NCBI RefSeq assembly: GCF_000024725.1
Contig: NC_013960.1
Coordinates: forward strand, 434,001-498,000
Reading direction: 5' to 3'
DNA: 64,000 nt
DNA from: Nitrosococcus halophilus Nc 4
GTDB taxonomy: Bacteria; Pseudomonadota; Gammaproteobacteria; Nitrosococcales; Nitrosococcaceae
The notes under the pieces are model-generated. The model was not told the DNA's origin. It was given only the letters and a program-made list of their open reading frames with translations, and did not search any database. Both the position numbers and the translations under genes were made by a program. Below are positions 1-64,000 of this stretch, in pieces. Position 1 is the stretch's first letter. Every line of letters begins with the position of its first letter.

Positions 1-549
1 GACGGTCTGTTCATGGTGGGGATAGCGATAAGCATGCATGAACACGATAGCCACGCTTCGTAGGCCCCTGTCATAGCAGCTCTGTAGCTGTTGGCGGACG
101 GTATCTAGGTTAAGGGGCTGTAGCACCTCACCACCCGCACTATAACGTTCATCCACTTCAATGACCTGCTGATAAAGCATCTCAGGGAGTTTAATGTGGA
201 GTGCGAAGAGATGGGGGCGGTTTTGATAGCCGATTCGTAAAGCATCGCCAAATCCCTGGGTTGTCACTAGTACGGTAGGTTCCCCCCGGCGCTCTAGCAG
301 TGCGTTGGTGGCTACCGTGGTGCCCATTTTGACTGAGTCGATCCTTGTTGCCGGAATAGGATCTTGGGGGCCTAGGCCGAGTAGATCCCGTATCCCCTGG
401 AGGGCGGCATCCCGATAATGGGAAGGGTTTTCGGACAGTAGCTTATGGGTTTTGATGGTGTTATCAGGGGCTTTAGCCACAATATCCGTAAAAGTGCCGC
501 CCCGATCGATCCAAAATTGCCAGCCCCGGCGTGCCTGGACCTGTTTCAT
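1..549 (-). CDS. 5-oxoprolinase / hydantoinase A family protein, N-terminal part (runs off the window)
   Basis: The reverse-strand frame begins with ATG at 549 and is open to the window edge, giving 183 residues. It starts with the family's ATP-binding hallmark [17 protein letters not shown], followed by [18 protein letters not shown] and later [11 protein letters not shown], all typical of the hydantoinase/oxoprolinase N-terminal and A domains. Family members hydrolyse 5-oxoproline or hydantoins with ATP. Full-length proteins have about 700 residues, or about 1200 when A and B domains are fused, so most of this gene lies outside the window. Exact substrate cannot be told from this part. Confidence 0.9.
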
Positions 550-790
550 GGTCTTTCTGCTTTTTTCTGTTGCTAACGTGAGCCTCTATGATATATGGGG
601 GTTTGGATTCTAGCCATCATTGAAGGAGTGCCTGGATGCACGACGCCCCCCTAGCGAGAGTGCGAAGTGAAACGGCGCGTCGAGCGCGAGGGCCGATTAC
701 TCGCGTTTGGCCATGAATTCGCGTTTTGCGTAGTTGGCCAGCCCTTGAGTACTCTTTTGCCATAGGCGACAGTTGTGGCATGATGGCTGC

Positions 791-1948
791 GTGGTAACGC
801 AACGGGCCTACAAATTCAGGTTTTACCCTACGCCCACGCAAAAGCGGCAATTGGCCATTGAATTCGGCCATACCCGCTATGTGTGGAATTGGGCATTGGA
901 AAGGCGAACGAAGGCGTATCAAGCGCAGGGCGAGTCGCTGAACACTATCAGCCTCAGCCGCCAATTGACGGTACTGAAGCAAACGGAATGCCCTTGGCTG
1001 AGCGAAGCCACCGCCAGTTGCCATACCCAAAAACTGAGGGACCAAGATAGGGCGTTTAAAAACTTCTTCGCCGGTCGGGGCAAGTATCCCCGATTTAAGA
1101 AACGCCATCAGACCCAATCGGTACGCTATCAATTGGACCAACGCCATGTGGCGAAGAACTTCAACGCCGAAAGCAAGCGGTTGAAGCTGCCCAAGCTGGG
1201 TACGCTCAAGCTCAAGTGGTCTCAGCGTATGGGGGGCATCCCCAAAATGGTCACGGTCAGTAAAGACCCGGCTGGCCGTTATTTTGTCAGCCTGGCCTGT
1301 GAGGTGGAGATTGCCGCTCTGCCTGCCCGCAAGAACGCTGTTGGGGTGGATGTGGGGGTTAAGGATGTGGTTATCACTTCCGATGGGTATAAGTCGGGTG
1401 CGCCCAAATACACCTACCGCTATGCCCGTCAATTGAAGCGGGCGCAGCGACGCTTGAGCAAGAAGCGTAAAGGCGCCAACCGCCGCCGCCAGCAGCAACA
1501 GCGTGTGGCCAGAATTCATGCCCGGATAGCGGATAGCCGCCGGGATTTTCTGAACCAACAATCCTCGAAGCTGATTAACGAGAACCCAGTAATTTGTCTT
1601 GAGGATTTGAATATCAAAGGGATGTTGAGAAATCGCCGCCTGAGTAAAGCCGTCGCGGATTGCGGGCTGTACGAACTCAGGCGACAAATCGAGTACAAAG
1701 CAGCAATGTATGGCCGCGAGGTATTGATCGTGGACCGTTGGGTGCCCACCAGCAAGACGTGCTCTGAGTGCGGGACTATTCAAGAGCCCATGCCGCTGAA
1801 AGTTCGCGAGTGGGTTTGCCGGGACTGTAATACCAGCCATGATCGCGATATCAACGCGGCCAAAAATGTTTTGATGTTGGGTACGGCGGGGAGCGCCGAA
1901 ACCGATAAAGCGCGTGGAGCGGTGAAGACCCCAAGGGCCGTGGCCTAG
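791..1948 (+). CDS. tnpB: RNA-guided endonuclease TnpB (IS1341 type)
   Basis: About 385 residues. The protein has the N-terminal TnpB fold (RAYKFRFYPTPTQKRQL) and the three RuvC acidic motifs: GVDVGVKDVVITSDG (D), ICLEDLNIKGM (E) and SHDRDINAAKNV (D). Between the last two is the four-cysteine zinc finger, CSECG then CRDCN. All catalytic residues are present, so the nuclease may be active. TnpB proteins cut DNA under guidance of an RNA made from the element's right end. I chose the GTG at 791 because homology starts just after it; a TTG at 773 is in the same frame. No tnpA lies nearby, so mobility would need a helper in trans. Confidence 0.9.
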   Translation: MVTQRAYKFRFYPTPTQKRQLAIEFGHTRYVWNWALERRTKAYQAQGESLNTISLSRQLTVLKQTECPWLSEATASCHTQKLRDQDRAFKNFFAGRGKYPRFKKRHQTQSVRYQLDQRHVAKNFNAESKRLKLPKLGTLKLKWSQRMGGIPKMVTVSKDPAGRYFVSLACEVEIAALPARKNAVGVDVGVKDVVITSDGYKSGAPKYTYRYARQLKRAQRRLSKKRKGANRRRQQQQRVARIHARIADSRRDFLNQQSSKLINENPVICLEDLNIKGMLRNRRLSKAVADCGLYELRRQIEYKAAMYGREVLIVDRWVPTSKTCSECGTIQEPMPLKVREWVCRDCNTSHDRDINAAKNVLMLGTAGSAETDKARGAVKTPRAVA

Positions 1949-2046
1949 CCACCGTCTGAGGACCGCGAGGAAACGCGAATTCTCCAGACTGACAAGGTGA
2001 GGATGGACCGAACCGCAGTCAGTCATGGCGAAACTCCAACAATCAA
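1900..2046 (+). ncRNA. Candidate guide (omega) RNA at the right end of the solo tnpB element
   Basis: In TnpB loci the guide RNA overlaps the 3' end of tnpB and runs to the right end of the element, with the guide taken from the flanking DNA. The stretch from the last tnpB codons to about 2046 is non-coding downstream of the stop, GC-rich and able to form hairpins (for example cgcg-aggaaa-cgcg). This is placed by family rule; no conserved scaffold was verified. Confidence 0.3.
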
Positions 2047-2565
2047 TTTCAATTGAGTCAGAAGGGCGCTATATTATCAGCAAGTTGTATCCTAGCCTTG
2101 AGGACCCTTAGCCAGGAAAATCCGGGGGGCGGAGGCAGAGGGTTCCAACTGGGGGTATTCTTGTTTTTTATCCTAGGGTTTACAGCTCATCAGCGGCATT
2201 CATCAGAAGTTCCTTAGGTTGAGCAGTGACCCTAGGGGTGGGAGTCGTGTATTATCCCAATCCCTTGGATGCCAGGACCAGGGGGACTTGGTTTCTGGCG
2301 ATATTTACTGGCAAAGTGGACGGTTGGGGTATTACCTGCGCCTGGCAGGTAAAAAGCTAAATCAAGAAAGCCTACAAGGCTTCTCGGGTTAATTTGCTGA
2401 AGTATAGATATCCGCAACCCATCCAGTTCTTTTAAGCTAAGGCCCTGTCTCGCCCGGGTACCCGTCGGCTTAAGCCTGTGTCGAATCTGAGAACTGGCTG
2501 TGCAATTTTCCGAGAAGTGAATAATAGAGCATAAAAATACCTTTAACTTTAGGAGCGCACGCTTT
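2047..2565. other. Intergenic region upstream of the HU gene
   Basis: I see no credible gene in these 519 bases. There is one inverted repeat, tacctgc (2333-2339) with gcaggta (2345-2351). The segment next to the HU gene is AT-rich and presumably holds its promoter. The HU ribosome binding site aggag is at about 2551-2555. Confidence 0.5.
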
Positions 2566-2850
2566 ATGAATAAAACTGAATTGGTTAACTTCGTTGCCTC
2601 AGAGGCCAATCTTTCTCAAGCAGATGCCCAGCGTGCCGTGAATGCGCTGCTCCAGACGATTGAGCAGACTCTGGGTGAAAAGGGGATGGTCAGCTTGGTC
2701 GGTTTTGGTTCTTTCTCAGTACAGAAGCGGTCTGCCCGTTCAGGTCGGCATCCTCAGACTGGGGAGACGATTACCATTCCGGCAACGAATGTGCCCGTTT
2801 TTAAGCCTGGCAAAGCCCTCAAGGAAGCAGTACAACAACGGAAGCGGTGA
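2566..2850 (+). CDS. hup: HU-type histone-like DNA-binding protein
   Basis: This 94-residue protein is a full-length HU/IHF family member. It begins MNKTELVNFVASEANLSQ, carries the conserved core GFGSFSVQKRSARSGRHPQ and the DNA-minor-groove arm ending in NVPVFKPGKALKEAV. HU bends and compacts DNA as a dimer. Absence of IHF-specific features and the GRHPQTGETI segment favour HU over IHF. The start is supported by aggag 10 bases upstream. It stands alone with a long upstream region, so it is probably transcribed from its own promoter. Confidence 0.95.
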   Translation: MNKTELVNFVASEANLSQADAQRAVNALLQTIEQTLGEKGMVSLVGFGSFSVQKRSARSGRHPQTGETITIPATNVPVFKPGKALKEAVQQRKR

Positions 2851-3126
2851 TCTTGTCCCAGGCGTGGTAGTGGGGCAAGGTTCATCTATGCAATGTCTAA
2901 TTCTTGTTGCTGCTTACCACGCCCTTTGTCTTTATCTGTCTTATCGGTTCAAAATTATCTCTAGCCCTTACCCTTGGCAGCCTAGTCATGTTTGCCCCAA
3001 GCCCAACGGCGCTTCCTCTAAATGGGAACCCCTATAGATTACTTAGAAAGGATGGGAGAAGGATAGATTTATCCTGCTAAGGTGCCCATAATTTTTTTGT
3101 TTAGCTTAATTTGTTGGGGGGATGTT

Positions 3127-3555
3127 ATGGGGAAATTTATTTTATTTTGTTTGGCACTTTTCACCATGGGAAGCGTCTGGGCAAGTGATGACCCTTCCCC
3201 TGGAGTTGAATTTCCTGAACTGGTGATAACCTATCGGTATGAAAATTTCCCTTCTTTTCCCTCCCATGCCCAGGCCGAGGCGCACACTCCCAAAGAGGGC
3301 AAACGGGTGCTGGGGAGTGCCAAGATTATAAAGTTGAGGTGGCGCGAGCTTGCCGAGGCAAAGATCCTCGTGTCCTTTATCGTAGAAGAAACTCATTTTG
3401 ATGATAAGGGAGAGGTCATCTACCGGGCCCACTCAACGTTTAGCGGTGAGGGCCGAAGCATGGAGGAAGAAGGCCGGAAAATCGAGGAGGAGGTCCTTGA
3501 GGGTAGAAAACGGTTGGAGTTGTTTTCTTGGTGGCCGATTGGTTCCTTGCCTTAG
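3127..3555 (+). CDS. Small exported protein of unknown function
   Basis: 142 residues from an ATG at 3127 preceded by a strong gggggga ribosome binding site; an upstream in-frame ATG at 3082 has no such site. The N-terminus is a clear signal peptide (MGKFILFCLALFTMGSVWAS, probable cleavage after WAS). The mature part is charged, with a Glu/Arg-rich C-terminal third (residues about 105-130) likely to be helical. I do not recognise the family. It is a single gene ahead of the convergent diguanylate cyclase and probably acts in the periplasm. Confidence 0.65.
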   Translation: MGKFILFCLALFTMGSVWASDDPSPGVEFPELVITYRYENFPSFPSHAQAEAHTPKEGKRVLGSAKIIKLRWRELAEAKILVSFIVEETHFDDKGEVIYRAHSTFSGEGRSMEEEGRKIEEEVLEGRKRLELFSWWPIGSLP

Positions 3556-3709
3556 AGATTGTTGAAAAACCTTGCTTTCAGCGAGGGGGGGCTCCAGCCG
3601 TGAAAAATGGCTCCACCATTAAGCCTTTAAATTTTGGTGGTACGGCGCTAACACGTTTTACCCCCTACTGAAACTGAAAAGGGGGGGCCAGCAGTTTCTT
3701 AGCCCACTT

Positions 3710-4624
3710 TTAGGTGGCTGAGCTTATGCGGGCTAACTTCGACATGGACATAGGTATGATTTGGTTGCGCCCTAAGCTCTTGGCCTGATAGAGGGCCATA
3801 TCTGCTTCGGCGATAAGCTTGTCAAGATCCCATCGTTTATCCACCAATTCGGCCACCCCCATGCTCACCGTGGGCCTGAAAGTCATCGTTTCCCAGGGGA
3901 GACTGCTTTTTGAAAGGGCTCGCTGGATACGGTGGGCCATTGCCAATGCCCCGTCTAGGTCCACCATAGGCAGTAAGATGACAAACTCCTCGCCGCCATA
4001 GCGGCAGATCGTATCGACATTACGGGTTTGTGATTGCAATAACTTTGCAATATGTTTAAGGACTTGATCGCCCGCCCCATGCCCGTATTGGTCATTGATT
4101 TTTTTGAAATAGTCTATATCCAGGATGATGAGGGAAAAAGGCATTTGGTAGCGCTGCCACATTTTGATTTGCTCGCTACCCTTAGCGATAAGGTAATGCC
4201 GATTGTACACCCCGGTAAGTTGGTCACGATGGGCCAGGTGCTGTAAGGTCAACACCGAATGCAAGTGGAGATAGCAGAAGCTTGCGGTCAACCAAACAGC
4301 GAAGAGAGTGAGGGTGCAGTTAACCATCACTGTGTTAAAGGGCGCTGGCGGCTCAGGGGAGAGCAATACTCCGCATACAATCAGCAGGGAACTTAATCCA
4401 GCGAACAGCAACAGAGCTAAGGGTGAACGTGCTGCAAGTCCAATAAACACCACGCCGATATAGGATATACTGCTGGCGATACCTGGCGGTGTGAGATAGT
4501 CAAAGATAAAAATTAAGGCTGTCAGGAGAATACCGGTCAATATAAAAATTTTCTTCTCTTTCTCCAGCCTAGCGCTAGGAAAGGGGAAGCTCCTATTTTT
4601 CTGATTTAAAGGTGTAATGGCCAA
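3710..4624 (-). CDS. Membrane-bound diguanylate cyclase (GGDEF)
   Basis: 304 residues. Residues about 25-125 form several hydrophobic membrane segments without a recognisable sensory domain. The GGDEF domain follows from about residue 133 (RDQLTGVYNRHYL) with the active-site loop RYGGEEF near residue 210. The GGEEF signature predicts an active enzyme making cyclic di-GMP from two GTP. An RxxD product-inhibition site (RNVD) lies five residues before the signature, as in feedback-regulated cyclases. No EAL domain is attached. A PilZ protein, a possible cyclic di-GMP receptor, is encoded at 40.5 kb, though nothing links the two directly. Confidence 0.92.
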   Translation of the reverse strand: MAITPLNQKNRSFPFPSARLEKEKKIFILTGILLTALIFIFDYLTPPGIASSISYIGVVFIGLAARSPLALLLFAGLSSLLIVCGVLLSPEPPAPFNTVMVNCTLTLFAVWLTASFCYLHLHSVLTLQHLAHRDQLTGVYNRHYLIAKGSEQIKMWQRYQMPFSLIILDIDYFKKINDQYGHGAGDQVLKHIAKLLQSQTRNVDTICRYGGEEFVILLPMVDLDGALAMAHRIQRALSKSSLPWETMTFRPTVSMGVAELVDKRWDLDKLIAEADMALYQAKSLGRNQIIPMSMSKLARISSAT

Positions 4625-4822
4625 AGCAAAATATAAGGGTAATAATAAAAGGCTATTGTCGTTTTTTATAGACGATAAATAGCCATTTGCAAAAGTTAAT
4701 ATGATGATGGGGTATGGCTTTACTCCCTAAGGAACGGCAATCTGTGATTTCAGTCTCATATTGCCCTGTTTGGGCCAGGATCTGTGAAGTGGCAGATGGG
4801 ACTCGTGGCGGAGACGCGGATA

Positions 4823-4833
4823 CCGTATAGCCG
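4823..4833 (+). repeat. Target-site duplication candidate, left copy
   Basis: The 11-base word ccgtatagccg occurs here and again at 6147-6157, directly outside the two ends of the IS256-family element. IS256 elements usually duplicate 8-9 bases, so part of the match may be chance or end sequence. Confidence 0.7.
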
Positions 4834-6146
4834 AGGGTGTCAAGTTTTTTGTGTAACTAATTTTCACTTGGGCATCCGCTCAGCGAAGAGGATGACGAAT
4901 TGATTGAGGGCGGCCTTCCAGTCCCGAATGGGTTGAGTCCATTTTTTGGTGATATTGTTCAGGGCCAGATAGAGCACCTTGAAAATGGCTTCATCCGTGG
5001 GAAAAGCGCCCCGGTTTTTCAAGACTTTTCGTAGTGAATAGTTCAAGGATTCGATGGCGTTGGTGGTATAAATGGCTCGCCGGATCTGGGGTGGGTAATC
5101 AAAGAAGACCGTCAGCCGTGACCAATCGGCCCGCCAGCTGGGGCTGATGGCCGGATATGTCTCATCCCAACGCGCTGAGAAGCGCTCTAGGGCCTGTTCG
5201 GCCTCGGCCAGGGTCGCGGCGCCATAGATGGCCCGCAGGTCGGCCGCCACGGCCCGGCGCTGTTTCCAGGGGACATACTTCAGCGAGCCGCGCACCTTGT
5301 GCACGATGCACAGCTGAACCTGGGCCTGTGGAAACACCGCCTCGATGGCCTCAGGCAGGCCCTTGAGCCCGTCCACGCAGGCAATAAAGCAATCCTCGAC
5401 CCCCCGGTTTTTCAGCTCATTGAATACCGACAGCCAGAATTTAGCCCCTTCGTTTTCACTCATCCACATCCCTAACAGCTCTTTCTCTCCCTCTAGATTG
5501 ACCCCCAGGGCTAAGTACACTGCTTTCGTTTTCACCATGCCCTCCTGGCGTGATTTCACAAACAAGGCATCAAAATATAGGATGGGATAGACGGCCGATA
5601 GGGGCCGGCTTTGCCAGGCCCGCACCTCCTCCAACACCGCATCGGTCACCTGGGAAATCAGCGCCGGGGAGACCTCCACCCCATAGAGCTCTTCCAGCTG
5701 CGCCTCAATCTCTCGGGTCGAGAGCCCCCGGGCATACAGCGCTAGCACCTTCTCATCAAAGCCCTCCAGCCGACGCTGACGTTTCTTGACCAATTGCGGC
5801 TCAAAATTCCCATTGCGGTCCCGTGGCACCTCGATTTCCAATTGCCCCGCCTCGCTCTGAACCCGCTTCTTGCTCTTGCCGTTGCGGCTGTTGCCACTGC
5901 CCCGACCTTCCTGAGCATGGGGCGCGTACCCTAGGTGCTCAGTCAGCTCAGCCTCCAAAACCCGCTCCACCAAGCGCTTGCTCAGCTGCTTCAATAACCC
6001 ATGCTCGCCCAGAACCTCTTTCGGGCTATTGCACTCCTTCAGAAGTTCATCCAGCAACTCATCGGTCTTTTTTTCAATACTGGTCATCAGTGCTTTCTCC
6101 TTGTTGTTAATTACAGATCACCAGTTACACAGTTATTTGTACACCC
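4834..6146 (-). mobile_element. IS256-family insertion sequence, complete
   Basis: About 1.3 kb with a single transposase gene. The ends are imperfect inverted repeats of about 24 bases: the left end reads agggtgtcaag...gtgtaact at 4834-4857, and the reverse complement of the right end reads gggtgtacaaa...gtgtaact at 6123-6146. The element is flanked by the direct repeat ccgtatagccg. Intact ends, duplication and gene suggest a fairly recent insertion. Confidence 0.88.
4864..6087 (-). CDS. IS256-family (Mutator-type) transposase
   Basis: 407 residues, the normal family length and uninterrupted. The DDE residues are visible: YFDALFVK (first D), CVDGLKGLPEAI (second D) and TTNAIESLNYSLRK (E). 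The N-terminus contains LTEHLGYAPHA and the GRGSGNSRNGKSKK segment typical of IS256 transposases. Cuts and pastes the surrounding element by a DDE mechanism. No frameshift or stop is seen. Confidence 0.96.
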   Translation of the reverse strand: MTSIEKKTDELLDELLKECNSPKEVLGEHGLLKQLSKRLVERVLEAELTEHLGYAPHAQEGRGSGNSRNGKSKKRVQSEAGQLEIEVPRDRNGNFEPQLVKKRQRRLEGFDEKVLALYARGLSTREIEAQLEELYGVEVSPALISQVTDAVLEEVRAWQSRPLSAVYPILYFDALFVKSRQEGMVKTKAVYLALGVNLEGEKELLGMWMSENEGAKFWLSVFNELKNRGVEDCFIACVDGLKGLPEAIEAVFPQAQVQLCIVHKVRGSLKYVPWKQRRAVAADLRAIYGAATLAEAEQALERFSARWDETYPAISPSWRADWSRLTVFFDYPPQIRRAIYTTNAIESLNYSLRKVLKNRGAFPTDEAIFKVLYLALNNITKKWTQPIRDWKAALNQFVILFAERMPK

Positions 6147-6157
6147 CCGTATAGCCG
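6147..6157 (+). repeat. Target-site duplication candidate, right copy
   Basis: Second copy of ccgtatagccg, adjoining the right end of the IS256-family element; the first copy is at 4823-4833. Confidence 0.7.
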
Positions 6158-6193
6158 GGCATTAGATTGCGTGGAGCGTTCCCCCGTTTAACA

Positions 6194-6682
6194 ATGCCCG
6201 CTGAGCTCCCATACATCACCTATATCGCCGTTCTCCTGCTAGCCTCCCTCTCCGTATTAACCACGCTGCTGGGTGTTGCACTGGCGATCTATATTGGCAG
6301 GAATGAGCGGGCAATCGCCGTAGGAATAGGGTTCTCAGCCGGCATCATGCTGTTGGTGTCCTTCCTCGAGCTGATGCCGGAGGCGATAGGCGAAGCAGGC
6401 ACAGGTACGGCCTCCAGGGCCTTTATGCTGGGTATGCTGATTGTAGCGGTATTGCATTGGGTGATCCCGCACACTCATCTGGTAGAAGAGCGGGGTGCGT
6501 ATCCCAAGGCGTTGCTCAAGACCGCCTACCTGGTGGCCTTCGGCCTTATCCTGCACGATGTGCCCGAGGGATTCGCTATGGCTAACGCCTATATTGCCTC
6601 ACCCTCACTGGGGGTGTTGGTGGCCTTGGCGATCGCGATTCATAACACCCCCGTGGAGAAGGGGTATTTAACTGAGCGTTGA
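6194..6682 (+). pseudogene. ZIP-family metal transporter, 3' end lost
   Basis: The frame starts MPAELPYITYIAVLLLASL and shows ZIP signatures: AVGIGFSAGIMLLVSFLELMP in an early membrane segment and LILHDVPEGFAMANAY, the metal-binding helix. ZIP proteins import zinc or iron and usually have about 250-300 residues. Here homology stops at AIAIHNTP, where the family continues IPEE, and the next residues (VEKGYLTER) belong to the left end of the IS607 element. The C-terminal helices are missing, so a working transporter is unlikely. On the other side an IS256 element ends only 37 bases before the ATG, and no good ribosome binding site remains. An in-frame ATG at 6167 is also possible. Confidence 0.85.
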
Positions 6683-6707
6683 AATTTATTATAATCTCTT
6701 CTAATAT

Positions 6708-7328
6708 ATGAAAATGCAAAAGAGATTAGTGAAAATTGGCGAGGCAGCAAAGCTCTTAGGCACTACCCCGGATACCCTCAGAAAATGGGAGGCATCCGGG
6801 GAGCTGTTACCGGCCAGAAAAACCAAAGGCGGAACCCGTTATTACGCTGTAGCAGATTTGCTAGGGCTGGCAGATGAGAGCAGCCCAACAGTTTGCTATG
6901 CTCGTGTCAGCAGCCATGATCAAAAGGAGGAGCTTGAGCGTCAGCACGCCATGCTAGAGGCTTACTGCGCGGCCAAGGGATGGAAGGCTGAAGTCATTAA
7001 AGATCTCGGCTCAGGGATGAATGACCGAAAAAAAGGATTGAATAGGCTGCTTGAGCTTATTCTACGGGGAAAGATGCGGCGGCTAGTGATTACTCACAAA
7101 GACCGGCTATTAAGGTTTGGCGCAGAGTTAGTTTTTACCCTCTGCGAAATTCAAGGCATTGAGATTGTGATTATCCATAAAGGTGAGCAGCCTAGTTTTG
7201 AGGAAGAGCTCGCCCAAGATGTTTTGGAGATCATCACGGTATTTTCAGCCCGGCTGTATGGAAGCCGAAGCAGAAAACACCAGCAGACGGTAGAGGCGCT
7301 AAAAAATGTTGCTGGCGCACAAGATTGA
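6708..7328 (+). CDS. tnpA: IS607-family transposase (serine recombinase with MerR-like DNA-binding domain)
   Basis: 206 residues. The N-terminal MerR-type helix-turn-helix is KIGEAAKLLGTTPDTLRKWE (residues about 8-27) and GGTRYY. The catalytic resolvase domain follows with CYARVSSHDQKEELERQ, whose serine in RVS is the nucleophile, then VIKDLGSGMNDRKKGL and LVITHKDRLLRFG. Order of domains (DNA-binding first) is diagnostic for IS607 as opposed to Tn3-type resolvases. It overlaps tnpB by 23 bases, consistent with translational coupling. The gene looks intact. Confidence 0.95.
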   Translation: MKMQKRLVKIGEAAKLLGTTPDTLRKWEASGELLPARKTKGGTRYYAVADLLGLADESSPTVCYARVSSHDQKEELERQHAMLEAYCAAKGWKAEVIKDLGSGMNDRKKGLNRLLELILRGKMRRLVITHKDRLLRFGAELVFTLCEIQGIEIVIIHKGEQPSFEEELAQDVLEIITVFSARLYGSRSRKHQQTVEALKNVAGAQD

Positions 7329-8460
7329 ATTAAGACCCACCCTTGAGCAAGCCGCTTACTTAGATAAGGCGCGTGGCTCAAGGCGACACTGTTATAACAA
7401 GCTGCTGGAGCACTTCTTCAAGCCTGAGAATAATTGGAGCAAGGCGGCGGCTTATCAGCACTACATTAAGGTTATTCGGCCTGAGTTCCCCTGGTATAAC
7501 GAAGTCTCAAGCCGGGTGACGCGTAACGCCATTGATGATCTGGACAATGCTTTTAAGCACTTTTTTAGGCGGGTGAAGAAGGGAGAGAAGCCTGGTTTTC
7601 CAAAGTTCAAGAAAAAGGATATTAACGATAGTTTCGCCCTACGTGAGCGGACTAAATTTGAGGTCAGGGGCCGCAAGCTGAGAATCGAAAAGCTGAGCAC
7701 TCTTATCCCAATGCGCCAGCGGTTGCGCTTTGAGGGAACGCCTAAGCAAGTGACTATCAGCAAGCGAGCGGGCAAATACTTCGCCTCTATCTTGGTGGAC
7801 ACGGAAGACTACAAAGACTATAGTCAAAAGAGAGCGCCTTCTGTGGGCGTTGATTTCGGTGTTAAATCACTGGCCGTGACCTCGGACGGTCAAGTTTTCC
7901 CAGCCAATAACAAATTAAAGAGGAGTCTTAAGAAGCTCAAGCGATTGAGTAAAAACCTATCCAGGAAGCAGAAAGGCAGCCACCGTCGAGCGATAGCCAA
8001 ACAGCGGTTAGCGAAGTTGCACTACCGGATAGCCAAACAAAGGAGCGCCGTGCTCCATGAGCTGAGCCATCAACTCACGGCAAGCTATGACCGGATTGCC
8101 CTAGAAGATCTCAACGTCAAAGGCATGGTTAAAAACCGCAAACTTGCCCGGTCAATAGTGGATGCAGGATTTGCTATGTTGCGGCAGTTTATCGAATACA
8201 AAGCCTATCTTCGTGGCTGCACGGTTGAACGGGTGGATAGGTTTTTTCCCTCCAGCAAGATGTGCTCAGGTTGCGGTCAACTCCATGACATCACGCTAGC
8301 GGATAGAGCGTTGGCGTGTGATTGCGGATTGACCATAGACCGCGATCTCAATGCCGCGATCAATTTAAATCAGTATCGTCGGGACACGCTCAAGCCAGAC
8401 GTTAAACGCACACAAGAGTCGAGTAAGACCGCGCTAGCGGCGTCGGTGTTGACGGTGTGA
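7306..8460 (+). CDS. tnpB: RNA-guided endonuclease TnpB of the IS607 element
   Basis: 384 residues. The RuvC residues are in GVDFGVKSLAVTSDG (D), IALEDLNVKGM (E) and TIDRDLNAAINL (D), and a zinc finger is formed by CSGCG and CDCG. The first pair is CxxC and the second is CxC, slightly compressed compared with the usual CxxC. The N-terminus LAHKIELRPTLEQAAYL is typical. It is only distantly similar to the TnpB at 0.8 kb, so the two arrived separately. The predicted guide RNA would cover the last codons of this gene and about 40 bases after it. Confidence 0.93.
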   Translation: MLLAHKIELRPTLEQAAYLDKARGSRRHCYNKLLEHFFKPENNWSKAAAYQHYIKVIRPEFPWYNEVSSRVTRNAIDDLDNAFKHFFRRVKKGEKPGFPKFKKKDINDSFALRERTKFEVRGRKLRIEKLSTLIPMRQRLRFEGTPKQVTISKRAGKYFASILVDTEDYKDYSQKRAPSVGVDFGVKSLAVTSDGQVFPANNKLKRSLKKLKRLSKNLSRKQKGSHRRAIAKQRLAKLHYRIAKQRSAVLHELSHQLTASYDRIALEDLNVKGMVKNRKLARSIVDAGFAMLRQFIEYKAYLRGCTVERVDRFFPSSKMCSGCGQLHDITLADRALACDCGLTIDRDLNAAINLNQYRRDTLKPDVKRTQESSKTALAASVLTV

Positions 8461-8503
8461 ATAAGGCTAGGTTTTCAGAGATTATCCTAGACTTTTATGA
8501 GCG

Positions 8504-9238
8504 GTGTTGAACACTGCGACCGATGTAGTATTCAGCCATTTCCACGGTGATCACGTGCCTCTGGTAGACGCCAATCCCTATCAGCTCTCGGTTCGTGCGC
8601 TTCCACATTCTTTTCGCGAATTGCGTTGTTGGAGCAAATCCGGTAACGACCTCTCGGCCAACATGAGTAAACGCTTTCAGGATTTGGCGGATCTATTGGG
8701 GACGAACCTGCAGGTTGCGGAAGGGCGATCAGAAGGAGGCTTGTCATTTTCCCGATCCGTGCCCCACGGTGCGCCAGGCAGCAAGATGGGTACCTTGATG
8801 ATGGCCCGGATTAAGGTGGGGACCCGTGTATTCGTGCATGCCTCCGACATCCAACTATTGGATGATCCGACCGTAGATCAGGTGATTAACTGGTGGCCAG
8901 ATATCGTGTTGGCCGCCGGGCCGCCTCTCTATCTCGATCGATTAACCAACGCCGAGCGTGAGCGCGCTTGGGAAAAGGCGGTACGTTTGGCGCAAAACAT
9001 CGAGGTTGTCATCCTTGACCATCACTTGATGCGCAGTGAGGACGGGGCCATCTGGTTGGATACGCTTTCCACAACCCTAGGTAAGAAGGTCTATTGCGCT
9101 GCAGATTACATGGGGCAACCGAGGCGGTTGCTAGAGGCCGAAAGGGTGCAATTGTATGCACAAATGCCTGTTCCAGAAGGCTGGCATGAGGCGTATGCGG
9201 AAGGTAGGGCGAATCCCGACCAGTACCTTCTGGAGTAA
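8504..9238 (+). pseudogene. UPF0282-type metallo-beta-lactamase-fold hydrolase lacking its N-terminus
   Basis: The frame opens directly into the zinc motif DVVFSHFHGDHVPL, followed by RSVPHGAPGSKMGTLMM, VFVHASDIQLLDD and WWPDIVLAAGPPLYL, all characteristic of the UPF0282 family, best known from archaea. Family members carry roughly 50-60 residues before this motif, including the first beta strands, which are absent here. An in-frame TGA at 8498-8500 precedes the GTG at 8504, and immediately upstream is the right end of the IS607 element. The gene was therefore probably beheaded at the insertion point. The remaining 244 codons are open, so the truncation may be recent. Substrate unknown. Confidence 0.75.
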
Positions 9239-9330
9239 TAAATATGTGACGCCCCTATAGACAAGTGCGCCTGCTGACAGTGAGAGCAGGGTGCCAAAGT
9301 GATCCCCCGATGGTTTTCGGCCTGAATGCT

Positions 9331-9963
9331 TCAAGGCCGGTTTACTTTAACCGTGACAAAGGCCCCCTCACCATAACCGGCGCGCAAGGGTTCGATCTCC
9401 CGGGTCTCCTCTAACGTCTTCGACAAGGTCTGCACCCAAACAGGCTCACTGAAACCTGTATCGTGCAGTAGTTGTTCCACTTCGGCTGCCGAGAAGAAGG
9501 TTGCGTCACGATAGAACACATTCTCGGCCTGATGGGCCAGATAGTGTTGACCCAGTTCGCTGGTGCGATCGATAAAACCGATTACCAGCGCGCCGCTGGA
9601 TTTCAAGACACGGTGCGCCTCCCGCAGCATCGCGCCGGCGTCATCGACGAAGCAGATGGTGGTGACACACAGCGCATAGTCAAAGCTGTGATCCGTAAAA
9701 GGCAGTGCTTCAGCAATACTCTGAACTACCGAAACGCCCCTCTTTGAGGCGTAAGCGAGCACTTCGTGTGTTGGGTCGATGCCTGTCTGTACGCCCAACG
9801 GAGCGGCGAAGCGTCCGGTGCCGACTCCGATGGACAGGCCCAGACCGCGCCAGGGTAGCAGGGTGCGGACGGCCAGTAACTCCGAGTGGTAGGCCGCAGC
9901 GTGACGCATAAACCATTCATCATAGCGCCGGTGATGAAGCTCAAAGGGCGTCGTTCTTGGCAT
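9331..9963 (-). CDS. SAM-dependent class I methyltransferase
   Basis: 210 residues from the ATG at 9963, beginning MPRTTPFELHHRRYDEWFM. The Rossmann motif I is GLSIGVGTGRFAAPLG, followed by GIDPTHEVL (motif II), EALPFTDHSFDYALCVTTI and EAHRVLKSSGALVIGFIDR, the standard order in the UbiE/Methyltransf_11 group. An open frame extends further upstream to 10260, but that part overlaps the metallo-hydrolase gene and has no homology. The start is 2 bases after the stop codon of a short aminotransferase-like tail in another frame. This suggests the gene was once translationally coupled to a now deleted upstream gene. Substrate cannot be inferred. Confidence 0.82.
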   Translation of the reverse strand: MPRTTPFELHHRRYDEWFMRHAAAYHSELLAVRTLLPWRGLGLSIGVGTGRFAAPLGVQTGIDPTHEVLAYASKRGVSVVQSIAEALPFTDHSFDYALCVTTICFVDDAGAMLREAHRVLKSSGALVIGFIDRTSELGQHYLAHQAENVFYRDATFFSAAEVEQLLHDTGFSEPVWVQTLSKTLEETREIEPLRAGYGEGAFVTVKVNRP

Positions 9964-10450
9964 GATTAGAGCATCTCCCGCAGGGTCGCAACAACGCGCA
10001 CATTGTCTTCGGGCAGTGCAGTGGTGACCCGCATGAAACCTGTTGCTGGAATGATGCCGGGAACGATTGAGGCATATACACGGTGACATCAGGATTGCGT
10101 GCCAAAAAGGCGCCGAGTCCGCCGGTGTGATCGCCATGGCTATGGGAAAGCACGACAGCCTCAACTGCGTCGGCGCTGAGGCCGAGCTGTTGCATGTTCG
10201 AGAGTAAAATATTGCCATTGCCGCCCGTGTCAAACAGAACGGCCTTAGCCAAGCCCTCAATCAGACAGGAAAAACCCCAGCTGGTCTCCAAACCCGTCTT
10301 ATAGGGCACGTTATTGAAAACGACATGGAGTCGAAGCTGATCCCGTTCGGCCTTTTCCGTAGCGCCCGAGGTAACAATGGTTGGCGTCACAAGTAATACC
10401 CATCCTGAAAGCAGGGTTAGCGCGATGCTTTTGTACGGGTACGCATACAT
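9941..10450 (-). pseudogene. Exported metallo-beta-lactamase-fold hydrolase (DHPMP-synthase-like), C-terminus lost
   Basis: 169 codons. A signal peptide (about residues 1-30, SIALTLLSGWVLLVTP) precedes the hydrolase fold, with FNNVPYKTGLETSWGFSCL, AVLFDTGGNGNILLSNM and the zinc motif VVLSHSHGDHTGGL. The family is COG1237-like (beta-lactamase superfamily II). Homology ends after MPQSFPASFQQQV at about 10040; the remaining 33 residues are unrelated, so about half of the fold, including later zinc ligands, is missing. In a neighbouring frame the sequence past the break reads RVTTALPEDNVRVVATLRE and stops at 9966, resembling the end of a PLP aminotransferase. The locus therefore looks like a fusion scar. 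Confidence 0.75.
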
Positions 10451-10634
10451 GGCAAATATCGCCCCAGTCCGCTATGTTGTCTCGAACCCCATCAAAGACG
10501 TAACTATCTTGTGGGCAATTTTCGTGAAGATCTGTGCCGCCGGCGATGCCGGAGACGGAGGAATTTGTGTTATCTTTCTCACCATCGTTAACTCTAATTT
10601 TAGCCCAAGATAAGACACAATCCAGGATTGACAC

Positions 10635-10948
10635 ATGCAAGGACATCGCTTAACAAGGAGCCTCAAGAAGACAGCGCGGACATTTGCTAATCTATTGCCC
10701 ATCATCATAGGCATGCTGTTATTGACTAGTCTGGCGGTCACCATATGCGAGAGTTGCGGGAGAAAGGCATGGACGCGTCGCTGGCCGCTGTTTTTCTCTA
10801 CAGCCGTGCGGTTAAGCTCCCTCTGCTTCCGCTCATGATTTACTACTTTGGTACGGCCTATACTTTAGTGCTTTGTCTGTATTTACTTGGATTTTCCATT
10901 ATGAGCGGTGTGTTGATGCGGAAACTTGAAGATCGCGAGATGAGTTAG
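10635..10948 (+). pseudogene. Small permease-like membrane protein, frameshifted or internally deleted
   Basis: Two overlapping open frames look like the ends of one membrane protein. The first (from 10635) gives RSLKKTARTFANLLPIIIG followed by a hydrophobic segment ending about residue 37. The second (10745-10948) gives LREKGMDASLAAVFLYSRAV, then two further hydrophobic segments. The pattern resembles small two-part permeases related to the YraQ group, from which a middle segment has been lost. The frame change lies near 10745. The family assignment is tentative; the broken state is clear if the two frames do belong together. Confidence 0.5.
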
Positions 10949-11327
10949 ACTATTCCGGACACATGAATTAATTGCCTAGCTTGGCAATACCGTTAAGCGC
11001 AGAAAGGCATGATCTCCCACAATGGAACTCGCCTGCGCATTCAGGAAGATATGGACGTATCACAATGTTCATGGCTTTAGAGTATGAATGGGGGATTATC
11101 GGCGCCTGGTTTCAGGGTGGGGAGCACTATTGCCTCACTGTCCATAAGCGAAGGCAAGCTTGATCTTGTTAAGAAGGCGGGGCTTGATCCCGGATCAGTA
11201 TTTTCGGAGTCCCGGTCGACAGATGTAAACTATAAAAGATGGGATGGAAAAAAAATCAGATTGGGGGAAAAAGCTTTTAGAACAACCCCTTGCTTGGTCT
11301 AGGGTGGTCTGCTATGGTTTGTAAATC
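10949..11327. other. Intergenic stretch without recognisable genes
   Basis: Between the permease remnant and tRNA-Leu I see only short open frames with no recognisable motifs (for example 11084-11302, 72 codons). Considering the decayed genes next to it, this may be further degraded coding DNA, but nothing identifiable is left. Confidence 0.4.
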
Positions 11328-11414
11328 TGGTGCCGAGGAGAGGACTTGAACCTCCATGGGGTTTCCCCCACATGGACCTGAACCATGCGCGTCTACCAAT
11401 TCCGCCACCTCGGC
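11328..11414 (-). tRNA. tRNA-Leu (anticodon CAG)
   Basis: On the reverse strand the 87-base sequence begins gccgaggtggcggaattgg and ends ctcctcggcacca, with the 3' CCA encoded. The acceptor stem pairs gccgagg with cctcggc. The anticodon arm is catgg-ttCAGgt-ccatg, giving CAG. The long variable arm (gtgggggaaacccca) and the ggttcaagtcc T-arm fit a class II leucine tRNA. It is transcribed away from rnr. Confidence 0.96.
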
Positions 11415-11494
11415 ATAGACACAATTATAGCGGTGCCTAAGTATAGGCACCTTCGAGCAAACGCGAACTTTACCGAGCCTAAAATAACTTGTCA

Positions 11495-13666
11495 ATGAGC
11501 AACTGGAGAAAGAAAGACCCCTATTTTGCCCGTGAGGCCCAGAAGTATGGGCAGCCTATCCCAAGCCGGGAATACATCATTCAATGTTTGGAACGGCAAG
11601 GCAGGCCCATGACCCGTAAGGAGCTCATAAAAAAGTTAGGGCTTGAGGGCGATGAGGAGACGCGGGAGGCTTTTCGCCGCCGTCTGCGCGCTATGGAGCG
11701 AGACGGTCAGCTGATGCGTAACCGCCGCCGGGCCTATGGGTTGGTCCATAAGATGGATCTAGTGCGGGGGCGGGTGATAGGCCACCGGGACGGTTACGGT
11801 TTTCTGGTGCCCGACGAGGGGGGAGAAGATCTTTATCTTTCCGCCCGGCAGATGCGCACTGTCCTGCATGGCGATCGTGCGGTCGCTCAGGTTATCGGGA
11901 TCGACCGACGTGGACGCCGTGAAGGTGCCGTGGTGGAAGTGTTGGAGCGGAATAACCACCAGGTGGTGGGCCGTTTTATCGCTGAGGATAAATTTGGCTT
12001 TTTGATGCCCAGCAATCAGCGCATCAACCAAGATATTCTGATTCCTCCGGAGCATCAGAAGGGGGCCCAGGACACTCAAATTGTGGTTGCCGAGATCACT
12101 GAGCAACCCACGGCTAAACGCCAGCCCATGGGCAAAATTGTGGAAGTGCTTGGCGATCACATGGCGCCCGGGATGGAGGTGGATGTTGCCATCCAAACTT
12201 ATGGTCTACTCCATGCCTGGCCCGAGGAAGTGCTGGCTGAGGCCCAAGCTTTTAAAGCCACGGTTCCGAAGAAGGCTAAGGCGGAGCGTTTGGATTTGCG
12301 GGATCTGCCCCTAGTGACCATTGACGGTGAGGATGCCCAGGACTTTGATGATGCCGTTTATGCGGAGCGGGACGGTCAGGGTTGGCGCTTGTGGGTGGCG
12401 ATTGCCGATGTCTCCTCCTATGTCCGGCCTTCTTCTGCCCTTGAGGCCGAGGCCGAGGAGCGGGGCAACTCGGTTTATTTCCCCAACCGGGTGATCCCCA
12501 TGTTGCCTGAAGTGTTGTCCAATGGGTTGTGTTCCCTCAACCCTGAAGTGGATCGTCTGTGTTTGGTCTGTGAAATGGCGATCGGTCCACGGGGGGGGTT
12601 AAAGGGTTTTCGCTTTCATTCTGGAGTGATGCGATCGGCGGCCCGGTTAACCTATAACCAGGTTGCGGCCATGCTGTTGGACGGTGATGAGAGGCTGCGT
12701 AAGCGCTATAACGCCGTGCTCCCAGGGCTTGAAACCATGTATGCCCTTTATCAGGCATTGCGCAAAGCCCGGACCCGGCGCGGGGCCATAGACTTTGAAA
12801 TGGGCGAAACCCAAATCGTTTTTGATAAGACCCAAAAGATTAAGGATATTCGGCCTTTGGTGCGCAATGATGCCCATCGGCTGATTGAAGAGTTTATGAT
12901 CTTGGCCAATGTTGCCGCAGCCCGCTTCCTGACTAAGCATAAGGTTCCCACGCTTTTTCGTGTCCACGAACCGCCAGAAGAAGATAGATTGGCCGATTTA
13001 CACAGCTTTCTCGCTGAGTTGGGATTGGCGGTGGGGGGCGGGGACTCCTCCCCGGCCCCTAAAGATTTTGCTCGCTTCTTGCTGTCCATTGAGGATCGTC
13101 CAGATGCCCACCTTATCCAGACCGTGGTCCTGCGCAGTTTTAAGCAAGCCATTTATAGCCCTGAAAATAATGGGCATTTTGGGTTGGCCTTAGATGCCTA
13201 TACCCACTTCACCTCTCCCATACGGCGCTATCCTGATTTGCTGGTGCACCGGGCTATTCGCCACGTGCTGGAGCAAAAATCCCCGAAAATGTTCCTCTAT
13301 ACCAAGGATGAGATGACCAATCTGGGGGAGCATTGTTCCATGAGTGAGCGCCGCGCCGATGATGCGACCCGTGATGCCGTGGACTGGCTTAAGTGCGAAT
13401 ATATGATGGACAAAGTGGGAGAGTCCTTTGACGGTCTGATCACCGGGGTTACTGCCTTTGGCCTATTTGTGGAGCTTAGCAATATTTATGTTGAAGGACT
13501 GGTCCATGTCACCGCCCTTGGCAACGATTATTTCCATTTCGATCCTGTGGGCCGCCGCCTCCTGGGAGAGCGCACCCGCAAGGTTTACCGTTTGGCCGAT
13601 AAAGTCCAGGTCACTGTCGTCCGGGTCGATCTGGATGAGAAAAAGATCGATCTGGAATTGGCTTAG
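11495..13666 (+). CDS. rnr: Ribonuclease R
   Basis: About 723 residues from ATG 11495 (a TTG two codons earlier at 11489 is possible). A winged-helix N-terminus (SREYIIQCLERQGRPMTRKE) is followed by cold-shock RNA-binding domains (GYGFLVPDEGGEDLYL; KFGFLMPSNQ). The RNB catalytic domain carries TIDGEDAQDFDDAVYAE with the metal-binding aspartates, and EEFMILANVAAA. An S1 domain at the C-terminus begins FDGLITGVTAFGLFVEL. RNase R is a 3'-5' exoribonuclease that degrades structured RNA. It lacks the long Lys-rich tail of the Escherichia coli enzyme (813 residues) and stops soon after S1. It stands alone after a divergent tRNA; no rlmB follows, unlike in many relatives. Confidence 0.96.
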   Translation: MSNWRKKDPYFAREAQKYGQPIPSREYIIQCLERQGRPMTRKELIKKLGLEGDEETREAFRRRLRAMERDGQLMRNRRRAYGLVHKMDLVRGRVIGHRDGYGFLVPDEGGEDLYLSARQMRTVLHGDRAVAQVIGIDRRGRREGAVVEVLERNNHQVVGRFIAEDKFGFLMPSNQRINQDILIPPEHQKGAQDTQIVVAEITEQPTAKRQPMGKIVEVLGDHMAPGMEVDVAIQTYGLLHAWPEEVLAEAQAFKATVPKKAKAERLDLRDLPLVTIDGEDAQDFDDAVYAERDGQGWRLWVAIADVSSYVRPSSALEAEAEERGNSVYFPNRVIPMLPEVLSNGLCSLNPEVDRLCLVCEMAIGPRGGLKGFRFHSGVMRSAARLTYNQVAAMLLDGDERLRKRYNAVLPGLETMYALYQALRKARTRRGAIDFEMGETQIVFDKTQKIKDIRPLVRNDAHRLIEEFMILANVAAARFLTKHKVPTLFRVHEPPEEDRLADLHSFLAELGLAVGGGDSSPAPKDFARFLLSIEDRPDAHLIQTVVLRSFKQAIYSPENNGHFGLALDAYTHFTSPIRRYPDLLVHRAIRHVLEQKSPKMFLYTKDEMTNLGEHCSMSERRADDATRDAVDWLKCEYMMDKVGESFDGLITGVTAFGLFVELSNIYVEGLVHVTALGNDYFHFDPVGRRLLGERTRKVYRLADKVQVTVVRVDLDEKKIDLELA

Positions 13667-13667
13667 T

Positions 13668-13826
13668 CTGGATTTTTCACCACCAAGACACCAAGGACAC
13701 AAAGGGGAAGAGGTCTTAGTCAGCCAAGAAAGATTGATGGAGCTGCGCGTTGCTAATAAAGCCGACTATCTTGATATATTCAAGTTTTTTTGTGTTCTTC
13801 GTGCCTTTGTGGTGATCTCGTGAATT
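13668..13826 (+). repeat. Dispersed repeat with inverted ends, copy 1
   Basis: About 160 bases beginning ctggatttttcaccaccaag and ending ctttgtggtgatctcgtgaa. The two ends are imperfect inverted repeats (caccaccaagacac versus gtg...ctttgtggtg). A second copy with the same ends lies at 43863-44020, also in a gap beside a leftward gene. Such CACCA/CAAAG-rich pieces are a repeat family I recall from related genomes. Confidence 0.7.
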
Positions 13827-13833
13827 ATTGGAG

Positions 13834-15417
13834 TTAGGCCCGTACTTGGAAATTGCGCATCATGTCCAAGTCTTCATGCTCCGTGTTATGGCAGTGGTAT
13901 AAGAACAGCCCTTCATAGTCCTCAAAGGGCTTCAACAGGGTCACTTTTTCTCCCGGCATGACCAGGACCGTATCCCGCCACCCGCTGCTGATGAACCCCT
14001 CGCTGAGGGTGGCATAATCTTGCTGGAACCCCGGTAATACTTCCCGTTTTACGATTTGAAAAGGTTGTCCATGAATATGCATGGGATGGGCCATCATCAT
14101 TCCGCGGGCCCGTCGGTCTCGATTGACAAACTCCATAAGCTGCAAGGAATTAAGTTTGAACACTTCCTCGTCGGCGACGGCGGTCATACGGAAGGAACGG
14201 CCATTGAGACGGGGTGAATGGGGCCGCATGGAGAGCCGGATGGTTCGGGGGTGGTCGGGATTCTCCGCCTCTTGTATCTGATGGCTCCGAATAGTGGACA
14301 GGCGCTCTGGCAATTTCTGATTTACCTCTTCTTTGCGTACTATCCGGACCTTCATGATGGAGAAGCCGGCGCCATTGGGTAAGGCACTGCTGCCATGGCC
14401 ATGCCTTCCCCTGCCGTGACCTCTTCCCATGCCACCGCCCATGCGGGGCGTGGCCCCCGAGAAGGGAAGACTTTGCAGCTTTATTTCGGAGCCTACCTTG
14501 CGTCCGCTGAAATCCACCCAGAGTTCGACGCGCTCGGCGGGGGCGAGGGTCACATAGGGATAGCGCTCCGGTTTTTCCAACAGCCCTCCATCGCTGGCGA
14601 TGACGGTCATAGGGGTGCCATCGCTCCAAGCGAGTTTGTAGATTCGAGAATTGGAGCCGTTGAGTATCCGCAGTCGGTAGGCGCGAGTGGCTACCGGGAG
14701 TTCAAAATCGGGAAAGCCGTTGACCAGAATCTGATCACCGAGGAAGCCCGTCATCCGATCGTGCATCCCGTGAACATAATGGAGCTCATTCCGGTTGCCG
14801 AACTGGCGGTCCTGGATAACCAGGGGAATTTCGTAGTCGCCACCGGGCAGGTTGAGGGCGCGTTCCTCCTCATCGCTGACCAGCAGCAAGCCGGCGAGGC
14901 CAAAGTAAACCCGGTGTCCGGTGACTCGATGGGTATGGGAGTGATACCAGTAAGTGCCGGCGCGGTTGAGAACCTGGAAATCGTAGCTATAAGTCTGTCC
15001 TGAGTCGATGGCATAATGGGGATGGCCATCGGATTTTTCTGGAACATGGAGGCCATGTTGATGGACGACACAGGGACCGGGAACATTGTTGTGGAAGTGA
15101 ATGCGAACCTTTTGCCCTTTCCGAAGGCGCAGAATCGGCCCTAGATAGCTACCAGGAATTTCTTCCACCGTTCCCTCAGGGCCATTCAGCAATTTTGCCG
15201 AGAATTTCCACACTTCCGTCGGCGGACCCGATAAGATGGGGATTTCCGTGACCTGGGCAGTCATCCCGATTTCTACATCGGGGTTTGAGAACAGGTAGGC
15301 ATTGTTTTTCGGACTGGCTTCCGCCCATAGCCAATTTGGGGCCAGGGCCATGGTCGCAGTCCCGATTCCTGCATATTGTAAGAATTTCCGCCGCTTAATA
15401 TCGATGAAAGAATTCAT
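13834..15417 (-). CDS. Exported multicopper oxidase (CueO/SufI-like)
   Basis: 527 residues. The N-terminus IKRRKFLQYAGIGTATMALA has a twin-arginine-like RRKFLQ motif and a hydrophobic run, indicating export as a folded protein. All copper sites are visible: HQHGLH and WYHSHTH (first cupredoxin domain), then HPMHIHGQPF and YHCHNTEHEDLDMM at the C-terminus, including the type 1 Cys, His and axial Met. The enzyme should oxidise substrates such as Cu(I) with reduction of O2 to water. A Gly/Arg/His-rich insert (GGGMGRGHGRGRHGHG, about residues 329-344) sits between the second and third domains, where CueO has its Met-rich copper-binding insert. Ribosome binding site cggag precedes the ATG. No linked copper gene is seen. 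Confidence 0.93.
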   Translation of the reverse strand: MNSFIDIKRRKFLQYAGIGTATMALAPNWLWAEASPKNNAYLFSNPDVEIGMTAQVTEIPILSGPPTEVWKFSAKLLNGPEGTVEEIPGSYLGPILRLRKGQKVRIHFHNNVPGPCVVHQHGLHVPEKSDGHPHYAIDSGQTYSYDFQVLNRAGTYWYHSHTHRVTGHRVYFGLAGLLLVSDEEERALNLPGGDYEIPLVIQDRQFGNRNELHYVHGMHDRMTGFLGDQILVNGFPDFELPVATRAYRLRILNGSNSRIYKLAWSDGTPMTVIASDGGLLEKPERYPYVTLAPAERVELWVDFSGRKVGSEIKLQSLPFSGATPRMGGGMGRGHGRGRHGHGSSALPNGAGFSIMKVRIVRKEEVNQKLPERLSTIRSHQIQEAENPDHPRTIRLSMRPHSPRLNGRSFRMTAVADEEVFKLNSLQLMEFVNRDRRARGMMMAHPMHIHGQPFQIVKREVLPGFQQDYATLSEGFISSGWRDTVLVMPGEKVTLLKPFEDYEGLFLYHCHNTEHEDLDMMRNFQVRA

Positions 15418-15540
15418 TGGTGTCTCCGAGGGGCCAAATGGCTGTTCCTTGGCTAAGTATAAATTAAAGAATAAGTACCCCAGCGAAAGTTTGAGGGTTG
15501 ATTTTCCTGGCCTCTAATTCCAGCCGGTATATTCCTCCTT

Positions 15541-15557
15541 CGTGCGCACAGCGCACG
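15541..15557. repeat. Short perfect hairpin between psd and the oxidase gene
   Basis: cgtgcgc-aca-gcgcacg forms a 7-bp stem. It lies downstream of psd (leftward) and upstream of the oxidase gene. It could be a REP-like element or part of a transcript end, but no T-run follows on the psd strand. Confidence 0.35.
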
Positions 15558-15591
15558 CTACTTGTCGGCTCGTAGGGCTGTTTTTCGCTTC

Positions 15592-16512
15592 TTAGGCACT
15601 GGCCCGCTGTCTTTCTGCATCTACCTGGACGGTAGTGGTGAGTTGGCCTAGGGTTTGTCCCATAAGTATCCGCGATTCCGGTTGCAAGCTGGACTGCCAA
15701 TGGATCACCCCAGGAGGTAAGATTAAGATGACGGTAGAGCCCATGTTAAAGCGCCCCATTTCTTGACCTTTTTCCAGGGGGAGGGCTTTTTCTCCCTCGT
15801 AAAGCCAGTGGCAGGGCTGGTGCCGGTAAGGCGGGGTGATTTGGCCGGCCCATACGGTTTCGATACTGCCGACAAAAATGGCGCCAACCAACACCATAGC
15901 CAGAGGACCTGCTTCGGTTTCAAAGATACTGACCACCCGTTCGTTACGGGCAAAGAGGTTTGGAATGCCGTTGACGGTTTTAGGGCTGACCGAAAATAAT
16001 CGGCCTGGCAAGTAGACCATTTCCCGTAAGCAACCTGACAAGGGCATATGGATGCGATGGTAATCCTTGGGGGAAAGATAAAGCGTTGCAAATTGGCCGT
16101 CTTGGAAGGGGGCGGCCCGGGTTTCGGAACCTCCGAGTAGGTCTACCAGGCTGTAACTCCAGCCTTTGGCTTGGATCAAGCGGTTACCGGTGAGGGGGCC
16201 GAGTTGACTGATACGTCCGTCCACCGGAGAAACGACTGCATCCGCTGGGCCTGCTATGGGCCGTGTGCCTTCGCCCAAGGCGCGAGTGAAGAAAGCATTG
16301 AAATTGGGATAATCTTTGGGGGAGGAGGATTCTGCCTCTTCCAGGTTGACCCCAAAAATTCGAGCAAATAGGCGGATTTGGAGGCCCGTTAGCCAGGCAA
16401 TCCGGTGCCGGGTCAGGCGATACATTAACCGGGACAGGGTATGTTGAGGCAGTAAGTATTGATAGAGGCTGAGAAGCCAGTCTCTGAGTCGGTGTTGGGC
16501 AGCACTCGCCAT
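15592..16512 (-). CDS. psd: Phosphatidylserine decarboxylase proenzyme
   Basis: 306 residues, typical family length. Conserved segments include FNAFFTRAL, VVSPVDGRISQLG, PKDYHRIHMPLSGCL and, near the C-terminus, FNMGSTVILILPPG. Autocleavage is expected within the GST motif between Gly and Ser, producing the small alpha subunit with its pyruvoyl group. The enzyme converts phosphatidylserine to phosphatidylethanolamine at the inner membrane. It is divergent from the gsp cluster; a 235-base gap between them must contain both promoters. Confidence 0.97.
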   Translation of the reverse strand: MASAAQHRLRDWLLSLYQYLLPQHTLSRLMYRLTRHRIAWLTGLQIRLFARIFGVNLEEAESSSPKDYPNFNAFFTRALGEGTRPIAGPADAVVSPVDGRISQLGPLTGNRLIQAKGWSYSLVDLLGGSETRAAPFQDGQFATLYLSPKDYHRIHMPLSGCLREMVYLPGRLFSVSPKTVNGIPNLFARNERVVSIFETEAGPLAMVLVGAIFVGSIETVWAGQITPPYRHQPCHWLYEGEKALPLEKGQEMGRFNMGSTVILILPPGVIHWQSSLQPESRILMGQTLGQLTTTVQVDAERQRASA

Positions 16513-16747
16513 AAATTTAATCCTTAGTCATTACCATAATGGCCGTTTTAATGAATCAGCATTATGGCACTGGGAAGAAAACCTTGGCCAGTTGGAGCAG
16601 TCTGAGAAATATAGACAGGGGATGGCAAATGGTAGAATTGAATTTTTAATCGGGTATTTTTTGGCTATTTCTCGTCGAAGTAATAAGAGACAATAATATC
16701 TTGCCGTTATTTGGCGTGGTGACAAGCAAGGGACAGACTGTAATTTG

Positions 16748-18490
16748 ATGGTGCAACAACTTGAAAAGACGGTTCCCATTACGCCTACTTCTGGAGAGGA
16801 GGCGGTTCCCCAGAGTTTTGAGGAGGAGCTGGGTCAATATTTAATTGACCGGAGCAAACTGCGCGCAGCTGAATTTCGCCATGCTCGCCGTTTGGCGGCG
16901 GAGGAAGGTGTGCGGCTTTCCGTCATGTTGATAAGACTAGGGCTGGTCTCTGAACGGGACATGGCAGAGGCCTTCTCCGCATTGCTTGATCTGCCCCTGT
17001 TGGCAACCAACGATTATGATAGCGGAGGGCTAAATGGCCAGGTTTCATTGCGCTTCCTCAAAGAATCCCGGGCGGTGCCGGTGTTAGAGGAAGAGGACGC
17101 AGTGGTGGTAGCAATGGCCGATCCTAGCGATCGTTATGTCCAGGAGGCCATTGCCCTCGCCTACGGCAAACCCATAAGCCTGCGGGTTGGTTTACCCTCG
17201 GAGATCGAAGCGGCCCTTGAACGTCAGGCAGGAGGTAAATCGGCGATGGGGCAGATCGTCGAGCATCTCGGGGCAGACGAGGAGGCGGAGACGGATGTCC
17301 AACATCTGAAGGATATGGCCAGCGAGGCCCCGGTCGTACGCCTCGTGAATTTACTGATCCAGCGAGCGGTGGAATCCCGGGCTTCCGATATCCATATCGA
17401 GCCTTTTGAGAACAGTCTTCGAGTCCGCTACCGGATTGATGGGGTGTTGCGAGATGTGGAGGCTCCCCCGGCGCGCTCTACGGCAGCCGTGATTTCCCGC
17501 TTTAAGATTATGGCTAAGCTCAATATTGCTGAGCGGCGATTGCCTCAGGATGGACGAATCCAGCTTCGTATCCAAGGGCGGGAATTGGATTTGCGGGTTT
17601 CCACGGTGCCGACCCTCTATGGCGAAAGTGTAGTACTGCGGCTGCTAGATAAGGGGAGTGTGGTGCTCGATTTTGATTCCTTGGGTTTCCAAGGCAGCAC
17701 CTTAGAGCGGTTTCTCCGGGTATTAGAGATGCCCCATGGGATTATTATCGTGACCGGTCCCACCGGCAGTGGTAAAAGTACTACCCTTTACACGGCCCTA
17801 CATAAGCTCAATACCCCGGATCGAAAGATTGTGACCGTGGAAGACCCGGTGGAATATCAGCTTGAAGGGATTAATCAAATTCAGGTGAAGCCTCAGATTG
17901 GCCTCACTTTTGCCGGTGCCTTGCGGTCTATCGTGCGCCAGGACCCGGATGTCATCATGATCGGTGAAATGCGGGATCGGGAAACCGCTGGCATCGCCGT
18001 TCAATCGGCCCTGACGGGCCATTTGGTCCTTTCTACCCTCCATACCAATGATGCCGCAGGCGGGGTTACCCGGTTATTGGATATGGGCGTGGAAGATTAT
18101 CTTCTGACCTCCACCGTTAATGGTATTTTGGCGCAACGCCTGGTTCGTACCCTCTGTAAGCATTGCGCCGAGCCTTACGAGGCTATGCCCGAGATAATAG
18201 AGGAGCTGGAATTGCACCGTTTTAGCGAGGAGAAGCCGGTAATGTTGTATCGCCCCGTTGGCTGTGAACACTGTAACGGCATTGGTTATCATGGCCGGGC
18301 TGCGATTATGGAGTTTTTGGTCATGAGTGACCCTATTCGTCGTCTCGTGCTCCAGCATGCCGATGCGGGAAATATCCAGGACCAGGCCCAGAAAGAAGGC
18401 ATGCGGATTATGTATGAAGATGGTCTTCTCAAGGCGCTATCCGGCCTCACCACCATTGAAGAGGTGATCCGAGTCAGTCAGGAGTCCTGA
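16748..18490 (+). CDS. gspE: Type II secretion ATPase GspE
   Basis: About 580 residues from ATG 16748. An N-terminal GspE domain (RLGLVSERDMAEAFSALLDL; VVVAMADPSDRYV) precedes the ATPase domain. Walker A is GPTGSGKSTTLY (about residue 337), Walker B is DVIMIGEMRDRETA, and a C-terminal zinc site is formed by CKHC and CEHC. The protein powers pseudopilus assembly at the inner membrane. It is the first gene of a tightly packed gspE-F-G-H-I series (2 bases to gspF). Type IV pilus PilB is the main alternative, but the following major pseudopilin gene with its GspG-type fold favours type II secretion. Confidence 0.95.
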   Translation: MVQQLEKTVPITPTSGEEAVPQSFEEELGQYLIDRSKLRAAEFRHARRLAAEEGVRLSVMLIRLGLVSERDMAEAFSALLDLPLLATNDYDSGGLNGQVSLRFLKESRAVPVLEEEDAVVVAMADPSDRYVQEAIALAYGKPISLRVGLPSEIEAALERQAGGKSAMGQIVEHLGADEEAETDVQHLKDMASEAPVVRLVNLLIQRAVESRASDIHIEPFENSLRVRYRIDGVLRDVEAPPARSTAAVISRFKIMAKLNIAERRLPQDGRIQLRIQGRELDLRVSTVPTLYGESVVLRLLDKGSVVLDFDSLGFQGSTLERFLRVLEMPHGIIIVTGPTGSGKSTTLYTALHKLNTPDRKIVTVEDPVEYQLEGINQIQVKPQIGLTFAGALRSIVRQDPDVIMIGEMRDRETAGIAVQSALTGHLVLSTLHTNDAAGGVTRLLDMGVEDYLLTSTVNGILAQRLVRTLCKHCAEPYEAMPEIIEELELHRFSEEKPVMLYRPVGCEHCNGIGYHGRAAIMEFLVMSDPIRRLVLQHADAGNIQDQAQKEGMRIMYEDGLLKALSGLTTIEEVIRVSQES

Positions 18491-18492
18491 TC

Positions 18493-19725
18493 ATGGCCGC
18501 TTTCCATTACAAGGCAACGACTTCGAGCGGGGAAATCCTGGAAGGGGAGCGTCGGGCTGATCACGAAGCGAATGTGGTCGAGTGGCTGCATTCTCAGGGC
18601 TATATCCCCATTCGCATTGAAGAGGCCGCCGCTGGGGGGCGAGGTCGATCCCGTCAGCGGGTTGGTAAAGGCTTATTTGGGGGTAAGAAAACGGTCCGCC
18701 AAAACGATGTGGCTGTGGTGACGGGAGAATTAGCCACCTTGCTTCGTGCCGGCTTGCCCCTGGATAGGGCCTTTAGTACTTTGATAGAGATTGCGGAGGA
18801 GGGGCCCGTTAGAGAAATTTTGACCCGCCTTCAGGAGCAAGTGCGGGGAGGAGCTTCCCTGGCGGAAGCCATGGAATCCCAGGGGGAGACCTTTTCTCCT
18901 CTCTATATCAGCATGATCCGGGCAGGCGAGGCAGGCGGGGCCTTGGATGTGATCCTGGGGCGGCTGGCCGATTTTATGGAACGTTCCAAGGCGTTGAAAA
19001 ACGCCGTTACCTCGGCCCTCATCTATCCCGCCATTTTGGTGGGGGTTGCCGGGCTCTCCGTAATTATCTTGTTGGCCTTTGTGGTTCCCCAGTTCCAACA
19101 GTTATTTGAAGATGCCGGTAAAGCCTTGCCCCTGGCAACCCAGATAGTGATTGCGGCAGGGGATCTTCTCCAGAATTATTGGTGGGCGCTTTTACTGGGT
19201 TTTTTGGCTGTCCTATTGTTGCTTCGCTATCAGCTCCAGGTTCCGGAATACCGCTATCGATGGGACGGTTGGCTGCTGCGGTTGCCACTGGCCGGCGATT
19301 TGATCGCCAAGCTGGAGATGGCGCGGCTTTCCCGTACCCTGAGTACCTTGCTGCTTAATGGGGTGCCTTTGTTGTCGGCACTGGCAATCATCAAAGATAC
19401 TTTGGGCAATCGGGTGATGGCAGAGGCCCTCAATGAAGTGGCTGACGAGCTACGCCAGGGGCATGGAATGGCGGATCCTTTGCTGGAGACGGGCCTGTTT
19501 CCAAAAATGGCGGTGCAAATGATCAAGGTGGGTGAAGAAACCGGTCAGTTGGAAGATATGCTAGGTCAAGTGGCTGAAACTTATGATGTCGAAGTGGAGT
19601 CCACTATCAAGCGCCTATTGGCCTTATTGGAGCCGGTCCTGATCCTGAGCCTGGGGGTGATTATTGCCGGGATTATTATGTCCATATTGGTCGCTATTTT
19701 GAGTGTGAATGAATTGGCCTTTTAA
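18493..19725 (+). CDS. gspF: Type II secretion inner-membrane protein GspF
   Basis: 410 residues, the normal length. It has two repeated T2SSF domains: one around ELATLLRAGLPLDRAFSTL and another around LSRTLSTLLLNGVPLLSAL. Membrane segments are near residues 170-195, 220-245 and 375-405, the last being VLILSLGVIIAGIIMSILVA. GspF is the polytopic platform protein that links the ATPase to the pseudopilus. It starts 2 bases after gspE. Confidence 0.96.
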   Translation: MAAFHYKATTSSGEILEGERRADHEANVVEWLHSQGYIPIRIEEAAAGGRGRSRQRVGKGLFGGKKTVRQNDVAVVTGELATLLRAGLPLDRAFSTLIEIAEEGPVREILTRLQEQVRGGASLAEAMESQGETFSPLYISMIRAGEAGGALDVILGRLADFMERSKALKNAVTSALIYPAILVGVAGLSVIILLAFVVPQFQQLFEDAGKALPLATQIVIAAGDLLQNYWWALLLGFLAVLLLLRYQLQVPEYRYRWDGWLLRLPLAGDLIAKLEMARLSRTLSTLLLNGVPLLSALAIIKDTLGNRVMAEALNEVADELRQGHGMADPLLETGLFPKMAVQMIKVGEETGQLEDMLGQVAETYDVEVESTIKRLLALLEPVLILSLGVIIAGIIMSILVAILSVNELAF

Positions 19726-19740
19726 AACGAGGAGATTTTG

Positions 19741-20175
19741 ATGCAACGAAAGAGATTAAGGCATGCGGGTAGTTTCGGTTTTACTCTCATTGAATTACTT
19801 GTCGTACTTGTCATCTTGGGGTTGTTGGCAGGGTTAATTGGTCCCCAGGTGATGAAGTATTTAGGCAGTGCCAAGACTGACTCGGCCCGTCTCCAGATTG
19901 AAGATCTGGCCGCTACGCTTGATCTCTACCGCCTGGAAGTTGGGCGCTATCCTTCCACCGAGGAAGGGCTCCAAGCCCTGGTGGAAGCACCTCCGGGGGC
20001 CAACCGTTGGAATGGTCCCTATTTAAAGAAAAGCCAGGTGCCGGCAGATCCTTGGGGGTATGACTATCATTATCGTTCACCCGGCGAACACGGTGCTTTC
20101 GATATCTATTCCCTGGGTGCTGACAATGCCGAAGGGGGGGAAGGCGAAAATCAAGATATTGTGAGCTGGAAATAA
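19741..20175 (+). CDS. gspG: Major pseudopilin GspG
   Basis: About 144 residues. A prepilin leader ends at Gly before FTLIELLVVLVILGLLAGLI, with Glu at mature position 5. The C-terminal half has the GspG pattern GRYPSTEEGLQALV, WNGPYLKK, PADPWGYDY and FDIYSLGADN, the calcium-binding loop region. This protein forms the body of the pseudopilus. The start is ATG 19741 after a gaggag ribosome binding site; a TTG lies one codon upstream. Confidence 0.97.
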   Translation: MQRKRLRHAGSFGFTLIELLVVLVILGLLAGLIGPQVMKYLGSAKTDSARLQIEDLAATLDLYRLEVGRYPSTEEGLQALVEAPPGANRWNGPYLKKSQVPADPWGYDYHYRSPGEHGAFDIYSLGADNAEGGEGENQDIVSWK

Positions 20176-20217
20176 AAGCAAGTCGCTGAGTTTCTGGTAG
20201 GGAGGGAGAGAGCCGTT

Positions 20218-20754
20218 ATGGGTAGTGTGGGCGAGGCATACCAATGGGCCATGACTAGATATTCTCCCTCCCCCTCCCGGCAGGGGCGGCCCCCATTATC
20301 GGCAGTTCCTCGGTTTAAGCCCCAAAGCGCGTTTACTCTGATTGAGTTGCTGGTCGTTTTGGCGCTCGTGGCGGTGCTGATGACCTTAGTGCCTCCTTTT
20401 TTGCAAGGAGGCGTTTCCGGTGCTGAGCTGAAGGGGACCGCTCGAAAACTGGCGGCAGCATTAAAATATGTCCGCAGCCAAGCGATTACTCAACATCGGG
20501 AAGCCGTCTTGATACTGGATTTGGAACGCCGGCGTTTTATGATTACGGGTAGAAAGCGCCACTATCCCATTCCGGACAATATGGAGATTTCCCTTGTCAC
20601 TGCCCGCTCGGAGTTGGAAACCGAGCGCATTGGTAAAATCCGGTTCTTTCCTGATGGCACTTCCACCGGTGGACGCATTACCCTGGCCCAGGGCGAGAGT
20701 CAATATGGGGTTGATGTCAATTGGCTGACCGGTCAGGTGGTCATCCTTGATTAA
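20218..20754 (+). CDS. gspH: Minor pseudopilin GspH
   Basis: 178 residues. The prepilin cleavage site is unusually far in: residues 1-38 form a long, proline- and serine-rich leader before FTLIELLVVLALVAVLM. The start at 20218 has a strong agggagggaga ribosome binding site, so the long leader is probably real, although ATG 20251 would give a shorter one. The C-terminal part (IRFFPDGTSTGGRITL) is typical for GspH/FimT. Its end overlaps gspI. Confidence 0.88.
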   Translation: MGSVGEAYQWAMTRYSPSPSRQGRPPLSAVPRFKPQSAFTLIELLVVLALVAVLMTLVPPFLQGGVSGAELKGTARKLAAALKYVRSQAITQHREAVLILDLERRRFMITGRKRHYPIPDNMEISLVTARSELETERIGKIRFFPDGTSTGGRITLAQGESQYGVDVNWLTGQVVILD

Positions 20755-21190
20755 ACGCGACCGCGGTTTTTCCTTGTTGGAAGTGTTGGTGGCCTTTGCT
20801 ATTTTGGGCATTTCACTGGGGGTGTTGCTCCAGATTTTTTCCACTGGCATGCGGACGACGACCTTATCGGAAGAATATACCCGCGCCACCTCCTTAGCCG
20901 AGTCCAAGCTTGCCACCATTGGGGTAGAAACGCCTTATTTAGAGGGGATTGAAGAAGGACAATTCGATGAGAAATATGCCTGGCGCACGACCATCCTTCC
21001 CTATGAAGAACCCGAGGAAGAACGAGAAAAAAGACTCGGTGAAGGTTTTGATGATGCGGTAAATTTACCCGCGTTACCTTACACGGTCAAAGTGGAGGTA
21101 TTTTGGGAAACGGGAGGTAAGGAGCGCCGGGTTGTTCTTGAGACTTTACGTTTGGGATCCCTGTCACAATCGCAATCCCAACTACAATAG
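20747..21190 (+). CDS. gspI: Minor pseudopilin GspI
   Basis: 147 residues starting at a TTG that overlaps the gspH stop by 8 bases. Leader MIKRDRG is cleaved before FSLLEVLVAFAILGISLGV, with Glu at position 5. The later region YAWRTTILPY fits the GspI fold. It would sit at the pseudopilus tip with GspJ and GspK. Neither gspJ nor gspK follows here, so the tip complex is incomplete at this locus. Confidence 0.88.
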   Translation: MIKRDRGFSLLEVLVAFAILGISLGVLLQIFSTGMRTTTLSEEYTRATSLAESKLATIGVETPYLEGIEEGQFDEKYAWRTTILPYEEPEEEREKRLGEGFDDAVNLPALPYTVKVEVFWETGGKERRVVLETLRLGSLSQSQSQLQ

Positions 21191-21270
21191 AAAGCATGTG
21201 GTTGAGGAGATAGGGTCAGGAAAGCATGATGATTTTATCAGACACCCCCACCCGGCGCGCGGTGCGCTCC

Positions 21271-21295
21271 GGCCTCCCCCGTCGAGGGGGAGGCC
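21271..21295. repeat. GC-rich perfect hairpin downstream of gspI
   Basis: A 10-bp perfect inverted repeat (ggcctccccc ... gggggaggcc) with a 5-base loop lies 81 bases after the gspI stop. It is surrounded by GC-rich sequence unlike the neighbouring genes. It may act as a terminator-like structure or be a dispersed repeat. Confidence 0.5.
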
Positions 21296-21338
21296 ATGGA
21301 TTTTGGCTGGCTTTTTTTCACTGAGTACGGCTCCTGCC

Positions 21339-22520
21339 ATGTCCTTCTGGCGCCGACTGCTCATCGCACTGGGATTAATGACCCTCAGTGGGGCTTTACT
21401 TATTAGTGGCTTTCTCGCCTATCATCACAAAGATTTTGCGCCGCCTGAGGTTCAGCCCAAAGTTTGGCAAGGCCATAGCCTGCAACTGATGGCAGGGGAA
21501 GGGGCTAGGGTAGAGGAGGGATTAGAGGTCCGAGCTCTTTCTGCCAGCGGCCAAGCCATCATCTCTTCGGGCAAGATTGCCCTTGCGACAGAAAAATACC
21601 CTTTTCTCCAATATCAAGTGCAGGGAAGCCATCCAGAGATGGATCCTGTTTTTTTCTGGCGTAGGGTCGCAGAACGGGGGAAGGTGATCTCTTTGCCCTT
21701 GCGTTGGAAGGGGGAAGGGCATGCCATGATGAGACTTGGCAATCATCCGGGGTGGCAGGGAACCATTGTGGAATTTGGTGTGGCCTTTCGCAAGATGCCC
21801 TCTGAATCGGTGGTGATCAAAGAATTCGCCTTTAAACCCCTTTCAGCAGTCTCATTGCTGGCTATGGTCTGGTTTGAGTGGACCACCTTCGAGGGCTGGA
21901 GCCAACGTTCCATTAACTTCATCGAAAGTGGGCCTGCTAATGTCTTGGTTCCACCGACTTTAGCGGCAGCGGCTTGGGTGGGCCTTAGCCTATTTTGCTA
22001 TGGCCTTTGGGGATTTTTTCGAGGCCGGCATTGGGACTGGCCTGTGGTGGGCATTGTCTTTTTACTCGGATGGATGGTGATGGATCTTCGCTGGCAAGCA
22101 GGCCTTTGGCAGCAGTTGCAACAAACCTATGACCGCTATGGCGGCAAGGGATGGGAGGAAAAACATCTGGCCGCCGAAGATGGTTTTCTCTTTAAATTCA
22201 TCACCGAGATCAAGACCCACTTGCCGTCCCTTCCCCAGCGTGTTTTTTTGGTGACGGCAAAGTCTTTGGCGGAAGATCACTATACCCGGCTTCGGGTGCG
22301 TTATCATCTGTTGCCCTACAATGTCCATGACTATGGCACCGGTTTACCTAGACAGGACCATGCCCAAGCCGGTGATTACCTATTAATACTCGGCGCCACG
22401 CCTGAATTTACCTTCGATCCAGAGCGGCAACTTCTTCGAGGGCGGGAGGGCAAAAGGAAGGGGTTGGCGGCAAAAAAGATTTATGCCGCTTCCATGGGCG
22501 CCCTGTATCAATTGTTGTAG
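21339..22520 (+). CDS. Membrane protein of unknown function, next to a glycosyltransferase
   Basis: 393 residues from ATG 21339 (MSFWRRLLIALGLM). One membrane segment lies at residues about 5-27, and two more at about 195-250 (VLVPPTLAAAAWVGLSLFCY, then VVGIVFLLGWMVMDL). The stretch between the first and second segments, about 165 residues, is probably periplasmic. The C-terminal 140 residues are soluble (LLILGATPEFTFDPERQ). I do not recognise a catalytic motif. The GT4 gene starts 56 bases downstream, so a role in surface polysaccharide or glycolipid synthesis is possible by context only. The upstream open frame to 21132 runs through a hairpin and is not credible. Confidence 0.7.
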   Translation: MSFWRRLLIALGLMTLSGALLISGFLAYHHKDFAPPEVQPKVWQGHSLQLMAGEGARVEEGLEVRALSASGQAIISSGKIALATEKYPFLQYQVQGSHPEMDPVFFWRRVAERGKVISLPLRWKGEGHAMMRLGNHPGWQGTIVEFGVAFRKMPSESVVIKEFAFKPLSAVSLLAMVWFEWTTFEGWSQRSINFIESGPANVLVPPTLAAAAWVGLSLFCYGLWGFFRGRHWDWPVVGIVFLLGWMVMDLRWQAGLWQQLQQTYDRYGGKGWEEKHLAAEDGFLFKFITEIKTHLPSLPQRVFLVTAKSLAEDHYTRLRVRYHLLPYNVHDYGTGLPRQDHAQAGDYLLILGATPEFTFDPERQLLRGREGKRKGLAAKKIYAASMGALYQLL

Positions 22521-22575
22521 GCGTGGCATTTCGGGTACCTGCGACTCTTCCCACCTAGATTAAAGTGCTTTTGAC

Positions 22576-23745
22576 ATGTTGCGTGTTTTGCATATTGGAA
22601 AATTTTTTCCGCCTTTCGCAGGCGGTATGGAGTATTTTCTCCAGGATCTATTACCCGCCTTGCAAAGGCAAGACATTGAGGTGGCGGCATTAGTCCATGA
22701 TCATCTCTCGCCGTGCCAACAGCGTTTTTCAAATCATTCCTCCCCTGTCCAATGGCCCTTTCCTGTTTATCGCGCCCCCTGCCATGGCCGTCTCCTTTAC
22801 GCCCCGGTAAGCCCCCAGTTCCCTTTCTGGTTACGAAGGACCATCCGGCAATTCAAACCGGACTACTTACACTTGCACCTCCCCAATACTTCCGCTTTTT
22901 GGGCCATGGTGGTGCCGGCGGCCCGGCGAATTCCCTGGATAGTGCATTGGCATGCCGATGTGGTCGCCTCCCGCCACGACCGGCTCCTTGCCCTCGCTTA
23001 TCCTGTCTACCGTCCCTTTGAACAAAGCCTCTTGGGAGGCGCTTCGGCTATCATCGCCACCTCGCCTCCTTATCTTGACAGCAGCTTGGCGCTAGGGTCT
23101 TGGCGCGACAAGTGCCATGTCATTCCCCTTGGCCTCGACCCAGCCCGGTTGCCGGAACCCACTGAGGCCGAGCAAGCGGCCGCTTATCATCTCTGGGGAG
23201 ACAAGGGGCGCTTGCGAGTACTGACGATTGGTCGTTTGACCTATTACAAAGGACATGAGGTGTTGCTGCATGCCATTAAAGCCTTGCCAGAAGCCCGTTT
23301 GTTGATTATTGGCACCGGCGAGGGTGAAGCAAAGCTGCGGTCTCTAATTGCCCATCTCGCATTGGAAGAACGAGTTACCTTGCAAGGTAGTTGTACGGAG
23401 GCCCAACGTAATGGGCTATTAGCGACCTGCGATGTCTTTTGTTTGCCTTCCATCGAACGGACCGAAGCCTTTGGGGTGGTGCTGCTAGAAGCGATGCGGT
23501 TTGGGAAGCCGGTGGTGGCCAGCAAAATTGAGGGTTCGGGAGTCGGCTGGGTAGTCGCTGATGAGGAAACGGGAAAACTATGCACACCTCAAGACTCAGC
23601 TAGCTTGGCCCAAGCCCTGGGAGATTTATTGTACGCTTCCGAAAAACGGGAATCTTTGGGTAAGGCGGGCGAGCAACGCTTTCGTAAATATTTTCAAATC
23701 GAACGTATTGGGGAAAAAGCGGCGGAGCTGTATCGCTGTGTATAG
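22576..23745 (+). CDS. GT4-family glycosyltransferase
   Basis: 389 residues. The N-terminal domain starts LHIGKFFPPFAGGMEYFLQDL, the donor-side glycine loop of GT-B enzymes. The C-terminal domain has VLTIGRLTYYKGHEVLLHA, LLIIGTGEGEAKL and EAFGVVLLEAMRFGKPVVAS, the E-x7-E motif of GT4 retaining transferases. It should transfer a sugar from a nucleotide donor to a cell-surface glycan or lipid. Substrates cannot be predicted. It follows the unknown membrane protein at 21.3 kb, probably in the same transcript. Confidence 0.93.
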   Translation: MLRVLHIGKFFPPFAGGMEYFLQDLLPALQRQDIEVAALVHDHLSPCQQRFSNHSSPVQWPFPVYRAPCHGRLLYAPVSPQFPFWLRRTIRQFKPDYLHLHLPNTSAFWAMVVPAARRIPWIVHWHADVVASRHDRLLALAYPVYRPFEQSLLGGASAIIATSPPYLDSSLALGSWRDKCHVIPLGLDPARLPEPTEAEQAAAYHLWGDKGRLRVLTIGRLTYYKGHEVLLHAIKALPEARLLIIGTGEGEAKLRSLIAHLALEERVTLQGSCTEAQRNGLLATCDVFCLPSIERTEAFGVVLLEAMRFGKPVVASKIEGSGVGWVVADEETGKLCTPQDSASLAQALGDLLYASEKRESLGKAGEQRFRKYFQIERIGEKAAELYRCV

Positions 23746-24679
23746 AGCACCATAAGATAACTGAATTAAGGGTCAGTGAATTAAGGGTCAGGTCTTGTAG
23801 TGCATATACGAGCTATAGCAGGATTTAAAACTAGTAGCTAAGTTAAGCTCGACTTTATCCATATATGTGGCATAACAAAGCGTGTCGGTCAGGCGTTCGA
23901 AAAGAGAGCGGGAAATTTTTATCATTTCGGGGTGAGAAGGCGACATTGTCATTCTGGCTGCCCGGGTCGGCGCATAGAGCGCGGCATCTAGATGCAATCG
24001 CGTCATACAATAAATCGGTCGGGAGTATTTACGAGCCGGGCCAGAAAATCAAAAGCTGCAAATCCGGGTAAGGAGATGACAGTTTAATTACCCTTGGGTT
24101 TATCCTCAATCATCCTCAAAAATGGATAAAGTCGAGAACCATGTAAAATATTCCCATTGACTATGGTTACTTCTTCACAACCTTTATCTGAGTGTTTTTG
24201 CTATGTTAGTACTTAAGGTGAGTGGGATATGTTTCTAGTGTAAGGGTCTAGCTACAACTATTTTTTAGTGAAATTTTAAGCAGGAAATTCTGCTCGCTTT
24301 GTATAAACAGTAGTGCTATTTGCTAAATCTATTTATGGGCACCTCTAAAAATTGCTTTTTTAAAATTTTGATGCTCATTAAATCAATCACTTATAATAAA
24401 AAAGCCTCCGGGTTTTTGAATTTTTAGAGGTGCCCTTATGTTAAAGGGCGTTGCAGCCTATTTAGCCCTCTGATGGCCCAGGGAAGGGCTGTTTTTTTTA
24501 CCAGAGAATTTTCTAGTATTACCATTGGCACTGCTAATTAGTTTTTTGATTATTTAGATAATAGTCTCATATTGAATATCTATCCAGGCCTGCTAAGGTG
24601 GCATATGATGCTATCCGGGGCCGAATTTGAATATAAGAAACTAAATTAACGCCATCACACAGCGAAGTGGAGGCCTAGC
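23746..24679. other. Long AT-rich intergenic region with small repeats
   Basis: No credible gene is seen in 934 bases. The word tgaattaagggtcag is repeated twice in perfect tandem at 23762-23791. Such gggtcag words often flank remnants of REP-associated or IS elements, but no transposase motif is readable. A MITE-like element is at 24337-24435. The base composition is clearly more AT-rich than the genes to the left. Confidence 0.5.
24337..24435. mobile_element. MITE-like element, 99 bp, perfect 17-bp terminal inverted repeats
   Basis: The ends are gggcacctctaaaaatt (24337-24353) and its exact reverse complement (24419-24435). The word ttat stands directly outside both ends, consistent with a 4-base target duplication. 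There is no coding capacity. The ends look like those of an IS5-type transposon, which would supply the transposase in trans. Confidence 0.8.
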
Positions 24680-25150
24680 ATGGTGAGTGCCCAATCAAGC
24701 ATCGTGATAGTTCGACCCGTCGATGATGTGTTCCAATTCATATCGGTGAATTTTTTCCAGAATTATCCTAAATGGTCCCCTGAAGTCGTAGAGCTAGAGA
24801 AGCTTTCTGACGGACCGGTGAAAGTAGATACCCTGGGAAGGCAAATCAGGAATGATCAGGGGCGCCGCACCGAGTCTAGGTTTCGCGTCACCCAATTTGA
24901 ACCTAATCGGTGTTTTTCCTGTGAGGGCACTGCCCAGACCCCTTTTCGGGTGATTTACAATTTTGAATCTTTCGATCAAGCGACAAAGGTTAAGTTTACC
25001 TTCGAATTATTAAGGGTTGATTTTTTTATGCGGCCATTTGAAAAGCTTATTGAGGCGGCTATCCGGGGAGGAGCAGACAGAGTGATGCATAACCTAAAAG
25101 GACTACTCGAAGAAGAAGCAACGGAGCCCTCAGGTTCTGCCAAGCGTTAA
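24680..25150 (+). CDS. SRPBCC-family (polyketide cyclase/dehydrase-like) protein
   Basis: 156 residues. The pattern IVIVRPVDDVFQFISVNFF, NYPKWSPEVVELE, GRRTESRFRVTQFEP and a long C-terminal helix ending VMHNLKGLLEEE fits the START/SRPBCC helix-grip fold, which binds hydrophobic ligands. No catalytic residue can be assigned. The ribosome binding site gtggagg is close to the ATG. It is flanked by non-coding AT-rich DNA on both sides and by two copies of a diverged 30-base motif (near 24553 and 25268). Confidence 0.8.
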   Translation: MVSAQSSIVIVRPVDDVFQFISVNFFQNYPKWSPEVVELEKLSDGPVKVDTLGRQIRNDQGRRTESRFRVTQFEPNRCFSCEGTAQTPFRVIYNFESFDQATKVKFTFELLRVDFFMRPFEKLIEAAIRGGADRVMHNLKGLLEEEATEPSGSAKR

Positions 25151-25758
25151 TGCGAGGTGTCCTGGCAATCGTGGACACTCTTGTTTCAAACAATCCACTG
25201 TTTCAACGAAAAAATTCTACATCCAGTATCCTGCTGCTTCCTTCCGGGTTATTCGATGTTAATTAAATAAATAGCCTCATATTAAATACCTATCTAACGC
25301 CCAATCCACATAAAGACTTCGCCTTTTCAATCCTAGGAAAAAGCCCCGTTCCCTCACAAGGACTAATTTTGTTCTTACTTTCATACCGTGTGAGCTAGAG
25401 GGGTATCGCGAGCTTCCATGTTTCTTCAAAGCTAATGGCAGAGAAAATAATGAGCCCTTTGTAGTGTTTCTTTTTTAAAGACTCTTTGGTTTTTTTGTTT
25501 CCTAAAAACCAACAACTATGACCTCGGCAATAAAAACGGAATCCTTGAACGACAGGAATTTTATTTATATTTAATTAAAAAAATCAAATACTTATAATGT
25601 TTAAAGAAGTTTAATAATTAAACTGGCACGAAGCCTGCTCATCATCAGATGTGCCATGAAATAATCCCTGAAGATTGTACATGGATAGACCTGCAAACGG
25701 CACATTTTGCAGAGTCAAGAGCTCAATGATATTTAATTTTGATAAAAGGAGAAGAGAG
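25151..25758. other. AT-rich intergenic region
   Basis: No gene is recognisable. At about 25266-25297 there is a diverged copy (atagcctcatattaaatacc) of a motif also found at about 24557-24588 (atagtctcatattgaatatc). The last 200 bases are strongly AT-rich and probably contain the promoter of the exported protein at 25759. Confidence 0.45.
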
Positions 25759-26217
25759 ATGAAATCAACTACTTTGATCACACTTGCGGCCCTTGGATCT
25801 TTTGCCTTCTATGGTAATGCATATGCTGAAAATGGGCATGCCTATAACGGTAGCTTCTGTGATAACTACTATGGTAGCCAGGTTGGTAATTTCAATCATC
25901 AACATAATGGGATTAAAAATAATACCAATTCCGGGCGTTATGTTTCCTGTCCCGTTATCGTAGATGAAATCGCTAAAACTACGGGCACTACTCGGGTATG
26001 GCTGTACTACTCAGGTAGCGGCAAGATTAGTTGCTCGATGTTTAGCAAAAATGGCAATGGGACAACACGTCAGTCTAAAATGGGTAGCCGCACAAATAGC
26101 GGTTGGTTCTCAATTCCAGCAATTACCAGCGACAACTATTGGGGTAGCTATTCGATGTATTGCTACCTCCCGCCCAAAGGTATTTTAAAGACCATTTGGG
26201 TAGGTGAAAAAAGTTAG
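25759..26217 (+). CDS. Exported protein of unknown function, Tyr/Ser/Asn-rich with cysteines
   Basis: 152 residues from ATG 25759, preceded by aaggagaagag. A signal peptide ends at AYA (MKSTTLITLAALGSFAFYGN then AYA). The mature protein of about 130 residues is rich in Asn, Ser, Gly and Tyr and has four cysteines, in FCDNYYG, VSCPVIVDE, KISCSMFS and MYCYLPP, which could form two disulfides. The composition suggests a small beta-rich secreted domain. I do not recognise the family. The next gene follows after 46 bases and is also exported, so the two probably form a unit. Base composition is AT-rich compared with the housekeeping genes. Confidence 0.7.
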   Translation: MKSTTLITLAALGSFAFYGNAYAENGHAYNGSFCDNYYGSQVGNFNHQHNGIKNNTNSGRYVSCPVIVDEIAKTTGTTRVWLYYSGSGKISCSMFSKNGNGTTRQSKMGSRTNSGWFSIPAITSDNYWGSYSMYCYLPPKGILKTIWVGEKS

Positions 26218-26263
26218 TTGGTTCGCAACTTCATTAATATTGCTGATATAAAGGAGAATCTTC

Positions 26264-27046
26264 ATGAAAGCATCCCACCTCCTGATTGTTACTGGTAGTC
26301 TTGCCGCATTATCTCTAAGTTTCTATGTTACTAAGTTCAGTCATATAGAGGATGTAGCGTTACCTTCAAATGATACGCTGCCTTCAACGGATATAGCAAA
26401 ATCTAGCTACCAAGCTAATGATTATGGAGGTGGGATTGCTCCCACCTTAGCAGCCTTGAAAGAAGAAGTTTCCTTACTGAAGGCAGAATTCAGCACCTTG
26501 AAAAAATCAAGCATTGGCTCGAGTGGTCTGAAAAAGGAATTTTTTAGACTCAAGGAAGAGGTTGCAGCCCTGCACCAGAAGGTTGGAAATACTTCTGCCA
26601 TGAGCGAATACTATAATAATACAGAAGATGTAGCAGATTCTCCTGGAGAGATGGCGCTTACGGAGCAGGATATTGTGGCTGCTACTCAGCGACAAGCCTA
26701 TGAAGACCACAAACAGATGGAGGTTATAGATAGTGTTTTTCTGTCAGAGAATATTGATTATCAATGGTCGGCACAGACAAGCGACCTTATCGCTCAAAAT
26801 TTAGAGAATAGTGAACAGATAAAGACTGACTTAGAAAGTTTGGAATGCCGAGCAACTTTATGTCGGGTTGAAGTCAATCATCATGACGCCTCAATCGCTG
26901 AGGAATTTGAACTCCAGTTTCCTCTACAGGTGGGTGAGGCACTTCCTCAGATTAATTATCTTTATGAGCCGCAGGACGATGGGAGCGTAAGTGTAGTGAT
27001 GTACTTAGCTCGAGATGGCTACGATCTCCCCCAGGTCATCCAGTAG
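26264..27046 (+). CDS. Membrane-anchored or exported coiled-coil protein of unknown function
   Basis: 260 residues. The N-terminal hydrophobic segment (HLLIVTGSLAALSLSFYVT) lacks a clear cleavage site and may be an anchor. Residues about 60-115 form a heptad-like coiled coil (LAALKEEVSLLKAEFSTLKK; FFRLKEEVAALHQKV). The C-terminal domain contains the pair LECRATLCRVEVNHHD, a CxxxxC arrangement I recall from other uncharacterised periplasmic proteins. No enzyme motif is seen. Ribosome binding site aaaggag precedes the ATG. A strong hairpin downstream at 27106-27142 probably ends the two-gene transcript. Confidence 0.7.
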   Translation: MKASHLLIVTGSLAALSLSFYVTKFSHIEDVALPSNDTLPSTDIAKSSYQANDYGGGIAPTLAALKEEVSLLKAEFSTLKKSSIGSSGLKKEFFRLKEEVAALHQKVGNTSAMSEYYNNTEDVADSPGEMALTEQDIVAATQRQAYEDHKQMEVIDSVFLSENIDYQWSAQTSDLIAQNLENSEQIKTDLESLECRATLCRVEVNHHDASIAEEFELQFPLQVGEALPQINYLYEPQDDGSVSVVMYLARDGYDLPQVIQ

Positions 27047-27105
27047 CCTTGGATATCCATCCAAAGTTTTGGCCCCCATAGTTGTGCATCAGTGAGCTTG
27101 TGTAT

Positions 27106-27142
27106 AGGGCAGTGGTAGAACCTAAATATCTGCCACTGCCCT
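27106..27142 (+). terminator. Strong hairpin, probable terminator
   Basis: agggcagtggtaga pairs with tctgccactgccct over 14 positions (one G-T wobble), with a 9-base loop. It lies 60 bases after the coiled-coil gene. The T-run that follows (ctcggctttt) is weak and slightly displaced, so termination is likely but not certain. Confidence 0.6.
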
Positions 27143-27391
27143 GCTCGGCTTTTAGCCGTTTAGGGGGATGCGCAGAGAATATTATTTTAATCAGTAATTT
27201 ACAGTAGCCTATTGTGATGGTGGGTGCTGGTGCTGTTAGCCCTACTGTATAAATAGCATAAGTTTGGAACTCTGGTCTTTCTAGGGGGTCTTATCGGTAC
27301 TTCTTAAAGAACCTTATCCTTACGTTCCTAAGCGTGCCAATCTCTAGGCATCGCAGGTCGTAACGCTACTGTCAGCGCGAGGAGGTGGACA
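27143..27391. other. Upstream region of the hydroxylase-like gene
   Basis: No gene seen. The last bases (gaggaggtggaca) form a strong ribosome binding site for the GTG start at 27392. Confidence 0.4.
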
Positions 27392-28267
27392 GTGACGGCC
27401 TCAGCTACTTCCCTACAGCCGGTGAACACTCACATTGAGAGTGGTGAGCCCGCGGTGTCTATGTTCGCTTCATTGGGCATCGAAGATGTTCTGATGATGA
27501 CGGTGTTTGGCGTATTTTTTTTGCTGTTGGTAATGGAAGTCGTGCATCCCTATAGGCGATTCGCAACAAAAATAGCTCGGGCTTCTCTTACGACAAACAC
27601 TACTGCGTTCCTGTTCAACGATGTGATCCTAACCCTTGTGTCCATATCGTCATTATTCTTAATTGCACAGCAATATTCACACCTAGGTCTGTTAAGTAAC
27701 CTTGATGATGGTGTTTTCAAATGGCTGCTGTCTTTCTTGCTATTCGATCTTGCCCTTTACGGGTGGCACGTTGCTAGCCATCGCTTTGAGTTTTTATGGC
27801 GATTTCACAAAATTCACCATAGTGATAAAAGCCTTAATGTCAGCACTGGCTTTCGTTTCCATGTATTCGATCAATGTTTAGAAGTAATTTACAAGTGTCT
27901 ATTCGTCATAGTGGTGGGAGTTAATGCTTATGTGGTCCTAGTGTGTGATCTCACTAAAACGCTTTTCGTACTCTTTCATCATAGCAATATATCGTTTAAA
28001 GGCGAGAAATGGCTATCCAAAATTATTATCGTGCCTACTCTTCATCGGGTTCACCACTCGACTTTGAGAAGCGAGCACGACAGTAACTATGGTATCGTTT
28101 TATCGATATGGGATCGCTTGTTTGGTACCCGTAAAGAGTTAGTTCCAAAGAAAATTGGGTTGGAGTTAGTTCAAGCAGATAATTTAGTTCAACTCTTTTG
28201 CCTTGCTTTTATTACAGAACGTCGCATAGCAAGAATTTTTCATATGATTCCAAAAGGTAAGCGTTGA
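27392..28267 (+). CDS. Fatty acid hydroxylase / sterol desaturase superfamily membrane protein
   Basis: 291 residues starting at GTG 27392 behind gaggagg. Several membrane segments are visible (DVLMMTVFGVFFLLLVMEVV near residue 32; LVSISSLFLIAQQY; WLLSFLLFDLALYGW). The di-iron histidine clusters are complete: HVASH, FHKIHHSDKSLN, LFHHSN and HRVHHS. Enzymes of this superfamily hydroxylate or desaturate lipid chains at the membrane using O2 and a reductase partner, which is not seen nearby. The substrate is unknown; the genomic setting is accessory. Confidence 0.9.
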   Translation: MTASATSLQPVNTHIESGEPAVSMFASLGIEDVLMMTVFGVFFLLLVMEVVHPYRRFATKIARASLTTNTTAFLFNDVILTLVSISSLFLIAQQYSHLGLLSNLDDGVFKWLLSFLLFDLALYGWHVASHRFEFLWRFHKIHHSDKSLNVSTGFRFHVFDQCLEVIYKCLFVIVVGVNAYVVLVCDLTKTLFVLFHHSNISFKGEKWLSKIIIVPTLHRVHHSTLRSEHDSNYGIVLSIWDRLFGTRKELVPKKIGLELVQADNLVQLFCLAFITERRIARIFHMIPKGKR

Positions 28268-28386
28268 CTAGAGAGGTGTTGTTCTACCTCTTTGCAGCTT
28301 TTATTTGTGAGATTACCCAGTTACTGATTGGGGATTACATCTCATTGTTTGTCCACTAGATTAGTGGCTCCTGTTGATGGTTGATT

Positions 28387-28912
28387 TTAATTCTTTTTAA
28401 TAATTAATACAGTGAGATCATCCGTTTGAGGGACGTTCCTTACATATAAAACAAGTTCATTATGAATTTGCTGAATAATTTCAGCAGCAGAAAGTGTTGG
28501 GCAGCGCTTAATTATCTTACAAATCTGCTCTACGCCAAAAGGTTGTCTCTCTGGGTTTGTCCATTCGAAAAAACCATCGGTGAACGCAATGAGCATATCC
28601 CCTTGCTTGAAGCGCAGCCGGTCCCACCCCTCATAAGTGAGATCTGGGATGACCCCAATAGGTGGCCCATGGATGGGTAACTTCTGTATTCGGATACCTT
28701 TTGCTCGAAATAATAAAACCGGGCCGTGTCCTGCAGAAAGAAAAATTAGTTCCCTATTGTGCGCTTAAAGTCTTGAGTAATATTTCATTCCAGTGATCGA
28801 ATTCTCTATTGCGCTTATTCAAAATTTGCAATACACCTACTGGTATTTGATTATGGGTAGTGAGTGGACAAGAAAGTATGCTATGGGTCTTGAATTTAGT
28901 TTCATTGTCAAT
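28387..28912 (-). pseudogene. Remnant of a GAF-SpoIIE-type protein phosphatase gene
   Basis: Reading leftward, a GAF-domain end is visible at about 28912-28760: IDNETKFKTHSILSCPL, then GVLQILNKRNREFDHWNEI and LLKTLSAQ, ending in a stop. It is followed in another frame at about 28766-28387 by the C-terminal part of a SpoIIE/PP2C domain: LIFLSAGHGPVLLF, MLIAFTDGFFEWTN and QTDDLTVLIIKKN. The N-terminal part of the phosphatase domain (about 100 residues) is missing between them and everything before the GAF end is gone. Thus there is an internal deletion with a frame change and loss of the 5' end near the IS4 element. The C-terminal 69 codons alone are open but not a functional enzyme. Confidence 0.82.
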
Positions 28913-29073
28913 CTACAAGATAGTCAATGCTATTATATTTTCAGCGGCCCATCACCTTGGGGTCATAGTACGAGATGTGTCACCGAGCTGAGGTATAGAC
29001 GGATAAAAGGGAATTGTTTAATTAAGAAACAAGCGGTTGCAAGAATAGAAGGAGTAGACAGGCACGGAGACAT

Positions 29074-30271
29074 CTGATCTCATACGGGTCACGATTAAAA
29101 ACCGAAGAGAGGTTGTTCCCGTGCCTGTGAAGAAGATTTTACACCGGATGTTGTCGGAGATCATGCATTTAAAACGCTTGTGGACGTTGGTGTTGTTGGT
29201 GGAGACGGTCTTGGAGACGAAGCGGTTATCGGTAACCCAGCTGGGTCGGTCATTGAAGTTACCGATTCAAGAGCGCAGTGGGATACGGCGGTCGGACCGA
29301 TTTATGGGGAATAAGTACGTCCAAGCCCAAAGCAAAGCGGTGTATGAGGCGTTAGTCAAGCAGCTGGTGGGAAACAAACGGCGGCCGTGGATACTGGTAG
29401 ATTGGAGTCATCTACCGAACACAGACTTGTATGTATTGCGGGCGGCATTAGTGGCGCCGGGACGGGCGTTGACCCTGTATGAGACGGTCCATGCGCAATC
29501 GCAGCAGGGGAATGAGCGCGTGCAGCGAGCTTTTTTAAAGACGCTCAAGGCGTTGTTACCGGCGGCGAGTCGGCCCGTGATTATCACGGACGCCGGATTT
29601 CATAATCCCTGGTTTAAGCAAATTGTGAGTTATGGCTGGGATTACGTAGGCCGGATCCGGGGGCGAAAATCCTACCGACCGGTGGGGGAGCGGGAATGGC
29701 GGCCCTGCCGAGAATTATGGGCGCAAGCCAGTGGCCGAGCGAAGGCACTCGGAGCGGTAGAGATGTGTCGTAAGAACCCGTTAAAGAGTAGGTTCTATTT
29801 GTTCAAAGGAAAAGCCCGGGGTCGGCATGGCAAGTCGATAGCCGAATACCGTCTGGCGGCGAAGGAGCCGTGGTTGTTGGCCAGCTCCTTGTGCGGTCGT
29901 CAATCGGCCAAGCGCGTGGTGAAACTCTATCGTACGCGGATGCAGATTGAAGAAGGGTTCCGGGATTTGAAAAGTCCAGCCTATGGCTTCAGTTTTAATC
30001 TGGCCTATAGTCGTGACCCGCACCGCATTGAGGTGTTGCTGTTGATTGCGGCTTTGGCAGGCATGGTGGCCTGGGCCGTGGGTTGGCTGACAGAGCGGCA
30101 ACAATTACATTATCAGTTTCAGGCCAATTCGATAAAACATCGGCGCGTGCTCTCTCTATTCTATCTAGGCTGCCAAGTGATTCGACGAAAAGTAAGGGTA
30201 ATCGTAAGTGAACAAAGTATCCGTGAGGTTTTCGATGCTATCGAAAATGAAGGATGCCCCCCATGAAACAG
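29074..30271 (+). mobile_element. IS4-family (IS10-like) insertion sequence, approximate ends
   Basis: One transposase gene fills the element. Proposed ends are ctgatctcatacggg at 29074 and the reverse complement of the right end, ctgtttcatgggggg at 30271, which match imperfectly with one gap. No 9-base duplication is seen outside these ends, which fits an adjacent deletion that also removed part of the phosphatase gene. The end positions are tentative. Confidence 0.7.
29121..30266 (+). CDS. IS4-family transposase (IS10 group)
   Basis: 381 residues from GTG 29121. The protein follows the IS10 transposase layout: HLKRLWTLVLLVETVLETKR, LGRSLKL, RRSDRFMGN, ILVDWSHLPN (first D), VIITDAGFHNPWFK (second D) and YRTRMQIEEGFRDLKSPAYG (the Y-R-E-K signature with the catalytic E). 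No stop or frameshift interrupts it. Length is slightly below IS10 (402 residues). Confidence 0.94.
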   Translation: MPVKKILHRMLSEIMHLKRLWTLVLLVETVLETKRLSVTQLGRSLKLPIQERSGIRRSDRFMGNKYVQAQSKAVYEALVKQLVGNKRRPWILVDWSHLPNTDLYVLRAALVAPGRALTLYETVHAQSQQGNERVQRAFLKTLKALLPAASRPVIITDAGFHNPWFKQIVSYGWDYVGRIRGRKSYRPVGEREWRPCRELWAQASGRAKALGAVEMCRKNPLKSRFYLFKGKARGRHGKSIAEYRLAAKEPWLLASSLCGRQSAKRVVKLYRTRMQIEEGFRDLKSPAYGFSFNLAYSRDPHRIEVLLLIAALAGMVAWAVGWLTERQQLHYQFQANSIKHRRVLSLFYLGCQVIRRKVRVIVSEQSIREVFDAIENEGCPP

Positions 30272-30495
30272 GGCAATTTATGCGTCTATCCTACAGGTCA
30301 CCGAGGGGAGCTTGTACGCACGGTAATTTTTCCTTCATAGGAAGAACTCTTGGGTTTTTCGCGTTTTTTATTTATATAGACCAATTCTGGGGTAGATCCT
30401 ATAGCTGTAAGAGGGTGGTTTATTTCGAGAAGGAAAGTTCTACAATCGTAGGGAAGTAGCTGTTGTGAAATAGGACGAGACCTAGGAGCAACGAG

Positions 30496-30771
30496 ATGGC
30501 TTTAAGCACTATCGATTTTGTCAAAGCTCGGGATACAGTAGCCGAATTGTTGGATGAGCTGGCATTAGAGGCCTATTTATTCGAGGTTGAACCACGGAAT
30601 AGCCACTGGGAAGTCAAAGTGGAGTGTGCCATTACAGAAGGGTGGGAAACGGTAACCCTCTCTATTCCTAAAGAAGTACTATTGGCTAGCGCTGATGATA
30701 AGGTCATTCGTAAACAAGTACTGGAGGAGTGGCGGGCTAGGTTGGCGGCCTGCAAGATTCAGTCTTCATAG
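30496..30771 (+). CDS. Small acidic protein of unknown function
   Basis: 91 residues, beginning MALSTIDFVKARDTVAELLD, with an aggagcaacgag ribosome binding site. It has alternating hydrophobic and charged residues suggesting an alpha-beta-beta-alpha fold (WEVKVECAI; WETVTLSIP) and no signal peptide or cofactor motif. I do not recognise the family. It lies alone between the IS4 element and the PAS-SpoIIE gene. Confidence 0.6.
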   Translation: MALSTIDFVKARDTVAELLDELALEAYLFEVEPRNSHWEVKVECAITEGWETVTLSIPKEVLLASADDKVIRKQVLEEWRARLAACKIQSS

Positions 30772-31127
30772 TGCTTGATTGGCGGATAAAATTTTTTCTT
30801 CCCCTTATCTTGCTCAGACTCCCATAAGGAGTTACTCTTTATCGGTTTTGTCTATTTTTCTTATCCTAAGGTCAGGCATTCGGGTGCCTATAATGATGTC
30901 TTAGGGCATAAATACGGCGAACTTAACATTTATTAATATTTTAAGTAAGTCTCCTAGGCTACCTTGAGCAAGCCATTTTCCGCAGGGCAATCTTTTGGGG
31001 TGCGAGCGCGGAGGGCAATAGAGTTATCGATCTTATGCTCGCACCTCGGCTTTCCCCCAGAGGTAGGCGAACTGGATGCCACTGCCGCTTCCGTGTTGGT
31101 TGAGCAATTCGATCGGTGTCTATTGTA
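30772..31127. other. Intergenic region upstream of the PAS-SpoIIE gene
   Basis: No gene is visible in 356 bases. A TATAAT word at 30889-30894 could be a promoter -10 box, but no good -35 box stands at the right distance. Confidence 0.35.
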
Positions 31128-33182
31128 ATGAACGAGCGAGAAGTTGACCCTATCCGTACCGAATCGGATGCAGAACATAAGTTGGCGAGAGGAAGGCCTA
31201 CTGAGCAGGCGTTGCGCCAGCAGTTTGCCAACCTGGAAGAGCGCCTAGCCCAGCAATCGGCTGAATTAGCGGCCATTAAGGCGGCGCTCAAGGAAAGTGA
31301 AGAGCGCTTTAATCAAATCGCCGCGATGACGGGAGAGTGGATTTGGGAGCAGGATGCTGAAGGGCGCTATATTTATTGTAGTGCCAGTGTCAATGCCATT
31401 TTGGGTTACCCGTGGCGGGAGTTGATCGGGCGGTTCTACGACGAATTCGTGCCCTCGGAAGATCAGCAGGCGCTACGTTTGAAATTGCGCGAAGGGGCCG
31501 AGACGGAGGAAGGTTTCCAGCGCCTCATGCGTCGTTATCAGCACCGGGATGGGCATCTTATTTTCACCGAATCAACGGCTGTGCCCCTCTTTGATGACCA
31601 ACACCGCTTGCTCAAATGGCGCGGTATCGATCGAGATATTACCGCGACCCGGCAAGCCGACGAACTGGTATTCAAGCTTTCCCGAGCACTAGAGCAAAGT
31701 CCTAACGCCATTCTGATTACCGATCTCAATGGTAATATCGAATACGTGAATCCTGCCTTTACGCGATTGACCGGTTATAAGGCTGAGGAAGTGATCGGTA
31801 AAAACCCCCGCCTTTTGCAATCTGGAAAGACTTCCCTTGAGCAATATCGGCGGCTTTGGGAAACCATTACTGCGGGCCGCGAATGGCGGGATGAAATCCA
31901 GGACCGAAAAAAAAATGGGGAGCTTTACTGGGCTTTGGAGACTATTGCGCCGATTCGAAATGCCGCAAGCAACCCCACCCACTTCTTGGCTATTCAGCAA
32001 GACATCACCGAGCGGAAACGGGTTGAGGCCGCCTTGCGGGAGAGTGAAGCCCAGACCCGGCTAATCATCCAGAACGCTTTGGATGCCATTATCCTGATGG
32101 ATGCCGATGAGTTAATCACCGACTGGAATCCCCAGGCTGAAAAAATATTTGGCTGGAATCGTAACGAGGTGCTGGGGTCGTCGTTGGCGGATACGATTAT
32201 TCCTCCCCGCTATCGGGAAGCTCATCGGCAGGGGTTGCGGCGGTTTCTAAAGACAGGCAAGGGGCCAGTGCTAAGCAAGCGGCTTGAATTAAGCGGGCTG
32301 CACCGGGATGGCTATGAATTCCCGGTTGAGCTTACCGTGTCGCCTCTAAAGGTAGGGGATAGCTATGTATTTAGCGGCTTCCTGCGCGATCTTACCCAGC
32401 GTAAAGAAGCGGAAGAGGCCATTCGGCGGGCACGCGTAAAGCTGGCAGTGTCCCGTAATGAAATGCGGATCGCTCAGCAGATTCAAGAATCATTATTTCC
32501 TCCCGCCCCCTTGATATTGCCGACGGTAGAAATTAGGGGCTATTGCCTCCCCGCTACCCACGTGGGTGGGGATTATTTTGATTACTTTCAGTGGCAGGAT
32601 GAGGCCATTGATATCGTCATTGCGGATGTTTCGGGGCATTCCGTGGGGCCGGCGTTACTGATGGCGGAGACGCGTAGCGCTCTAAAGGCGCAATTTCATT
32701 TGCATAGAACAGTGGCGGATACCCTGTCTGGCCTCAATGAGGCCCTCTACGAAGATTTGGATCGCTCTGATCATTTCATCACCATGGGCTATCTGCGCTA
32801 CGATACGGTGACAGGTCAGTTAGCCTATGCCAATGCGGGTCATATTCCGCCGTTGCTATTTCGCCAAGGACAGACTTGTCGGCAACTGGATGCGGATGGA
32901 TTGGTGCTAGGTGTGAAGCTAGACGTGGTTTTCGAGGAACGTTTAGTGAACTTACAGCAAGGGGATATGATTTTCCTTTACACCGATGGCATCATCGAGA
33001 CCGAGAATCAAAAAGGCGAATGCTTTGGGATTGATCGTCTTTGTGATTTGCTCAATCAGCATCATCAGAGGGGATCGGAGCCCCAGGAGATTATCACCAC
33101 CCTTATCGAGCGGTTGCAGGCTTTTTGTCATAGAAAAACCTTTGAGGACGATGTCACCATGGTGGTGGTGAAAATATTGTAA
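31128..33182 (+). CDS. PAS-domain-containing SpoIIE-type serine/threonine phosphatase
   Basis: About 684 residues from ATG 31128 (a GTG at 31116 is also in frame). A short coiled coil (LEERLAQQSAELAAIKAAL) leads into three PAS domains: near residues 60-180 (WIWEQDAEGRYIYCSASVN), 185-305 (ILITDLNGNIEYVNPAFTRL, with PAC) and 310-430 (IILMDADELITDWNPQAEKI). The C-terminal SpoIIE/PP2C domain has the metal aspartates in HVGGDYFDYF, IADVSGHSVG, FLYTDGIIETE and FEDDVTMV. It is a cytosolic signalling phosphatase, probably acting on an anti-sigma-factor antagonist, as in Rsb-like switches. No STAS or HATPase partner is encoded next to it. The broken GAF-SpoIIE gene at 28.4 kb has the same output domain. 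Confidence 0.93.
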   Translation: MNEREVDPIRTESDAEHKLARGRPTEQALRQQFANLEERLAQQSAELAAIKAALKESEERFNQIAAMTGEWIWEQDAEGRYIYCSASVNAILGYPWRELIGRFYDEFVPSEDQQALRLKLREGAETEEGFQRLMRRYQHRDGHLIFTESTAVPLFDDQHRLLKWRGIDRDITATRQADELVFKLSRALEQSPNAILITDLNGNIEYVNPAFTRLTGYKAEEVIGKNPRLLQSGKTSLEQYRRLWETITAGREWRDEIQDRKKNGELYWALETIAPIRNAASNPTHFLAIQQDITERKRVEAALRESEAQTRLIIQNALDAIILMDADELITDWNPQAEKIFGWNRNEVLGSSLADTIIPPRYREAHRQGLRRFLKTGKGPVLSKRLELSGLHRDGYEFPVELTVSPLKVGDSYVFSGFLRDLTQRKEAEEAIRRARVKLAVSRNEMRIAQQIQESLFPPAPLILPTVEIRGYCLPATHVGGDYFDYFQWQDEAIDIVIADVSGHSVGPALLMAETRSALKAQFHLHRTVADTLSGLNEALYEDLDRSDHFITMGYLRYDTVTGQLAYANAGHIPPLLFRQGQTCRQLDADGLVLGVKLDVVFEERLVNLQQGDMIFLYTDGIIETENQKGECFGIDRLCDLLNQHHQRGSEPQEIITTLIERLQAFCHRKTFEDDVTMVVVKIL

Positions 33183-33253
33183 GCAGTTATTCTTACCGGG
33201 GCCTGTGTTTGGTAAGATTTAGAAAGTAATTTAGCTTTTATGTTGGGATCAAG

Positions 33254-35293
33254 ATGAGTAATCCACTCCTTGAATTTACGGGCCTACCTCCATTTTCGAA
33301 GATTCAGCCTGCCCATGTGGAACCCGCGGTGGACATTTTGCTGGCGGAGGGACGGGCTTTAGTTGAGCAGCTACTTGCTAGCCGCACCGAGTATACCTGG
33401 GATACTTTAATTCAGCCATTGGAAGAGATGCAGGAGCGTCTTGACCGTGTTTGGTCTCCCGTCTCCCATATGAACGCCGTGGTCAATAGTGATGAACTGC
33501 GGCGGGTCTACAATGCTTGTCTGCCTAAACTCAGTGATTTTACTACCGAATTGGGGCAAAACGAGGGACTGTATCAGGCTTTTCAAGCTGTCGCGGAAGG
33601 GGGCGAGTATCCGAAACTGGATACCTCCCAGAAAAAGATTATTGCCAATGCCCTGCGCGATTTCCGGCTCTCGGGAGTGACCCTGTCAGCGGAAAAGAAG
33701 GCTCGCTTCAAGGCCATCCAGCAGCGGTTGGCCAGTTTGACCGCCAAGTTTGAGGAAAACCTGCTGGATGCGACCCAGGCCTGGCGTAAACACCTTACGG
33801 ATGAAGCAGCGTTGGCAGGATTACCTGAGGGGGCACGGGCCCAAGCGCGTCAGGCGGCGGAACAAGCCGGTCTGGAGGGTTGGTTGTTGACCTTGGAAGC
33901 GCCCTCCTATATTGCGGTCACAACCTATGCCCACGATCGGGCGCTGCGGGAAGAAATATACACTGCTTTTGTCACCCGCGCCTCGGATCAAGGCCCCCAT
34001 GGGGGACGTTGGGATAATACTCAAGTGATGGAAGAAATCTTGGCCTTGCGCCATGAAGCGGCGCAACTGCTGGGTTTTGCCAACCATGCCGAGCGCTCCC
34101 TAGCCACCAAAATGGCCGGAAGCCCTCAACAAGTATTAGATTTTCTCAACGATCTGGCCGCTCGCTCCAAGGGGGTGGCCGAAAGGGATTTTGCCGAAAT
34201 CAAAGCCTTTGCCCTAGAGCAGTATGGCGTTGAGGATCTGCAAGTTTGGGATGTGGCCTATTATGGGGAAAAATTGCGGCAGCACAAATACGCCATTTCC
34301 CAGGAGGAATTGAAGCCTTATTTCCCCGCCCCGCGGGTGTTGGAAGGGCTATTTACCATTGTGCACCGACTCTATGGCCTGGAGATTCAGGAACGAAAGG
34401 ATGTGGATATTTGGCATCCCGAGGTGCGTTTTTTCGATATTTTCGATGATAAGGGGGAACTGCGCGGGCAGTTCTATCTTGATCTTTATGCCCGCAGCAA
34501 CAAGCGGGGAGGCGCATGGATGGACGATTGTTTGTCCCGCAAGCGCCAGGGAGAGCAACTCCAAATTCCAGTGGCCTATTTAACCTGTAACCTGACTCCA
34601 CCGGTGGGTGGTAAACCAGCCCTGTTCACCCATAATGAGGTGATCACCTTGTTTCACGAGTTTGGCCATGGATTGCATCACCTGCTCACCAAGATTGATT
34701 ATCCTAGTGTGGCCGGGATTAGCGGTGTGCCCTGGGATGCAGTGGAGTTGCCTAGCCAGTTCATGGAAAATTGGTGTTGGCAACGAGAGGCGCTGGACTT
34801 CATTGCCCGCCATTTTGAGACCAATGAACCTCTCCCTGAGGAATTATTTGAGCGCATGTTGGCCGCTAAGAATTTCCTTTCGGGGATGACGATGGTGCGC
34901 CAGTTAGAATTTGCCTTGTTTGATTTTCGTTTGCACTTGGAATATGAGCCCGCTAAGGGTGCCCCCATTGATGAGTTACTGCAAGAGGTACGGGAACAGG
35001 TCGCTGTTGTCAAACCTCCGCCCTTTAACCGTTTTGCCCATAGCTTTAGCCATATTTTTGCGGGTGGCTATGCCGCCGGTTACTATAGCTATAAGTGGGC
35101 TGAAGTGCTGTCGGCAGACGCTTTTTCCCGCTTCGAAGAAGAGGGAATTTTTAACCAGCAAGCAGGGCGGGCTTTCATGGCGAGCATCTTAGAGCAGGGG
35201 GGGACCCGTGAGCCTATGGAATTGTTTATCGAATTTCGGGGACGTGAGCCGACCATTGATGCTCTGCTCCGCCATAGTGGTCTCGCCGCCTGA
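33254..35293 (+). CDS. prlC: Oligopeptidase A (M3 metallopeptidase)
   Basis: 679 residues, the normal length for PrlC. The zinc motif is LFHEFGHGLHHLLT (HEFGH), with the distal Glu supplied in the region GVPWDAVELPSQFMENW. The N-terminus NPLLEFTGLPPFSKIQP is typical. The enzyme degrades short peptides, including cleaved signal peptides, in the cytosol. Its stop codon overlaps the xth start (tgatg), so the two genes are translationally coupled. Confidence 0.97.
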   Translation: MSNPLLEFTGLPPFSKIQPAHVEPAVDILLAEGRALVEQLLASRTEYTWDTLIQPLEEMQERLDRVWSPVSHMNAVVNSDELRRVYNACLPKLSDFTTELGQNEGLYQAFQAVAEGGEYPKLDTSQKKIIANALRDFRLSGVTLSAEKKARFKAIQQRLASLTAKFEENLLDATQAWRKHLTDEAALAGLPEGARAQARQAAEQAGLEGWLLTLEAPSYIAVTTYAHDRALREEIYTAFVTRASDQGPHGGRWDNTQVMEEILALRHEAAQLLGFANHAERSLATKMAGSPQQVLDFLNDLAARSKGVAERDFAEIKAFALEQYGVEDLQVWDVAYYGEKLRQHKYAISQEELKPYFPAPRVLEGLFTIVHRLYGLEIQERKDVDIWHPEVRFFDIFDDKGELRGQFYLDLYARSNKRGGAWMDDCLSRKRQGEQLQIPVAYLTCNLTPPVGGKPALFTHNEVITLFHEFGHGLHHLLTKIDYPSVAGISGVPWDAVELPSQFMENWCWQREALDFIARHFETNEPLPEELFERMLAAKNFLSGMTMVRQLEFALFDFRLHLEYEPAKGAPIDELLQEVREQVAVVKPPPFNRFAHSFSHIFAGGYAAGYYSYKWAEVLSADAFSRFEEEGIFNQQAGRAFMASILEQGGTREPMELFIEFRGREPTIDALLRHSGLAA

Positions 35294-36066
35294 TGCCTAA
35301 GCTGAAAATTGCCACCTGGAATGTCAACTCCTTGCGGGTGCGGCTGCCCCAGGTGATGGATTGGCTAGAGGCTCACCAGCCCGATATTTTGGCGCTGCAG
35401 GAAACAAAACTGAGTGATGGCGAATTTCCCCAGGAGGCGTTTGGGGATATGGGTTATCGGGCAGCGTATTCGGGCCAGAAAACCTATAATGGGGTCGCTA
35501 TCCTTTGCCGCCAAGAACCCCAGGATATCATGACCGATCTCCCTAATTTGGAAGATCCCCAGCGGCGTATTCTGGGAATTAGCCTGGGTGATATTCGCTT
35601 GCTGAATCTCTATGTTCCCAACGGCAGTGAAGTGGGATCAGAAAAATATGCCTATAAGTTAGACTGGTTGGCGCGGGTAAAAGACTATTTACAGGAGGCT
35701 TTGGCTGAGTATCCTAAGCTCATTGTCTTGGGTGATTTTAACGTGGCCCCAGGGGACGGGGATGTCCATAATCCTGAAATCTGGCACGAGACTATTCTGT
35801 GTAGTACTCCAGAGCGGGAAGCATTAGGGGAAATTCTCGATTTAGGGTTCCAGGATAGCTTTCGTTTGTTTGAGCAGGAAGGGCAATCCTTTAGTTGGTG
35901 GGATTATCGAGGAGGGGCTTTTCGCCGAAATTGGGGATTGCGTATTGATCTGATTTTAATTAGCAAAGAGTTAGTGCCAAAGTGTACAGAGTGCGTTATT
36001 GATAAAGAACCCCGCCGTTTAAAGCGCCCCTCTGATCATGCCCCGGTCATCGCAACTTTTGCTTAA
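35293..36066 (+). CDS. xth: Exodeoxyribonuclease III
   Basis: 257 residues. Conserved motifs are KIATWNVNSLRVRLPQ, LALQETKLSD (metal-binding Glu), LNLYVPNG, LGDFNVAPGDGDV (Asp/Asn), WDYRGGAF and PSDHAPVIATF (His). These are the full active site of the ExoIII/APE1 family, which cuts at abasic sites in DNA repair and trims 3' ends. The ATG overlaps the prlC stop by one base. Confidence 0.97.
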   Translation: MPKLKIATWNVNSLRVRLPQVMDWLEAHQPDILALQETKLSDGEFPQEAFGDMGYRAAYSGQKTYNGVAILCRQEPQDIMTDLPNLEDPQRRILGISLGDIRLLNLYVPNGSEVGSEKYAYKLDWLARVKDYLQEALAEYPKLIVLGDFNVAPGDGDVHNPEIWHETILCSTPEREALGEILDLGFQDSFRLFEQEGQSFSWWDYRGGAFRRNWGLRIDLILISKELVPKCTECVIDKEPRRLKRPSDHAPVIATFA

Positions 36067-36118
36067 CGTAACTCGCGAAGTTTCATCTTTAAATTAGCCT
36101 TTTAGTTATCTTCCCTCC

Positions 36119-37930
36119 GTGGGTGCCCAAAATCAAAGCGAACTAGGCGCAGAGTTAAAAACCTGGGTAAATCGCCTTTGCCAAAAAAACTTTGGCGGAG
36201 CCGGCGAGCTGCTTCGCGAAGCGGCGGAAAGAAAGGCGAAACAACTCAACAAAGTACGCAAGGAATTGGAACAGCTCACGGAAGAAACTGTGAGTAGTTT
36301 TCGGCTTGCGGGTGATGCCCACAGCAATAATTATGCTTTTGGCCAGGCGTTGGAAGTGTATGAGCGGGCATTGGAATATGTATCGAGAGAGCTTACTCCC
36401 CATTTATGGGCAGTCGTCGTGACCCAAGTGGGAAAAGCATACCATGAGCTGGGCATTCGAATTGAAGGAGTAGCGCTGCATTATCATTTTTCGGCTGCGG
36501 TGGAGAGCTACCGGCGGGCATTGGAGGTCCAGACTCAGGAACATTTGCTCCAGGATTGGGCGCGAACCCAAACCCATTTGGGGACGGCTTTGCGGGAGCA
36601 AGGGGTCCGGCTGGGGGGAGAGGCCGGGTGGCGGCTGTTAGAGAAGGCGGTGGCGGCCTATCGGCAGGCGCTAGAGGTACAAACCCGGAGGCATCTGCCC
36701 CAGGATTGGGCCTGGACCCAGACCCATTTGGGGACGGCTTTACGGGAGCAAGGGGTCCGGCTGGGGGGAGAAGCGGGGCAGCGGCTGCTAGAGGAGGCCA
36801 TAGCGGCCTACCGGCGGGCACTGGAGATCCAGACTCAGGGGCATCTGCCCCAGGATTGGGCGCGAACCCAAACCCATTTGGGGACGGCTTTGCGGGAGCA
36901 AGGGGTCCGGCTGGAGGGAGAAGCAGGGCAGCAGCTGCTAGCGGAGGCAATAGCTTCTTACCGGCGGGCATTGGAAGTGCAGACCCGGGGAGAGCTATCC
37001 CAGGATTGGGCCTGGACCCAGACCCATTTGGGGACGGCTTTGGGGGAGCAAGGGGTCCGGATAGAGGGGGAGGCCGGGTGGCAGCTACTAGAAGAGGCGG
37101 TGATTGCCTACCGGCAGGCGTTAGAGGTACAAACCCGGGGGCATCTGCCCCAGGATTGGGCTTGGACCCAGACCCATTTGGGGACGGCTTTGGGGGAGCA
37201 AGGGGTCCGGTTAGGGGGAGAGGCTGGACAGCGGCTGCTGGAAGAGGCAATAGCTTCTTACCAGGGGGCATTGGAGGTGCAGACACCTGAGACTCTTCCC
37301 GGGTATTGGATCCAAGCTCAATATCATTTAGCCCAGACTCATTTAGCGCTTGAAACCTGGTCTGAGGCAGCGGCAAGCTTTGCCCGGTTACTCCAGGTGT
37401 CCCCCGATAATGGGGAGGCCTACTATGCGGCCAGTGTGCTCTACCACGAGAAATTGTTGGCTTTTGAGGAGGCTTTTTCCCTTAGCCAGCAATGGCTCAA
37501 TTCTCATCCTGAAGACCTGGAGGCCCACAGCCAATTGGCGGAACAGTGTTTCACGACCGGTCGTTTTGCCGAGGCTGTTGAGCATTTTGCCAGGCTTTTG
37601 GCAAACCCTGAGCTTGATCCCCAGATCAAGATTCCGCTACAGGCTTTTGAGATTGCGGCGCTGTTAGGTTTGAATCAAAAGGCGGTGGTTCCACAAAAAT
37701 TCAAGGGCCTATGTGTAGCCATTGCCCACCAGCCTGAGGATTTTTCCCTTGAGTGGACATTTGGAGGTAGCAAATACTTTATCGCTCAGGCTGAACAGTT
37801 AAGCCCTTACCGTGCCTGGCTTTTGGAACTTTTCGCCGCCTTAGAAGAGAAGAACCGAAACGCTATCTTAAGTTGCCTTGGAGAGGATGTAGAGCAGGTT
37901 TCGAGTACAGCCCAAAGCCAGCCCTCCTAG
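36119..37930 (+). CDS. Tetratricopeptide-repeat protein with five near-identical 50-residue units
   Basis: 603 residues from a GTG start. After an N-terminal helical part (residues 1-135) come five copies of a 50-residue TPR unit (about residues 145-395) with the core QDWAWTQTHLGTALREQGV and a helix such as LLEEAIAAYRRALEVQTRG. They are followed by normal, diverged TPRs (residues 400-500) and an alpha-helical C-terminus. There is no signal peptide or enzyme domain. TPR arrays bind partner proteins. The repeat units are almost identical at DNA level, so the array has recently expanded or been homogenised, and copy number may vary between strains. Because 150 is divisible by 3, long spurious frames open on both strands over the array. 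Confidence 0.88.
   Translation: MGAQNQSELGAELKTWVNRLCQKNFGGAGELLREAAERKAKQLNKVRKELEQLTEETVSSFRLAGDAHSNNYAFGQALEVYERALEYVSRELTPHLWAVVVTQVGKAYHELGIRIEGVALHYHFSAAVESYRRALEVQTQEHLLQDWARTQTHLGTALREQGVRLGGEAGWRLLEKAVAAYRQALEVQTRRHLPQDWAWTQTHLGTALREQGVRLGGEAGQRLLEEAIAAYRRALEIQTQGHLPQDWARTQTHLGTALREQGVRLEGEAGQQLLAEAIASYRRALEVQTRGELSQDWAWTQTHLGTALGEQGVRIEGEAGWQLLEEAVIAYRQALEVQTRGHLPQDWAWTQTHLGTALGEQGVRLGGEAGQRLLEEAIASYQGALEVQTPETLPGYWIQAQYHLAQTHLALETWSEAAASFARLLQVSPDNGEAYYAASVLYHEKLLAFEEAFSLSQQWLNSHPEDLEAHSQLAEQCFTTGRFAEAVEHFARLLANPELDPQIKIPLQAFEIAALLGLNQKAVVPQKFKGLCVAIAHQPEDFSLEWTFGGSKYFIAQAEQLSPYRAWLLELFAALEEKNRNAILSCLGEDVEQVSSTAQSQPS
36551..37300 (+). repeat. Five tandem 150-bp units inside the TPR gene
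   Basis: The word caggattggg recurs at 36551, 36701, 36851, 37001 and 37151, exactly 150 bases apart. The following words acccatttggggacggcttt and gagcaaggggtccgg are conserved in every unit. Differences are concentrated in the helix that precedes each caggattggg. Confidence 0.95.
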
Positions 37931-37970
37931 GTGATGACCATTTGTCAAATCACGGGTAGACTCCGCTTCC

Positions 37971-39434
37971 ATGAAATACAAAGACCTGCGTGATTTTATC
38001 ACCAAGCTAGAAGCAGAAGGGGAACTGAAGCGGATTGCCGTGGAGGTTGACCCCCACCTGGAGATGACCGAGATCTGCCATCGGGTACTCCATGCGGGGG
38101 GGCCGGCCTTGCTATTCGAGCGCCCCAAGGGCGCCTCGATGCCGGTGCTTGGCAATTTATTTGGGACCTCGCGGCGGGTGGCCTTGGGCATGGGGGAGGA
38201 CTCGGTGGCCGCCTTACGGGAAGTAGGCAAACTCCTTGCTTTTCTTAAGGAGCCCGATCCGCCCCGGGGCATGAAGGAAGCCTGGCGAACTCTCCCGATT
38301 TTTAAAAAAGTACTGGATATGGCGCCCAAAGTCGTGCGCTCCGCTCCTTGCCAAGAGGTAGTCCTTGAAGGTTCCCAGGTGGATTTAGGTCGACTGCCTA
38401 TCCAGACCTGTTGGCCAGGTGATGCTGCCCCTTTGATTACCTGGGGATTGGTGGTGACCAAAGGGCCCTATAAAGAACGGCAGAATATGGGCATCTATCG
38501 CCAACAAGTGTTGGGTCCTAATCGGGTCATCATGCGTTGGCTGGCTCACCGTGGCGGGGCGCTGGATTTTCAAGCTTGGCAACAGGCCCATCCCGGCGAA
38601 CCTTTTCCGATAGCGGTCGCTTTAGGGGCAGACCCGGCGACTATCCTGGGCGCCGTGACTCCGGTACCGGATACCTTGTCGGAATATGCCTTTGCGGGAT
38701 TGTTGCGGGGGTCTAAAACCGAACTGACCCGTTGTCTGGGGAGTGAGTTGCAGGTTCCTGCTAGCGCTGAGATCGTGTTAGAAGGTTATTTAAAGCCAGG
38801 CGATGACGCTGATGAAGGTCCATTCGGCGATCATACCGGGTACTACAACGAGGTAGAACGTTTTCCCGTATTTACCATTGAGCGTCTTACCCATCGGCGT
38901 GATCCTATTTACCACAGCACCTATACGGGGCGTCCCCCCGATGAGCCTGCTATTTTGGGGGTAGCCTTAAATGAGGTATTTACCCCTATTTTGCAAAAGC
39001 AGTTTCCAGAGATTGTGGATTTTTATTTGCCTCCTGAAGGTTGTTCTTACCGGCTCGCCGTGGTGACCATGAAGAAGCAATATCCTGGGCATGCGAAGCG
39101 GGTTATGTTGGGGGTTTGGTCTTTCCTTCGCCAATTTATGTATACCAAATTTGTGATTGTCACAGACCAGGATATCAATGCCAGGGACTGGAAGGATGTG
39201 ATTTGGGCTATGACGACCCGCATGGATCCAGCACGAGATTGTGTGATGATTGAAAATACGCCCATTGATTATTTGGATTTTGCCTCTCCCGTTTCGGGAC
39301 TCGGTTCCAAGATCGGCTTTGATGCCACCCATAAATGGAAGGGTGAAACCCAGCGTGAATGGGGCCAGCCTATCGTCATGGATGAAGCAGTCAAGCGGCG
39401 AGTTGACGAGATATGGGATCGCTTAGGCTTCTGA
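37971..39434 (+). CDS. ubiD: UbiD-family decarboxylase (4-hydroxy-3-polyprenylbenzoate decarboxylase)
   Basis: 487 residues, normal length. It starts [20 protein letters not shown] and contains [45 protein letters not shown] (with the Glu of the prenyl-FMN active site region) and [20 protein letters not shown]. The enzyme decarboxylates the ubiquinone precursor with prenylated FMN made by UbiX, which is not in this window. The last bases of the gene run directly into an IS605-type remnant; the family C-terminus ([10 protein letters not shown]) appears complete. Confidence 0.97.
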
Positions 39435-39712
39435 CATTCCCCGCCCTTCGGGCGAGGGTTCTTGAATCGCTCCAAGAACTTCCTGTTGTTTACTAATCCT
39501 CCGCCCAAAGCCCCTTCCTTCAGGGAGGGGATGTAGGGCGGTTCTGTTCGTGTATAATGTTCTTTGTTGGTTGTGCTGTTGCTGCACATCTCCTCCTGTC
39601 TAGTTTTAAGCGGGGGCAGGGTTGAAGTAAGTGGCTTTCCAGAGGCCATGCGCTCGGGCATGGGCGTCCGCGCTAGGGAATCCTCTTCCTTAAAGGGAGA
39701 GGTGGATGTCAA
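39432..39712 (+). mobile_element. Remnant of an IS200/IS605-type (tnpB) element
   Basis: This 280-base stretch contains three hairpins of the type found at IS605/IS1341 ends: near 39441-39460 (ccccgccc-ttc-gggcgaggg), 39508-39530 (ccccttcc-ttca-gggagggg) and 39681-39702 (cctcttcc-ttaaa-gggagagg). The last is followed by tggatgtcaa, a common right-end terminus. Upstream of it a degraded frame reads VEVSGFPEAMRSGMGV then RARESSSLKGEVDVKN, resembling the C-terminal tail of TnpB that overlaps the guide RNA. The transposase body is gone. The first hairpin is in the opposite orientation, so two element ends may be combined here. Confidence 0.7.
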
Positions 39713-40326
39713 AAACTGATCTAAGAAACGTTATGACCAATACTCCGTGGGATGCCCGCCTTGCCGCCTTAATCGTTCGGCCACTTTGTAACAGTTGGGT
39801 AACACCTAACCATTTGACAACCTTGCGGTTGGTGACAGGGCTTGGGGCGGCGTTATGTTTTGGGAGCGGTGAATGGCTCAACCTAGCTGCCTGGTTGTGG
39901 GTGATGTCTACCTTTCTCGATCATACCGACGGTGAATTGGCGCGCATGAGTGGTAAGCAATCCCGAGGAGGTCATTTCTATGATCTGGTGACGGATGCGG
40001 TGGCCACCATTGGCTTATTCATTGGTATTGGCTGGGGCCTCACCAGTTCCCACCTGGGGGAATGGACTCCCCTGATGGGCGGGGTAGCAGGGATTGCCAT
40101 CGCTATCATTTTTCATTTTCGTAACGAAATAGAGCAGCAGTCTGGGAAGGTAGCGACGAAACAACCCGGTTTTGCAGGTTTTGAGCCTGAAGATACCTTA
40201 TATTTGCTACCGCTGATTACTTGGTTAGATGGCTTAATTTTATTTCTCCTAGCAGCGACCTTAATTACGCCTATCATCGCTATTGTGGTAGGGTGGCAAT
40301 ACCTTACTCAGCCCCATAAGATGTAG
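39706..40326 (+). CDS. CDP-alcohol phosphatidyltransferase family membrane protein
   Basis: 206 residues. The signature D-G-x2-A-R-x8-G-x3-D-x3-D is present in HTDGELARMSGKQSRGG plus FYDLVTD. Hydrophobic segments surround it (LNLAAWLWVMSTFL; VATIGLFIGIGWGL; LILFLLAATLITPII). Such enzymes exchange CMP on CDP-diacylglycerol or CDP-alcohols for another alcohol in phospholipid or archaetidyl-type lipid synthesis; the acceptor is unknown. The ATG at 39706 and its ribosome binding site gggagaggtgg lie inside the right end of the IS605-type remnant. The first nine residues (MSKTDLRNV) would then be IS-derived or added. A second ATG at 39733 (MTNTPWDARLA) is probably the original start. Confidence 0.9.
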   Translation: MSKTDLRNVMTNTPWDARLAALIVRPLCNSWVTPNHLTTLRLVTGLGAALCFGSGEWLNLAAWLWVMSTFLDHTDGELARMSGKQSRGGHFYDLVTDAVATIGLFIGIGWGLTSSHLGEWTPLMGGVAGIAIAIIFHFRNEIEQQSGKVATKQPGFAGFEPEDTLYLLPLITWLDGLILFLLAATLITPIIAIVVGWQYLTQPHKM

Positions 40327-40468
40327 CTTAGGCACGAATTATGCGTAATAGTTTTATGGGAACGGCAATCACTATAATAAATTTCAAAGCGTCAGTGGTT
40401 TTGGGCTGAGTTGCAGTTGGTTGATTGTGGGTGCTAAGGTGCTTACTGCTCTGGGGGTAAAATCGAAA

Positions 40469-40756
40469 ATGTCATGCTTTCTTAGCAAAAAAATAGAACG
40501 TCGCCGAAATCCGAGAAAGCGGGCTGGGGTTAGGGTTTATTTATCCTGGCCAGGACAGCAGCCACAGCGTTGCCAGGTGATCAATCTCAGTGTGACGGGA
40601 GCATTTGTCGAAGTCGGGCCGTTACGAATTCCTGAAGATAGGATTATCAAATTGGTTTTTGTGCTCTCGGCAGACTCCTTGATTAAGATGCACCATCTAT
40701 CCGCTACGGTGGTGCACCGTTCTCAGGAAGGGATTGGGCTGATGTTTCAGCAATGA
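40469..40756 (+). CDS. PilZ-domain protein
   Basis: 95 residues from ATG 40469 (MSCFLSKKIERRRNPRKRAG), with ggggg upstream. PilZ signatures are RRRNPRKRA (RxxxR, cyclic di-GMP-binding arginines), then VINLSVTGAFVE (the D/N-x-S-x-x-G motif in the form NLSVTG) and GIGLMF near the end. It probably binds cyclic di-GMP as a stand-alone receptor. An upstream TTG at 40421 would add 16 residues but has no ribosome binding site. Confidence 0.82.
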   Translation: MSCFLSKKIERRRNPRKRAGVRVYLSWPGQQPQRCQVINLSVTGAFVEVGPLRIPEDRIIKLVFVLSADSLIKMHHLSATVVHRSQEGIGLMFQQ

Positions 40757-40854
40757 TTCTCGGTCCCATTCCTGAGTGAGGAAATTCCGATTTAGGGTCC
40801 GGCTGAATTTTAATGGGCCTGGTTACGCCTGTCCCCAGTTCAGTAGGGCTCCTT

Positions 40855-41100
40855 CTAATGGGAACCACTGTCGATAGATTGCCCGTCGACCTCCTTGAGG
40901 GTGTCTAGGCGGATGGTTTCGCCTGAACCCAACACTGCAAACTCCTCTTGATGCTTGGTGTAAATATCAGCAATTGTATCCAGCGTTTCAATGATTTTGC
41001 CATCAGCGGTTTGGTAAACGATTCGGCACCGTTTGCTAAGCGTGGCGAGTGCTTCAAGGTGATCATGACAATTGCAGTTTATGGGGACATAATCGGTCAT
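40855..41100 (-). CDS. rof: Rho-binding antiterminator (Rof) family protein
   Basis: 81 residues. It begins MTDYVPINCNCHDHLEALAT and continues CRIVYQTADGKIIE and a small Sm-like beta barrel (TIADIYTKHQEEFAVLGSGE; IRLDTLKEVDG). Rof/YaeO binds Rho and blocks its RNA loading, reducing Rho-dependent termination. Family length is about 85 residues, so it is complete. Ribosome binding site gaggg precedes the ATG. It is next to, and in the same direction as, the glycosidase-like gene but 33 bases downstream of it. Confidence 0.88.
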   Translation of the reverse strand: MTDYVPINCNCHDHLEALATLSKRCRIVYQTADGKIIETLDTIADIYTKHQEEFAVLGSGETIRLDTLKEVDGQSIDSGSH

Positions 41101-41133
41101 GTTTATACGCCCTCGTAATAGAAGTTCTTCAGG

Positions 41134-42423
41134 TTATGCTAAGGGCTTGTATTTTAGTCGGCGCCGTGATGAAAGAACAGAGCGTTCAGGAAAATGGGCG
41201 TCAAAATTTGATGGGCCTTTGCCTTTTGAGGCCGCTTCCCCATACAAAATATGGTAATTCAGGATAAACATTGCTGCATTCCATGATTGGCCGGGCATGC
41301 CCATGGGTTTTCCTGTTTCGCCATGAAACCACTCGTTGAATTGCCATTCATTGACTTGATGGCTTGCTGCTACCTTAAGCAGGGTTTTTCTGGCCTTTCC
41401 CCCCATCCCTAACCGGGCGAGGAGTAGGACCCAGAAGCTACCAATAAAAGGCCAAATACCCCCATTATGGTATTGATAGGGATAATTCTGTTGGTGGCGT
41501 TGCATATAAGTGCGCCAGAGGGGATTTTCTTGGTGGATGGGTATCCCGACTACCCGCACCGGAAACGGATGATCGATACCAAGCTTGCTGAGGGCAGCAT
41601 GAATTTCTTTGCGCCATCGTGAATCTTCAGGCAAGTTGAGTAGCAACGCTAGGATGTTGCCGAACACGTCGATTTCCTCGCCCCAGAAGGAAAAGTTTAT
41701 GAAGCTAAGATAGGTTTGCCGGGAGTTGCATTTATTTCGAATATAATGGGCTAAAAGACGGGCGCGGCGATGTTTGATGAACTGCTGCCGAAAGGGGAAA
41801 AACAGGGCATTGAAATAATAGTGAGTCTGCTCTAGGCAGGGCAATTGGTAGAGTTTTTTGACATAAAACCACAGAGCGTTGGTATATAGCACAAAACCTG
41901 ATCTGGGCATAATGTCTGCCCAGTCACTCGCTTCATTTTGCTGTAGTAGGAAAAAAGTTTGATGCTCTTGGCACAGGAGCCAGTTAAGCGCCCTTTGCAC
42001 CGCCGTGTTGAGTTCTTCTCCTAGTTTGATTTCAGGCCGGTGTTGGTCCACATAGTTCAGGGCGATTAGCCACCAGAGGGTGGCATCGATACAGCCTGAG
42101 TACCAAAAATCCACCTCCTTGAGGTCCGGTTTAACATATTTGGGAATTTGACCATTGGGCGCTTGATGCTTGGCTAGGGTGAGCAGGCCATTAACAGCAG
42201 TTCCGATTAAGTCAGGCTGTCCCGAGGCGATTAACCCCAAGGTGCAGATGGCCGCATCTCGTCCGAAGATTGCGGTGTAATGCCGATTGGAGGCTTTTTC
42301 AGTAGGTGTACATGCCATGATTCCCGCAGGGGCGGAGTTACGGCGTAACAGTGCTAGGGAATATTGATAGCATTGTTCTAGAAGATCTTCTGTCCTGCGA
42401 TGCTCCGGGTTTAAAGGTGGCAT
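41134..42423 (-). CDS. Amylo-alpha-1,6-glucosidase / GH100-invertase-like protein
   Basis: 429 residues. An alpha/alpha six-barrel is suggested by FGRDAAICTLGLIASGQPDL, NGQIPKYVKPDL, VDFWYSGCIDATLWWLIAL, ASDWADIMPRSGFVLYTNAL, YHNGGIWPFIGSFWVLLL and EWFHGETGKPMGMPGQSW. The SDWAD and NGGIWP segments resemble neutral/alkaline invertases (GH100); the RDA region resembles the debranching glucosidase group (GH133). It is cytosolic (no signal peptide) and probably acts on sucrose or alpha-glucan side chains. Which of the two cannot be decided by eye. No sucrose synthase or glycogen gene is nearby. Ribosome binding site aaggag lies 11 bases before the ATG. Confidence 0.8.
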   Translation of the reverse strand: MPPLNPEHRRTEDLLEQCYQYSLALLRRNSAPAGIMACTPTEKASNRHYTAIFGRDAAICTLGLIASGQPDLIGTAVNGLLTLAKHQAPNGQIPKYVKPDLKEVDFWYSGCIDATLWWLIALNYVDQHRPEIKLGEELNTAVQRALNWLLCQEHQTFFLLQQNEASDWADIMPRSGFVLYTNALWFYVKKLYQLPCLEQTHYYFNALFFPFRQQFIKHRRARLLAHYIRNKCNSRQTYLSFINFSFWGEEIDVFGNILALLLNLPEDSRWRKEIHAALSKLGIDHPFPVRVVGIPIHQENPLWRTYMQRHQQNYPYQYHNGGIWPFIGSFWVLLLARLGMGGKARKTLLKVAASHQVNEWQFNEWFHGETGKPMGMPGQSWNAAMFILNYHILYGEAASKGKGPSNFDAHFPERSVLSSRRRLKYKPLA

Positions 42424-42587
42424 CCTGTCTTCGCTCCTTATTTTTTCCTTATAGGCGCTTTCATGAGTCTGCGGATAAGTTAGGTGAGGGGGGCCTAGAA
42501 TTTGGTTTGGCGAAGGCTATACTTGATTTTTGTATTTTAAATGACTCCATAAGCTTTAAAAGTAAAAATTTTCGGGGGAAAAATAAC

Positions 42588-43052
42588 ATGAAGCGATTAG
42601 CCTTCTATACCATTGGGTTTGCCTGCCTCGCCTTTGGGATAGCTACCCCGGGTTGGGCTGAGGAGACTCGTTGTATTTCTATTAGCGGGGCGATTGCCGG
42701 GAGCATCGTTGGACCCACTTCTGTGCTGGGCACAGTCACCGGCTCCCTTCAAGGAGCCACCCAGGCGACCATTACTAAGCAGGAAAAGGGCGAAGACAGA
42801 GTAGATTTGGAGCTAAAACATATTTTTGTGACGGAAAGCCGCGATACTCTTCAGACCAGGGATAAAGCCCTGTGGATTCCTATACCTGGCAGGAGTGGGG
42901 TGTACCACATGAGTACCCAATATAAGGTGACCGGGGGCACGGGAAGGTTTGCTGAAGCTACAGGGACCTTTAAGAACCACGGAGAGGCGGATACCCATCA
43001 GGGTCTAGTGACCCTGGCTTATAGTGGTCAAATCTGTGGTGTTGCGCCATAG
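42588..43052 (+). CDS. Exported protein of unknown function (allene-oxide-cyclase-like barrel suspected)
   Basis: 154 residues from ATG 42588 after cggggg. A signal peptide ends at GWA (LAFYTIGFACLAFGIATPGW then A). The mature part has two cysteines (ETRCISIS at the start and GQICGVAP at the end), well placed for one disulfide. The segment YKVTGGTGRFAEATGTFKNH is a motif I associate with secreted beta-barrel proteins of the allene oxide cyclase/dirigent type; function remains unknown. The gene is divergent from the glycosidase-like gene. Confidence 0.65.
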   Translation: MKRLAFYTIGFACLAFGIATPGWAEETRCISISGAIAGSIVGPTSVLGTVTGSLQGATQATITKQEKGEDRVDLELKHIFVTESRDTLQTRDKALWIPIPGRSGVYHMSTQYKVTGGTGRFAEATGTFKNHGEADTHQGLVTLAYSGQICGVAP

Positions 43053-43080
43053 GGGCTGGAGAGAGCCGAATAGCGGATTT

Positions 43081-43842
43081 TTATGAAGGGTTTAGAATCC
43101 AGTCTACGGCTTCTTCAATATTATTTTGGAGAACGGTGCCAGGCGGCTGGATAGTGGCCTCGTCGCCAGGACGGTACTTGCCGGTTTTCACCAGTACGGC
43201 TTGGAGGCCTGCTTTCAGCGCCCCTTCCACGTCGGCTTTAGCATCATCGCCGACCATGACTGTTTCCTGGGGGAGGCACCCGAGACTTTCCACCGCACTG
43301 TGAAAAAATTCTTTTGCCGGTTTGCCTAGGATGATCCCTTGAACATTTGCGGCATACTCCAGGGCTCTAAGGAAGGGACCTGCATCCAAGCTTAACCCCT
43401 CGGCTTCTTGGAAATAACGATTATTTCCCACCGCCAGCAAGGGCGCTCCAGTAAGCAGCACCCGGAAAGCCCCATTCAGTCGGGGGTAAGTAAAGGCGTG
43501 GCCGGCATCTCCGAGCACCACGGCGTTGGGTTCGGTTTGGGGAAAATCGGCAAATTCCGGCGTTAAGTCGGGATGGATCACCAGGTAGGGGCGGAGTTGA
43601 TGGGTTTCTAAATAACGGCGAATCGCCAAGGGTGCAGTGAAAATTTCATCGACTGAAATGTCAAATCCCATAGCCCTGAGCTTGCTATGGATGGTGCGTC
43701 CCGTACTGCGGGAGGTATTGGTTAGATAGCGCACCGGTAACCCGGACTTCCTCAGTCGCGTCAGTGCCTTGAGTGCTCCAGGTACTATCTGTTCACCCAC
43801 ATAAAGGACACCGCTTAAGTCAAGCAGAACGCCTTTAATCAT
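43081..43842 (-). CDS. HAD-superfamily sugar/nucleotide phosphatase (NagD-type, HDHD2-like)
   Basis: 253 residues. HAD motif I is LLDLSGVLYVG: the nucleophile Asp is present, but the second Asp of the usual DxD is replaced by Ser, as in the HDHD2/TIGR01458 subgroup. Motif II is LTNTSRST, and motifs III/IV are GKPAKEFF and VMVGDDAKADVEGA. A type IIA cap domain lies in the middle (FTAPLAIRRYLE; VVLGDAGHAFTY). The substrate is unknown. It is a single gene with a dispersed repeat upstream. Confidence 0.9.
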   Translation of the reverse strand: MIKGVLLDLSGVLYVGEQIVPGALKALTRLRKSGLPVRYLTNTSRSTGRTIHSKLRAMGFDISVDEIFTAPLAIRRYLETHQLRPYLVIHPDLTPEFADFPQTEPNAVVLGDAGHAFTYPRLNGAFRVLLTGAPLLAVGNNRYFQEAEGLSLDAGPFLRALEYAANVQGIILGKPAKEFFHSAVESLGCLPQETVMVGDDAKADVEGALKAGLQAVLVKTGKYRPGDEATIQPPGTVLQNNIEEAVDWILNPS

Positions 43843-43862
43843 TGCATGCCCTCATACTTAGC

Positions 43863-44020
43863 CTGGATTTTTCACCACCAAGACACAAAGGACACGAAGG
43901 TGAAGGAACCTCAGTCAGTTGGGAGAGACTAATGGAGATGTTCATCTCTAATGAAGTAAATTGTTCTAATGCATCTAAGTTTATGATTTCTTTGTGACTT
44001 TGTGGTGATCTCATGAATTG
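43863..44020 (+). repeat. Dispersed repeat with inverted ends, copy 2
   Basis: Starts ctggatttttcaccaccaag and ends ctttgtggtgatctcatgaat, like the copy at 13668-13826. The middle is less well conserved. Both copies lie in gaps beside leftward genes. Confidence 0.7.
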
Positions 44021-44026
44021 TCCGGG

Positions 44027-44653
44027 TTAGCGCTTCAAATAAGCCCGAGCGCAGAAGGTCACCAACTCCCTAAGAATGCGCTCTAAAGCCCGGTTTAGGG
44101 CGATGACTCCGCCGTAGGGTCCCTCTTCAGGGGCAGGTTCCCGGGCCTCAAAAGTCTGACTAGCAATTTCTTCCCCCTTGGCAAGGTCAATGAGTCGAGC
44201 ACGAAGCACCAGGTGACTTTGGCTGGGCTGGCCTGAGAAATCTTGTACCAGACGGAGGATTTCTGTATCTAATCTTAGTTCAGCCAGTATCCGAGTGTCA
44301 TCGGGGGCGATACTTTGGAAATGTCCGCTGGCCTCCAAGGCATTAACGAGAATCGGCTTTAACATACGCTCCGGGGTGTCAACCCACTGGTTGCGACTAA
44401 AGTAATCCAGCTCATAGGGTTTGCGGGTATAGGCGATCTGGGAGGTGCCATAGCCGGCTGCCGCCTGGGGCGTGGAGACTAGCAAGGTTAATGGGGTGGG
44501 AGCAGCGGTTGTTTGGGGGGGAAGTTGGGGCGCTAGGAGGTAAGTGCGAACGGGACCGGGCTGCTTTGGGGACAAGGTACAGCTAGAAAGGATGACGACC
44601 ATGATTAAGCACAACCCTCGGTAGGGTAGTTGGCGCCTTGATGGGGAGAACAT
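44027..44653 (-). CDS. ABC-transport auxiliary lipoprotein (PqiC/DUF330-like)
   Basis: 208 residues. A lipoprotein signal ends at the lipobox VILSSC, giving an acylated Cys at about residue 25. The remainder (RTYLLAPQLP; YGTSQIAYTRKPYELDYFSR; RLDTEILRLVQDF) fits the DUF330/ABC-type transport auxiliary component family. The protein likely sits in the outer membrane facing the periplasm and works with the MCE protein encoded immediately upstream (3 bases apart). It is the last gene of the four-gene lipid-transport operon. Confidence 0.88.
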   Translation of the reverse strand: MFSPSRRQLPYRGLCLIMVVILSSCTLSPKQPGPVRTYLLAPQLPPQTTAAPTPLTLLVSTPQAAAGYGTSQIAYTRKPYELDYFSRNQWVDTPERMLKPILVNALEASGHFQSIAPDDTRILAELRLDTEILRLVQDFSGQPSQSHLVLRARLIDLAKGEEIASQTFEAREPAPEEGPYGGVIALNRALERILRELVTFCARAYLKR

Positions 44654-44656
44654 GGG

Positions 44657-45661
44657 TTATTCTCCTGGTCCAAGTTGATTAGGGGGAGAACCAAATAATA
44701 GGGTGCGAGGATTTTGTTCCACTTGTTGGCTAAAGCGTTCCAGGTTGCGGGTGACACGGTCAAAGTCATTTAGCAGTTGATCGATGCGGGGTAAGGTACT
44801 TTGAGTGAATAGTCGAAACCCTTGCTCTCCGTCCCGGAGCAAGGTTTCCAAGCCCTCGGCTGTTTTCTCGATGGGACGTAAACTGCGCGAGGCTTGTTCT
44901 ACCAGAATAGGAAGCTGTTTGCTGGCTTTTGCCCCGGCTTCCAGAATGGTCACTAAGTCTTCAACTGCGGTTTCTAGCTGGGATCCGTGCCCTGCAAGGC
45001 GTGCCGTGAGGTGCTCGGTATTGTGGAGTGTTTTTCTCAGCGCCTGCTGGTTTTCTTGATTAGCCGCTAAATCCGCTAGGACTTTGCTGAGACGTTCAGT
45101 GTTGCGTAGGGTTTCAGCAAGGGCTTGCTGGTTTTGCTCGATGAGTACGGTGTTAACGCTTTGGGCGATGCGGCTCAGGTCCCCGGCCACTCCTGTCAGT
45201 TCAGTCAATAATTTGGTGAGTGCCGTATCGAGCCGCATGAGCAGGGAAGGTCCCGTCTGGATCACGGGATGCGATTGGCCTTTCTCCGCCTGGAGGGTAG
45301 GGGAGTCTTGAGTTCCCCCCGTCAGTTCCACATAGGCAATGCCGGTGAGGCCATTGGAGGCCAGGATAGCGATGGTGTCTTCTTTGATGGGAGTGCCTTG
45401 CTCGATAGCCAGGGTTAGGCGGACCCGTTCAGGATTTTGTTTATCCAGTTCAATGGCCTCAACTTGTCCAACGTCCACCCCCCGGTATTTCACCGCGGCA
45501 TTCATGTTAAGCCCGGCCACCGATTCCCGCATATAAGCCAGGTAGGTTTGGTAATTTTTGGTTGCGGGCGCCGCGCTGAGCCAGAAAATTATAGCCGTCA
45601 GGGCAGTCGCCAGCAGGATGGTAAAGAGGCCAACTAAAATGTAGTTTACTTTTGTGTCCAT
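44657..45661 (-). CDS. MCE/MlaD-family lipid-transport protein
   Basis: 334 residues. One N-terminal membrane anchor (YILVGLFTILLATALTAIIF) is followed by a single MCE domain (residues about 40-115: VAGLNMNAAVKYRGVDVGQV and ILASNGLTGIAYVELTGG). The remaining 200 residues form a long helical part with repeated segments (TLRNTERLSKVLADLAANQE and then TLHNTEHLTARLAG). That architecture matches the needle-like MCE proteins that bridge the periplasm, rather than the short MlaD. It starts inside the ATPase gene (16-base overlap) with its own aggag ribosome binding site. Confidence 0.93.
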   Translation of the reverse strand: MDTKVNYILVGLFTILLATALTAIIFWLSAAPATKNYQTYLAYMRESVAGLNMNAAVKYRGVDVGQVEAIELDKQNPERVRLTLAIEQGTPIKEDTIAILASNGLTGIAYVELTGGTQDSPTLQAEKGQSHPVIQTGPSLLMRLDTALTKLLTELTGVAGDLSRIAQSVNTVLIEQNQQALAETLRNTERLSKVLADLAANQENQQALRKTLHNTEHLTARLAGHGSQLETAVEDLVTILEAGAKASKQLPILVEQASRSLRPIEKTAEGLETLLRDGEQGFRLFTQSTLPRIDQLLNDFDRVTRNLERFSQQVEQNPRTLLFGSPPNQLGPGE

Positions 45662-46431
45662 GCGCTCTCCTGGGCAGTACGACCCCGAGGCCCCTTAAAG
45701 TAGGCCTGGAGCAGGCGATGTTCCGAGCGGGCCAGTGCCGCCACAGTATCTAGGCCTAGAAGTGTTTTCTCTCCCAGAAATGCGGCCCGGTCGGCGATCC
45801 GCCATAAAGAATCCAGATCATGGGTAACGAGCACCACAGTGAGATCAAGGGAAGCCCTCAGCTCAAGGATGAGTTCATCTAAGGCCGCAGCGCTTACCGG
45901 ATCTAAACCAGCGCTGGGTTCGTCCAGAAATAACAGTTCTGGATCTAACACCAGTGCCCGTGCCACGGCCACTCGTTTGATCATACCGCCGGAAAGCTCT
46001 CGAGGATATCGGCATGCCGCTTCTAGGGGGAGGCCCACCAACTTAATTTTATGCAGTGCCAGTTCGGTAATGAACCGGGAGGAGAGCTGGGTGTGTTCTT
46101 TTAGAGGGAGGGCAACATTTTCCAACACCGTGAAGGAGCTAAAGAGGGCTCCTTGCTGAAACATCACCCCAAAACGGGCTTGAAGGCGTGCCGCGCGGGC
46201 CTCATCCAGCTCTCTCAGTTCTTCCCCGAAAACCCGGATGGAGCCTGCCGAGGGCGAGGTTAGCATGATAATTTCCCTCAGCAGTGTAGATTTGCCGGAG
46301 CCGCTTCCCCCTACAATGGCAAAGATCTCGCCCCGGTAGACCTCCAAGCTAATCTTCTTGTGGATCAATGCTTCGCCAAAACGGGTTTCCAGATTTTGGA
46401 TTTGAATGACGGTTTTTTGGGTCTTGGCCAT
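45646..46431 (-). CDS. ABC transporter ATP-binding protein (MlaF-like)
   Basis: About 261 residues from ATG 46431, one base after the permease stop; an upstream in-frame ATG at 46479 would overlap the permease. Walker A is VGGSGSGKSTLL, the Q-loop FQQGALF, the signature LSGGMIKRVAVARAL and Walker B LLFLDEPSAGLDP. The LSGGM-x-KR form is typical for the MlaF/MCE-associated group. It energises lipid movement through the MlaE-type permease. Confidence 0.94.
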   Translation of the reverse strand: MAKTQKTVIQIQNLETRFGEALIHKKISLEVYRGEIFAIVGGSGSGKSTLLREIIMLTSPSAGSIRVFGEELRELDEARAARLQARFGVMFQQGALFSSFTVLENVALPLKEHTQLSSRFITELALHKIKLVGLPLEAACRYPRELSGGMIKRVAVARALVLDPELLFLDEPSAGLDPVSAAALDELILELRASLDLTVVLVTHDLDSLWRIADRAAFLGEKTLLGLDTVAALARSEHRLLQAYFKGPRGRTAQESAWTQK

Positions 46432-46432
46432 C

Positions 46433-47575
46433 TTAGATTCCAAGCCAGCTAAAGAGGATGGAAAACGTAGCGTCGGCAATAATCACCAGAAAGATGGCCT
46501 GGACCACGCTGGTAGTCGTATGTCGGCCTACGCTTTCGGCACCGCCGCCCACACGGAAGCCTTGGTAGCACCCCACGGTCGCTATAATGACGGCAAAGAC
46601 AGGAGCTTTTCCCACCCCGATTAAAAAGGAGGAGAGGGGAACCACCTCCGGGATACGTTGGGCGAATTCCCGGAATTCCACCTCCAACAGGGCCTGGGAC
46701 ATCACCATTCCACCAAAGATACCCACCATATCAGCAAATACGGTCAATAGGGGCAGGGCCAATACCAGTGCAAAAATCTTGGGTAAGACCAATTGTTCCA
46801 TGGGGGGGATACCTAGGGTGCGTAGAGCATCGATCTCTTCGGTGACCTGCATGGTCCCGATTTGGGCGGTGAAAGCTGAACCGGTCCGGCCGGCAATAAT
46901 GATGGCAGCCATCAGGGGGGCGAGCTCCCTAACCATTGTGAGGGTGACCAACTCCACAATAAAGATATTGGCGCCATAAGCGCGGAGTTGGATACCCCCC
47001 TGATAGGCAAGGACGACGCCCACCAGAAAAATCAGAAGACCCACAATGGGAAGCGCATTGATTCCCGCAGTTTGCAGGTTACTCAGGAAAGGGCGCCAGC
47101 GAATCCGGGAAGGGTGGGCCATGCTGCGGAGGAAATAGAGGAGGGTTTCCCCAATAAACGCTAAAAATGATAAGGCCTCTTCCACGTGGGCCCAGCTCAA
47201 GCGGCCTATTCTCTCCAATATGCCAGGCGGGGGGGCGGTGGTGAGCTGTTGGCTAGTGCTGCCGCCTTGAACGAGGCGCAACAATTTCTGCTGTTCCTGT
47301 CCCAGTCCTTTGCAGGGGATGGGCCGGGTTTGTTGCTCGAGATCGGCAAGGAGACGTTGCAACAACCAAGCGCCGCCTGTATCCATTTGGGTGATGCCGC
47401 TCGCATCTACCGCGTGCACGGGAGGGTGCGATTGGGAGAGAGGCAGGGTTTGTTCTAGCTGACTGATGCCATAGAGGGTCCAAGTGCCCAAACAACGTAA
47501 GGTGGAGGTAGCTGGATCGTATTCGATACGGGCAGGATTGGCGGCGGTTTCAGGTTTCATGGTGGCATTGCCCAT
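46433..47575 (-). CDS. MlaE-family permease with N-terminal STAS domain
   Basis: 380 residues. The first about 110 residues form a STAS-like domain (SGITQMDTGGAWLLQRLLAD), normally a separate MlaB protein but fused here. The MlaE part begins near residue 120 with membrane segments and the family signature VVLAYQGGIQLRAYGANIFI, ELAPLMAAIIIAGRTGSAFT and IGTMQVTEEIDALRTLGIPP. With the ATPase, MCE protein and lipoprotein downstream it forms an operon for phospholipid exchange between membranes. A second ATG at 47560 is possible. Confidence 0.93.
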   Translation of the reverse strand: MGNATMKPETAANPARIEYDPATSTLRCLGTWTLYGISQLEQTLPLSQSHPPVHAVDASGITQMDTGGAWLLQRLLADLEQQTRPIPCKGLGQEQQKLLRLVQGGSTSQQLTTAPPPGILERIGRLSWAHVEEALSFLAFIGETLLYFLRSMAHPSRIRWRPFLSNLQTAGINALPIVGLLIFLVGVVLAYQGGIQLRAYGANIFIVELVTLTMVRELAPLMAAIIIAGRTGSAFTAQIGTMQVTEEIDALRTLGIPPMEQLVLPKIFALVLALPLLTVFADMVGIFGGMVMSQALLEVEFREFAQRIPEVVPLSSFLIGVGKAPVFAVIIATVGCYQGFRVGGGAESVGRHTTTSVVQAIFLVIIADATFSILFSWLGI

Positions 47576-47664
47576 CGAAAAGCATGGGATTTATCAGAGC
47601 ACTAAAGGGCCATGGCGCAGTTGTCTAATTGAGGGCTTTAATCTCTAATATTTTAGAAAGTGTT

Positions 47665-47967
47665 TTAGTCATCCCGATATTCGCCACAATTCCAGCACCG
47701 GTCAAACTGCCCTTCCAATAATTCGCCACAATGGAGACAAGTCCACGGTCGTTGATCTTCTTCAGCCCCCTTTAAAAGCCGGGAAGCCTCCCTGTAGCGT
47801 TTCTCCTCAGTCAGCCAAAGTTCTGGCCAACATTCCGTGGGAGGCAGTTCACCGGCTGCACCGCTAAGGCTTTCATTTTTGATGACACAATCAATGCCGT
47901 GGGACTCCAATAAATTTTGGAAATGCCTCACTAGCAAAAGATTGGGCGCACTATAAATCAGTTTCAA
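47665..47967 (-). CDS. DUF2007-type protein with C-terminal zinc ribbon
   Basis: 100 residues. The N-terminal 65 residues (KLIYSAPNLLLVRHFQNLLES; GIDCVIKNESLSGAAGEL) match the DUF2007 (putative signal-transducing) fold. The C-terminus has CLHCGELLEGQFDRCWNCGE, two CxxC pairs forming a zinc ribbon. It is cytosolic and its function is unknown. Confidence 0.8.
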   Translation of the reverse strand: MKLIYSAPNLLLVRHFQNLLESHGIDCVIKNESLSGAAGELPPTECWPELWLTEEKRYREASRLLKGAEEDQRPWTCLHCGELLEGQFDRCWNCGEYRDD

Positions 47968-47978
47968 AGCCCCATCCT

Positions 47979-48184
47979 TAGAAGCTGTTGGAAAACTTTG
48001 AGGACAGCGTAGGGTGTGCAGAGCGCAGCGATGCGCACCATGGAAAGGGGGACCAACGAACAGCGGTGATGTGCCCCTTCCCTATGGGCATCCTTCGCAG
48101 GTCCTAATGTGCTCCCGGCGAAGCGGTGGGTTTCGCTACGCTCAACCCACCCTACCCATAAAGGTATTTTCCAACAGCTTCTTA
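47979..48184. repeat. 206-bp element with terminal inverted repeats and two internal REP-like hairpins
   Basis: The ends are ttagaagctgttggaaaa (47979-47996) and its near-exact reverse complement (48167-48184). Inside are two hairpins: ggtgtgca with tgcgcacc (48013-48039) and ggtgggtt with aacccacc (48125-48151). There is no coding capacity. It looks like a MITE or composite REP element between two leftward genes. Confidence 0.7.
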
Positions 48185-48240
48185 GCATTCAAGTTAGCTG
48201 AACATCAATAGACCAAAATATCGATACCCATCATTAAAAC

Positions 48241-49671
48241 CTAAGTCAATGATTTTAAGGGGAGCGTCTTTTCCGGGTTGAGTATCCCTCGGGGATCGAA
48301 TTGGGCCTTAAGGCGTCCCATCAGGTTTAGGGTGGTGGCATCGATCTCTCGAGCCACGAAATCCCGCTTTTCCAACCCTATTCCATGTTCCCCAGAAAGG
48401 GAGCCATTGAGACTTAAAACCAACTCAAACACCCGTTCTAGACATTTTCCCGCCCGTTCCATCTCGAGAGGATCATCAGGATTGATCAACAGATTAACAT
48501 GAATATTACCATTACCTGCATGGCCAAAATTGACAATGGTGATGGCAAATTCTCTAGCCAGGCGCTCGAGGCCCCCAATCAGTGCAGGCAGATGGGAGAC
48601 GGGGACCACCACATCTTCATTGATCTTTTTGGGCGCCAGGGTCCGCAGAGCAGGCGAAAGGGCTTTGCGGGCGGACCATAATTGGGCAACCTCTTGGGGA
48701 GTGTGGGCGGCAACAATCTCTAAGAGTCCAGCATTGTCAGCCGCTTTCTTGAGTTGAGTGACGGCCTCTTCCATCGCTGCTGCAGGACCATCCACTTCAA
48801 TCATGAGCAGTGCGCCCGTCCCCCCAGGCAAGGTTGCGCCGCCTTGCGCTTGGGCTAAGGTTACGGCTTGGCGGTCCATGAATTCCAGTGCGCAGGGGGT
48901 GAGCGGTTGACTCATCAGCGCCGCCACTGCCTGCCCTGCGCTTTCTGTATCCCGGTAGGCGGCGCGGAGGGTTTGTTTCGCTTCGGCTAAGGGCGTTAAT
49001 TTGAGCGTTGCCTCGGTAATAATGGCAAGGGTACCTTCAGAGCCGATCAGAAGGCGGGTGAGATCGTAGCCGACGACTCCTTTAGTGGTATAGCCGCCGC
49101 AGCGAATCTCCTCTCCGGCACCGGTAACGGCTCGAAGACCAAGCACGTTTTCCCGGGGGGTCCCATATTTTACCGCCCGTGGACCTGCTGAATTGTAAGC
49201 TAGATTGCCGCCCACAGTGCAGAAAGCCGCACTGGTCGGGTCAGGAGGCCAGAAAAATCCCCGTTGCTCGGCCGCCATTTGGACCTCTTGGTTGGTCACG
49301 CCAGGTTCCACGACCATCGCTCGGTTAGCGGGGTCGACAAGGTGGATGCGATTCATGCGCTCTAAGGAAAGGACTAGGCCACCATTGATTGGAACTGTGG
49401 CTCCCGTAGTCCCGGTGCCCCGTCCTCGGGGAGTAAGGGGGACCCGGGCATGGTTGCATAGGCGGATAATGTCGCGGATTTCCTTAGGGGTGAGGGCAAA
49501 AACTACCCATTGGGGTAAGGCATGCCGGCGGCTATTGTCATAGCCATAGGGCCAACAGTCAGCCGGATCGAAGCGAACCCGCTGTTCATCTACGATCTGA
49601 ACAAGGTTCGTCAGAAATTCCTGGGGAGTGACAGGAGAGCTATTCAAGATCAGTTTCGGGTAAATACTCAA
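48241..49671 (-). CDS. glcD: FAD-linked oxidase, GlcD/D-lactate dehydrogenase type
   Basis: 476 residues. The PCMH-type FAD domain includes LTPRGRGTGTTGATVPINGG and IGSEGTLAIITEATLKL. The C-terminal oxidase domain has NFGHAGNGNIHVNLLINP and LSGEHGIGLEKRDF, with the His and Glu residues used for 2-hydroxyacid oxidation. It oxidises glycolate or D-lactate to the 2-oxoacid, passing electrons to the chain. The partner subunits GlcE/GlcF are not adjacent, so a single-subunit D-lactate dehydrogenase is equally likely. Its start overlaps the dolP end by 32 bases. Confidence 0.92.
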   Translation of the reverse strand: MSIYPKLILNSSPVTPQEFLTNLVQIVDEQRVRFDPADCWPYGYDNSRRHALPQWVVFALTPKEIRDIIRLCNHARVPLTPRGRGTGTTGATVPINGGLVLSLERMNRIHLVDPANRAMVVEPGVTNQEVQMAAEQRGFFWPPDPTSAAFCTVGGNLAYNSAGPRAVKYGTPRENVLGLRAVTGAGEEIRCGGYTTKGVVGYDLTRLLIGSEGTLAIITEATLKLTPLAEAKQTLRAAYRDTESAGQAVAALMSQPLTPCALEFMDRQAVTLAQAQGGATLPGGTGALLMIEVDGPAAAMEEAVTQLKKAADNAGLLEIVAAHTPQEVAQLWSARKALSPALRTLAPKKINEDVVVPVSHLPALIGGLERLAREFAITIVNFGHAGNGNIHVNLLINPDDPLEMERAGKCLERVFELVLSLNGSLSGEHGIGLEKRDFVAREIDATTLNLMGRLKAQFDPRGILNPEKTLPLKSLT

Positions 49672-50239
49672 AGATTTTGACGACCCGTTGCACCCCCTTG
49701 GTATGGCTGGCCACGGTAGTGGCTAGCTCAGCTTCACGAGCGGTGACGAGCCCCATGAGGTAAACCGTACCCCGCTCGGTAACCACTTTAACTCGAGTAG
49801 GGTCAAGCCCTTTCTCAGCAGCTATTTTGGTTTTGACTTTGGTGGTGATCCAGGAGTCGTTAGAACGGGATACCAGGGAGCTGGGAGCCAGAATATCTAG
49901 TTCATTATAGATTTGCTTGATATGGGGAAGCGGCTGGATAAGTTCTGTGGCTCTTTTTTTGAGTTCCTGGTTAGGGGCTTCCCCCGTTAATAACACCATT
50001 CCATTATAACTGGTGACATTGATATGAGCACTGTCATGGAGGACCTGGTCGTTCCGAAGCGTTGCACTGGCCTTAAGCTCGATGCTTTGATCATCGATGA
50101 CGGTACTGAAAGTGCGGCGGTCGTAAGCGGCAGAAATACCGGTTGCTGCCCCAGCGACGACCCCTGTAGCGACGACGGCAGCACAGCCTTGAAAAAGTAA
50201 TGCGAAACAAAAGAGCAAAACGGTGAGACAGGATTTCAT
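49640..50239 (-). CDS. dolP: Outer-membrane lipoprotein with two BON domains (DolP/YraP)
   Basis: 199 residues. A lipobox is seen in LLFQGCAAVV (Cys at about residue 19), followed by a glycine/alanine-rich segment and two BON domains: HINVTSYNGMVLLTGEAPNQ, and TRVKVVTERGTVYLMGLVT with a KIFEYLP ending. DolP supports outer-membrane integrity and binds anionic phospholipids. The gene order lpoA-yraN-diaA-dolP is conserved with enterobacteria, which supports the name. Confidence 0.94.
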   Translation of the reverse strand: MKSCLTVLLFCFALLFQGCAAVVATGVVAGAATGISAAYDRRTFSTVIDDQSIELKASATLRNDQVLHDSAHINVTSYNGMVLLTGEAPNQELKKRATELIQPLPHIKQIYNELDILAPSSLVSRSNDSWITTKVKTKIAAEKGLDPTRVKVVTERGTVYLMGLVTAREAELATTVASHTKGVQRVVKIFEYLPETDLE

Positions 50240-50242
50240 GAA

Positions 50243-50887
<645 letters not shown>

Positions 50888-50961
50888 TTATTTTCCGTCC
50901 ATGAAATAAAGGGGTAGTCAATCACCCCTTATCCTTCGGCACCCGCCCTGGATTTTTCTGA

Positions 50962-51333
50962 TTACTCTAATCGAAAGGCATCCTGCAACCAAACAATGTC
51001 ATTGCTTCCCTGCAGAGGAGTGATTCCGACGACATCAAAGCGGCAGGGCTTATTGTGGGTTCCTCCGGCTTGTTGTAAATAGTGTTGTGCGGCTGCAATG
51101 AGGCGGGCCTGCTTAGTGGGCGTAATACTATCTATGGCACTCCCAAAGCGCCCCTTGCGGCGGCAGCGTACCTCAACAAAGACCAAATGTTCTCCGTCTT
51201 CCATGACTAGATCGATCTCGCCGAGACGGCAGCGATAATTGCGTTGGGCCAGGCGCAGGCCCTGGGTCTGAAGGTAATGGCAGGCTAATTGTTCTGCCTG
51301 TTGTCCCTGATCGTGGCGAGAGCTTCGGGTCAT
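50962..51333 (-). CDS. yraN: YraN family protein (UPF0102)
   Basis: 123 residues. It begins with a helix (GQQAEQLACHYLQTQGL) and has the nuclease-like core RCRLGEIDLVMEDGEHLVFV followed by EVRCRRKGRFGSA, the PD-(D/E)xK arrangement (E, D, E-x-R). The function in cells is unknown, although the fold is that of Holliday-junction resolvases. The start overlaps the end of lpoA by 4 bases. Confidence 0.95.
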   Translation of the reverse strand: MTRSSRHDQGQQAEQLACHYLQTQGLRLAQRNYRCRLGEIDLVMEDGEHLVFVEVRCRRKGRFGSAIDSITPTKQARLIAAAQHYLQQAGGTHNKPCRFDVVGITPLQGSNDIVWLQDAFRLE

Positions 51334-53246
51334 GGTTGAGAGGTAGGGTTAGCCGTAGGTTGGGGTCGTCCTTTTTTAAACTGAGCCCAGTTCAACTCAC
51401 GCCGCAAGCGCTGCTCAGCGTCCATACGCAGTCTGCCTGTAGCCCCCTCGAAAGTCATATCCGGAACCCGATAAAGGGCATTTAAATGAGGGATGATTCG
51501 ATAAGCATCGGAACCCAGGGCGTAGAGACGCTTCAACCGCTCAAAATGCTCTGGGTAAACGGCGGCCAGGTTCTGATAGCTCGGCTCGTCTTGCATGTTA
51601 CCATTGAGAACCCAGGGAATGTCACTGAATATTACCCCGTTTAAATCCAGATCCCGCTCTGGATCCGGGGAACCGGTATAAATATGGGAAGAACTGTAGA
51701 CTGGCAGGTCCTCTGCCCGATAAAATTGAAGTTGAGGAATTAATAGGCGCGCCTGCCGCGGGAAGGCGGCAAGGAAGACAAAATCAGCATCATGACGCCG
51801 CTGGGGTTCGAATGCCAGCTGACGGTCAAGCAAATCCCGAAGTTCCCGATGGCGGGATTGGCTTTCATCAATGTTGAGCAAACGTTGAATCAGAAAGGAG
51901 TAGTCTTCCTTTTCAGGATCATAAGCTTGAACCTCCAATAGCGAGCCTCCCAGCTTTTCCCAACGTTCAGTAAAAGCATCTCTTACCCGCTGGCCCCACT
52001 GGGTATCTGGAATAAGAACCAGGGCATTGTGGTGACCGTCGCGCCAGGCTCGCTCAGCCACCCCTTGGGCTTCATTTTCTGGAGACAAGGCCAATTGATA
52101 CAGGCCTCCCACGGGTTTATGGGATTTTTCTAGGTAATTAAGGGCCAGGGTGGGGAGTGGTAAATCACCGACTTCGGCAAGTTGTGCCAGTGACTGTTTC
52201 GTCAGCGGTCCTACCACAAAATCGGCACCTTCGGCCTGGGCTTGTTGATAAACCTTATAGGCATTGCTATTGCTGCTTTTAGAGTCGATTTTGACCCCAT
52301 AAAAACGAATGACGGGAGTCCAGTCACTGTTATCACTGTAGTAGGCGGCAAAAAAACCATCTCGTACCGCTGCAGCAGAAGCCGCAAATCGCCCCTCAGT
52401 GGGAAGTAGTAGGGCAATGGTCGTAGGTTGGTAAGGGGCGGTAGGAAGGGTGGGCATTTCGGCTTGGAGCAATGCCAGGGAGGCAGGATGCCCAGGGTAG
52501 CGCTTCCGCCAATCCTCAATAGCTTGCTGTAAGCCGAGGGGGTCCAATGGGTAGCGCTGAAAAAGTTGAGCAAGCTCCAACCATCCACGGAGCGTATTGG
52601 AGAGGGATTCTTTGCGCAGACGTTTAAAGGTATCGGGAGAAAGACCCATCAGGCCGCGCCAAAGGGCGCGCTGATTCTCCTGCAGAGCCTGGGCATCGGA
52701 GAGGAGGGGTTCTAGCTGGACCCGCTCATGGGCGGCGGCAAGGGGTTTGTCTGCAAGCTCATAGGCTTCTGCCCGAAGCCGGTGGAGGGTGGCTTGCTGT
52801 TCTAAGCTTGGTTCCAGGGCTTCGATGTCCTTAAGGAGAGACAAGGCCCGTTTTGCTTCCCCTTTTGCCACCGCTAGTTGGGCAGCCAGAAGGCGGTAGC
52901 GAAGGCTCAATGCCGGCGCCAAACTCTCAGGTGCAATGCTTTCAAGAAGTTCTTGAGCTTCTTGCCACTGATTGCCTTGGAGGAGAGCGGCAACGGCGCG
53001 TAATTGATAGTCTTGGCGTTGCGGCGGTGGGGTTTCAGCCGCTAGCCGGATGTATTCTGTGGCCGCAGCAAGGTAGCGTCCTTCGGCTGCCAGCGCTTCG
53101 GCTTGGGCAAGCGCCGAGGGTGCCCTCGGGGGTACCTTGGAAGGGGGTGCGCAGGCGCTAAGCCCAAGGATAATGGCAAACCCCATTAGCGGAAGATAAT
53201 GACCTGTTCTTCGTGGAAAAATCACCATAGGAATAATGAAATACAT
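51330..53246 (-). CDS. lpoA: Penicillin-binding protein activator LpoA
   Basis: 638 residues. A lipobox is present at GLSACAPPSK. The N-terminal half is a TPR-like helical domain (LAQAEALAAEGRYLAAATEY and LLQGNQWQEAQELLES). The C-terminal half is a periplasmic-binding-protein-like domain (TIALLLPTEGRFAASAAAVR and GADFVVGPLTKQSLAQLAEV). LpoA is the outer-membrane lipoprotein that activates PBP1A for peptidoglycan synthesis. It is divergent from rsmI, as in enterobacteria. A second ATG at 53228 is an alternative start. Confidence 0.95.
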   Translation of the reverse strand: MYFIIPMVIFPRRTGHYLPLMGFAIILGLSACAPPSKVPPRAPSALAQAEALAAEGRYLAAATEYIRLAAETPPPQRQDYQLRAVAALLQGNQWQEAQELLESIAPESLAPALSLRYRLLAAQLAVAKGEAKRALSLLKDIEALEPSLEQQATLHRLRAEAYELADKPLAAAHERVQLEPLLSDAQALQENQRALWRGLMGLSPDTFKRLRKESLSNTLRGWLELAQLFQRYPLDPLGLQQAIEDWRKRYPGHPASLALLQAEMPTLPTAPYQPTTIALLLPTEGRFAASAAAVRDGFFAAYYSDNSDWTPVIRFYGVKIDSKSSNSNAYKVYQQAQAEGADFVVGPLTKQSLAQLAEVGDLPLPTLALNYLEKSHKPVGGLYQLALSPENEAQGVAERAWRDGHHNALVLIPDTQWGQRVRDAFTERWEKLGGSLLEVQAYDPEKEDYSFLIQRLLNIDESQSRHRELRDLLDRQLAFEPQRRHDADFVFLAAFPRQARLLIPQLQFYRAEDLPVYSSSHIYTGSPDPERDLDLNGVIFSDIPWVLNGNMQDEPSYQNLAAVYPEHFERLKRLYALGSDAYRIIPHLNALYRVPDMTFEGATGRLRMDAEQRLRRELNWAQFKKGRPQPTANPTSQP

Positions 53247-53300
53247 TTAAAATGAATAATATTAACCGCTACCTGTAGCGTAGCCTAGAGAGAGCACATT

Positions 53301-54158
53301 ATGATGGCCGATAAATGGGGTATTTTGTATGTGGTGGCAACCCCTATTGGTAATTTGGGAGACCTAAGTCCCCGGGCTCAGGAGACCTTGCAGGAGGTAG
53401 AGTTGATCGCTGCCGAGGATACCCGCCACAGTGGGGGCTTATTGCGCCATTTCGGGATTACCACGGCAATGGTCTCATTGCATGAATATAACGAACGGCA
53501 GCAGGCTGAACTTTTGATTGGCCGTTGCCAGGAGGGGCTTTCGGTGGCCCTTATCAGTGACGCAGGGACTCCGCTGATCAGCGATCCCGGTTACCGAGTG
53601 GTCCGGCAGGCAAGGCAAGCAGGCATAGCCGTGGTTTCTGTGCCTGGCCCCTGCGCTTTAGTCGCTGCTTTGTCTGTGGCCGGGTTACCCTCCGATCGCT
53701 TTGTATTTGAGGGCTTTTTGCCAGCCAAAAGTCAAGCGCGACAGACTCGATTAGAACAACTGGTGGATGAAACTCGCACCCTGATCTTTTACGAAGCGCC
53801 CCGTCGTTTACCGCAAACGCTCCAGGCGATGGTGGAAACATTTGGCCCGGACAGGGAGGCGGTGGTCGCCCGGGAATTGACTAAGCGCCATGAGACGGTC
53901 CGTGGGGGTTCCCTTTCTACCCTTCTTACCTGGGCAAAGCAGGCGCCGGAGTCGGGTCGAGGGGAACTGGTATTGTTGCTGCATGGGGCGGAAAAAAAGC
54001 AAGATGCCCCCCGGCAAGAGGCCTTAAAGGTATTGCTGCCCCTAGTAACCGCTTTACCTTTGAAGCAAGCGGTGGCCCTCGCTACTAAAATTACCGGGTT
54101 TAAGAAAAACCGCCTTTATCAGCTAGCACTGGAGTTGCGTGCCCCTCAGGAGGATTAG
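53301..54158 (+). CDS. rsmI: 16S rRNA 2'-O-methyltransferase RsmI
   Basis: 285 residues. Signatures are LYVVATPIGNLGDLSPRAQE, IAAEDTRHSGGLLRHF, ALISDAGTPLISDPGYR and VPGPCALVAALSVAGLPSDR, the tetrapyrrole-methylase fold that binds S-adenosylmethionine. RsmI methylates the ribose of C1402 in 16S rRNA; RsmH in this same window modifies the same nucleotide. It is convergent with the sensor kinase gene, whose stop lies 2 bases away. Confidence 0.97.
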   Translation: MMADKWGILYVVATPIGNLGDLSPRAQETLQEVELIAAEDTRHSGGLLRHFGITTAMVSLHEYNERQQAELLIGRCQEGLSVALISDAGTPLISDPGYRVVRQARQAGIAVVSVPGPCALVAALSVAGLPSDRFVFEGFLPAKSQARQTRLEQLVDETRTLIFYEAPRRLPQTLQAMVETFGPDREAVVARELTKRHETVRGGSLSTLLTWAKQAPESGRGELVLLLHGAEKKQDAPRQEALKVLLPLVTALPLKQAVALATKITGFKKNRLYQLALELRAPQED

Positions 54159-54159
54159 G

Positions 54160-55638
54160 CTACTTTAGAGCAGCTGATTTAAAATCATTGGGAAGTTGGA
54201 TAGTAACTTTAAGGCCGCCAAGATCGGAAGATAAGGCAAAATCAATGGCTCCTCCATAGGAGGTGACGATATCTTTCACAATAGAAAGCCCTAGGCCATG
54301 GCCGGGGGTTGCCTCGTCCAAGCGCAGTCCTCGCTGAGTGAGGTGCTCCAATGTTTCTGAAGTACAACCTGGACCGTCGTCTTCAATGATTAGGGTGAGG
54401 GTTGAGGTGTTTGCATTCATGACACCTAGACGAATTTGGCTATGGGCCCACTTGCAAGCATTATCTAACAGGTTGCCTAAGAGCTCTAACAGATCTTCCC
54501 GATCGCCTTTGAAAAGCACTGAAGATGGCAATCGGGAATCGATGGTCACCCCTTTGTCCCGGTAAAGGGCTTGGAAGACGGGTATCAAGTCTCGGCTTGC
54601 TTCGGCTACATCCATTGGTTGTAGGGTTAGACCACCACCGGCAAGGCGAGCCCGCTTGAGCTCTCGCTCTATCAGAAACCTTAGGGTGTGAATGTGATGC
54701 TGGAAACGCTCTTGCAGAGCAGGGTGGTTGCTGAGGTTGGGATCGTCAGTCAGTTGTGTCAACTGGGTCAGTGGGGTTTTGAGGGCGTGGGCAAGATTCC
54801 CCAAGGCATTTCGGGAGCGTTTTAATCGCTGGCGCAGGATGCGCAGCAGGCGGTTGACTTCTTGTACGAGGGGGGCGATTTCAGAGGGGACATCTTCATT
54901 AATATGTTCAATTTCCCCCCGCTCCAGCCGAACAATATCGTTTCGGGTTTGGGCGAGGGTGCGCGTACTGGCACGTACCAACCAGGTCTGCAATCCGATC
55001 AGGAGCGCCATTCCCGCTAGAAAAATAACGGTAAAGTGAACTTGAAAGGACTGCACATCGGCGTGAAGGGGAGAGAGATCCTCGGCTACTGCGATGACAA
55101 TTCGATGCTTCTGTTTAGAGTAGCCGGTTACCAAGGTCAGCAGATCCTGGTCTTCGGGCCCAGGAATCCGCCAGTGAAGGGACTCGCCAACCACAACGGA
55201 GGGTAAACTTAGATCCGTATCCCAGAGAGAGCGGGAATATAAAGATAGAGGAGGGTCATTCGGTTGATCTATGCTGCCCAGAGGGTCGGTGATGGTGATC
55301 CGGTAATAATGGCCTGAAAATGGCCGCAAAAAATGCGGTGGGAGATGCCCCTTATCTAAGGTCGCGACTCCATCCGGAGCAATTGAAAGCGCTGCAAGCA
55401 AGCTTTCGCTGTCCTGTATTAGGCGGTTCTTGACATAATTTTCCATTAAATAATTAGCGTAAACTTCGGTCGCCGCTAACTGCAGGTCAAGAACGACCAG
55501 CAAGCTTGCCATTAGTCCGGCATTGAGTCGGAACAGCAAGGAACTTTTCAGCCAATGCCGGAAATAGCCATATTTCCCTGTGGTGGATGGGGTTTCCGAG
55601 GAAATACTCTCTGGTTTATGAGTGCTCTGTTTCTCCAA
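54160..55638 (-). CDS. Two-component sensor histidine kinase (PhoQ-like)
   Basis: About 492 residues if it starts at the TTG at 55638; the frame is open further upstream, but that part lies within the response-regulator gene and no ATG with a ribosome binding site was found. A first membrane segment (LMASLLVVLDLQLAA) and a second (TVIFLAGMALLIGLQTWLV) enclose a periplasmic sensor domain of about 150 residues. HAMP, then HisKA with NLAHALKTPLTQLTQL (phospho-His), the N box LLGNLLDNACKWA and the G boxes DDGPGC and GHGLGLSIV follow. It should phosphorylate the regulator encoded upstream. PhoQ is the closest type I recognise, but the stimulus is unknown. Confidence 0.9.
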   Translation of the reverse strand: MEKQSTHKPESISSETPSTTGKYGYFRHWLKSSLLFRLNAGLMASLLVVLDLQLAATEVYANYLMENYVKNRLIQDSESLLAALSIAPDGVATLDKGHLPPHFLRPFSGHYYRITITDPLGSIDQPNDPPLSLYSRSLWDTDLSLPSVVVGESLHWRIPGPEDQDLLTLVTGYSKQKHRIVIAVAEDLSPLHADVQSFQVHFTVIFLAGMALLIGLQTWLVRASTRTLAQTRNDIVRLERGEIEHINEDVPSEIAPLVQEVNRLLRILRQRLKRSRNALGNLAHALKTPLTQLTQLTDDPNLSNHPALQERFQHHIHTLRFLIERELKRARLAGGGLTLQPMDVAEASRDLIPVFQALYRDKGVTIDSRLPSSVLFKGDREDLLELLGNLLDNACKWAHSQIRLGVMNANTSTLTLIIEDDGPGCTSETLEHLTQRGLRLDEATPGHGLGLSIVKDIVTSYGGAIDFALSSDLGGLKVTIQLPNDFKSAALK

Positions 55639-56287
55639 AGATATAGCCTTGGCCTCGTCGAGTCTTAATGAGGTCGCTGCCCACTTTTTTGCGTAATCGG
55701 TTGACGTAGACTTCCATGACATTACTGTCTTTATCCGCATCCAAGGCATAAACTTGCTCGGTCAGTCGACTCTTGGAAAGGATACGCCCGGGATGCAGCA
55801 TAAAATAGCGCAGGAGGCGAAATTCCGTGCCAGTGAGCTCAATGAGGTGGCCGTCTTTATGGACACACTGGCGCTCTTCATCCAGCGTCAAGCTGTGGCT
55901 GGTCAACTGGGATTGATGAGGGCGATTTTGGCTGCGTCGGATGAGCGCTTGAAGGCGGGCAAGTAGCTCTTCAGTATGGAAGGGTTTACTAAGATAGTCA
56001 TCAGCTCCGCACTTAAAACCCTCCACTTTTTCATGCCAGGCATCCCGTGCGGTTAATATTAATACAGGGACCCGGTTATCATGGTCGCGCCAGTGGCGAA
56101 GGACATCCAAGCCGGAGCGCTGGGGCAGTCCCAAATCAAGTATCACCGCCTCGTAGGGTTCCTCGAAGCCGAGAAATTCCGCATCAACCCCATTATCCGC
56201 CGTATCCACCACAAAGCCTTGCTGGGTCAGTTCCCGATGCAAGCGTTTTTGCAGTTCCCTATCGTCTTCGACTAGCAATACCCGCAT
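55616..56287 (-). CDS. OmpR/PhoP-type response regulator
   Basis: 223 residues. The receiver domain has LLVEDDRELQKRL (acidic pocket), VILDLGLPQRSGLDVL (phospho-Asp about 51), LILTARD and DDYLSKPFHTEELLARL (Lys). The C-terminal winged helix carries ELTGTEFRLLRYFMLHPGRI and MEVYVNRLRKKVG with a final TRRGQGYIFGE. It is the first gene of the pair with the kinase (23-base overlap). Confidence 0.95.
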   Translation of the reverse strand: MRVLLVEDDRELQKRLHRELTQQGFVVDTADNGVDAEFLGFEEPYEAVILDLGLPQRSGLDVLRHWRDHDNRVPVLILTARDAWHEKVEGFKCGADDYLSKPFHTEELLARLQALIRRSQNRPHQSQLTSHSLTLDEERQCVHKDGHLIELTGTEFRLLRYFMLHPGRILSKSRLTEQVYALDADKDSNVMEVYVNRLRKKVGSDLIKTRRGQGYIFGETEHS

Positions 56288-56472
56288 TGCTACCTTAATA
56301 TAGAATAGAGCATTGTGTAGAGAAGATATTCCGGCCTGGGGGTTTATCGCATTATGTTTTACTTCACCCTTGGCAAAGAAGTGTTGGCGTATTCTTTTAA
56401 TACCCTAGCACAAGATTGCTCCTGATTGTGCTAAAATATCTAAAGATTTTTGCTGGGAGTTGGCCGTTAGCG
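56288..56472. other. Gap between the response regulator and the PepSY gene
   Basis: No gene visible. The AT-rich part near 56390-56460 may hold the promoter of the regulator-kinase pair. Confidence 0.35.
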
Positions 56473-56793
56473 TTATTTTTCCTGGTCGGTCTCAAGCAAC
56501 GTGCCTGTGGTGGCATCGTAGTCCATATCCCAGACTATACCGTTTTCATCCAGAATTTCTACACCATAGATCCAGCGATTTTCCTCTTGATCCAGCTCCG
56601 CTTCAATAAGGCGTCCCCGGTGTTGCGTTTTGGCTTGCTCTAGGATTCGTTCTAGCGGCAGAATGTCCTCATTTTCTCTAAGCTGGCGGGCACGGTCCTG
56701 GTCACTTTCATTCTCGGCCAGGCTGTTATTGAGAGTCCCTAGGAGTAGGATTCCTGATACCAATAAAAGTCTATTTTTCAAATACTTAATCAT
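56473..56793 (-). CDS. Exported PepSY-domain protein
   Basis: 106 residues. A signal peptide (LLLVSGILLLGTLNNSLA) is followed by a PepSY-type domain: LPLERILEQAKTQHRGRLIE, ELDQEENRWIYGVEILDENG and VWDMDYDATTGTLLE. Small PepSY proteins bind or modulate peptidases or sensor kinases in the periplasm and are often linked to PhoPQ-type pairs, as here (same strand, 185 bases upstream of the regulator). Function otherwise unknown. Confidence 0.85.
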   Translation of the reverse strand: MIKYLKNRLLLVSGILLLGTLNNSLAENESDQDRARQLRENEDILPLERILEQAKTQHRGRLIEAELDQEENRWIYGVEILDENGIVWDMDYDATTGTLLETDQEK

Positions 56794-56818
56794 GGCTTCC
56801 TCCTAAAGTCATGGGGGT

Positions 56819-56947
56819 TCAACTAGCGCATAAATTAAATAGAATAAGGCCTAATACCCCATAAAAGGCGGCGATGAGAATGCGAACTAATGGGTCTATG
56901 GCTTTGATTTCTCTATGTTGTCTCATAATATTGTGCTTCATCCTCAT
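56819..56947 (-). CDS. Possible 42-residue single-span membrane peptide
   Basis: A short frame from ATG 56947 ends 25 bases before the PepSY gene. It has a basic start (MRMKHNIMRQHREIK) and a single hydrophobic segment, VRILIAAFYGVLGLILFNL. No convincing ribosome binding site is visible. It may be a real small membrane protein co-transcribed with the PepSY gene, or chance. Confidence 0.35.
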   Translation of the reverse strand: MRMKHNIMRQHREIKAIDPLVRILIAAFYGVLGLILFNLCAS

Positions 56948-57009
56948 TGTTGCAAATGACAATGAGAATAAGTTTTCAAGCTGAAAACAAACTGAAAAAG
57001 ACAATTCCT

Positions 57010-57933
57010 ATGGCAGAAACCGTTGTTGCACACCATGACAGCACCCGGATGATGCGGCAGGCCACCTATGCCGCCGTAGCGGTGGCGATGGTGCTCGTTG
57101 TGATTAAGTTAGGGGCCTACTGGGTGACAGGTTCCGTCGCCATGCTCTCTACTTTGATTGATTCTGTGCTAGATGTAGCGGCTTCATTTATCAATTTACT
57201 GGCGGTGCGTGCGGCACTGACACCCGCTGATCGGGAGCATCGTTTCGGTCATGGCAAGGCTGAACCCTTGGCCGGGTTAGGTCAGGCAGCCTTTATCACG
57301 GGATCTGCTCTTTTTCTAGCCGTGGAATCCATCAGGTTGCTATGGGCGCCGCAGCCGGTGACAAACGGTGCCCTGGGTATCGGCGTAATGGGGGTATCCA
57401 TCCTCCTGACGCTGGCTTTAGTCTATTATCAGCGCATCGTCATACGTAAGACCGGTTCCCTGGCTATTAGTGCCGATTCGCTCCATTACACAGGGGATGT
57501 GCTCGTCAATCTAGGGGTCATTGTGGCCTTGGGATTAAGCACCTTCTGGGGCTGGTCTCTCGCCGATCCTTTATTTGCGTTAGCTATTGCGGCCTATATT
57601 CTGCGGAATGCTTGGCAAATTATTTTCCACTCCCTGAATCAGCTCATGGACCGGGAGCTCCCGGAAGAAGAGCGAGCGCAGATTACCCAACTGGCCTTAT
57701 CCCATCCTGAAGTGCTTGACTTCCATGATCTCCGGACTCGGGCCGCTGGTCAGGATTTATTCATTCAATTTCATTTAGGTGTGGAGGGACAATTGAGTTT
57801 GCAGCGGGCTCACCAGATCGGGAAGGAGGTGGAGGCGAAGGTACTTAACATTTTTCCTCAAGCAGAGATTATTATTCACCATGACCCCATGGACAAAAAC
57901 GAAGAGGATTCGGGAGGCAGGATTAATTTTTGA
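57010..57933 (+). CDS. fieF: Cation diffusion facilitator, FieF-type metal exporter
   Basis: 307 residues from ATG 57010; a longer frame from 56947 overlaps the opposite-strand start and is less likely. Six membrane segments are visible. The transport site is made by LIDSVLDVAAS (DSxxD) and SADSLHYTGDVLVN (HxxxD), with HRFGHGKAEPLAGLGQA in the first loop. The cytosolic C-terminal domain has HPEVLDFHDLRTRAAGQDLF and EIIIHHDP, metal-binding residues of FieF/YiiP. It should export Zn(II) or Fe(II) with proton exchange. Confidence 0.95.
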   Translation: MAETVVAHHDSTRMMRQATYAAVAVAMVLVVIKLGAYWVTGSVAMLSTLIDSVLDVAASFINLLAVRAALTPADREHRFGHGKAEPLAGLGQAAFITGSALFLAVESIRLLWAPQPVTNGALGIGVMGVSILLTLALVYYQRIVIRKTGSLAISADSLHYTGDVLVNLGVIVALGLSTFWGWSLADPLFALAIAAYILRNAWQIIFHSLNQLMDRELPEEERAQITQLALSHPEVLDFHDLRTRAAGQDLFIQFHLGVEGQLSLQRAHQIGKEVEAKVLNIFPQAEIIIHHDPMDKNEEDSGGRINF

Positions 57934-57980
57934 GTATAATTATGTAGAACCCGCCCTATATTTAGGACTATCATGAATTA

Positions 57981-58325
57981 GAGACGACTAGACAGCCGCG
58001 TTATCTCTTGGGATAGCGAGGAAAGTCCGGGCTCCACAGGGCAGGGTGCCAGGTAACGCCTGGGAGGCGTGAGCCTACGGAAAGTGCCGCAGAAAATATA
58101 CCGCCTAAGCGCCTGCGGGTGCCGGTAAGGGTGAAAAGGTGCGGTAAGAGCGCACCGCGCGGGTGGCAACATTCCGCGGCAGGGTAAACCCCACTCGGAG
58201 CAAGGCCAAATAGAGGAACCAAGGTGTGGCCCGCACCGTTCCCGGGTAGGCCGCTTGAGATGTACGGTGACGTGCATCCTAGATGAATGGCTGTCCATGA
58301 CAGAACCCGGCTTATCGGTCGTCTC
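57981..58325 (+). ncRNA. rnpB: RNase P RNA, bacterial class A
   Basis: About 345 bases. The ends gagacgac and gtcgtctc pair perfectly, forming P1. Conserved elements are gaggaaagtccgggctccac (CR-I, P4 left), aggcgtgagcctacggaaagtgc and, near the 3' end, cctagatgaatggctgtcc and gacagaacccggctta (P4 right). This is the catalytic RNA that matures tRNA 5' ends. It stands directly upstream of mraZ. Confidence 0.97.
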
Positions 58326-58460
58326 AACCCTTTCGCATTCTTTCCCATTTTCTTTTTACCTAGCTTCAGCCTCTTTCCTAGCATTCCTCTTTAATGTTTT
58401 GATTTAAAAGCATTTGTTAATCTGTATAGAGAAAACTTAAAGGAAACTCTTAAGTCTCTG

Positions 58461-58490
58461 TTGACACCCTGTGGCGCGCACCCCTACTAT
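58461..58490 (+). promoter_or_regulatory. Promoter of mraZ and the dcw cluster
   Basis: TTGACA at 58461-58466 and TACTAT at 58485-58490 are separated by 18 bases, a near-consensus sigma-70 promoter. The expected start of transcription is about 58497, at the edge of the GTGGG repeats. Confidence 0.8.
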
Positions 58491-58498
58491 GTTGCTGG

Positions 58499-58523
58499 GT
58501 GGGATGAAGTGGGCCAAAGTGGG
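58499..58523 (+). promoter_or_regulatory. MraZ operator: three GTGGG repeats spaced 10 bases
   Basis: GTGGG occurs at 58499, 58509 and 58519, each followed by five other bases. This is the known MraZ-binding arrangement in the mraZ promoter. Its place just after the -10 box fits negative autoregulation of the cluster by MraZ. Confidence 0.88.
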
Positions 58524-58550
58524 GTGAATGGCCCGTTCAAGGGGCAGGCA

Positions 58551-59000
58551 TTGTTTCGAGGGATTACCACACTCAACCTGGATGCCAAAGGCCGGTTGTC
58601 CATACCAGCTAAACATCGTCGGCGTTTAGGGACCTATTGCGATGGCAAAGTCGTGGTGACGATTGATTTACTGGATCCCTGTTTGCAGTTATATCCCCTA
58701 CCCGAGTGGGAAGCTGTAGAGCAGAAATTGATTGCCCTGCCGTCCCACAATCGTCAGGCCCGGTATATCAAACGTCAACTTATCGGTCATTCGGTGGAGT
58801 GTGAGCTCGATAGCCATGGCCGCATTCTGTTGCCGTCAGAGTTAAGAGTACGTGCAGACCTTAAGAAGAACATTACCTTAGTAGGACAGGGTAATAAGTT
58901 CGAACTTTGGGATACCGGGGTTTGGGAGCAGCAGATGGCAGAAGAGGAGACGTTAGCAGGGGAAGAGCTAGCCCGGGAACTGGCTCTACTAGCACTTTGA
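58551..59000 (+). CDS. mraZ: Transcriptional regulator MraZ
   Basis: 149 residues from TTG 58551, which gives the family start LFRGITTLNLDAKGRLSIPA. A frame from 58461 exists but begins inside the promoter -35 box, so it can be excluded. Two SpoVT/AbrB-type motifs are present: DAKGRLSIPAKHR and DSHGRILLPSELR. The ribosome binding site aggggcagg is just upstream. MraZ forms rings that bind the GTGGG repeats and repress the dcw operon. Confidence 0.95.
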   Translation: MFRGITTLNLDAKGRLSIPAKHRRRLGTYCDGKVVVTIDLLDPCLQLYPLPEWEAVEQKLIALPSHNRQARYIKRQLIGHSVECELDSHGRILLPSELRVRADLKKNITLVGQGNKFELWDTGVWEQQMAEEETLAGEELARELALLAL

Positions 59001-59009
59001 GGCAAGAAA

Positions 59010-59963
59010 ATGGCCCCGATGGATGAAAAGGAGACCTTGACCCATCAGCCCGTGCTGTTGCGGGAGGTTATCCAGGCCTTGGCCATCCGCAGAGATGGCC
59101 TGTATGTGGATGCGACTTTTGGCCGTGGTGGGCATGCCCAAGCGATCTTGGATGCATTATCCAGCGAGGGGCGTCTGCTGGGTGTGGACAAGGATCCCGA
59201 GGCGATTGCCGCAGGTCGTATTTTAGCCCAGCAGGATAGGCGTTTTTCCATTGTTCAGGCGTCCATTGGGGAATTGGCACGGGTAGTGGCAGAACAGGGT
59301 TGGCTGAAAAGGGTAAACGGGGTGTTGTTTGATCTCGGTGTCTCCTCTCCTCAGCTTGAGAATGCCAAGCGAGGCTTTAGTTTTCTGCAGGATGGACCTT
59401 TGGATATGCGCATGAATCCGGCGGTAGGACAAAGTGCAGCCGAATGGCTGGCTAGCGCGACCGAAAAAGAGATCGCGGCGGTTCTCAAAACTTATGGAGA
59501 AGAACGTTTCTGTCGGCGCATTGCCCGGGCTATTGTTCAAGCCCGGGAAATCAACCCCCTGACTCGAACGAAACAACTGGCTGAGGTCGTGGCCAAGGCC
59601 AATCCAAGCTGGGAACCCGGCAGGCATCCTGCTACCCGGTCTTTCCAAGCAATACGTATTTTTATTAACAACGAGTTGGAGGAGTTACGCGCTGCCCTTG
59701 AGCAGGCGGTGACTGTCCTGGCCGTAAAGGGGCGTTTGGTAGTCATTAGTTTCCATTCTTTGGAAGATCGAATGGTCAAACGTTTCTTTAGGCAAAAGTC
59801 TCGAGGGGAGGATTTACCTCCAGATTTGCCGGTGATGCAGGACCATTTTCAGGCCAGTTTGCAAGTGCTGGGTAAGCTGATTTGGCCGACTCCCGAGGAA
59901 GTTTCTCGAAATCCGCGGGCCCGTAGCGCGCGACTACGGGTGGCGGAAAAACCGGTCCATTAG
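59010..59963 (+). CDS. rsmH: 16S rRNA N4-cytidine methyltransferase RsmH (MraW)
   Basis: 317 residues. Motifs include HQPVLLREVIQAL, YVDATFGRGGHAQAIL (SAM binding), VDKDPEAIAAG, GVLFDLGVSSPQLENAKRGF and VVISFHSLEDRMVKRFF. RsmH methylates N4 of C1402 in 16S rRNA. It starts 9 bases after mraZ, in the standard dcw order. Confidence 0.98.
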   Translation: MAPMDEKETLTHQPVLLREVIQALAIRRDGLYVDATFGRGGHAQAILDALSSEGRLLGVDKDPEAIAAGRILAQQDRRFSIVQASIGELARVVAEQGWLKRVNGVLFDLGVSSPQLENAKRGFSFLQDGPLDMRMNPAVGQSAAEWLASATEKEIAAVLKTYGEERFCRRIARAIVQAREINPLTRTKQLAEVVAKANPSWEPGRHPATRSFQAIRIFINNELEELRAALEQAVTVLAVKGRLVVISFHSLEDRMVKRFFRQKSRGEDLPPDLPVMQDHFQASLQVLGKLIWPTPEEVSRNPRARSARLRVAEKPVH

Positions 59964-59979
59964 CAGAGGGCAGGCTCTA

Positions 59980-60252
59980 ATGACATCGCTGCAGTGGCTG
60001 CTATTGGGGGGATTGATGGTATTGGTCTTAGGTTCGGGAGTATCTGTTGTTTATGTCAAACATGAGAACCGCAAATTGTTTATGGAATTACAAGGCCTTT
60101 ATAAGGCAAGGGACCGATTGGATGATGAGTGGGGACGCTTGCTGCTGGAACAAAGCACCTTAGTTGGGCAAGGACGGGTAGAACGCTTGGCTCGGGAACG
60201 GCTTGAGATGGTGGTGCCGGGCCCGACTGAAGTCGTGATTATCAAACTATAA
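59980..60252 (+). CDS. ftsL: Cell-division protein FtsL
   Basis: 90 residues. One N-terminal membrane segment (LQWLLLGGLMVLVLGSGVSV) is followed by a periplasmic coiled coil (VKHENRKLFMELQGLYKARD) and the RVERLARERLEM end typical of FtsL. It forms the FtsQLB complex in the divisome. Position between rsmH and ftsI confirms the identity. Confidence 0.95.
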   Translation: MTSLQWLLLGGLMVLVLGSGVSVVYVKHENRKLFMELQGLYKARDRLDDEWGRLLLEQSTLVGQGRVERLARERLEMVVPGPTEVVIIKL

Positions 60253-60256
60253 GACG

Positions 60257-61960
60257 ATGAGCCGAGGGCGCAATAAAGGTTATCCCGCTCGCTTGGGGGT
60301 GGTCGGCCTTGTTTTTGCCGTGGCTGCAGTAGGACTTGCCTGGCGCCTGGTCGAGTTGCAAGTATTCAACCGTGATTTCCTGCGGGGAGAGGGTGAGGCC
60401 CGCCATCTTCGAGTTGTGGAAGTCCCTGCCCATCGGGGCATGATTACCGATCGCCACGGTGAACCCTTGGCCGTGAGTACGCCCGTGGCTTCAGTATGGT
60501 TCAATCCCCAATTGTTGCGCGAAGCTAGGGAACGGTGGCCGGCCTTAGCGAAAGCGGTCGGTGTTTCTACGGCTTACCTGAGTCGCCGAATAAAAGAAGG
60601 GGGAGAGCGGGAGTTTGTTTACCTAAAGCGTTGGGTCGAGCCGAATGTAGCCCGGCAAGTACAAGCCTTGGATATCCCCGGCGTTAATCTCCAATCAGAA
60701 TATCGGCGTTATTATCCTGCCGGGTCTGTGGCGGCCCATGTGGTGGGGTTTACGAATATCGATGATCGGGGGCAAGAAGGTTTAGAGTTGGCTTTTGACA
60801 AGACCCTGCAAGGGGTTCCTGGGAAAAAGCGGGTAATTCGGGACAGCCGTGGGCGGGTCGTGGAGGATGTGGAAAACCTGAGAGTCCCGCGACCGGGGCA
60901 GGATTTGCGCTTAAGCATTGATTTGCGGCTCCAGTATTTGGCCTATCGGGAGCTTAAAGCGGCAGTTCGGACCCACAATGCCCGCGCTGGCTCGTTGGTG
61001 ATTTTGGATGTGGACACCGGCGAAGTTTTGGCGATGGTCAATCGGCCTTCTTATAACCCCAATGATCGTTCCCAGTTGAAAAGCCATTTGTATCGCAATC
61101 GTGCGGTCACCGATTTGTTTGAACCCGGTTCTACCATCAAGCCTTTCACCATAGGGGTAGCGCTAGAGTCAGGAAAATACCATCCCCATACTCCTATCGA
61201 TACTACTCCCGGTTACTTCCGTGTAGGCCGTCACGTTATTCGTGACATTCGCAACTATGGTCGCGTGGATGTCAGCACTGTTATTAAGAAATCAAGTAAC
61301 GTGGGTGCAAGCAAAATTGCCCTTAGTCTGGACTCTCAGCGACTCTGGCAGGGTTTTGCCCAGGCGGGACTAGGGGCCTCGACAGCCAGTGGTTTTCCCG
61401 GTGAAGCAGAAGGTCACTTGCCCGATCCCTTTTCTTTTCGCCAAATAGAGCAAGCCACGCTGGCCTTTGGCTACGGTCTTTCGGTGACCACATTACAGTT
61501 GGCGCGAGCCTATGCCGCGCTAGGAGCAGGAGGCGAGTTAAAGCCAGTCAGTTTTCTTCATCGGGAACAGGCCGCAGGCGGACGCCAGGTATGGTCCGAG
61601 AGTACGGTATCCGCCCTATTATCCATGCTAGAGGAGGTGGTGAGCGAGGGGGGGACGGGAGAACGAGCCCATGTTCCCAGCTACCGGGTGGCGGGCAAGA
61701 CGGGCACGGTGAAGAAAGCGATTCGAGGAGGGTATGCCGATGAGCGGTATGTCTCCCTATTTGCCGGCCTTATCCCCGCAAGCCGCCCACGTCTGGCCGC
61801 CGTGGTGCTCATCGATGAACCTCAGGGGAAAATTTACTATGGGGGACAAGTCGCGGCGCCTGTTTTTTCTCGAGTCATGGTCGGGGCGATGCGGTTACTG
61901 AATATTGCGCCAGACAACTTGCATCCGCTGCGTTTAGCGGAGCGGGAAAATAGGGGATAA
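60257..61960 (+). CDS. ftsI: Peptidoglycan transpeptidase FtsI (PBP3)
   Basis: 567 residues. One membrane segment near residue 14-33 (LGVVGLVFAVAAVGLAWRL), the PBP dimer domain (HRGMITDRHGEPLAVSTPVA), and the transpeptidase domain with EPGSTIKPFTIG (S-x-x-K), KKSSNVGASKIA (SSN) and VAGKTGTVKKA (KTG). This is the septal cross-linking enzyme and a beta-lactam target. It starts 4 bases after ftsL. Confidence 0.98.
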   Translation: MSRGRNKGYPARLGVVGLVFAVAAVGLAWRLVELQVFNRDFLRGEGEARHLRVVEVPAHRGMITDRHGEPLAVSTPVASVWFNPQLLREARERWPALAKAVGVSTAYLSRRIKEGGEREFVYLKRWVEPNVARQVQALDIPGVNLQSEYRRYYPAGSVAAHVVGFTNIDDRGQEGLELAFDKTLQGVPGKKRVIRDSRGRVVEDVENLRVPRPGQDLRLSIDLRLQYLAYRELKAAVRTHNARAGSLVILDVDTGEVLAMVNRPSYNPNDRSQLKSHLYRNRAVTDLFEPGSTIKPFTIGVALESGKYHPHTPIDTTPGYFRVGRHVIRDIRNYGRVDVSTVIKKSSNVGASKIALSLDSQRLWQGFAQAGLGASTASGFPGEAEGHLPDPFSFRQIEQATLAFGYGLSVTTLQLARAYAALGAGGELKPVSFLHREQAAGGRQVWSESTVSALLSMLEEVVSEGGTGERAHVPSYRVAGKTGTVKKAIRGGYADERYVSLFAGLIPASRPRLAAVVLIDEPQGKIYYGGQVAAPVFSRVMVGAMRLLNIAPDNLHPLRLAERENRG

Positions 61961-61968
61961 GAGCAGGG

Positions 61969-63540
61969 ATGGAAACGGCGGAGGAAACGGCAAAAGAAGG
62001 ACAGGGGACGATAATGGCGGAGTCTGGCGATCGGAGTTGCTGGTTAAGCGATTTGCTGGCGGGGCTGGTGTCTGTCGGAACAGCCCAGGACCGGCGGATT
62101 AATCGCTTGTCTCTAGATAGCCGCCGAGTCGGTCCAGGGACGCTATTTTTTGCTTGCCGAGGAACGCGGCAGTCGGGCCACGACTATATCGGCGCCGCTG
62201 TGGGTAAGGGGGCTGTGGCGGTCGCCTATGATCCGATCATTCCCCTTTCCTCCGTTGTTCACGCGGGGCTACAAGCCCAAGATGTCCCTCTAATTGCCCT
62301 GCCTGATTTGGGCGCTAGGCTGGGGGTGATTGCTGATCGGTTTTACCTTCGGCCGTCGCAACAGCTCTGTGTCATGGGGGTGACGGGCACCAACGGTAAG
62401 ACTTCCGTCAGCCATTTTTTAGCCCAAGCCCTTCACCAGCAGGAGGCTCCTTGCGGGCTAATAGGGACCCTCGGTGTGGGCTTGATGGGTGCCCTTAAAC
62501 CTAGCCAACTGACCACTCCAGATGCCGTGACCGTGCAGGAACAATTGGCGGTAACGAGGGCTGCCGGGGGCCGTTATGCGGTGATGGAGGTTACCTCCCA
62601 CGCCCTGGAGCAAGGGCGGGTCAATGGGGTGATTTTTAATACCGCTATCTTTACCAACTTAAGCCGTGAGCATCTTGATTATCATGGCGATATGACCCGC
62701 TATGGGGCTGCCAAGTTTCGACTCTTTGGGCAGCCTGGATTACGCCATGCCGTCATCAATGTGGATGATACCGCAGGGGAGGCGTTTTTAGCCCACCTTC
62801 CTGCCGAGGTCACCGTTATCAGCTATGGATTGACCAATCCCCAGGCCAGCCTTCGGGTCAATGAACTCCATTGTGATCGCCGCGGCATCGTTATGAACAT
62901 TCAAGGACCCTGGGGGGAAGGCGAGTTGATTTGTCCCTTACTGGGCCGCTTCAACGCTTATAACCTCCTTGCTGCCCTGGGTGGTTTATTGACTACGGGG
63001 ATGCCGTTTACCGAGGCGTTGCAGCGCCTTTCCCAAGTCCAGGCAGTTGCGGGACGCATGGAGCCCATGGGGGGGGCGGCAGGGGAGCCTTTATTGGTTG
63101 TGGACTATGCCCATACCCCGGATGCCCTAGAGCAGGCTTTGTGCTCTTTGCGGGCACACTTAGAGCCGGGGGCACGGTTATGGTGTGTCTTCGGTTGCGG
63201 GGGGAATCGGGATCGGGGTAAACGTCCCTTGATGGGGGCAGTGGCTGAACGTTGGGCTGATTTTGTGATGCTGACCGACGACAATCCCCGGGATGAGGAC
63301 CCCCGCCAAATTATTATTGAGATTCTTTCGGGCATGGAGGCGCCGGATAGGGTGTACCAGCTCAGGGACCGGGCTGAGGCGATCAGTCGCGCCGTGGAAT
63401 TGGCAGGGTCTAAGGATATCGTGCTTATTGCGGGAAAAGGGCACGAGGAATATCAGCAAGTCGGTACCGAGCAGCGCCCCTTTAGCGACCGGGAGCAAGC
63501 GCAGCAGGCGTTGCAGCAGCGGAGGAGAGGGCTGTGCTGA
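61969..63540 (+). CDS. murE: UDP-MurNAc-tripeptide synthetase MurE
   Basis: 523 residues. The ATP loop is GVTGTNGKTSVSHFLAQAL; further motifs are TTPDAVTVQEQL, VMEVTSHALEQGRVNG and FGCGGNRDRGKRPLMG. The specificity motif DNPRDEDPRQI indicates meso-diaminopimelate as the amino acid added. The first 15 residues are not conserved; ATG 62014 (MAESGDRSCWLSDLL) may be the real start. Confidence 0.97.
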   Translation: METAEETAKEGQGTIMAESGDRSCWLSDLLAGLVSVGTAQDRRINRLSLDSRRVGPGTLFFACRGTRQSGHDYIGAAVGKGAVAVAYDPIIPLSSVVHAGLQAQDVPLIALPDLGARLGVIADRFYLRPSQQLCVMGVTGTNGKTSVSHFLAQALHQQEAPCGLIGTLGVGLMGALKPSQLTTPDAVTVQEQLAVTRAAGGRYAVMEVTSHALEQGRVNGVIFNTAIFTNLSREHLDYHGDMTRYGAAKFRLFGQPGLRHAVINVDDTAGEAFLAHLPAEVTVISYGLTNPQASLRVNELHCDRRGIVMNIQGPWGEGELICPLLGRFNAYNLLAALGGLLTTGMPFTEALQRLSQVQAVAGRMEPMGGAAGEPLLVVDYAHTPDALEQALCSLRAHLEPGARLWCVFGCGGNRDRGKRPLMGAVAERWADFVMLTDDNPRDEDPRQIIIEILSGMEAPDRVYQLRDRAEAISRAVELAGSKDIVLIAGKGHEEYQQVGTEQRPFSDREQAQQALQQRRRGLC

Positions 63541-64000
63541 TGGGGCGAGGGTTTGCCATGGGCCTAGCGGAGCTTACCCCGGTAGTCCAGGGACGGTTGC
63601 AGGGGGAGGATGTGGTGGCCCAGGGGGTCAGTACCGATACGCGTTCCATGACACCAGGGGCCTTGTTTGTGGCGTTAAAGGGGCAGAATTTTGACGGCCA
63701 TGCTTTTGTTGCCCAAGCGCGAGAGAAGGGCGCTAGTGCTGCTTTGTTGGAACAAACCATAGAAGATTCCCTACCCCAGGTTGAGGTTGCGGATGCTCGG
63801 ACCGCCCTAGGCCAGTTGGCTACCTATTGGCGCCAACGTTTTGAGCATCCCGTCGTTGCGGTGACCGGCAGTAACGGCAAGACGACGGTAAAGGAAATGA
63901 TAGCCTCGGTCTTGGGTGGGGCGGGCTCTGTACTGGCAACCCAAGGCAATTTGAACAATGACATCGGTGTTCCCCTGACTTTATTAGGACTCGATCCAAG
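63540..64000 (+). CDS. murF: UDP-MurNAc-pentapeptide synthetase MurF, 5' part
   Basis: 153 codons up to the window edge; the ATG overlaps the murE stop (tgatg). Conserved parts are GVSTDTRSMTPGALFVALKG, FDGHAFVAQAREKGASAAL, AVTGSNGKTTVKEMIASVLG (ATP loop) and TQGNLNNDIGVPLTLLGLD. MurF adds D-Ala-D-Ala to complete the precursor stem peptide. Confidence 0.97.
   Translation, partial: MGRGFAMGLAELTPVVQGRLQGEDVVAQGVSTDTRSMTPGALFVALKGQNFDGHAFVAQAREKGASAALLEQTIEDSLPQVEVADARTALGQLATYWRQRFEHPVVAVTGSNGKTTVKEMIASVLGGAGSVLATQGNLNNDIGVPLTLLGLDP

What the first reader, a model, noticed from the sequence alone, without database searches (positions are those of the whole stretch)
25759..27142. Two-gene unit encoding unrecognised exported cysteine-containing proteins in an AT-rich island
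A small Asn/Tyr-rich secreted protein with four cysteines is followed by an anchored coiled-coil protein with a CxxxxC motif. Both have good ribosome binding sites, and a strong hairpin ends the unit. Composition differs from the housekeeping genes, and the flanks hold MITEs and IS elements. They could be a secreted factor and its partner, but nothing proves a function.
Basis: partly seen in the sequence, partly recalled or inferred. Interest (0 to 1): 0.5.

Follow-up and report, generated by a model that had tools for sequence, protein, structure and literature searches.

The report
Exported protein with membrane-anchored partner
A small exported, cysteine-bonded protein and a membrane-anchored partner gene travel together in distantly related bacteria; the partner's outer domain is predicted to resemble parts of the type II protein secretion machine, so it may be a dedicated helper that gets the first protein out of the cell.

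Summary
Gene A (25759-26217; signal peptide, 4 Cys) and gene B (26264-27046; N-terminal membrane helix, coiled coil, C-x4-C) are real genes under purifying selection without a meaningful Pfam or NCBIfam match. They form a conserved module: 12 of 15 A matches and 14 of 21 B matches among 369 gammaproteobacterial genomes lie beside the other gene, as do 7 of 7 named loci (Lysobacter, five Corallococcus, one MAG). A and B distances correlate (Mantel r 0.62, 16 pairs), and two pairs in one genome keep partner identity. A is predicted, at moderate confidence, as a carbohydrate-binding-module-like beta-sandwich. B's C-terminal domain is predicted ferredoxin-like; its best solved matches are GspL, GspM and PilO, platform proteins of type II secretion (T2SS) and type IV pili. 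GspL occurs in 19 of 19 tested carriers with an intact gene. Best reading: A is an exported cargo, B its membrane-anchored T2SS chaperone or adaptor, analogous to LipB/Lif and CpaB. Secretion is untested.

The parts
25759..26217 (+). Gene A: exported 152-aa protein, 4 Cys, predicted beta-sandwich
25759..25827 (+). Signal peptide of A (residues 1-23; cleavage after AYA inferred)
   Evidence: sequence; residues 1-31 of low pLDDT
26264..27046 (+). Gene B: 260-aa membrane-anchored protein, partner of A
26285..26356 (+). B membrane anchor (helix, residues 8-31)
   Evidence: hydrophobic stretch; helix 8-31 in a low-confidence part of the model
26438..26746 (+). B long helices / coiled-coil region (residues 59-161), poorly conserved (38-43% identity for residues 32-160 between congeners)
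26756..27016 (+). B C-terminal ferredoxin-like domain (residues 165-251), 72-74% identical between congeners; GspL/GspM/PilO-like predicted fold
26846..26863 (+). B C-x4-C motif (Cys195, Cys200), between the first two strands of the predicted domain; Cys at both positions in 21 of 21 aligned B
25744..25758 (+). Ribosome binding site region of A (AAAAGGAGA)
26250..26263 (+). Ribosome binding site region of B (AAAGGAGA)
27105..27143 (+). Strong 15-bp hairpin after B, not followed by a T-run

Best explanation
A is a Sec-exported cargo: a small disulfide-stabilised beta-sandwich protein, possibly glycan-binding, that folds in the periplasm. B is its dedicated helper, held in the inner membrane by one N-terminal helix, with a periplasmic coiled coil and a ferredoxin-like domain of the GspL/GspM/PilO kind. 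Most likely B receives A in the periplasm, makes or keeps it export-competent, and hands it to the type II secretion system, as the membrane-anchored chaperones LipB/Lif and CpaB do for their cargos. Shown here: two real conserved genes, their adjacency, their co-divergence, and T2SS GspL in the tested carriers. Predicted: both folds and B's topology. Inferred: binding of A by B, T2SS dependence, glycan binding, and the disulfide pairing C34-C64 / C92-C135 (the Corallococcus A aligned lack the first two Cys together and keep the last two).
For: Adjacency: from the A side 12 of 15 matches (in 13 of 369 genomes), from the B side 14 of 21 matches (in 16 of 369 genomes); 7 of 7 named loci, order swapped in Lysobacter; in one Lysobacter and five Corallococcus genomes the only A match lies beside the only strong B match. 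One genome has three tandem A genes followed by one B-like gene. Each of 18 A and 21 B used in the profiles is still recognised by a profile built without it and its near relatives (worst E 7e-8 for A, 1.4e-17 for B). Co-divergence: Mantel r 0.62 (p 1e-4, 16 non-redundant pairs); in G083 one pair is closest to G238's pair and the other to G266's, for A and for B alike. B fold: the top three aligned rows are EpsL (Z 8.4), XcpY (8.2) and PulL (7.9), and 10 of the first 16 rows are T2SS/type IV pilus platform chains; the helix-strand-strand order, twice, is the permutation called rare for GspL in PMC6233222 (passages). T2SS: GspL family over cut-off in 16 of 16 tested non-Nitrosococcus carriers against 67 of 117 other genomes of the class sample (one-sided p 2.9e-4); the window's genome has a divergent GspL and T2SS E, F, G and H genes in the window. 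Harding et al. (PMC4713064; passages, section 15) define T2SS chaperones as adjacent, N-terminally anchored, periplasm-exposed proteins required for secretion of their effector; adjacent pairs in their table are -17 to 132 bp apart and lipB can lie upstream of lipA; here the spacer is 46 bp.
Against: No secretion or binding was measured. T2SS is common in the class (73 of 124) and the test ignores kinship and genome size; congener G003 and relatives G004 and G005 have GspL but no A or B. By the Pfam model alone the window's own genome has no GspL match and G001 and G002 only sub-cut-off ones. G172, which holds only a broken A-like fragment, belongs by its handle number to the sample and is not among its GspL matches; it was left in the 117. 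In two congeners no T2SS E-H homologue lies within the 18-kb stretch around the pair. The B model is weak overall (pLDDT 60.6, pTM 0.49, 8 sequences); blocks from residue 141 to 250 range from 62 to 92. No Foldseek match of B passes E 0.001 and its first row is a designed protein; a best Z near 8 is usual for models without a clear match (note). Profile comparison of B with GspL or GspM, two sequences each, gave nothing (probability 0.1-0.3%). Five of 29 B loci lack an A and one intact A inside a contig (G097:C47) lacks a B. The B beside A in G189 is only weakly matched and that in G750 not matched by the profile; both rest on layout and C-x4-C.
Confidence: 0.45

Rival explanations
1. A is an antibacterial factor acting in the envelope of neighbours and B is its inner-membrane-anchored periplasmic immunity protein.
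For: Small exported protein plus adjacent anchored partner, patchy distribution, co-divergence, orphan B genes and a tandem B locus.
Against: In A only Gly and Cys are invariant and one Pro nearly so (fewer), no catalytic set; B's conserved part is a shared domain rather than a variable interface; an A without adjacent B exists (G097:C47); no convincing PADLOC match (best E 0.037) and no Pfam toxin or immunity match.
Confidence: 0.15
2. B is a membrane sensor or tether for A at the cell's own envelope (signalling or surface attachment) and T2SS plays no part.
For: The predicted beta-sandwich of A resembles ligand-binding domains; B is anchored and has a coiled coil.
Against: B has almost no cytoplasmic part (the helix starts at residue 8); the GspL-like domain and GspL in the tested carriers would be coincidence.
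Confidence: 0.2
3. B is a general paralogue of the T2SS or type IV pilus platform that is only linked to small exported genes by shared transfer.
For: At some loci without A, B stands beside other exported or Cys-rich small proteins (L041, L042, L043).
Against: One-to-one pairing in Lysobacter and Corallococcus genomes and pairwise co-divergence, including two pairs inside one genome.
Confidence: 0.12

Closest known systems
Membrane-anchored T2SS chaperones (LipB/Lif lipase foldases; CpaB of Acinetobacter)
   Same: Encoded beside one exported protein, single N-terminal membrane helix (within residues 5-48 in the published table; helix 8-31 here), periplasmic C-terminal part, gene order can be swapped (PMC4713064, passages and section 15 read)
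   Different: Cargo is a small beta-sandwich of unknown role, not a lipase or protease; that paper predicts an SRPBCC-like periplasmic domain for CpaB, whereas B's is predicted GspL/GspM-like with a conserved C-x4-C; need for secretion untested
GspL / GspM (T2SS platform) and PilN / PilO (type IV pili)
   Same: Single membrane helix, membrane-proximal helices, periplasmic helix-strand-strand (twice) ferredoxin-like domain (PMC3815138 and PMC6233222, passages)
   Different: No sequence-profile match to GspL or GspM, no cytoplasmic actin-like domain, not in a gsp operon, conserved C-x4-C plus D165/W168, gene paired with an exported protein
Carbohydrate-binding modules of the jelly-roll kind (CBM61, CBM35, CBM16, CBM22) and Eph ligand-binding domains
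   Same: Predicted all-beta sandwich; CBM61 is the best Foldseek match (E 2.4e-4) and the N-terminal part of GlfT2 the best aligned (Z 9.3, rmsd 3.1 over 121 residues)
   Different: Identity 4-20% in the listed rows; no binding residues tested; two inferred disulfides; moderate model (pLDDT 63.7)

Membership tests
T2SS membrane-anchored chaperone (definition of Harding et al., PMC4713064) | Encoded adjacent to its cargo | tested here: met
   46-nt spacer here; A and B adjacent at 24 of 29 B loci collected. That A is a T2SS cargo is itself inferred.
T2SS membrane-anchored chaperone (definition of Harding et al., PMC4713064) | Co-regulated with the cargo | tested here: inconclusive
   Same strand, 46-nt spacer, no + strand terminator-like site listed between the genes; no expression data
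T2SS membrane-anchored chaperone (definition of Harding et al., PMC4713064) | N-terminal transmembrane domain with a periplasmic C-terminal part | tested here: inconclusive
   Hydrophobic helix 8-31; a conserved Cys pair fits the periplasm; topology not measured
T2SS membrane-anchored chaperone (definition of Harding et al., PMC4713064) | Required for secretion of a T2SS effector | not testable with these tools
   needs a deletion strain
GspL/GspM/PilO platform proteins | Periplasmic ferredoxin-like domain, helix-strand-strand twice | tested here: inconclusive
   Predicted order matches; Z 8.4, 8.2, 7.9 to three GspL chains, rmsd 2.3-2.8 over 77-80 residues; predicted model only, no Foldseek match at E 0.001
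GspL/GspM/PilO platform proteins | Sequence-family membership | tested here: not met
   No Pfam or NCBIfam T2SS/pilus platform family matched; hhalign probability 0.1-0.3% with two-sequence profiles
GspL/GspM/PilO platform proteins | Gene lies in the gsp or pil operon | tested here: not met
   In the window the T2SS E-F-G-H genes end about 4.6 kb upstream and GspL is elsewhere in the genome; no E-H homologue within 18 kb around the pair in two congeners
Carbohydrate-binding module | Jelly-roll fold | tested here: inconclusive
Carbohydrate-binding module | Glycan binding | not testable with these tools
   needs a binding assay

The most novel reading that the evidence does not exclude
B is a cargo-specific, exchangeable subunit of the T2SS inner-membrane platform: its GspL/GspM-like domain pairs with the GspL or GspM domain and docks one particular exported protein at the machine, so that new cargos come with their own docking gene. 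At B loci without A, other exported Cys proteins next to B would be further cargos of the same docking family.
Probability: 0.22. Interest if true: 0.8.

Novelty: new variant of a known kind. Interest (0 to 1): 0.52.

Why it matters
How the T2SS recognises its folded cargos is, to my knowledge, an old open question (recalled, not searched). A recurrent pair of an exported protein and an anchored partner with a platform-like domain, found in two phyla, would give a directly testable route: does the partner's ferredoxin-like domain bind GspL or GspM, and does it bring its own cargo? It also gives two protein families that Pfam and NCBIfam do not cover a shared context and a functional lead.

Tried and rejected
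Mobile element or phage origin: in viral contigs 67 stretches matched a pattern of B and 0 were confirmed; no A match in phage records (B was not searched there), no B match in plasmids. A had two weak plasmid matches (E 0.5 and 0.05): the first was opened and lies in a long unrelated frame, the second was not opened. Own-genome matches of A other than itself: L002 lies in what I read as the pntA/pntB region, L003 (E 0.03) was not inspected. Of B's weak matches, G120 was dropped because it covered only model positions 6-115 and the ORFs around look like bamA-skp-lpxD (my reading); L080 and L081 (E 7e-4, 8e-4) were dropped for lack of the C-x4-C domain.

Weak single-member family matches not followed: for A members Ephrin (E 9.7e-4) and CIA30 (0.0016), each 1 of 15, the first of a similar fold class (recalled), and an NCBIfam match of E 0.0095 in 1 of 18; for B members PspAB (0.0015), KIF9 (0.0026) and other mostly coiled-coil families in 1-2 of 18, and IcmG/DotF (4.9e-5) in 1 of 21. 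PDB sequence matches: NccX 0.016 and others above it for B, MS2 coat 0.059 and PapG 1.8 for A. Toxin domains in the fold lists of A (Vip3A, Cry11, iota toxin) reflect a common beta-sandwich and are not read as evidence of toxicity.

How the counts were made. Two A genes (G083:C57, G238:C1) were first recognised by eye next to B and then put into the profiles; the leave-out test supports both (E 6e-21 and 2e-14), though it reuses alignments made with them. In 12 of 15, the three misses are G097:C47, G365 (begins 26 bases from the contig end) and G172 (a fragment with two stops); G230:C8 (B truncated) and G189 (weakly matched B) count as adjacent. In 14 of 21, the misses are G104, G094:C139, G346, G239, two tandem B of G128, and G120. 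The total of 24 of 29 mixes A-led and B-led searches, counts G128 once, and includes G750 and G189. G120 (probable false match) and G172 stayed in the 117 of the T2SS control; G316 was not tested for GspL. A was searched in a phylum sample (2 of 398 genomes), B was not.

Literature: 7 searches. Nothing in the listings (titles and starts of abstracts) described this pair; most subscription papers are not held. Three papers were opened, in passages or one section only.

Full report
What was checked. Gene A starts at 25759 (ATG) and ends at 26217; gene B runs from 26264 to 27046. A has a signal peptide ending in AYA and four cysteines (34, 64, 92, 135); B has a hydrophobic N-terminal helix, long helices and a single cysteine pair C-x4-C (195, 200). 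Both have AAAGGAGA-type ribosome binding sites and a 46-nt spacer. A strong hairpin follows B at 27105-27143 (z -5.7) but has no T-run. GC is 0.425 and 0.434 against 0.534 on average for 29 other measured ORFs. A MITE-like repeat (24334-24441, three more copies in the genome) and an IS4 transposase (29121-30266) lie in the flanks.

Organism. The window lies in a genome of 4,145,260 bases with a chromosome of 4,079,427 bases. I recall these as Nitrosococcus halophilus Nc4, and G002 (contig of 3,481,691) and G001 (3,328,570) as N. oceani and N. watsonii; no tool named them.

Are the genes real? In two congeners the orthologues are 64-65% (A) and 54-57% (B) identical; between G001 and G002 dN/dS is 0.14/0.56 for A and 0.12/0.38 for B, so both are under purifying selection (against the window dS is near or past saturation). 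A third congener, G003, lacks both.

Family searches. Neither protein itself has a Pfam match at E 1 or a meaningful NCBIfam match; of the members of their alignments only single ones match unrelated families, weakly (listed under Tried and rejected). PDB sequence profiles gave nothing below E 0.016.

Distribution and adjacency. With profiles of A and B, 13 and 16 of 369 genomes of the class matched. Of 15 A matches 12 lie next to a B; the three others are G097:C47, G365 (at a contig end) and G172 (a fragment with stops). Of 21 B matches 14 lie next to an A; the others are G104, G094:C139, G346, G239, two tandem B at G128, and G120, which is probably a false match. The single scan of named genomes with B gave 7 loci, all with an A neighbour: Lysobacter antibioticus (order B-A), five Corallococcus (one genus, close relatives) and the MAG UBA6915, which carries the same proteins as G094. 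In the Lysobacter and Corallococcus genomes A has one match each and B one strong match each, side by side; two Corallococcus have a further weak B match without C-x4-C. Over a phylum-wide sample A is rare: 2 of 398 genomes; one of these, G750, has three A genes in tandem followed by a B-like gene with C-x4-C that the profile did not match. Altogether 24 of 29 collected B loci have an A neighbour; this total mixes A-led and B-led searches, so the 12/15, 14/21 and 7/7 counts are the fairer ones.

Are the distant members real? Each of the 18 A and 21 B in the profiles is recognised by a profile built without it and its near relatives: E from 5e-28 to 7e-8 for A (the weakest are Corallococcus) and from 6e-39 to 1.4e-17 for B. 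The alignments had been made with them, which helps a little. The B of G189 and G750 are not in these profiles and rest on layout and C-x4-C.

Co-divergence. For 16 non-redundant pairs the A and B distance matrices correlate (r 0.62, p 1e-4; 0.67 without Corallococcus; 0.87 for all 21 pairs). Kinship of hosts could cause part of this, but G083 carries two pairs: pair a is nearest to G238's pair in both A and B, and pair b is nearest to G266's in both, while the two A and the two B of G083 are far apart. Partners are inherited as pairs.

Cysteines. In the same set B's two Cys are in 21 of 21, A's third and fourth Cys in 21 of 21, and A's first and second in 18 of 21; the three Corallococcus A included lack both of the latter together. 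I infer bonds C34-C64 and C92-C135.

Structures. A: nine strands, all beta, mean pLDDT 63.7, pTM 0.61, 8 sequences. Foldseek's best match is the carbohydrate-binding module CBM61 (E 2.4e-4); after realignment the best rows are the N-terminal part of GlfT2 (Z 9.3), CBM22, a xylanase N-terminal domain, Eph ligand-binding domains and CBM16. This is a common arrangement, so I claim only a CBM-like beta-sandwich at moderate confidence. B: mean pLDDT 60.6, pTM 0.49; ten-residue blocks from 141 to 200 score 73-92 and from 201 to 250 score 62-85; the C-terminal domain is helix-strand-strand twice. Its best aligned chains are EpsL (Z 8.4, rmsd 2.3, 80 residues), XcpY (8.2) and PulL (7.9); PulM, EpsM and PilO score 6.5-6.8, and 10 of the first 16 rows are of this kind. 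In Foldseek no match passes E 0.001; the first row is a designed protein and the second XcpY, E 0.031, probability 1.00. The tool notes that a best Z of 7 to 8 is usual for models without a clear match, so the weight lies in the run of one family at the top and in the shared strand order. [quoted passage not shown] Profile comparison with GspL and GspM, two sequences each, is negative, so I claim resemblance, not membership. Within B the domain is conserved (72-74% between congeners) and the coil is not (38-43%), which suggests that the domain meets something constant and the coil or linker something variable (inference).

Secretion system. All 16 tested carriers outside Nitrosococcus (11 with an A-B pair, four with B only, one with A at a contig end) have the GspL family above its cut-off; in a class sample 73 of 124 do, or 67 of 117 after removing seven carriers (Fisher one-sided p 2.9e-4, no correction for kinship or genome size). 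Nitrosococcus has a divergent GspL: sub-cut-off Pfam matches in G001 and G002, none in G000 or G003, but a clear orthologue of the G001 protein in G000, G003, G004 and G005, of which only G000 has the pair. So 19 of 19 tested carriers with an intact A or B have a GspL, but GspL does not predict the pair. G172, with a broken A-like fragment only, appears to lack GspL. T2SS E, F, G, H and a fifth pseudopilin-like gene lie in the window at 16745-21190; in G001 and G002 no such gene lies within the 18-kb stretch around the pair.

Mechanism. Harding et al. 2016 (PMC4713064; [quoted passage not shown] adjacent pairs in their table are spaced -17 to 132 bp, and lipB may lie upstream of lipA. B fits the layout. 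I therefore propose that B is the dedicated anchored chaperone or adaptor of A. The step from layout to function is an inference. The bolder version, that B's domain docks into the GspL/GspM platform, rests on the predicted fold only.

Rivals. Toxin and immunity, envelope sensor or tether, and a linked platform paralogue were weighed; none is excluded. The conserved features of A (Gly, Cys, Pro) look structural rather than catalytic.

Verdict. A real two-gene module outside the curated families searched, with good evidence for partnership and a testable, unproven link to type II secretion.

Noticed in passing
24334-24441: MITE-like element with 20-bp terminal inverted repeats (95%), three further copies in the genome.
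   Followed up: partly
16745-21190: T2SS E-F-G-H genes and a fifth pseudopilin-like gene; the genome's GspL lies elsewhere and is a divergent form that the Pfam T2SSL model misses.
   Followed up: partly
L041 865-1467, L042 2358-2864, L043 2942-3256: At three B loci without A, other small exported or Cys-rich proteins with no Pfam match stand next to B; possible further cargos.
   Followed up: partly
L064 4043-6515: Three tandem A genes, a divergent B-like gene and a probable lipoprotein gene in a row on one strand.
   Followed up: partly
L021 4-1473: B of one pair is truncated by integrase-like sequence (my reading) while most of its A frame stays.
   Followed up: no
24680-25150: SRPBCC-type (Polyketide_cyc2) gene just upstream of A; PMC4713064 predicts an SRPBCC-like domain for CpaB too, probably coincidence, as I see no anchor in this protein.
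   Followed up: no
27392-28267: AT-rich fatty acid hydroxylase gene downstream of B, related to but below the cut-off of ornithine lipid hydroxylase OlsE.
   Followed up: no
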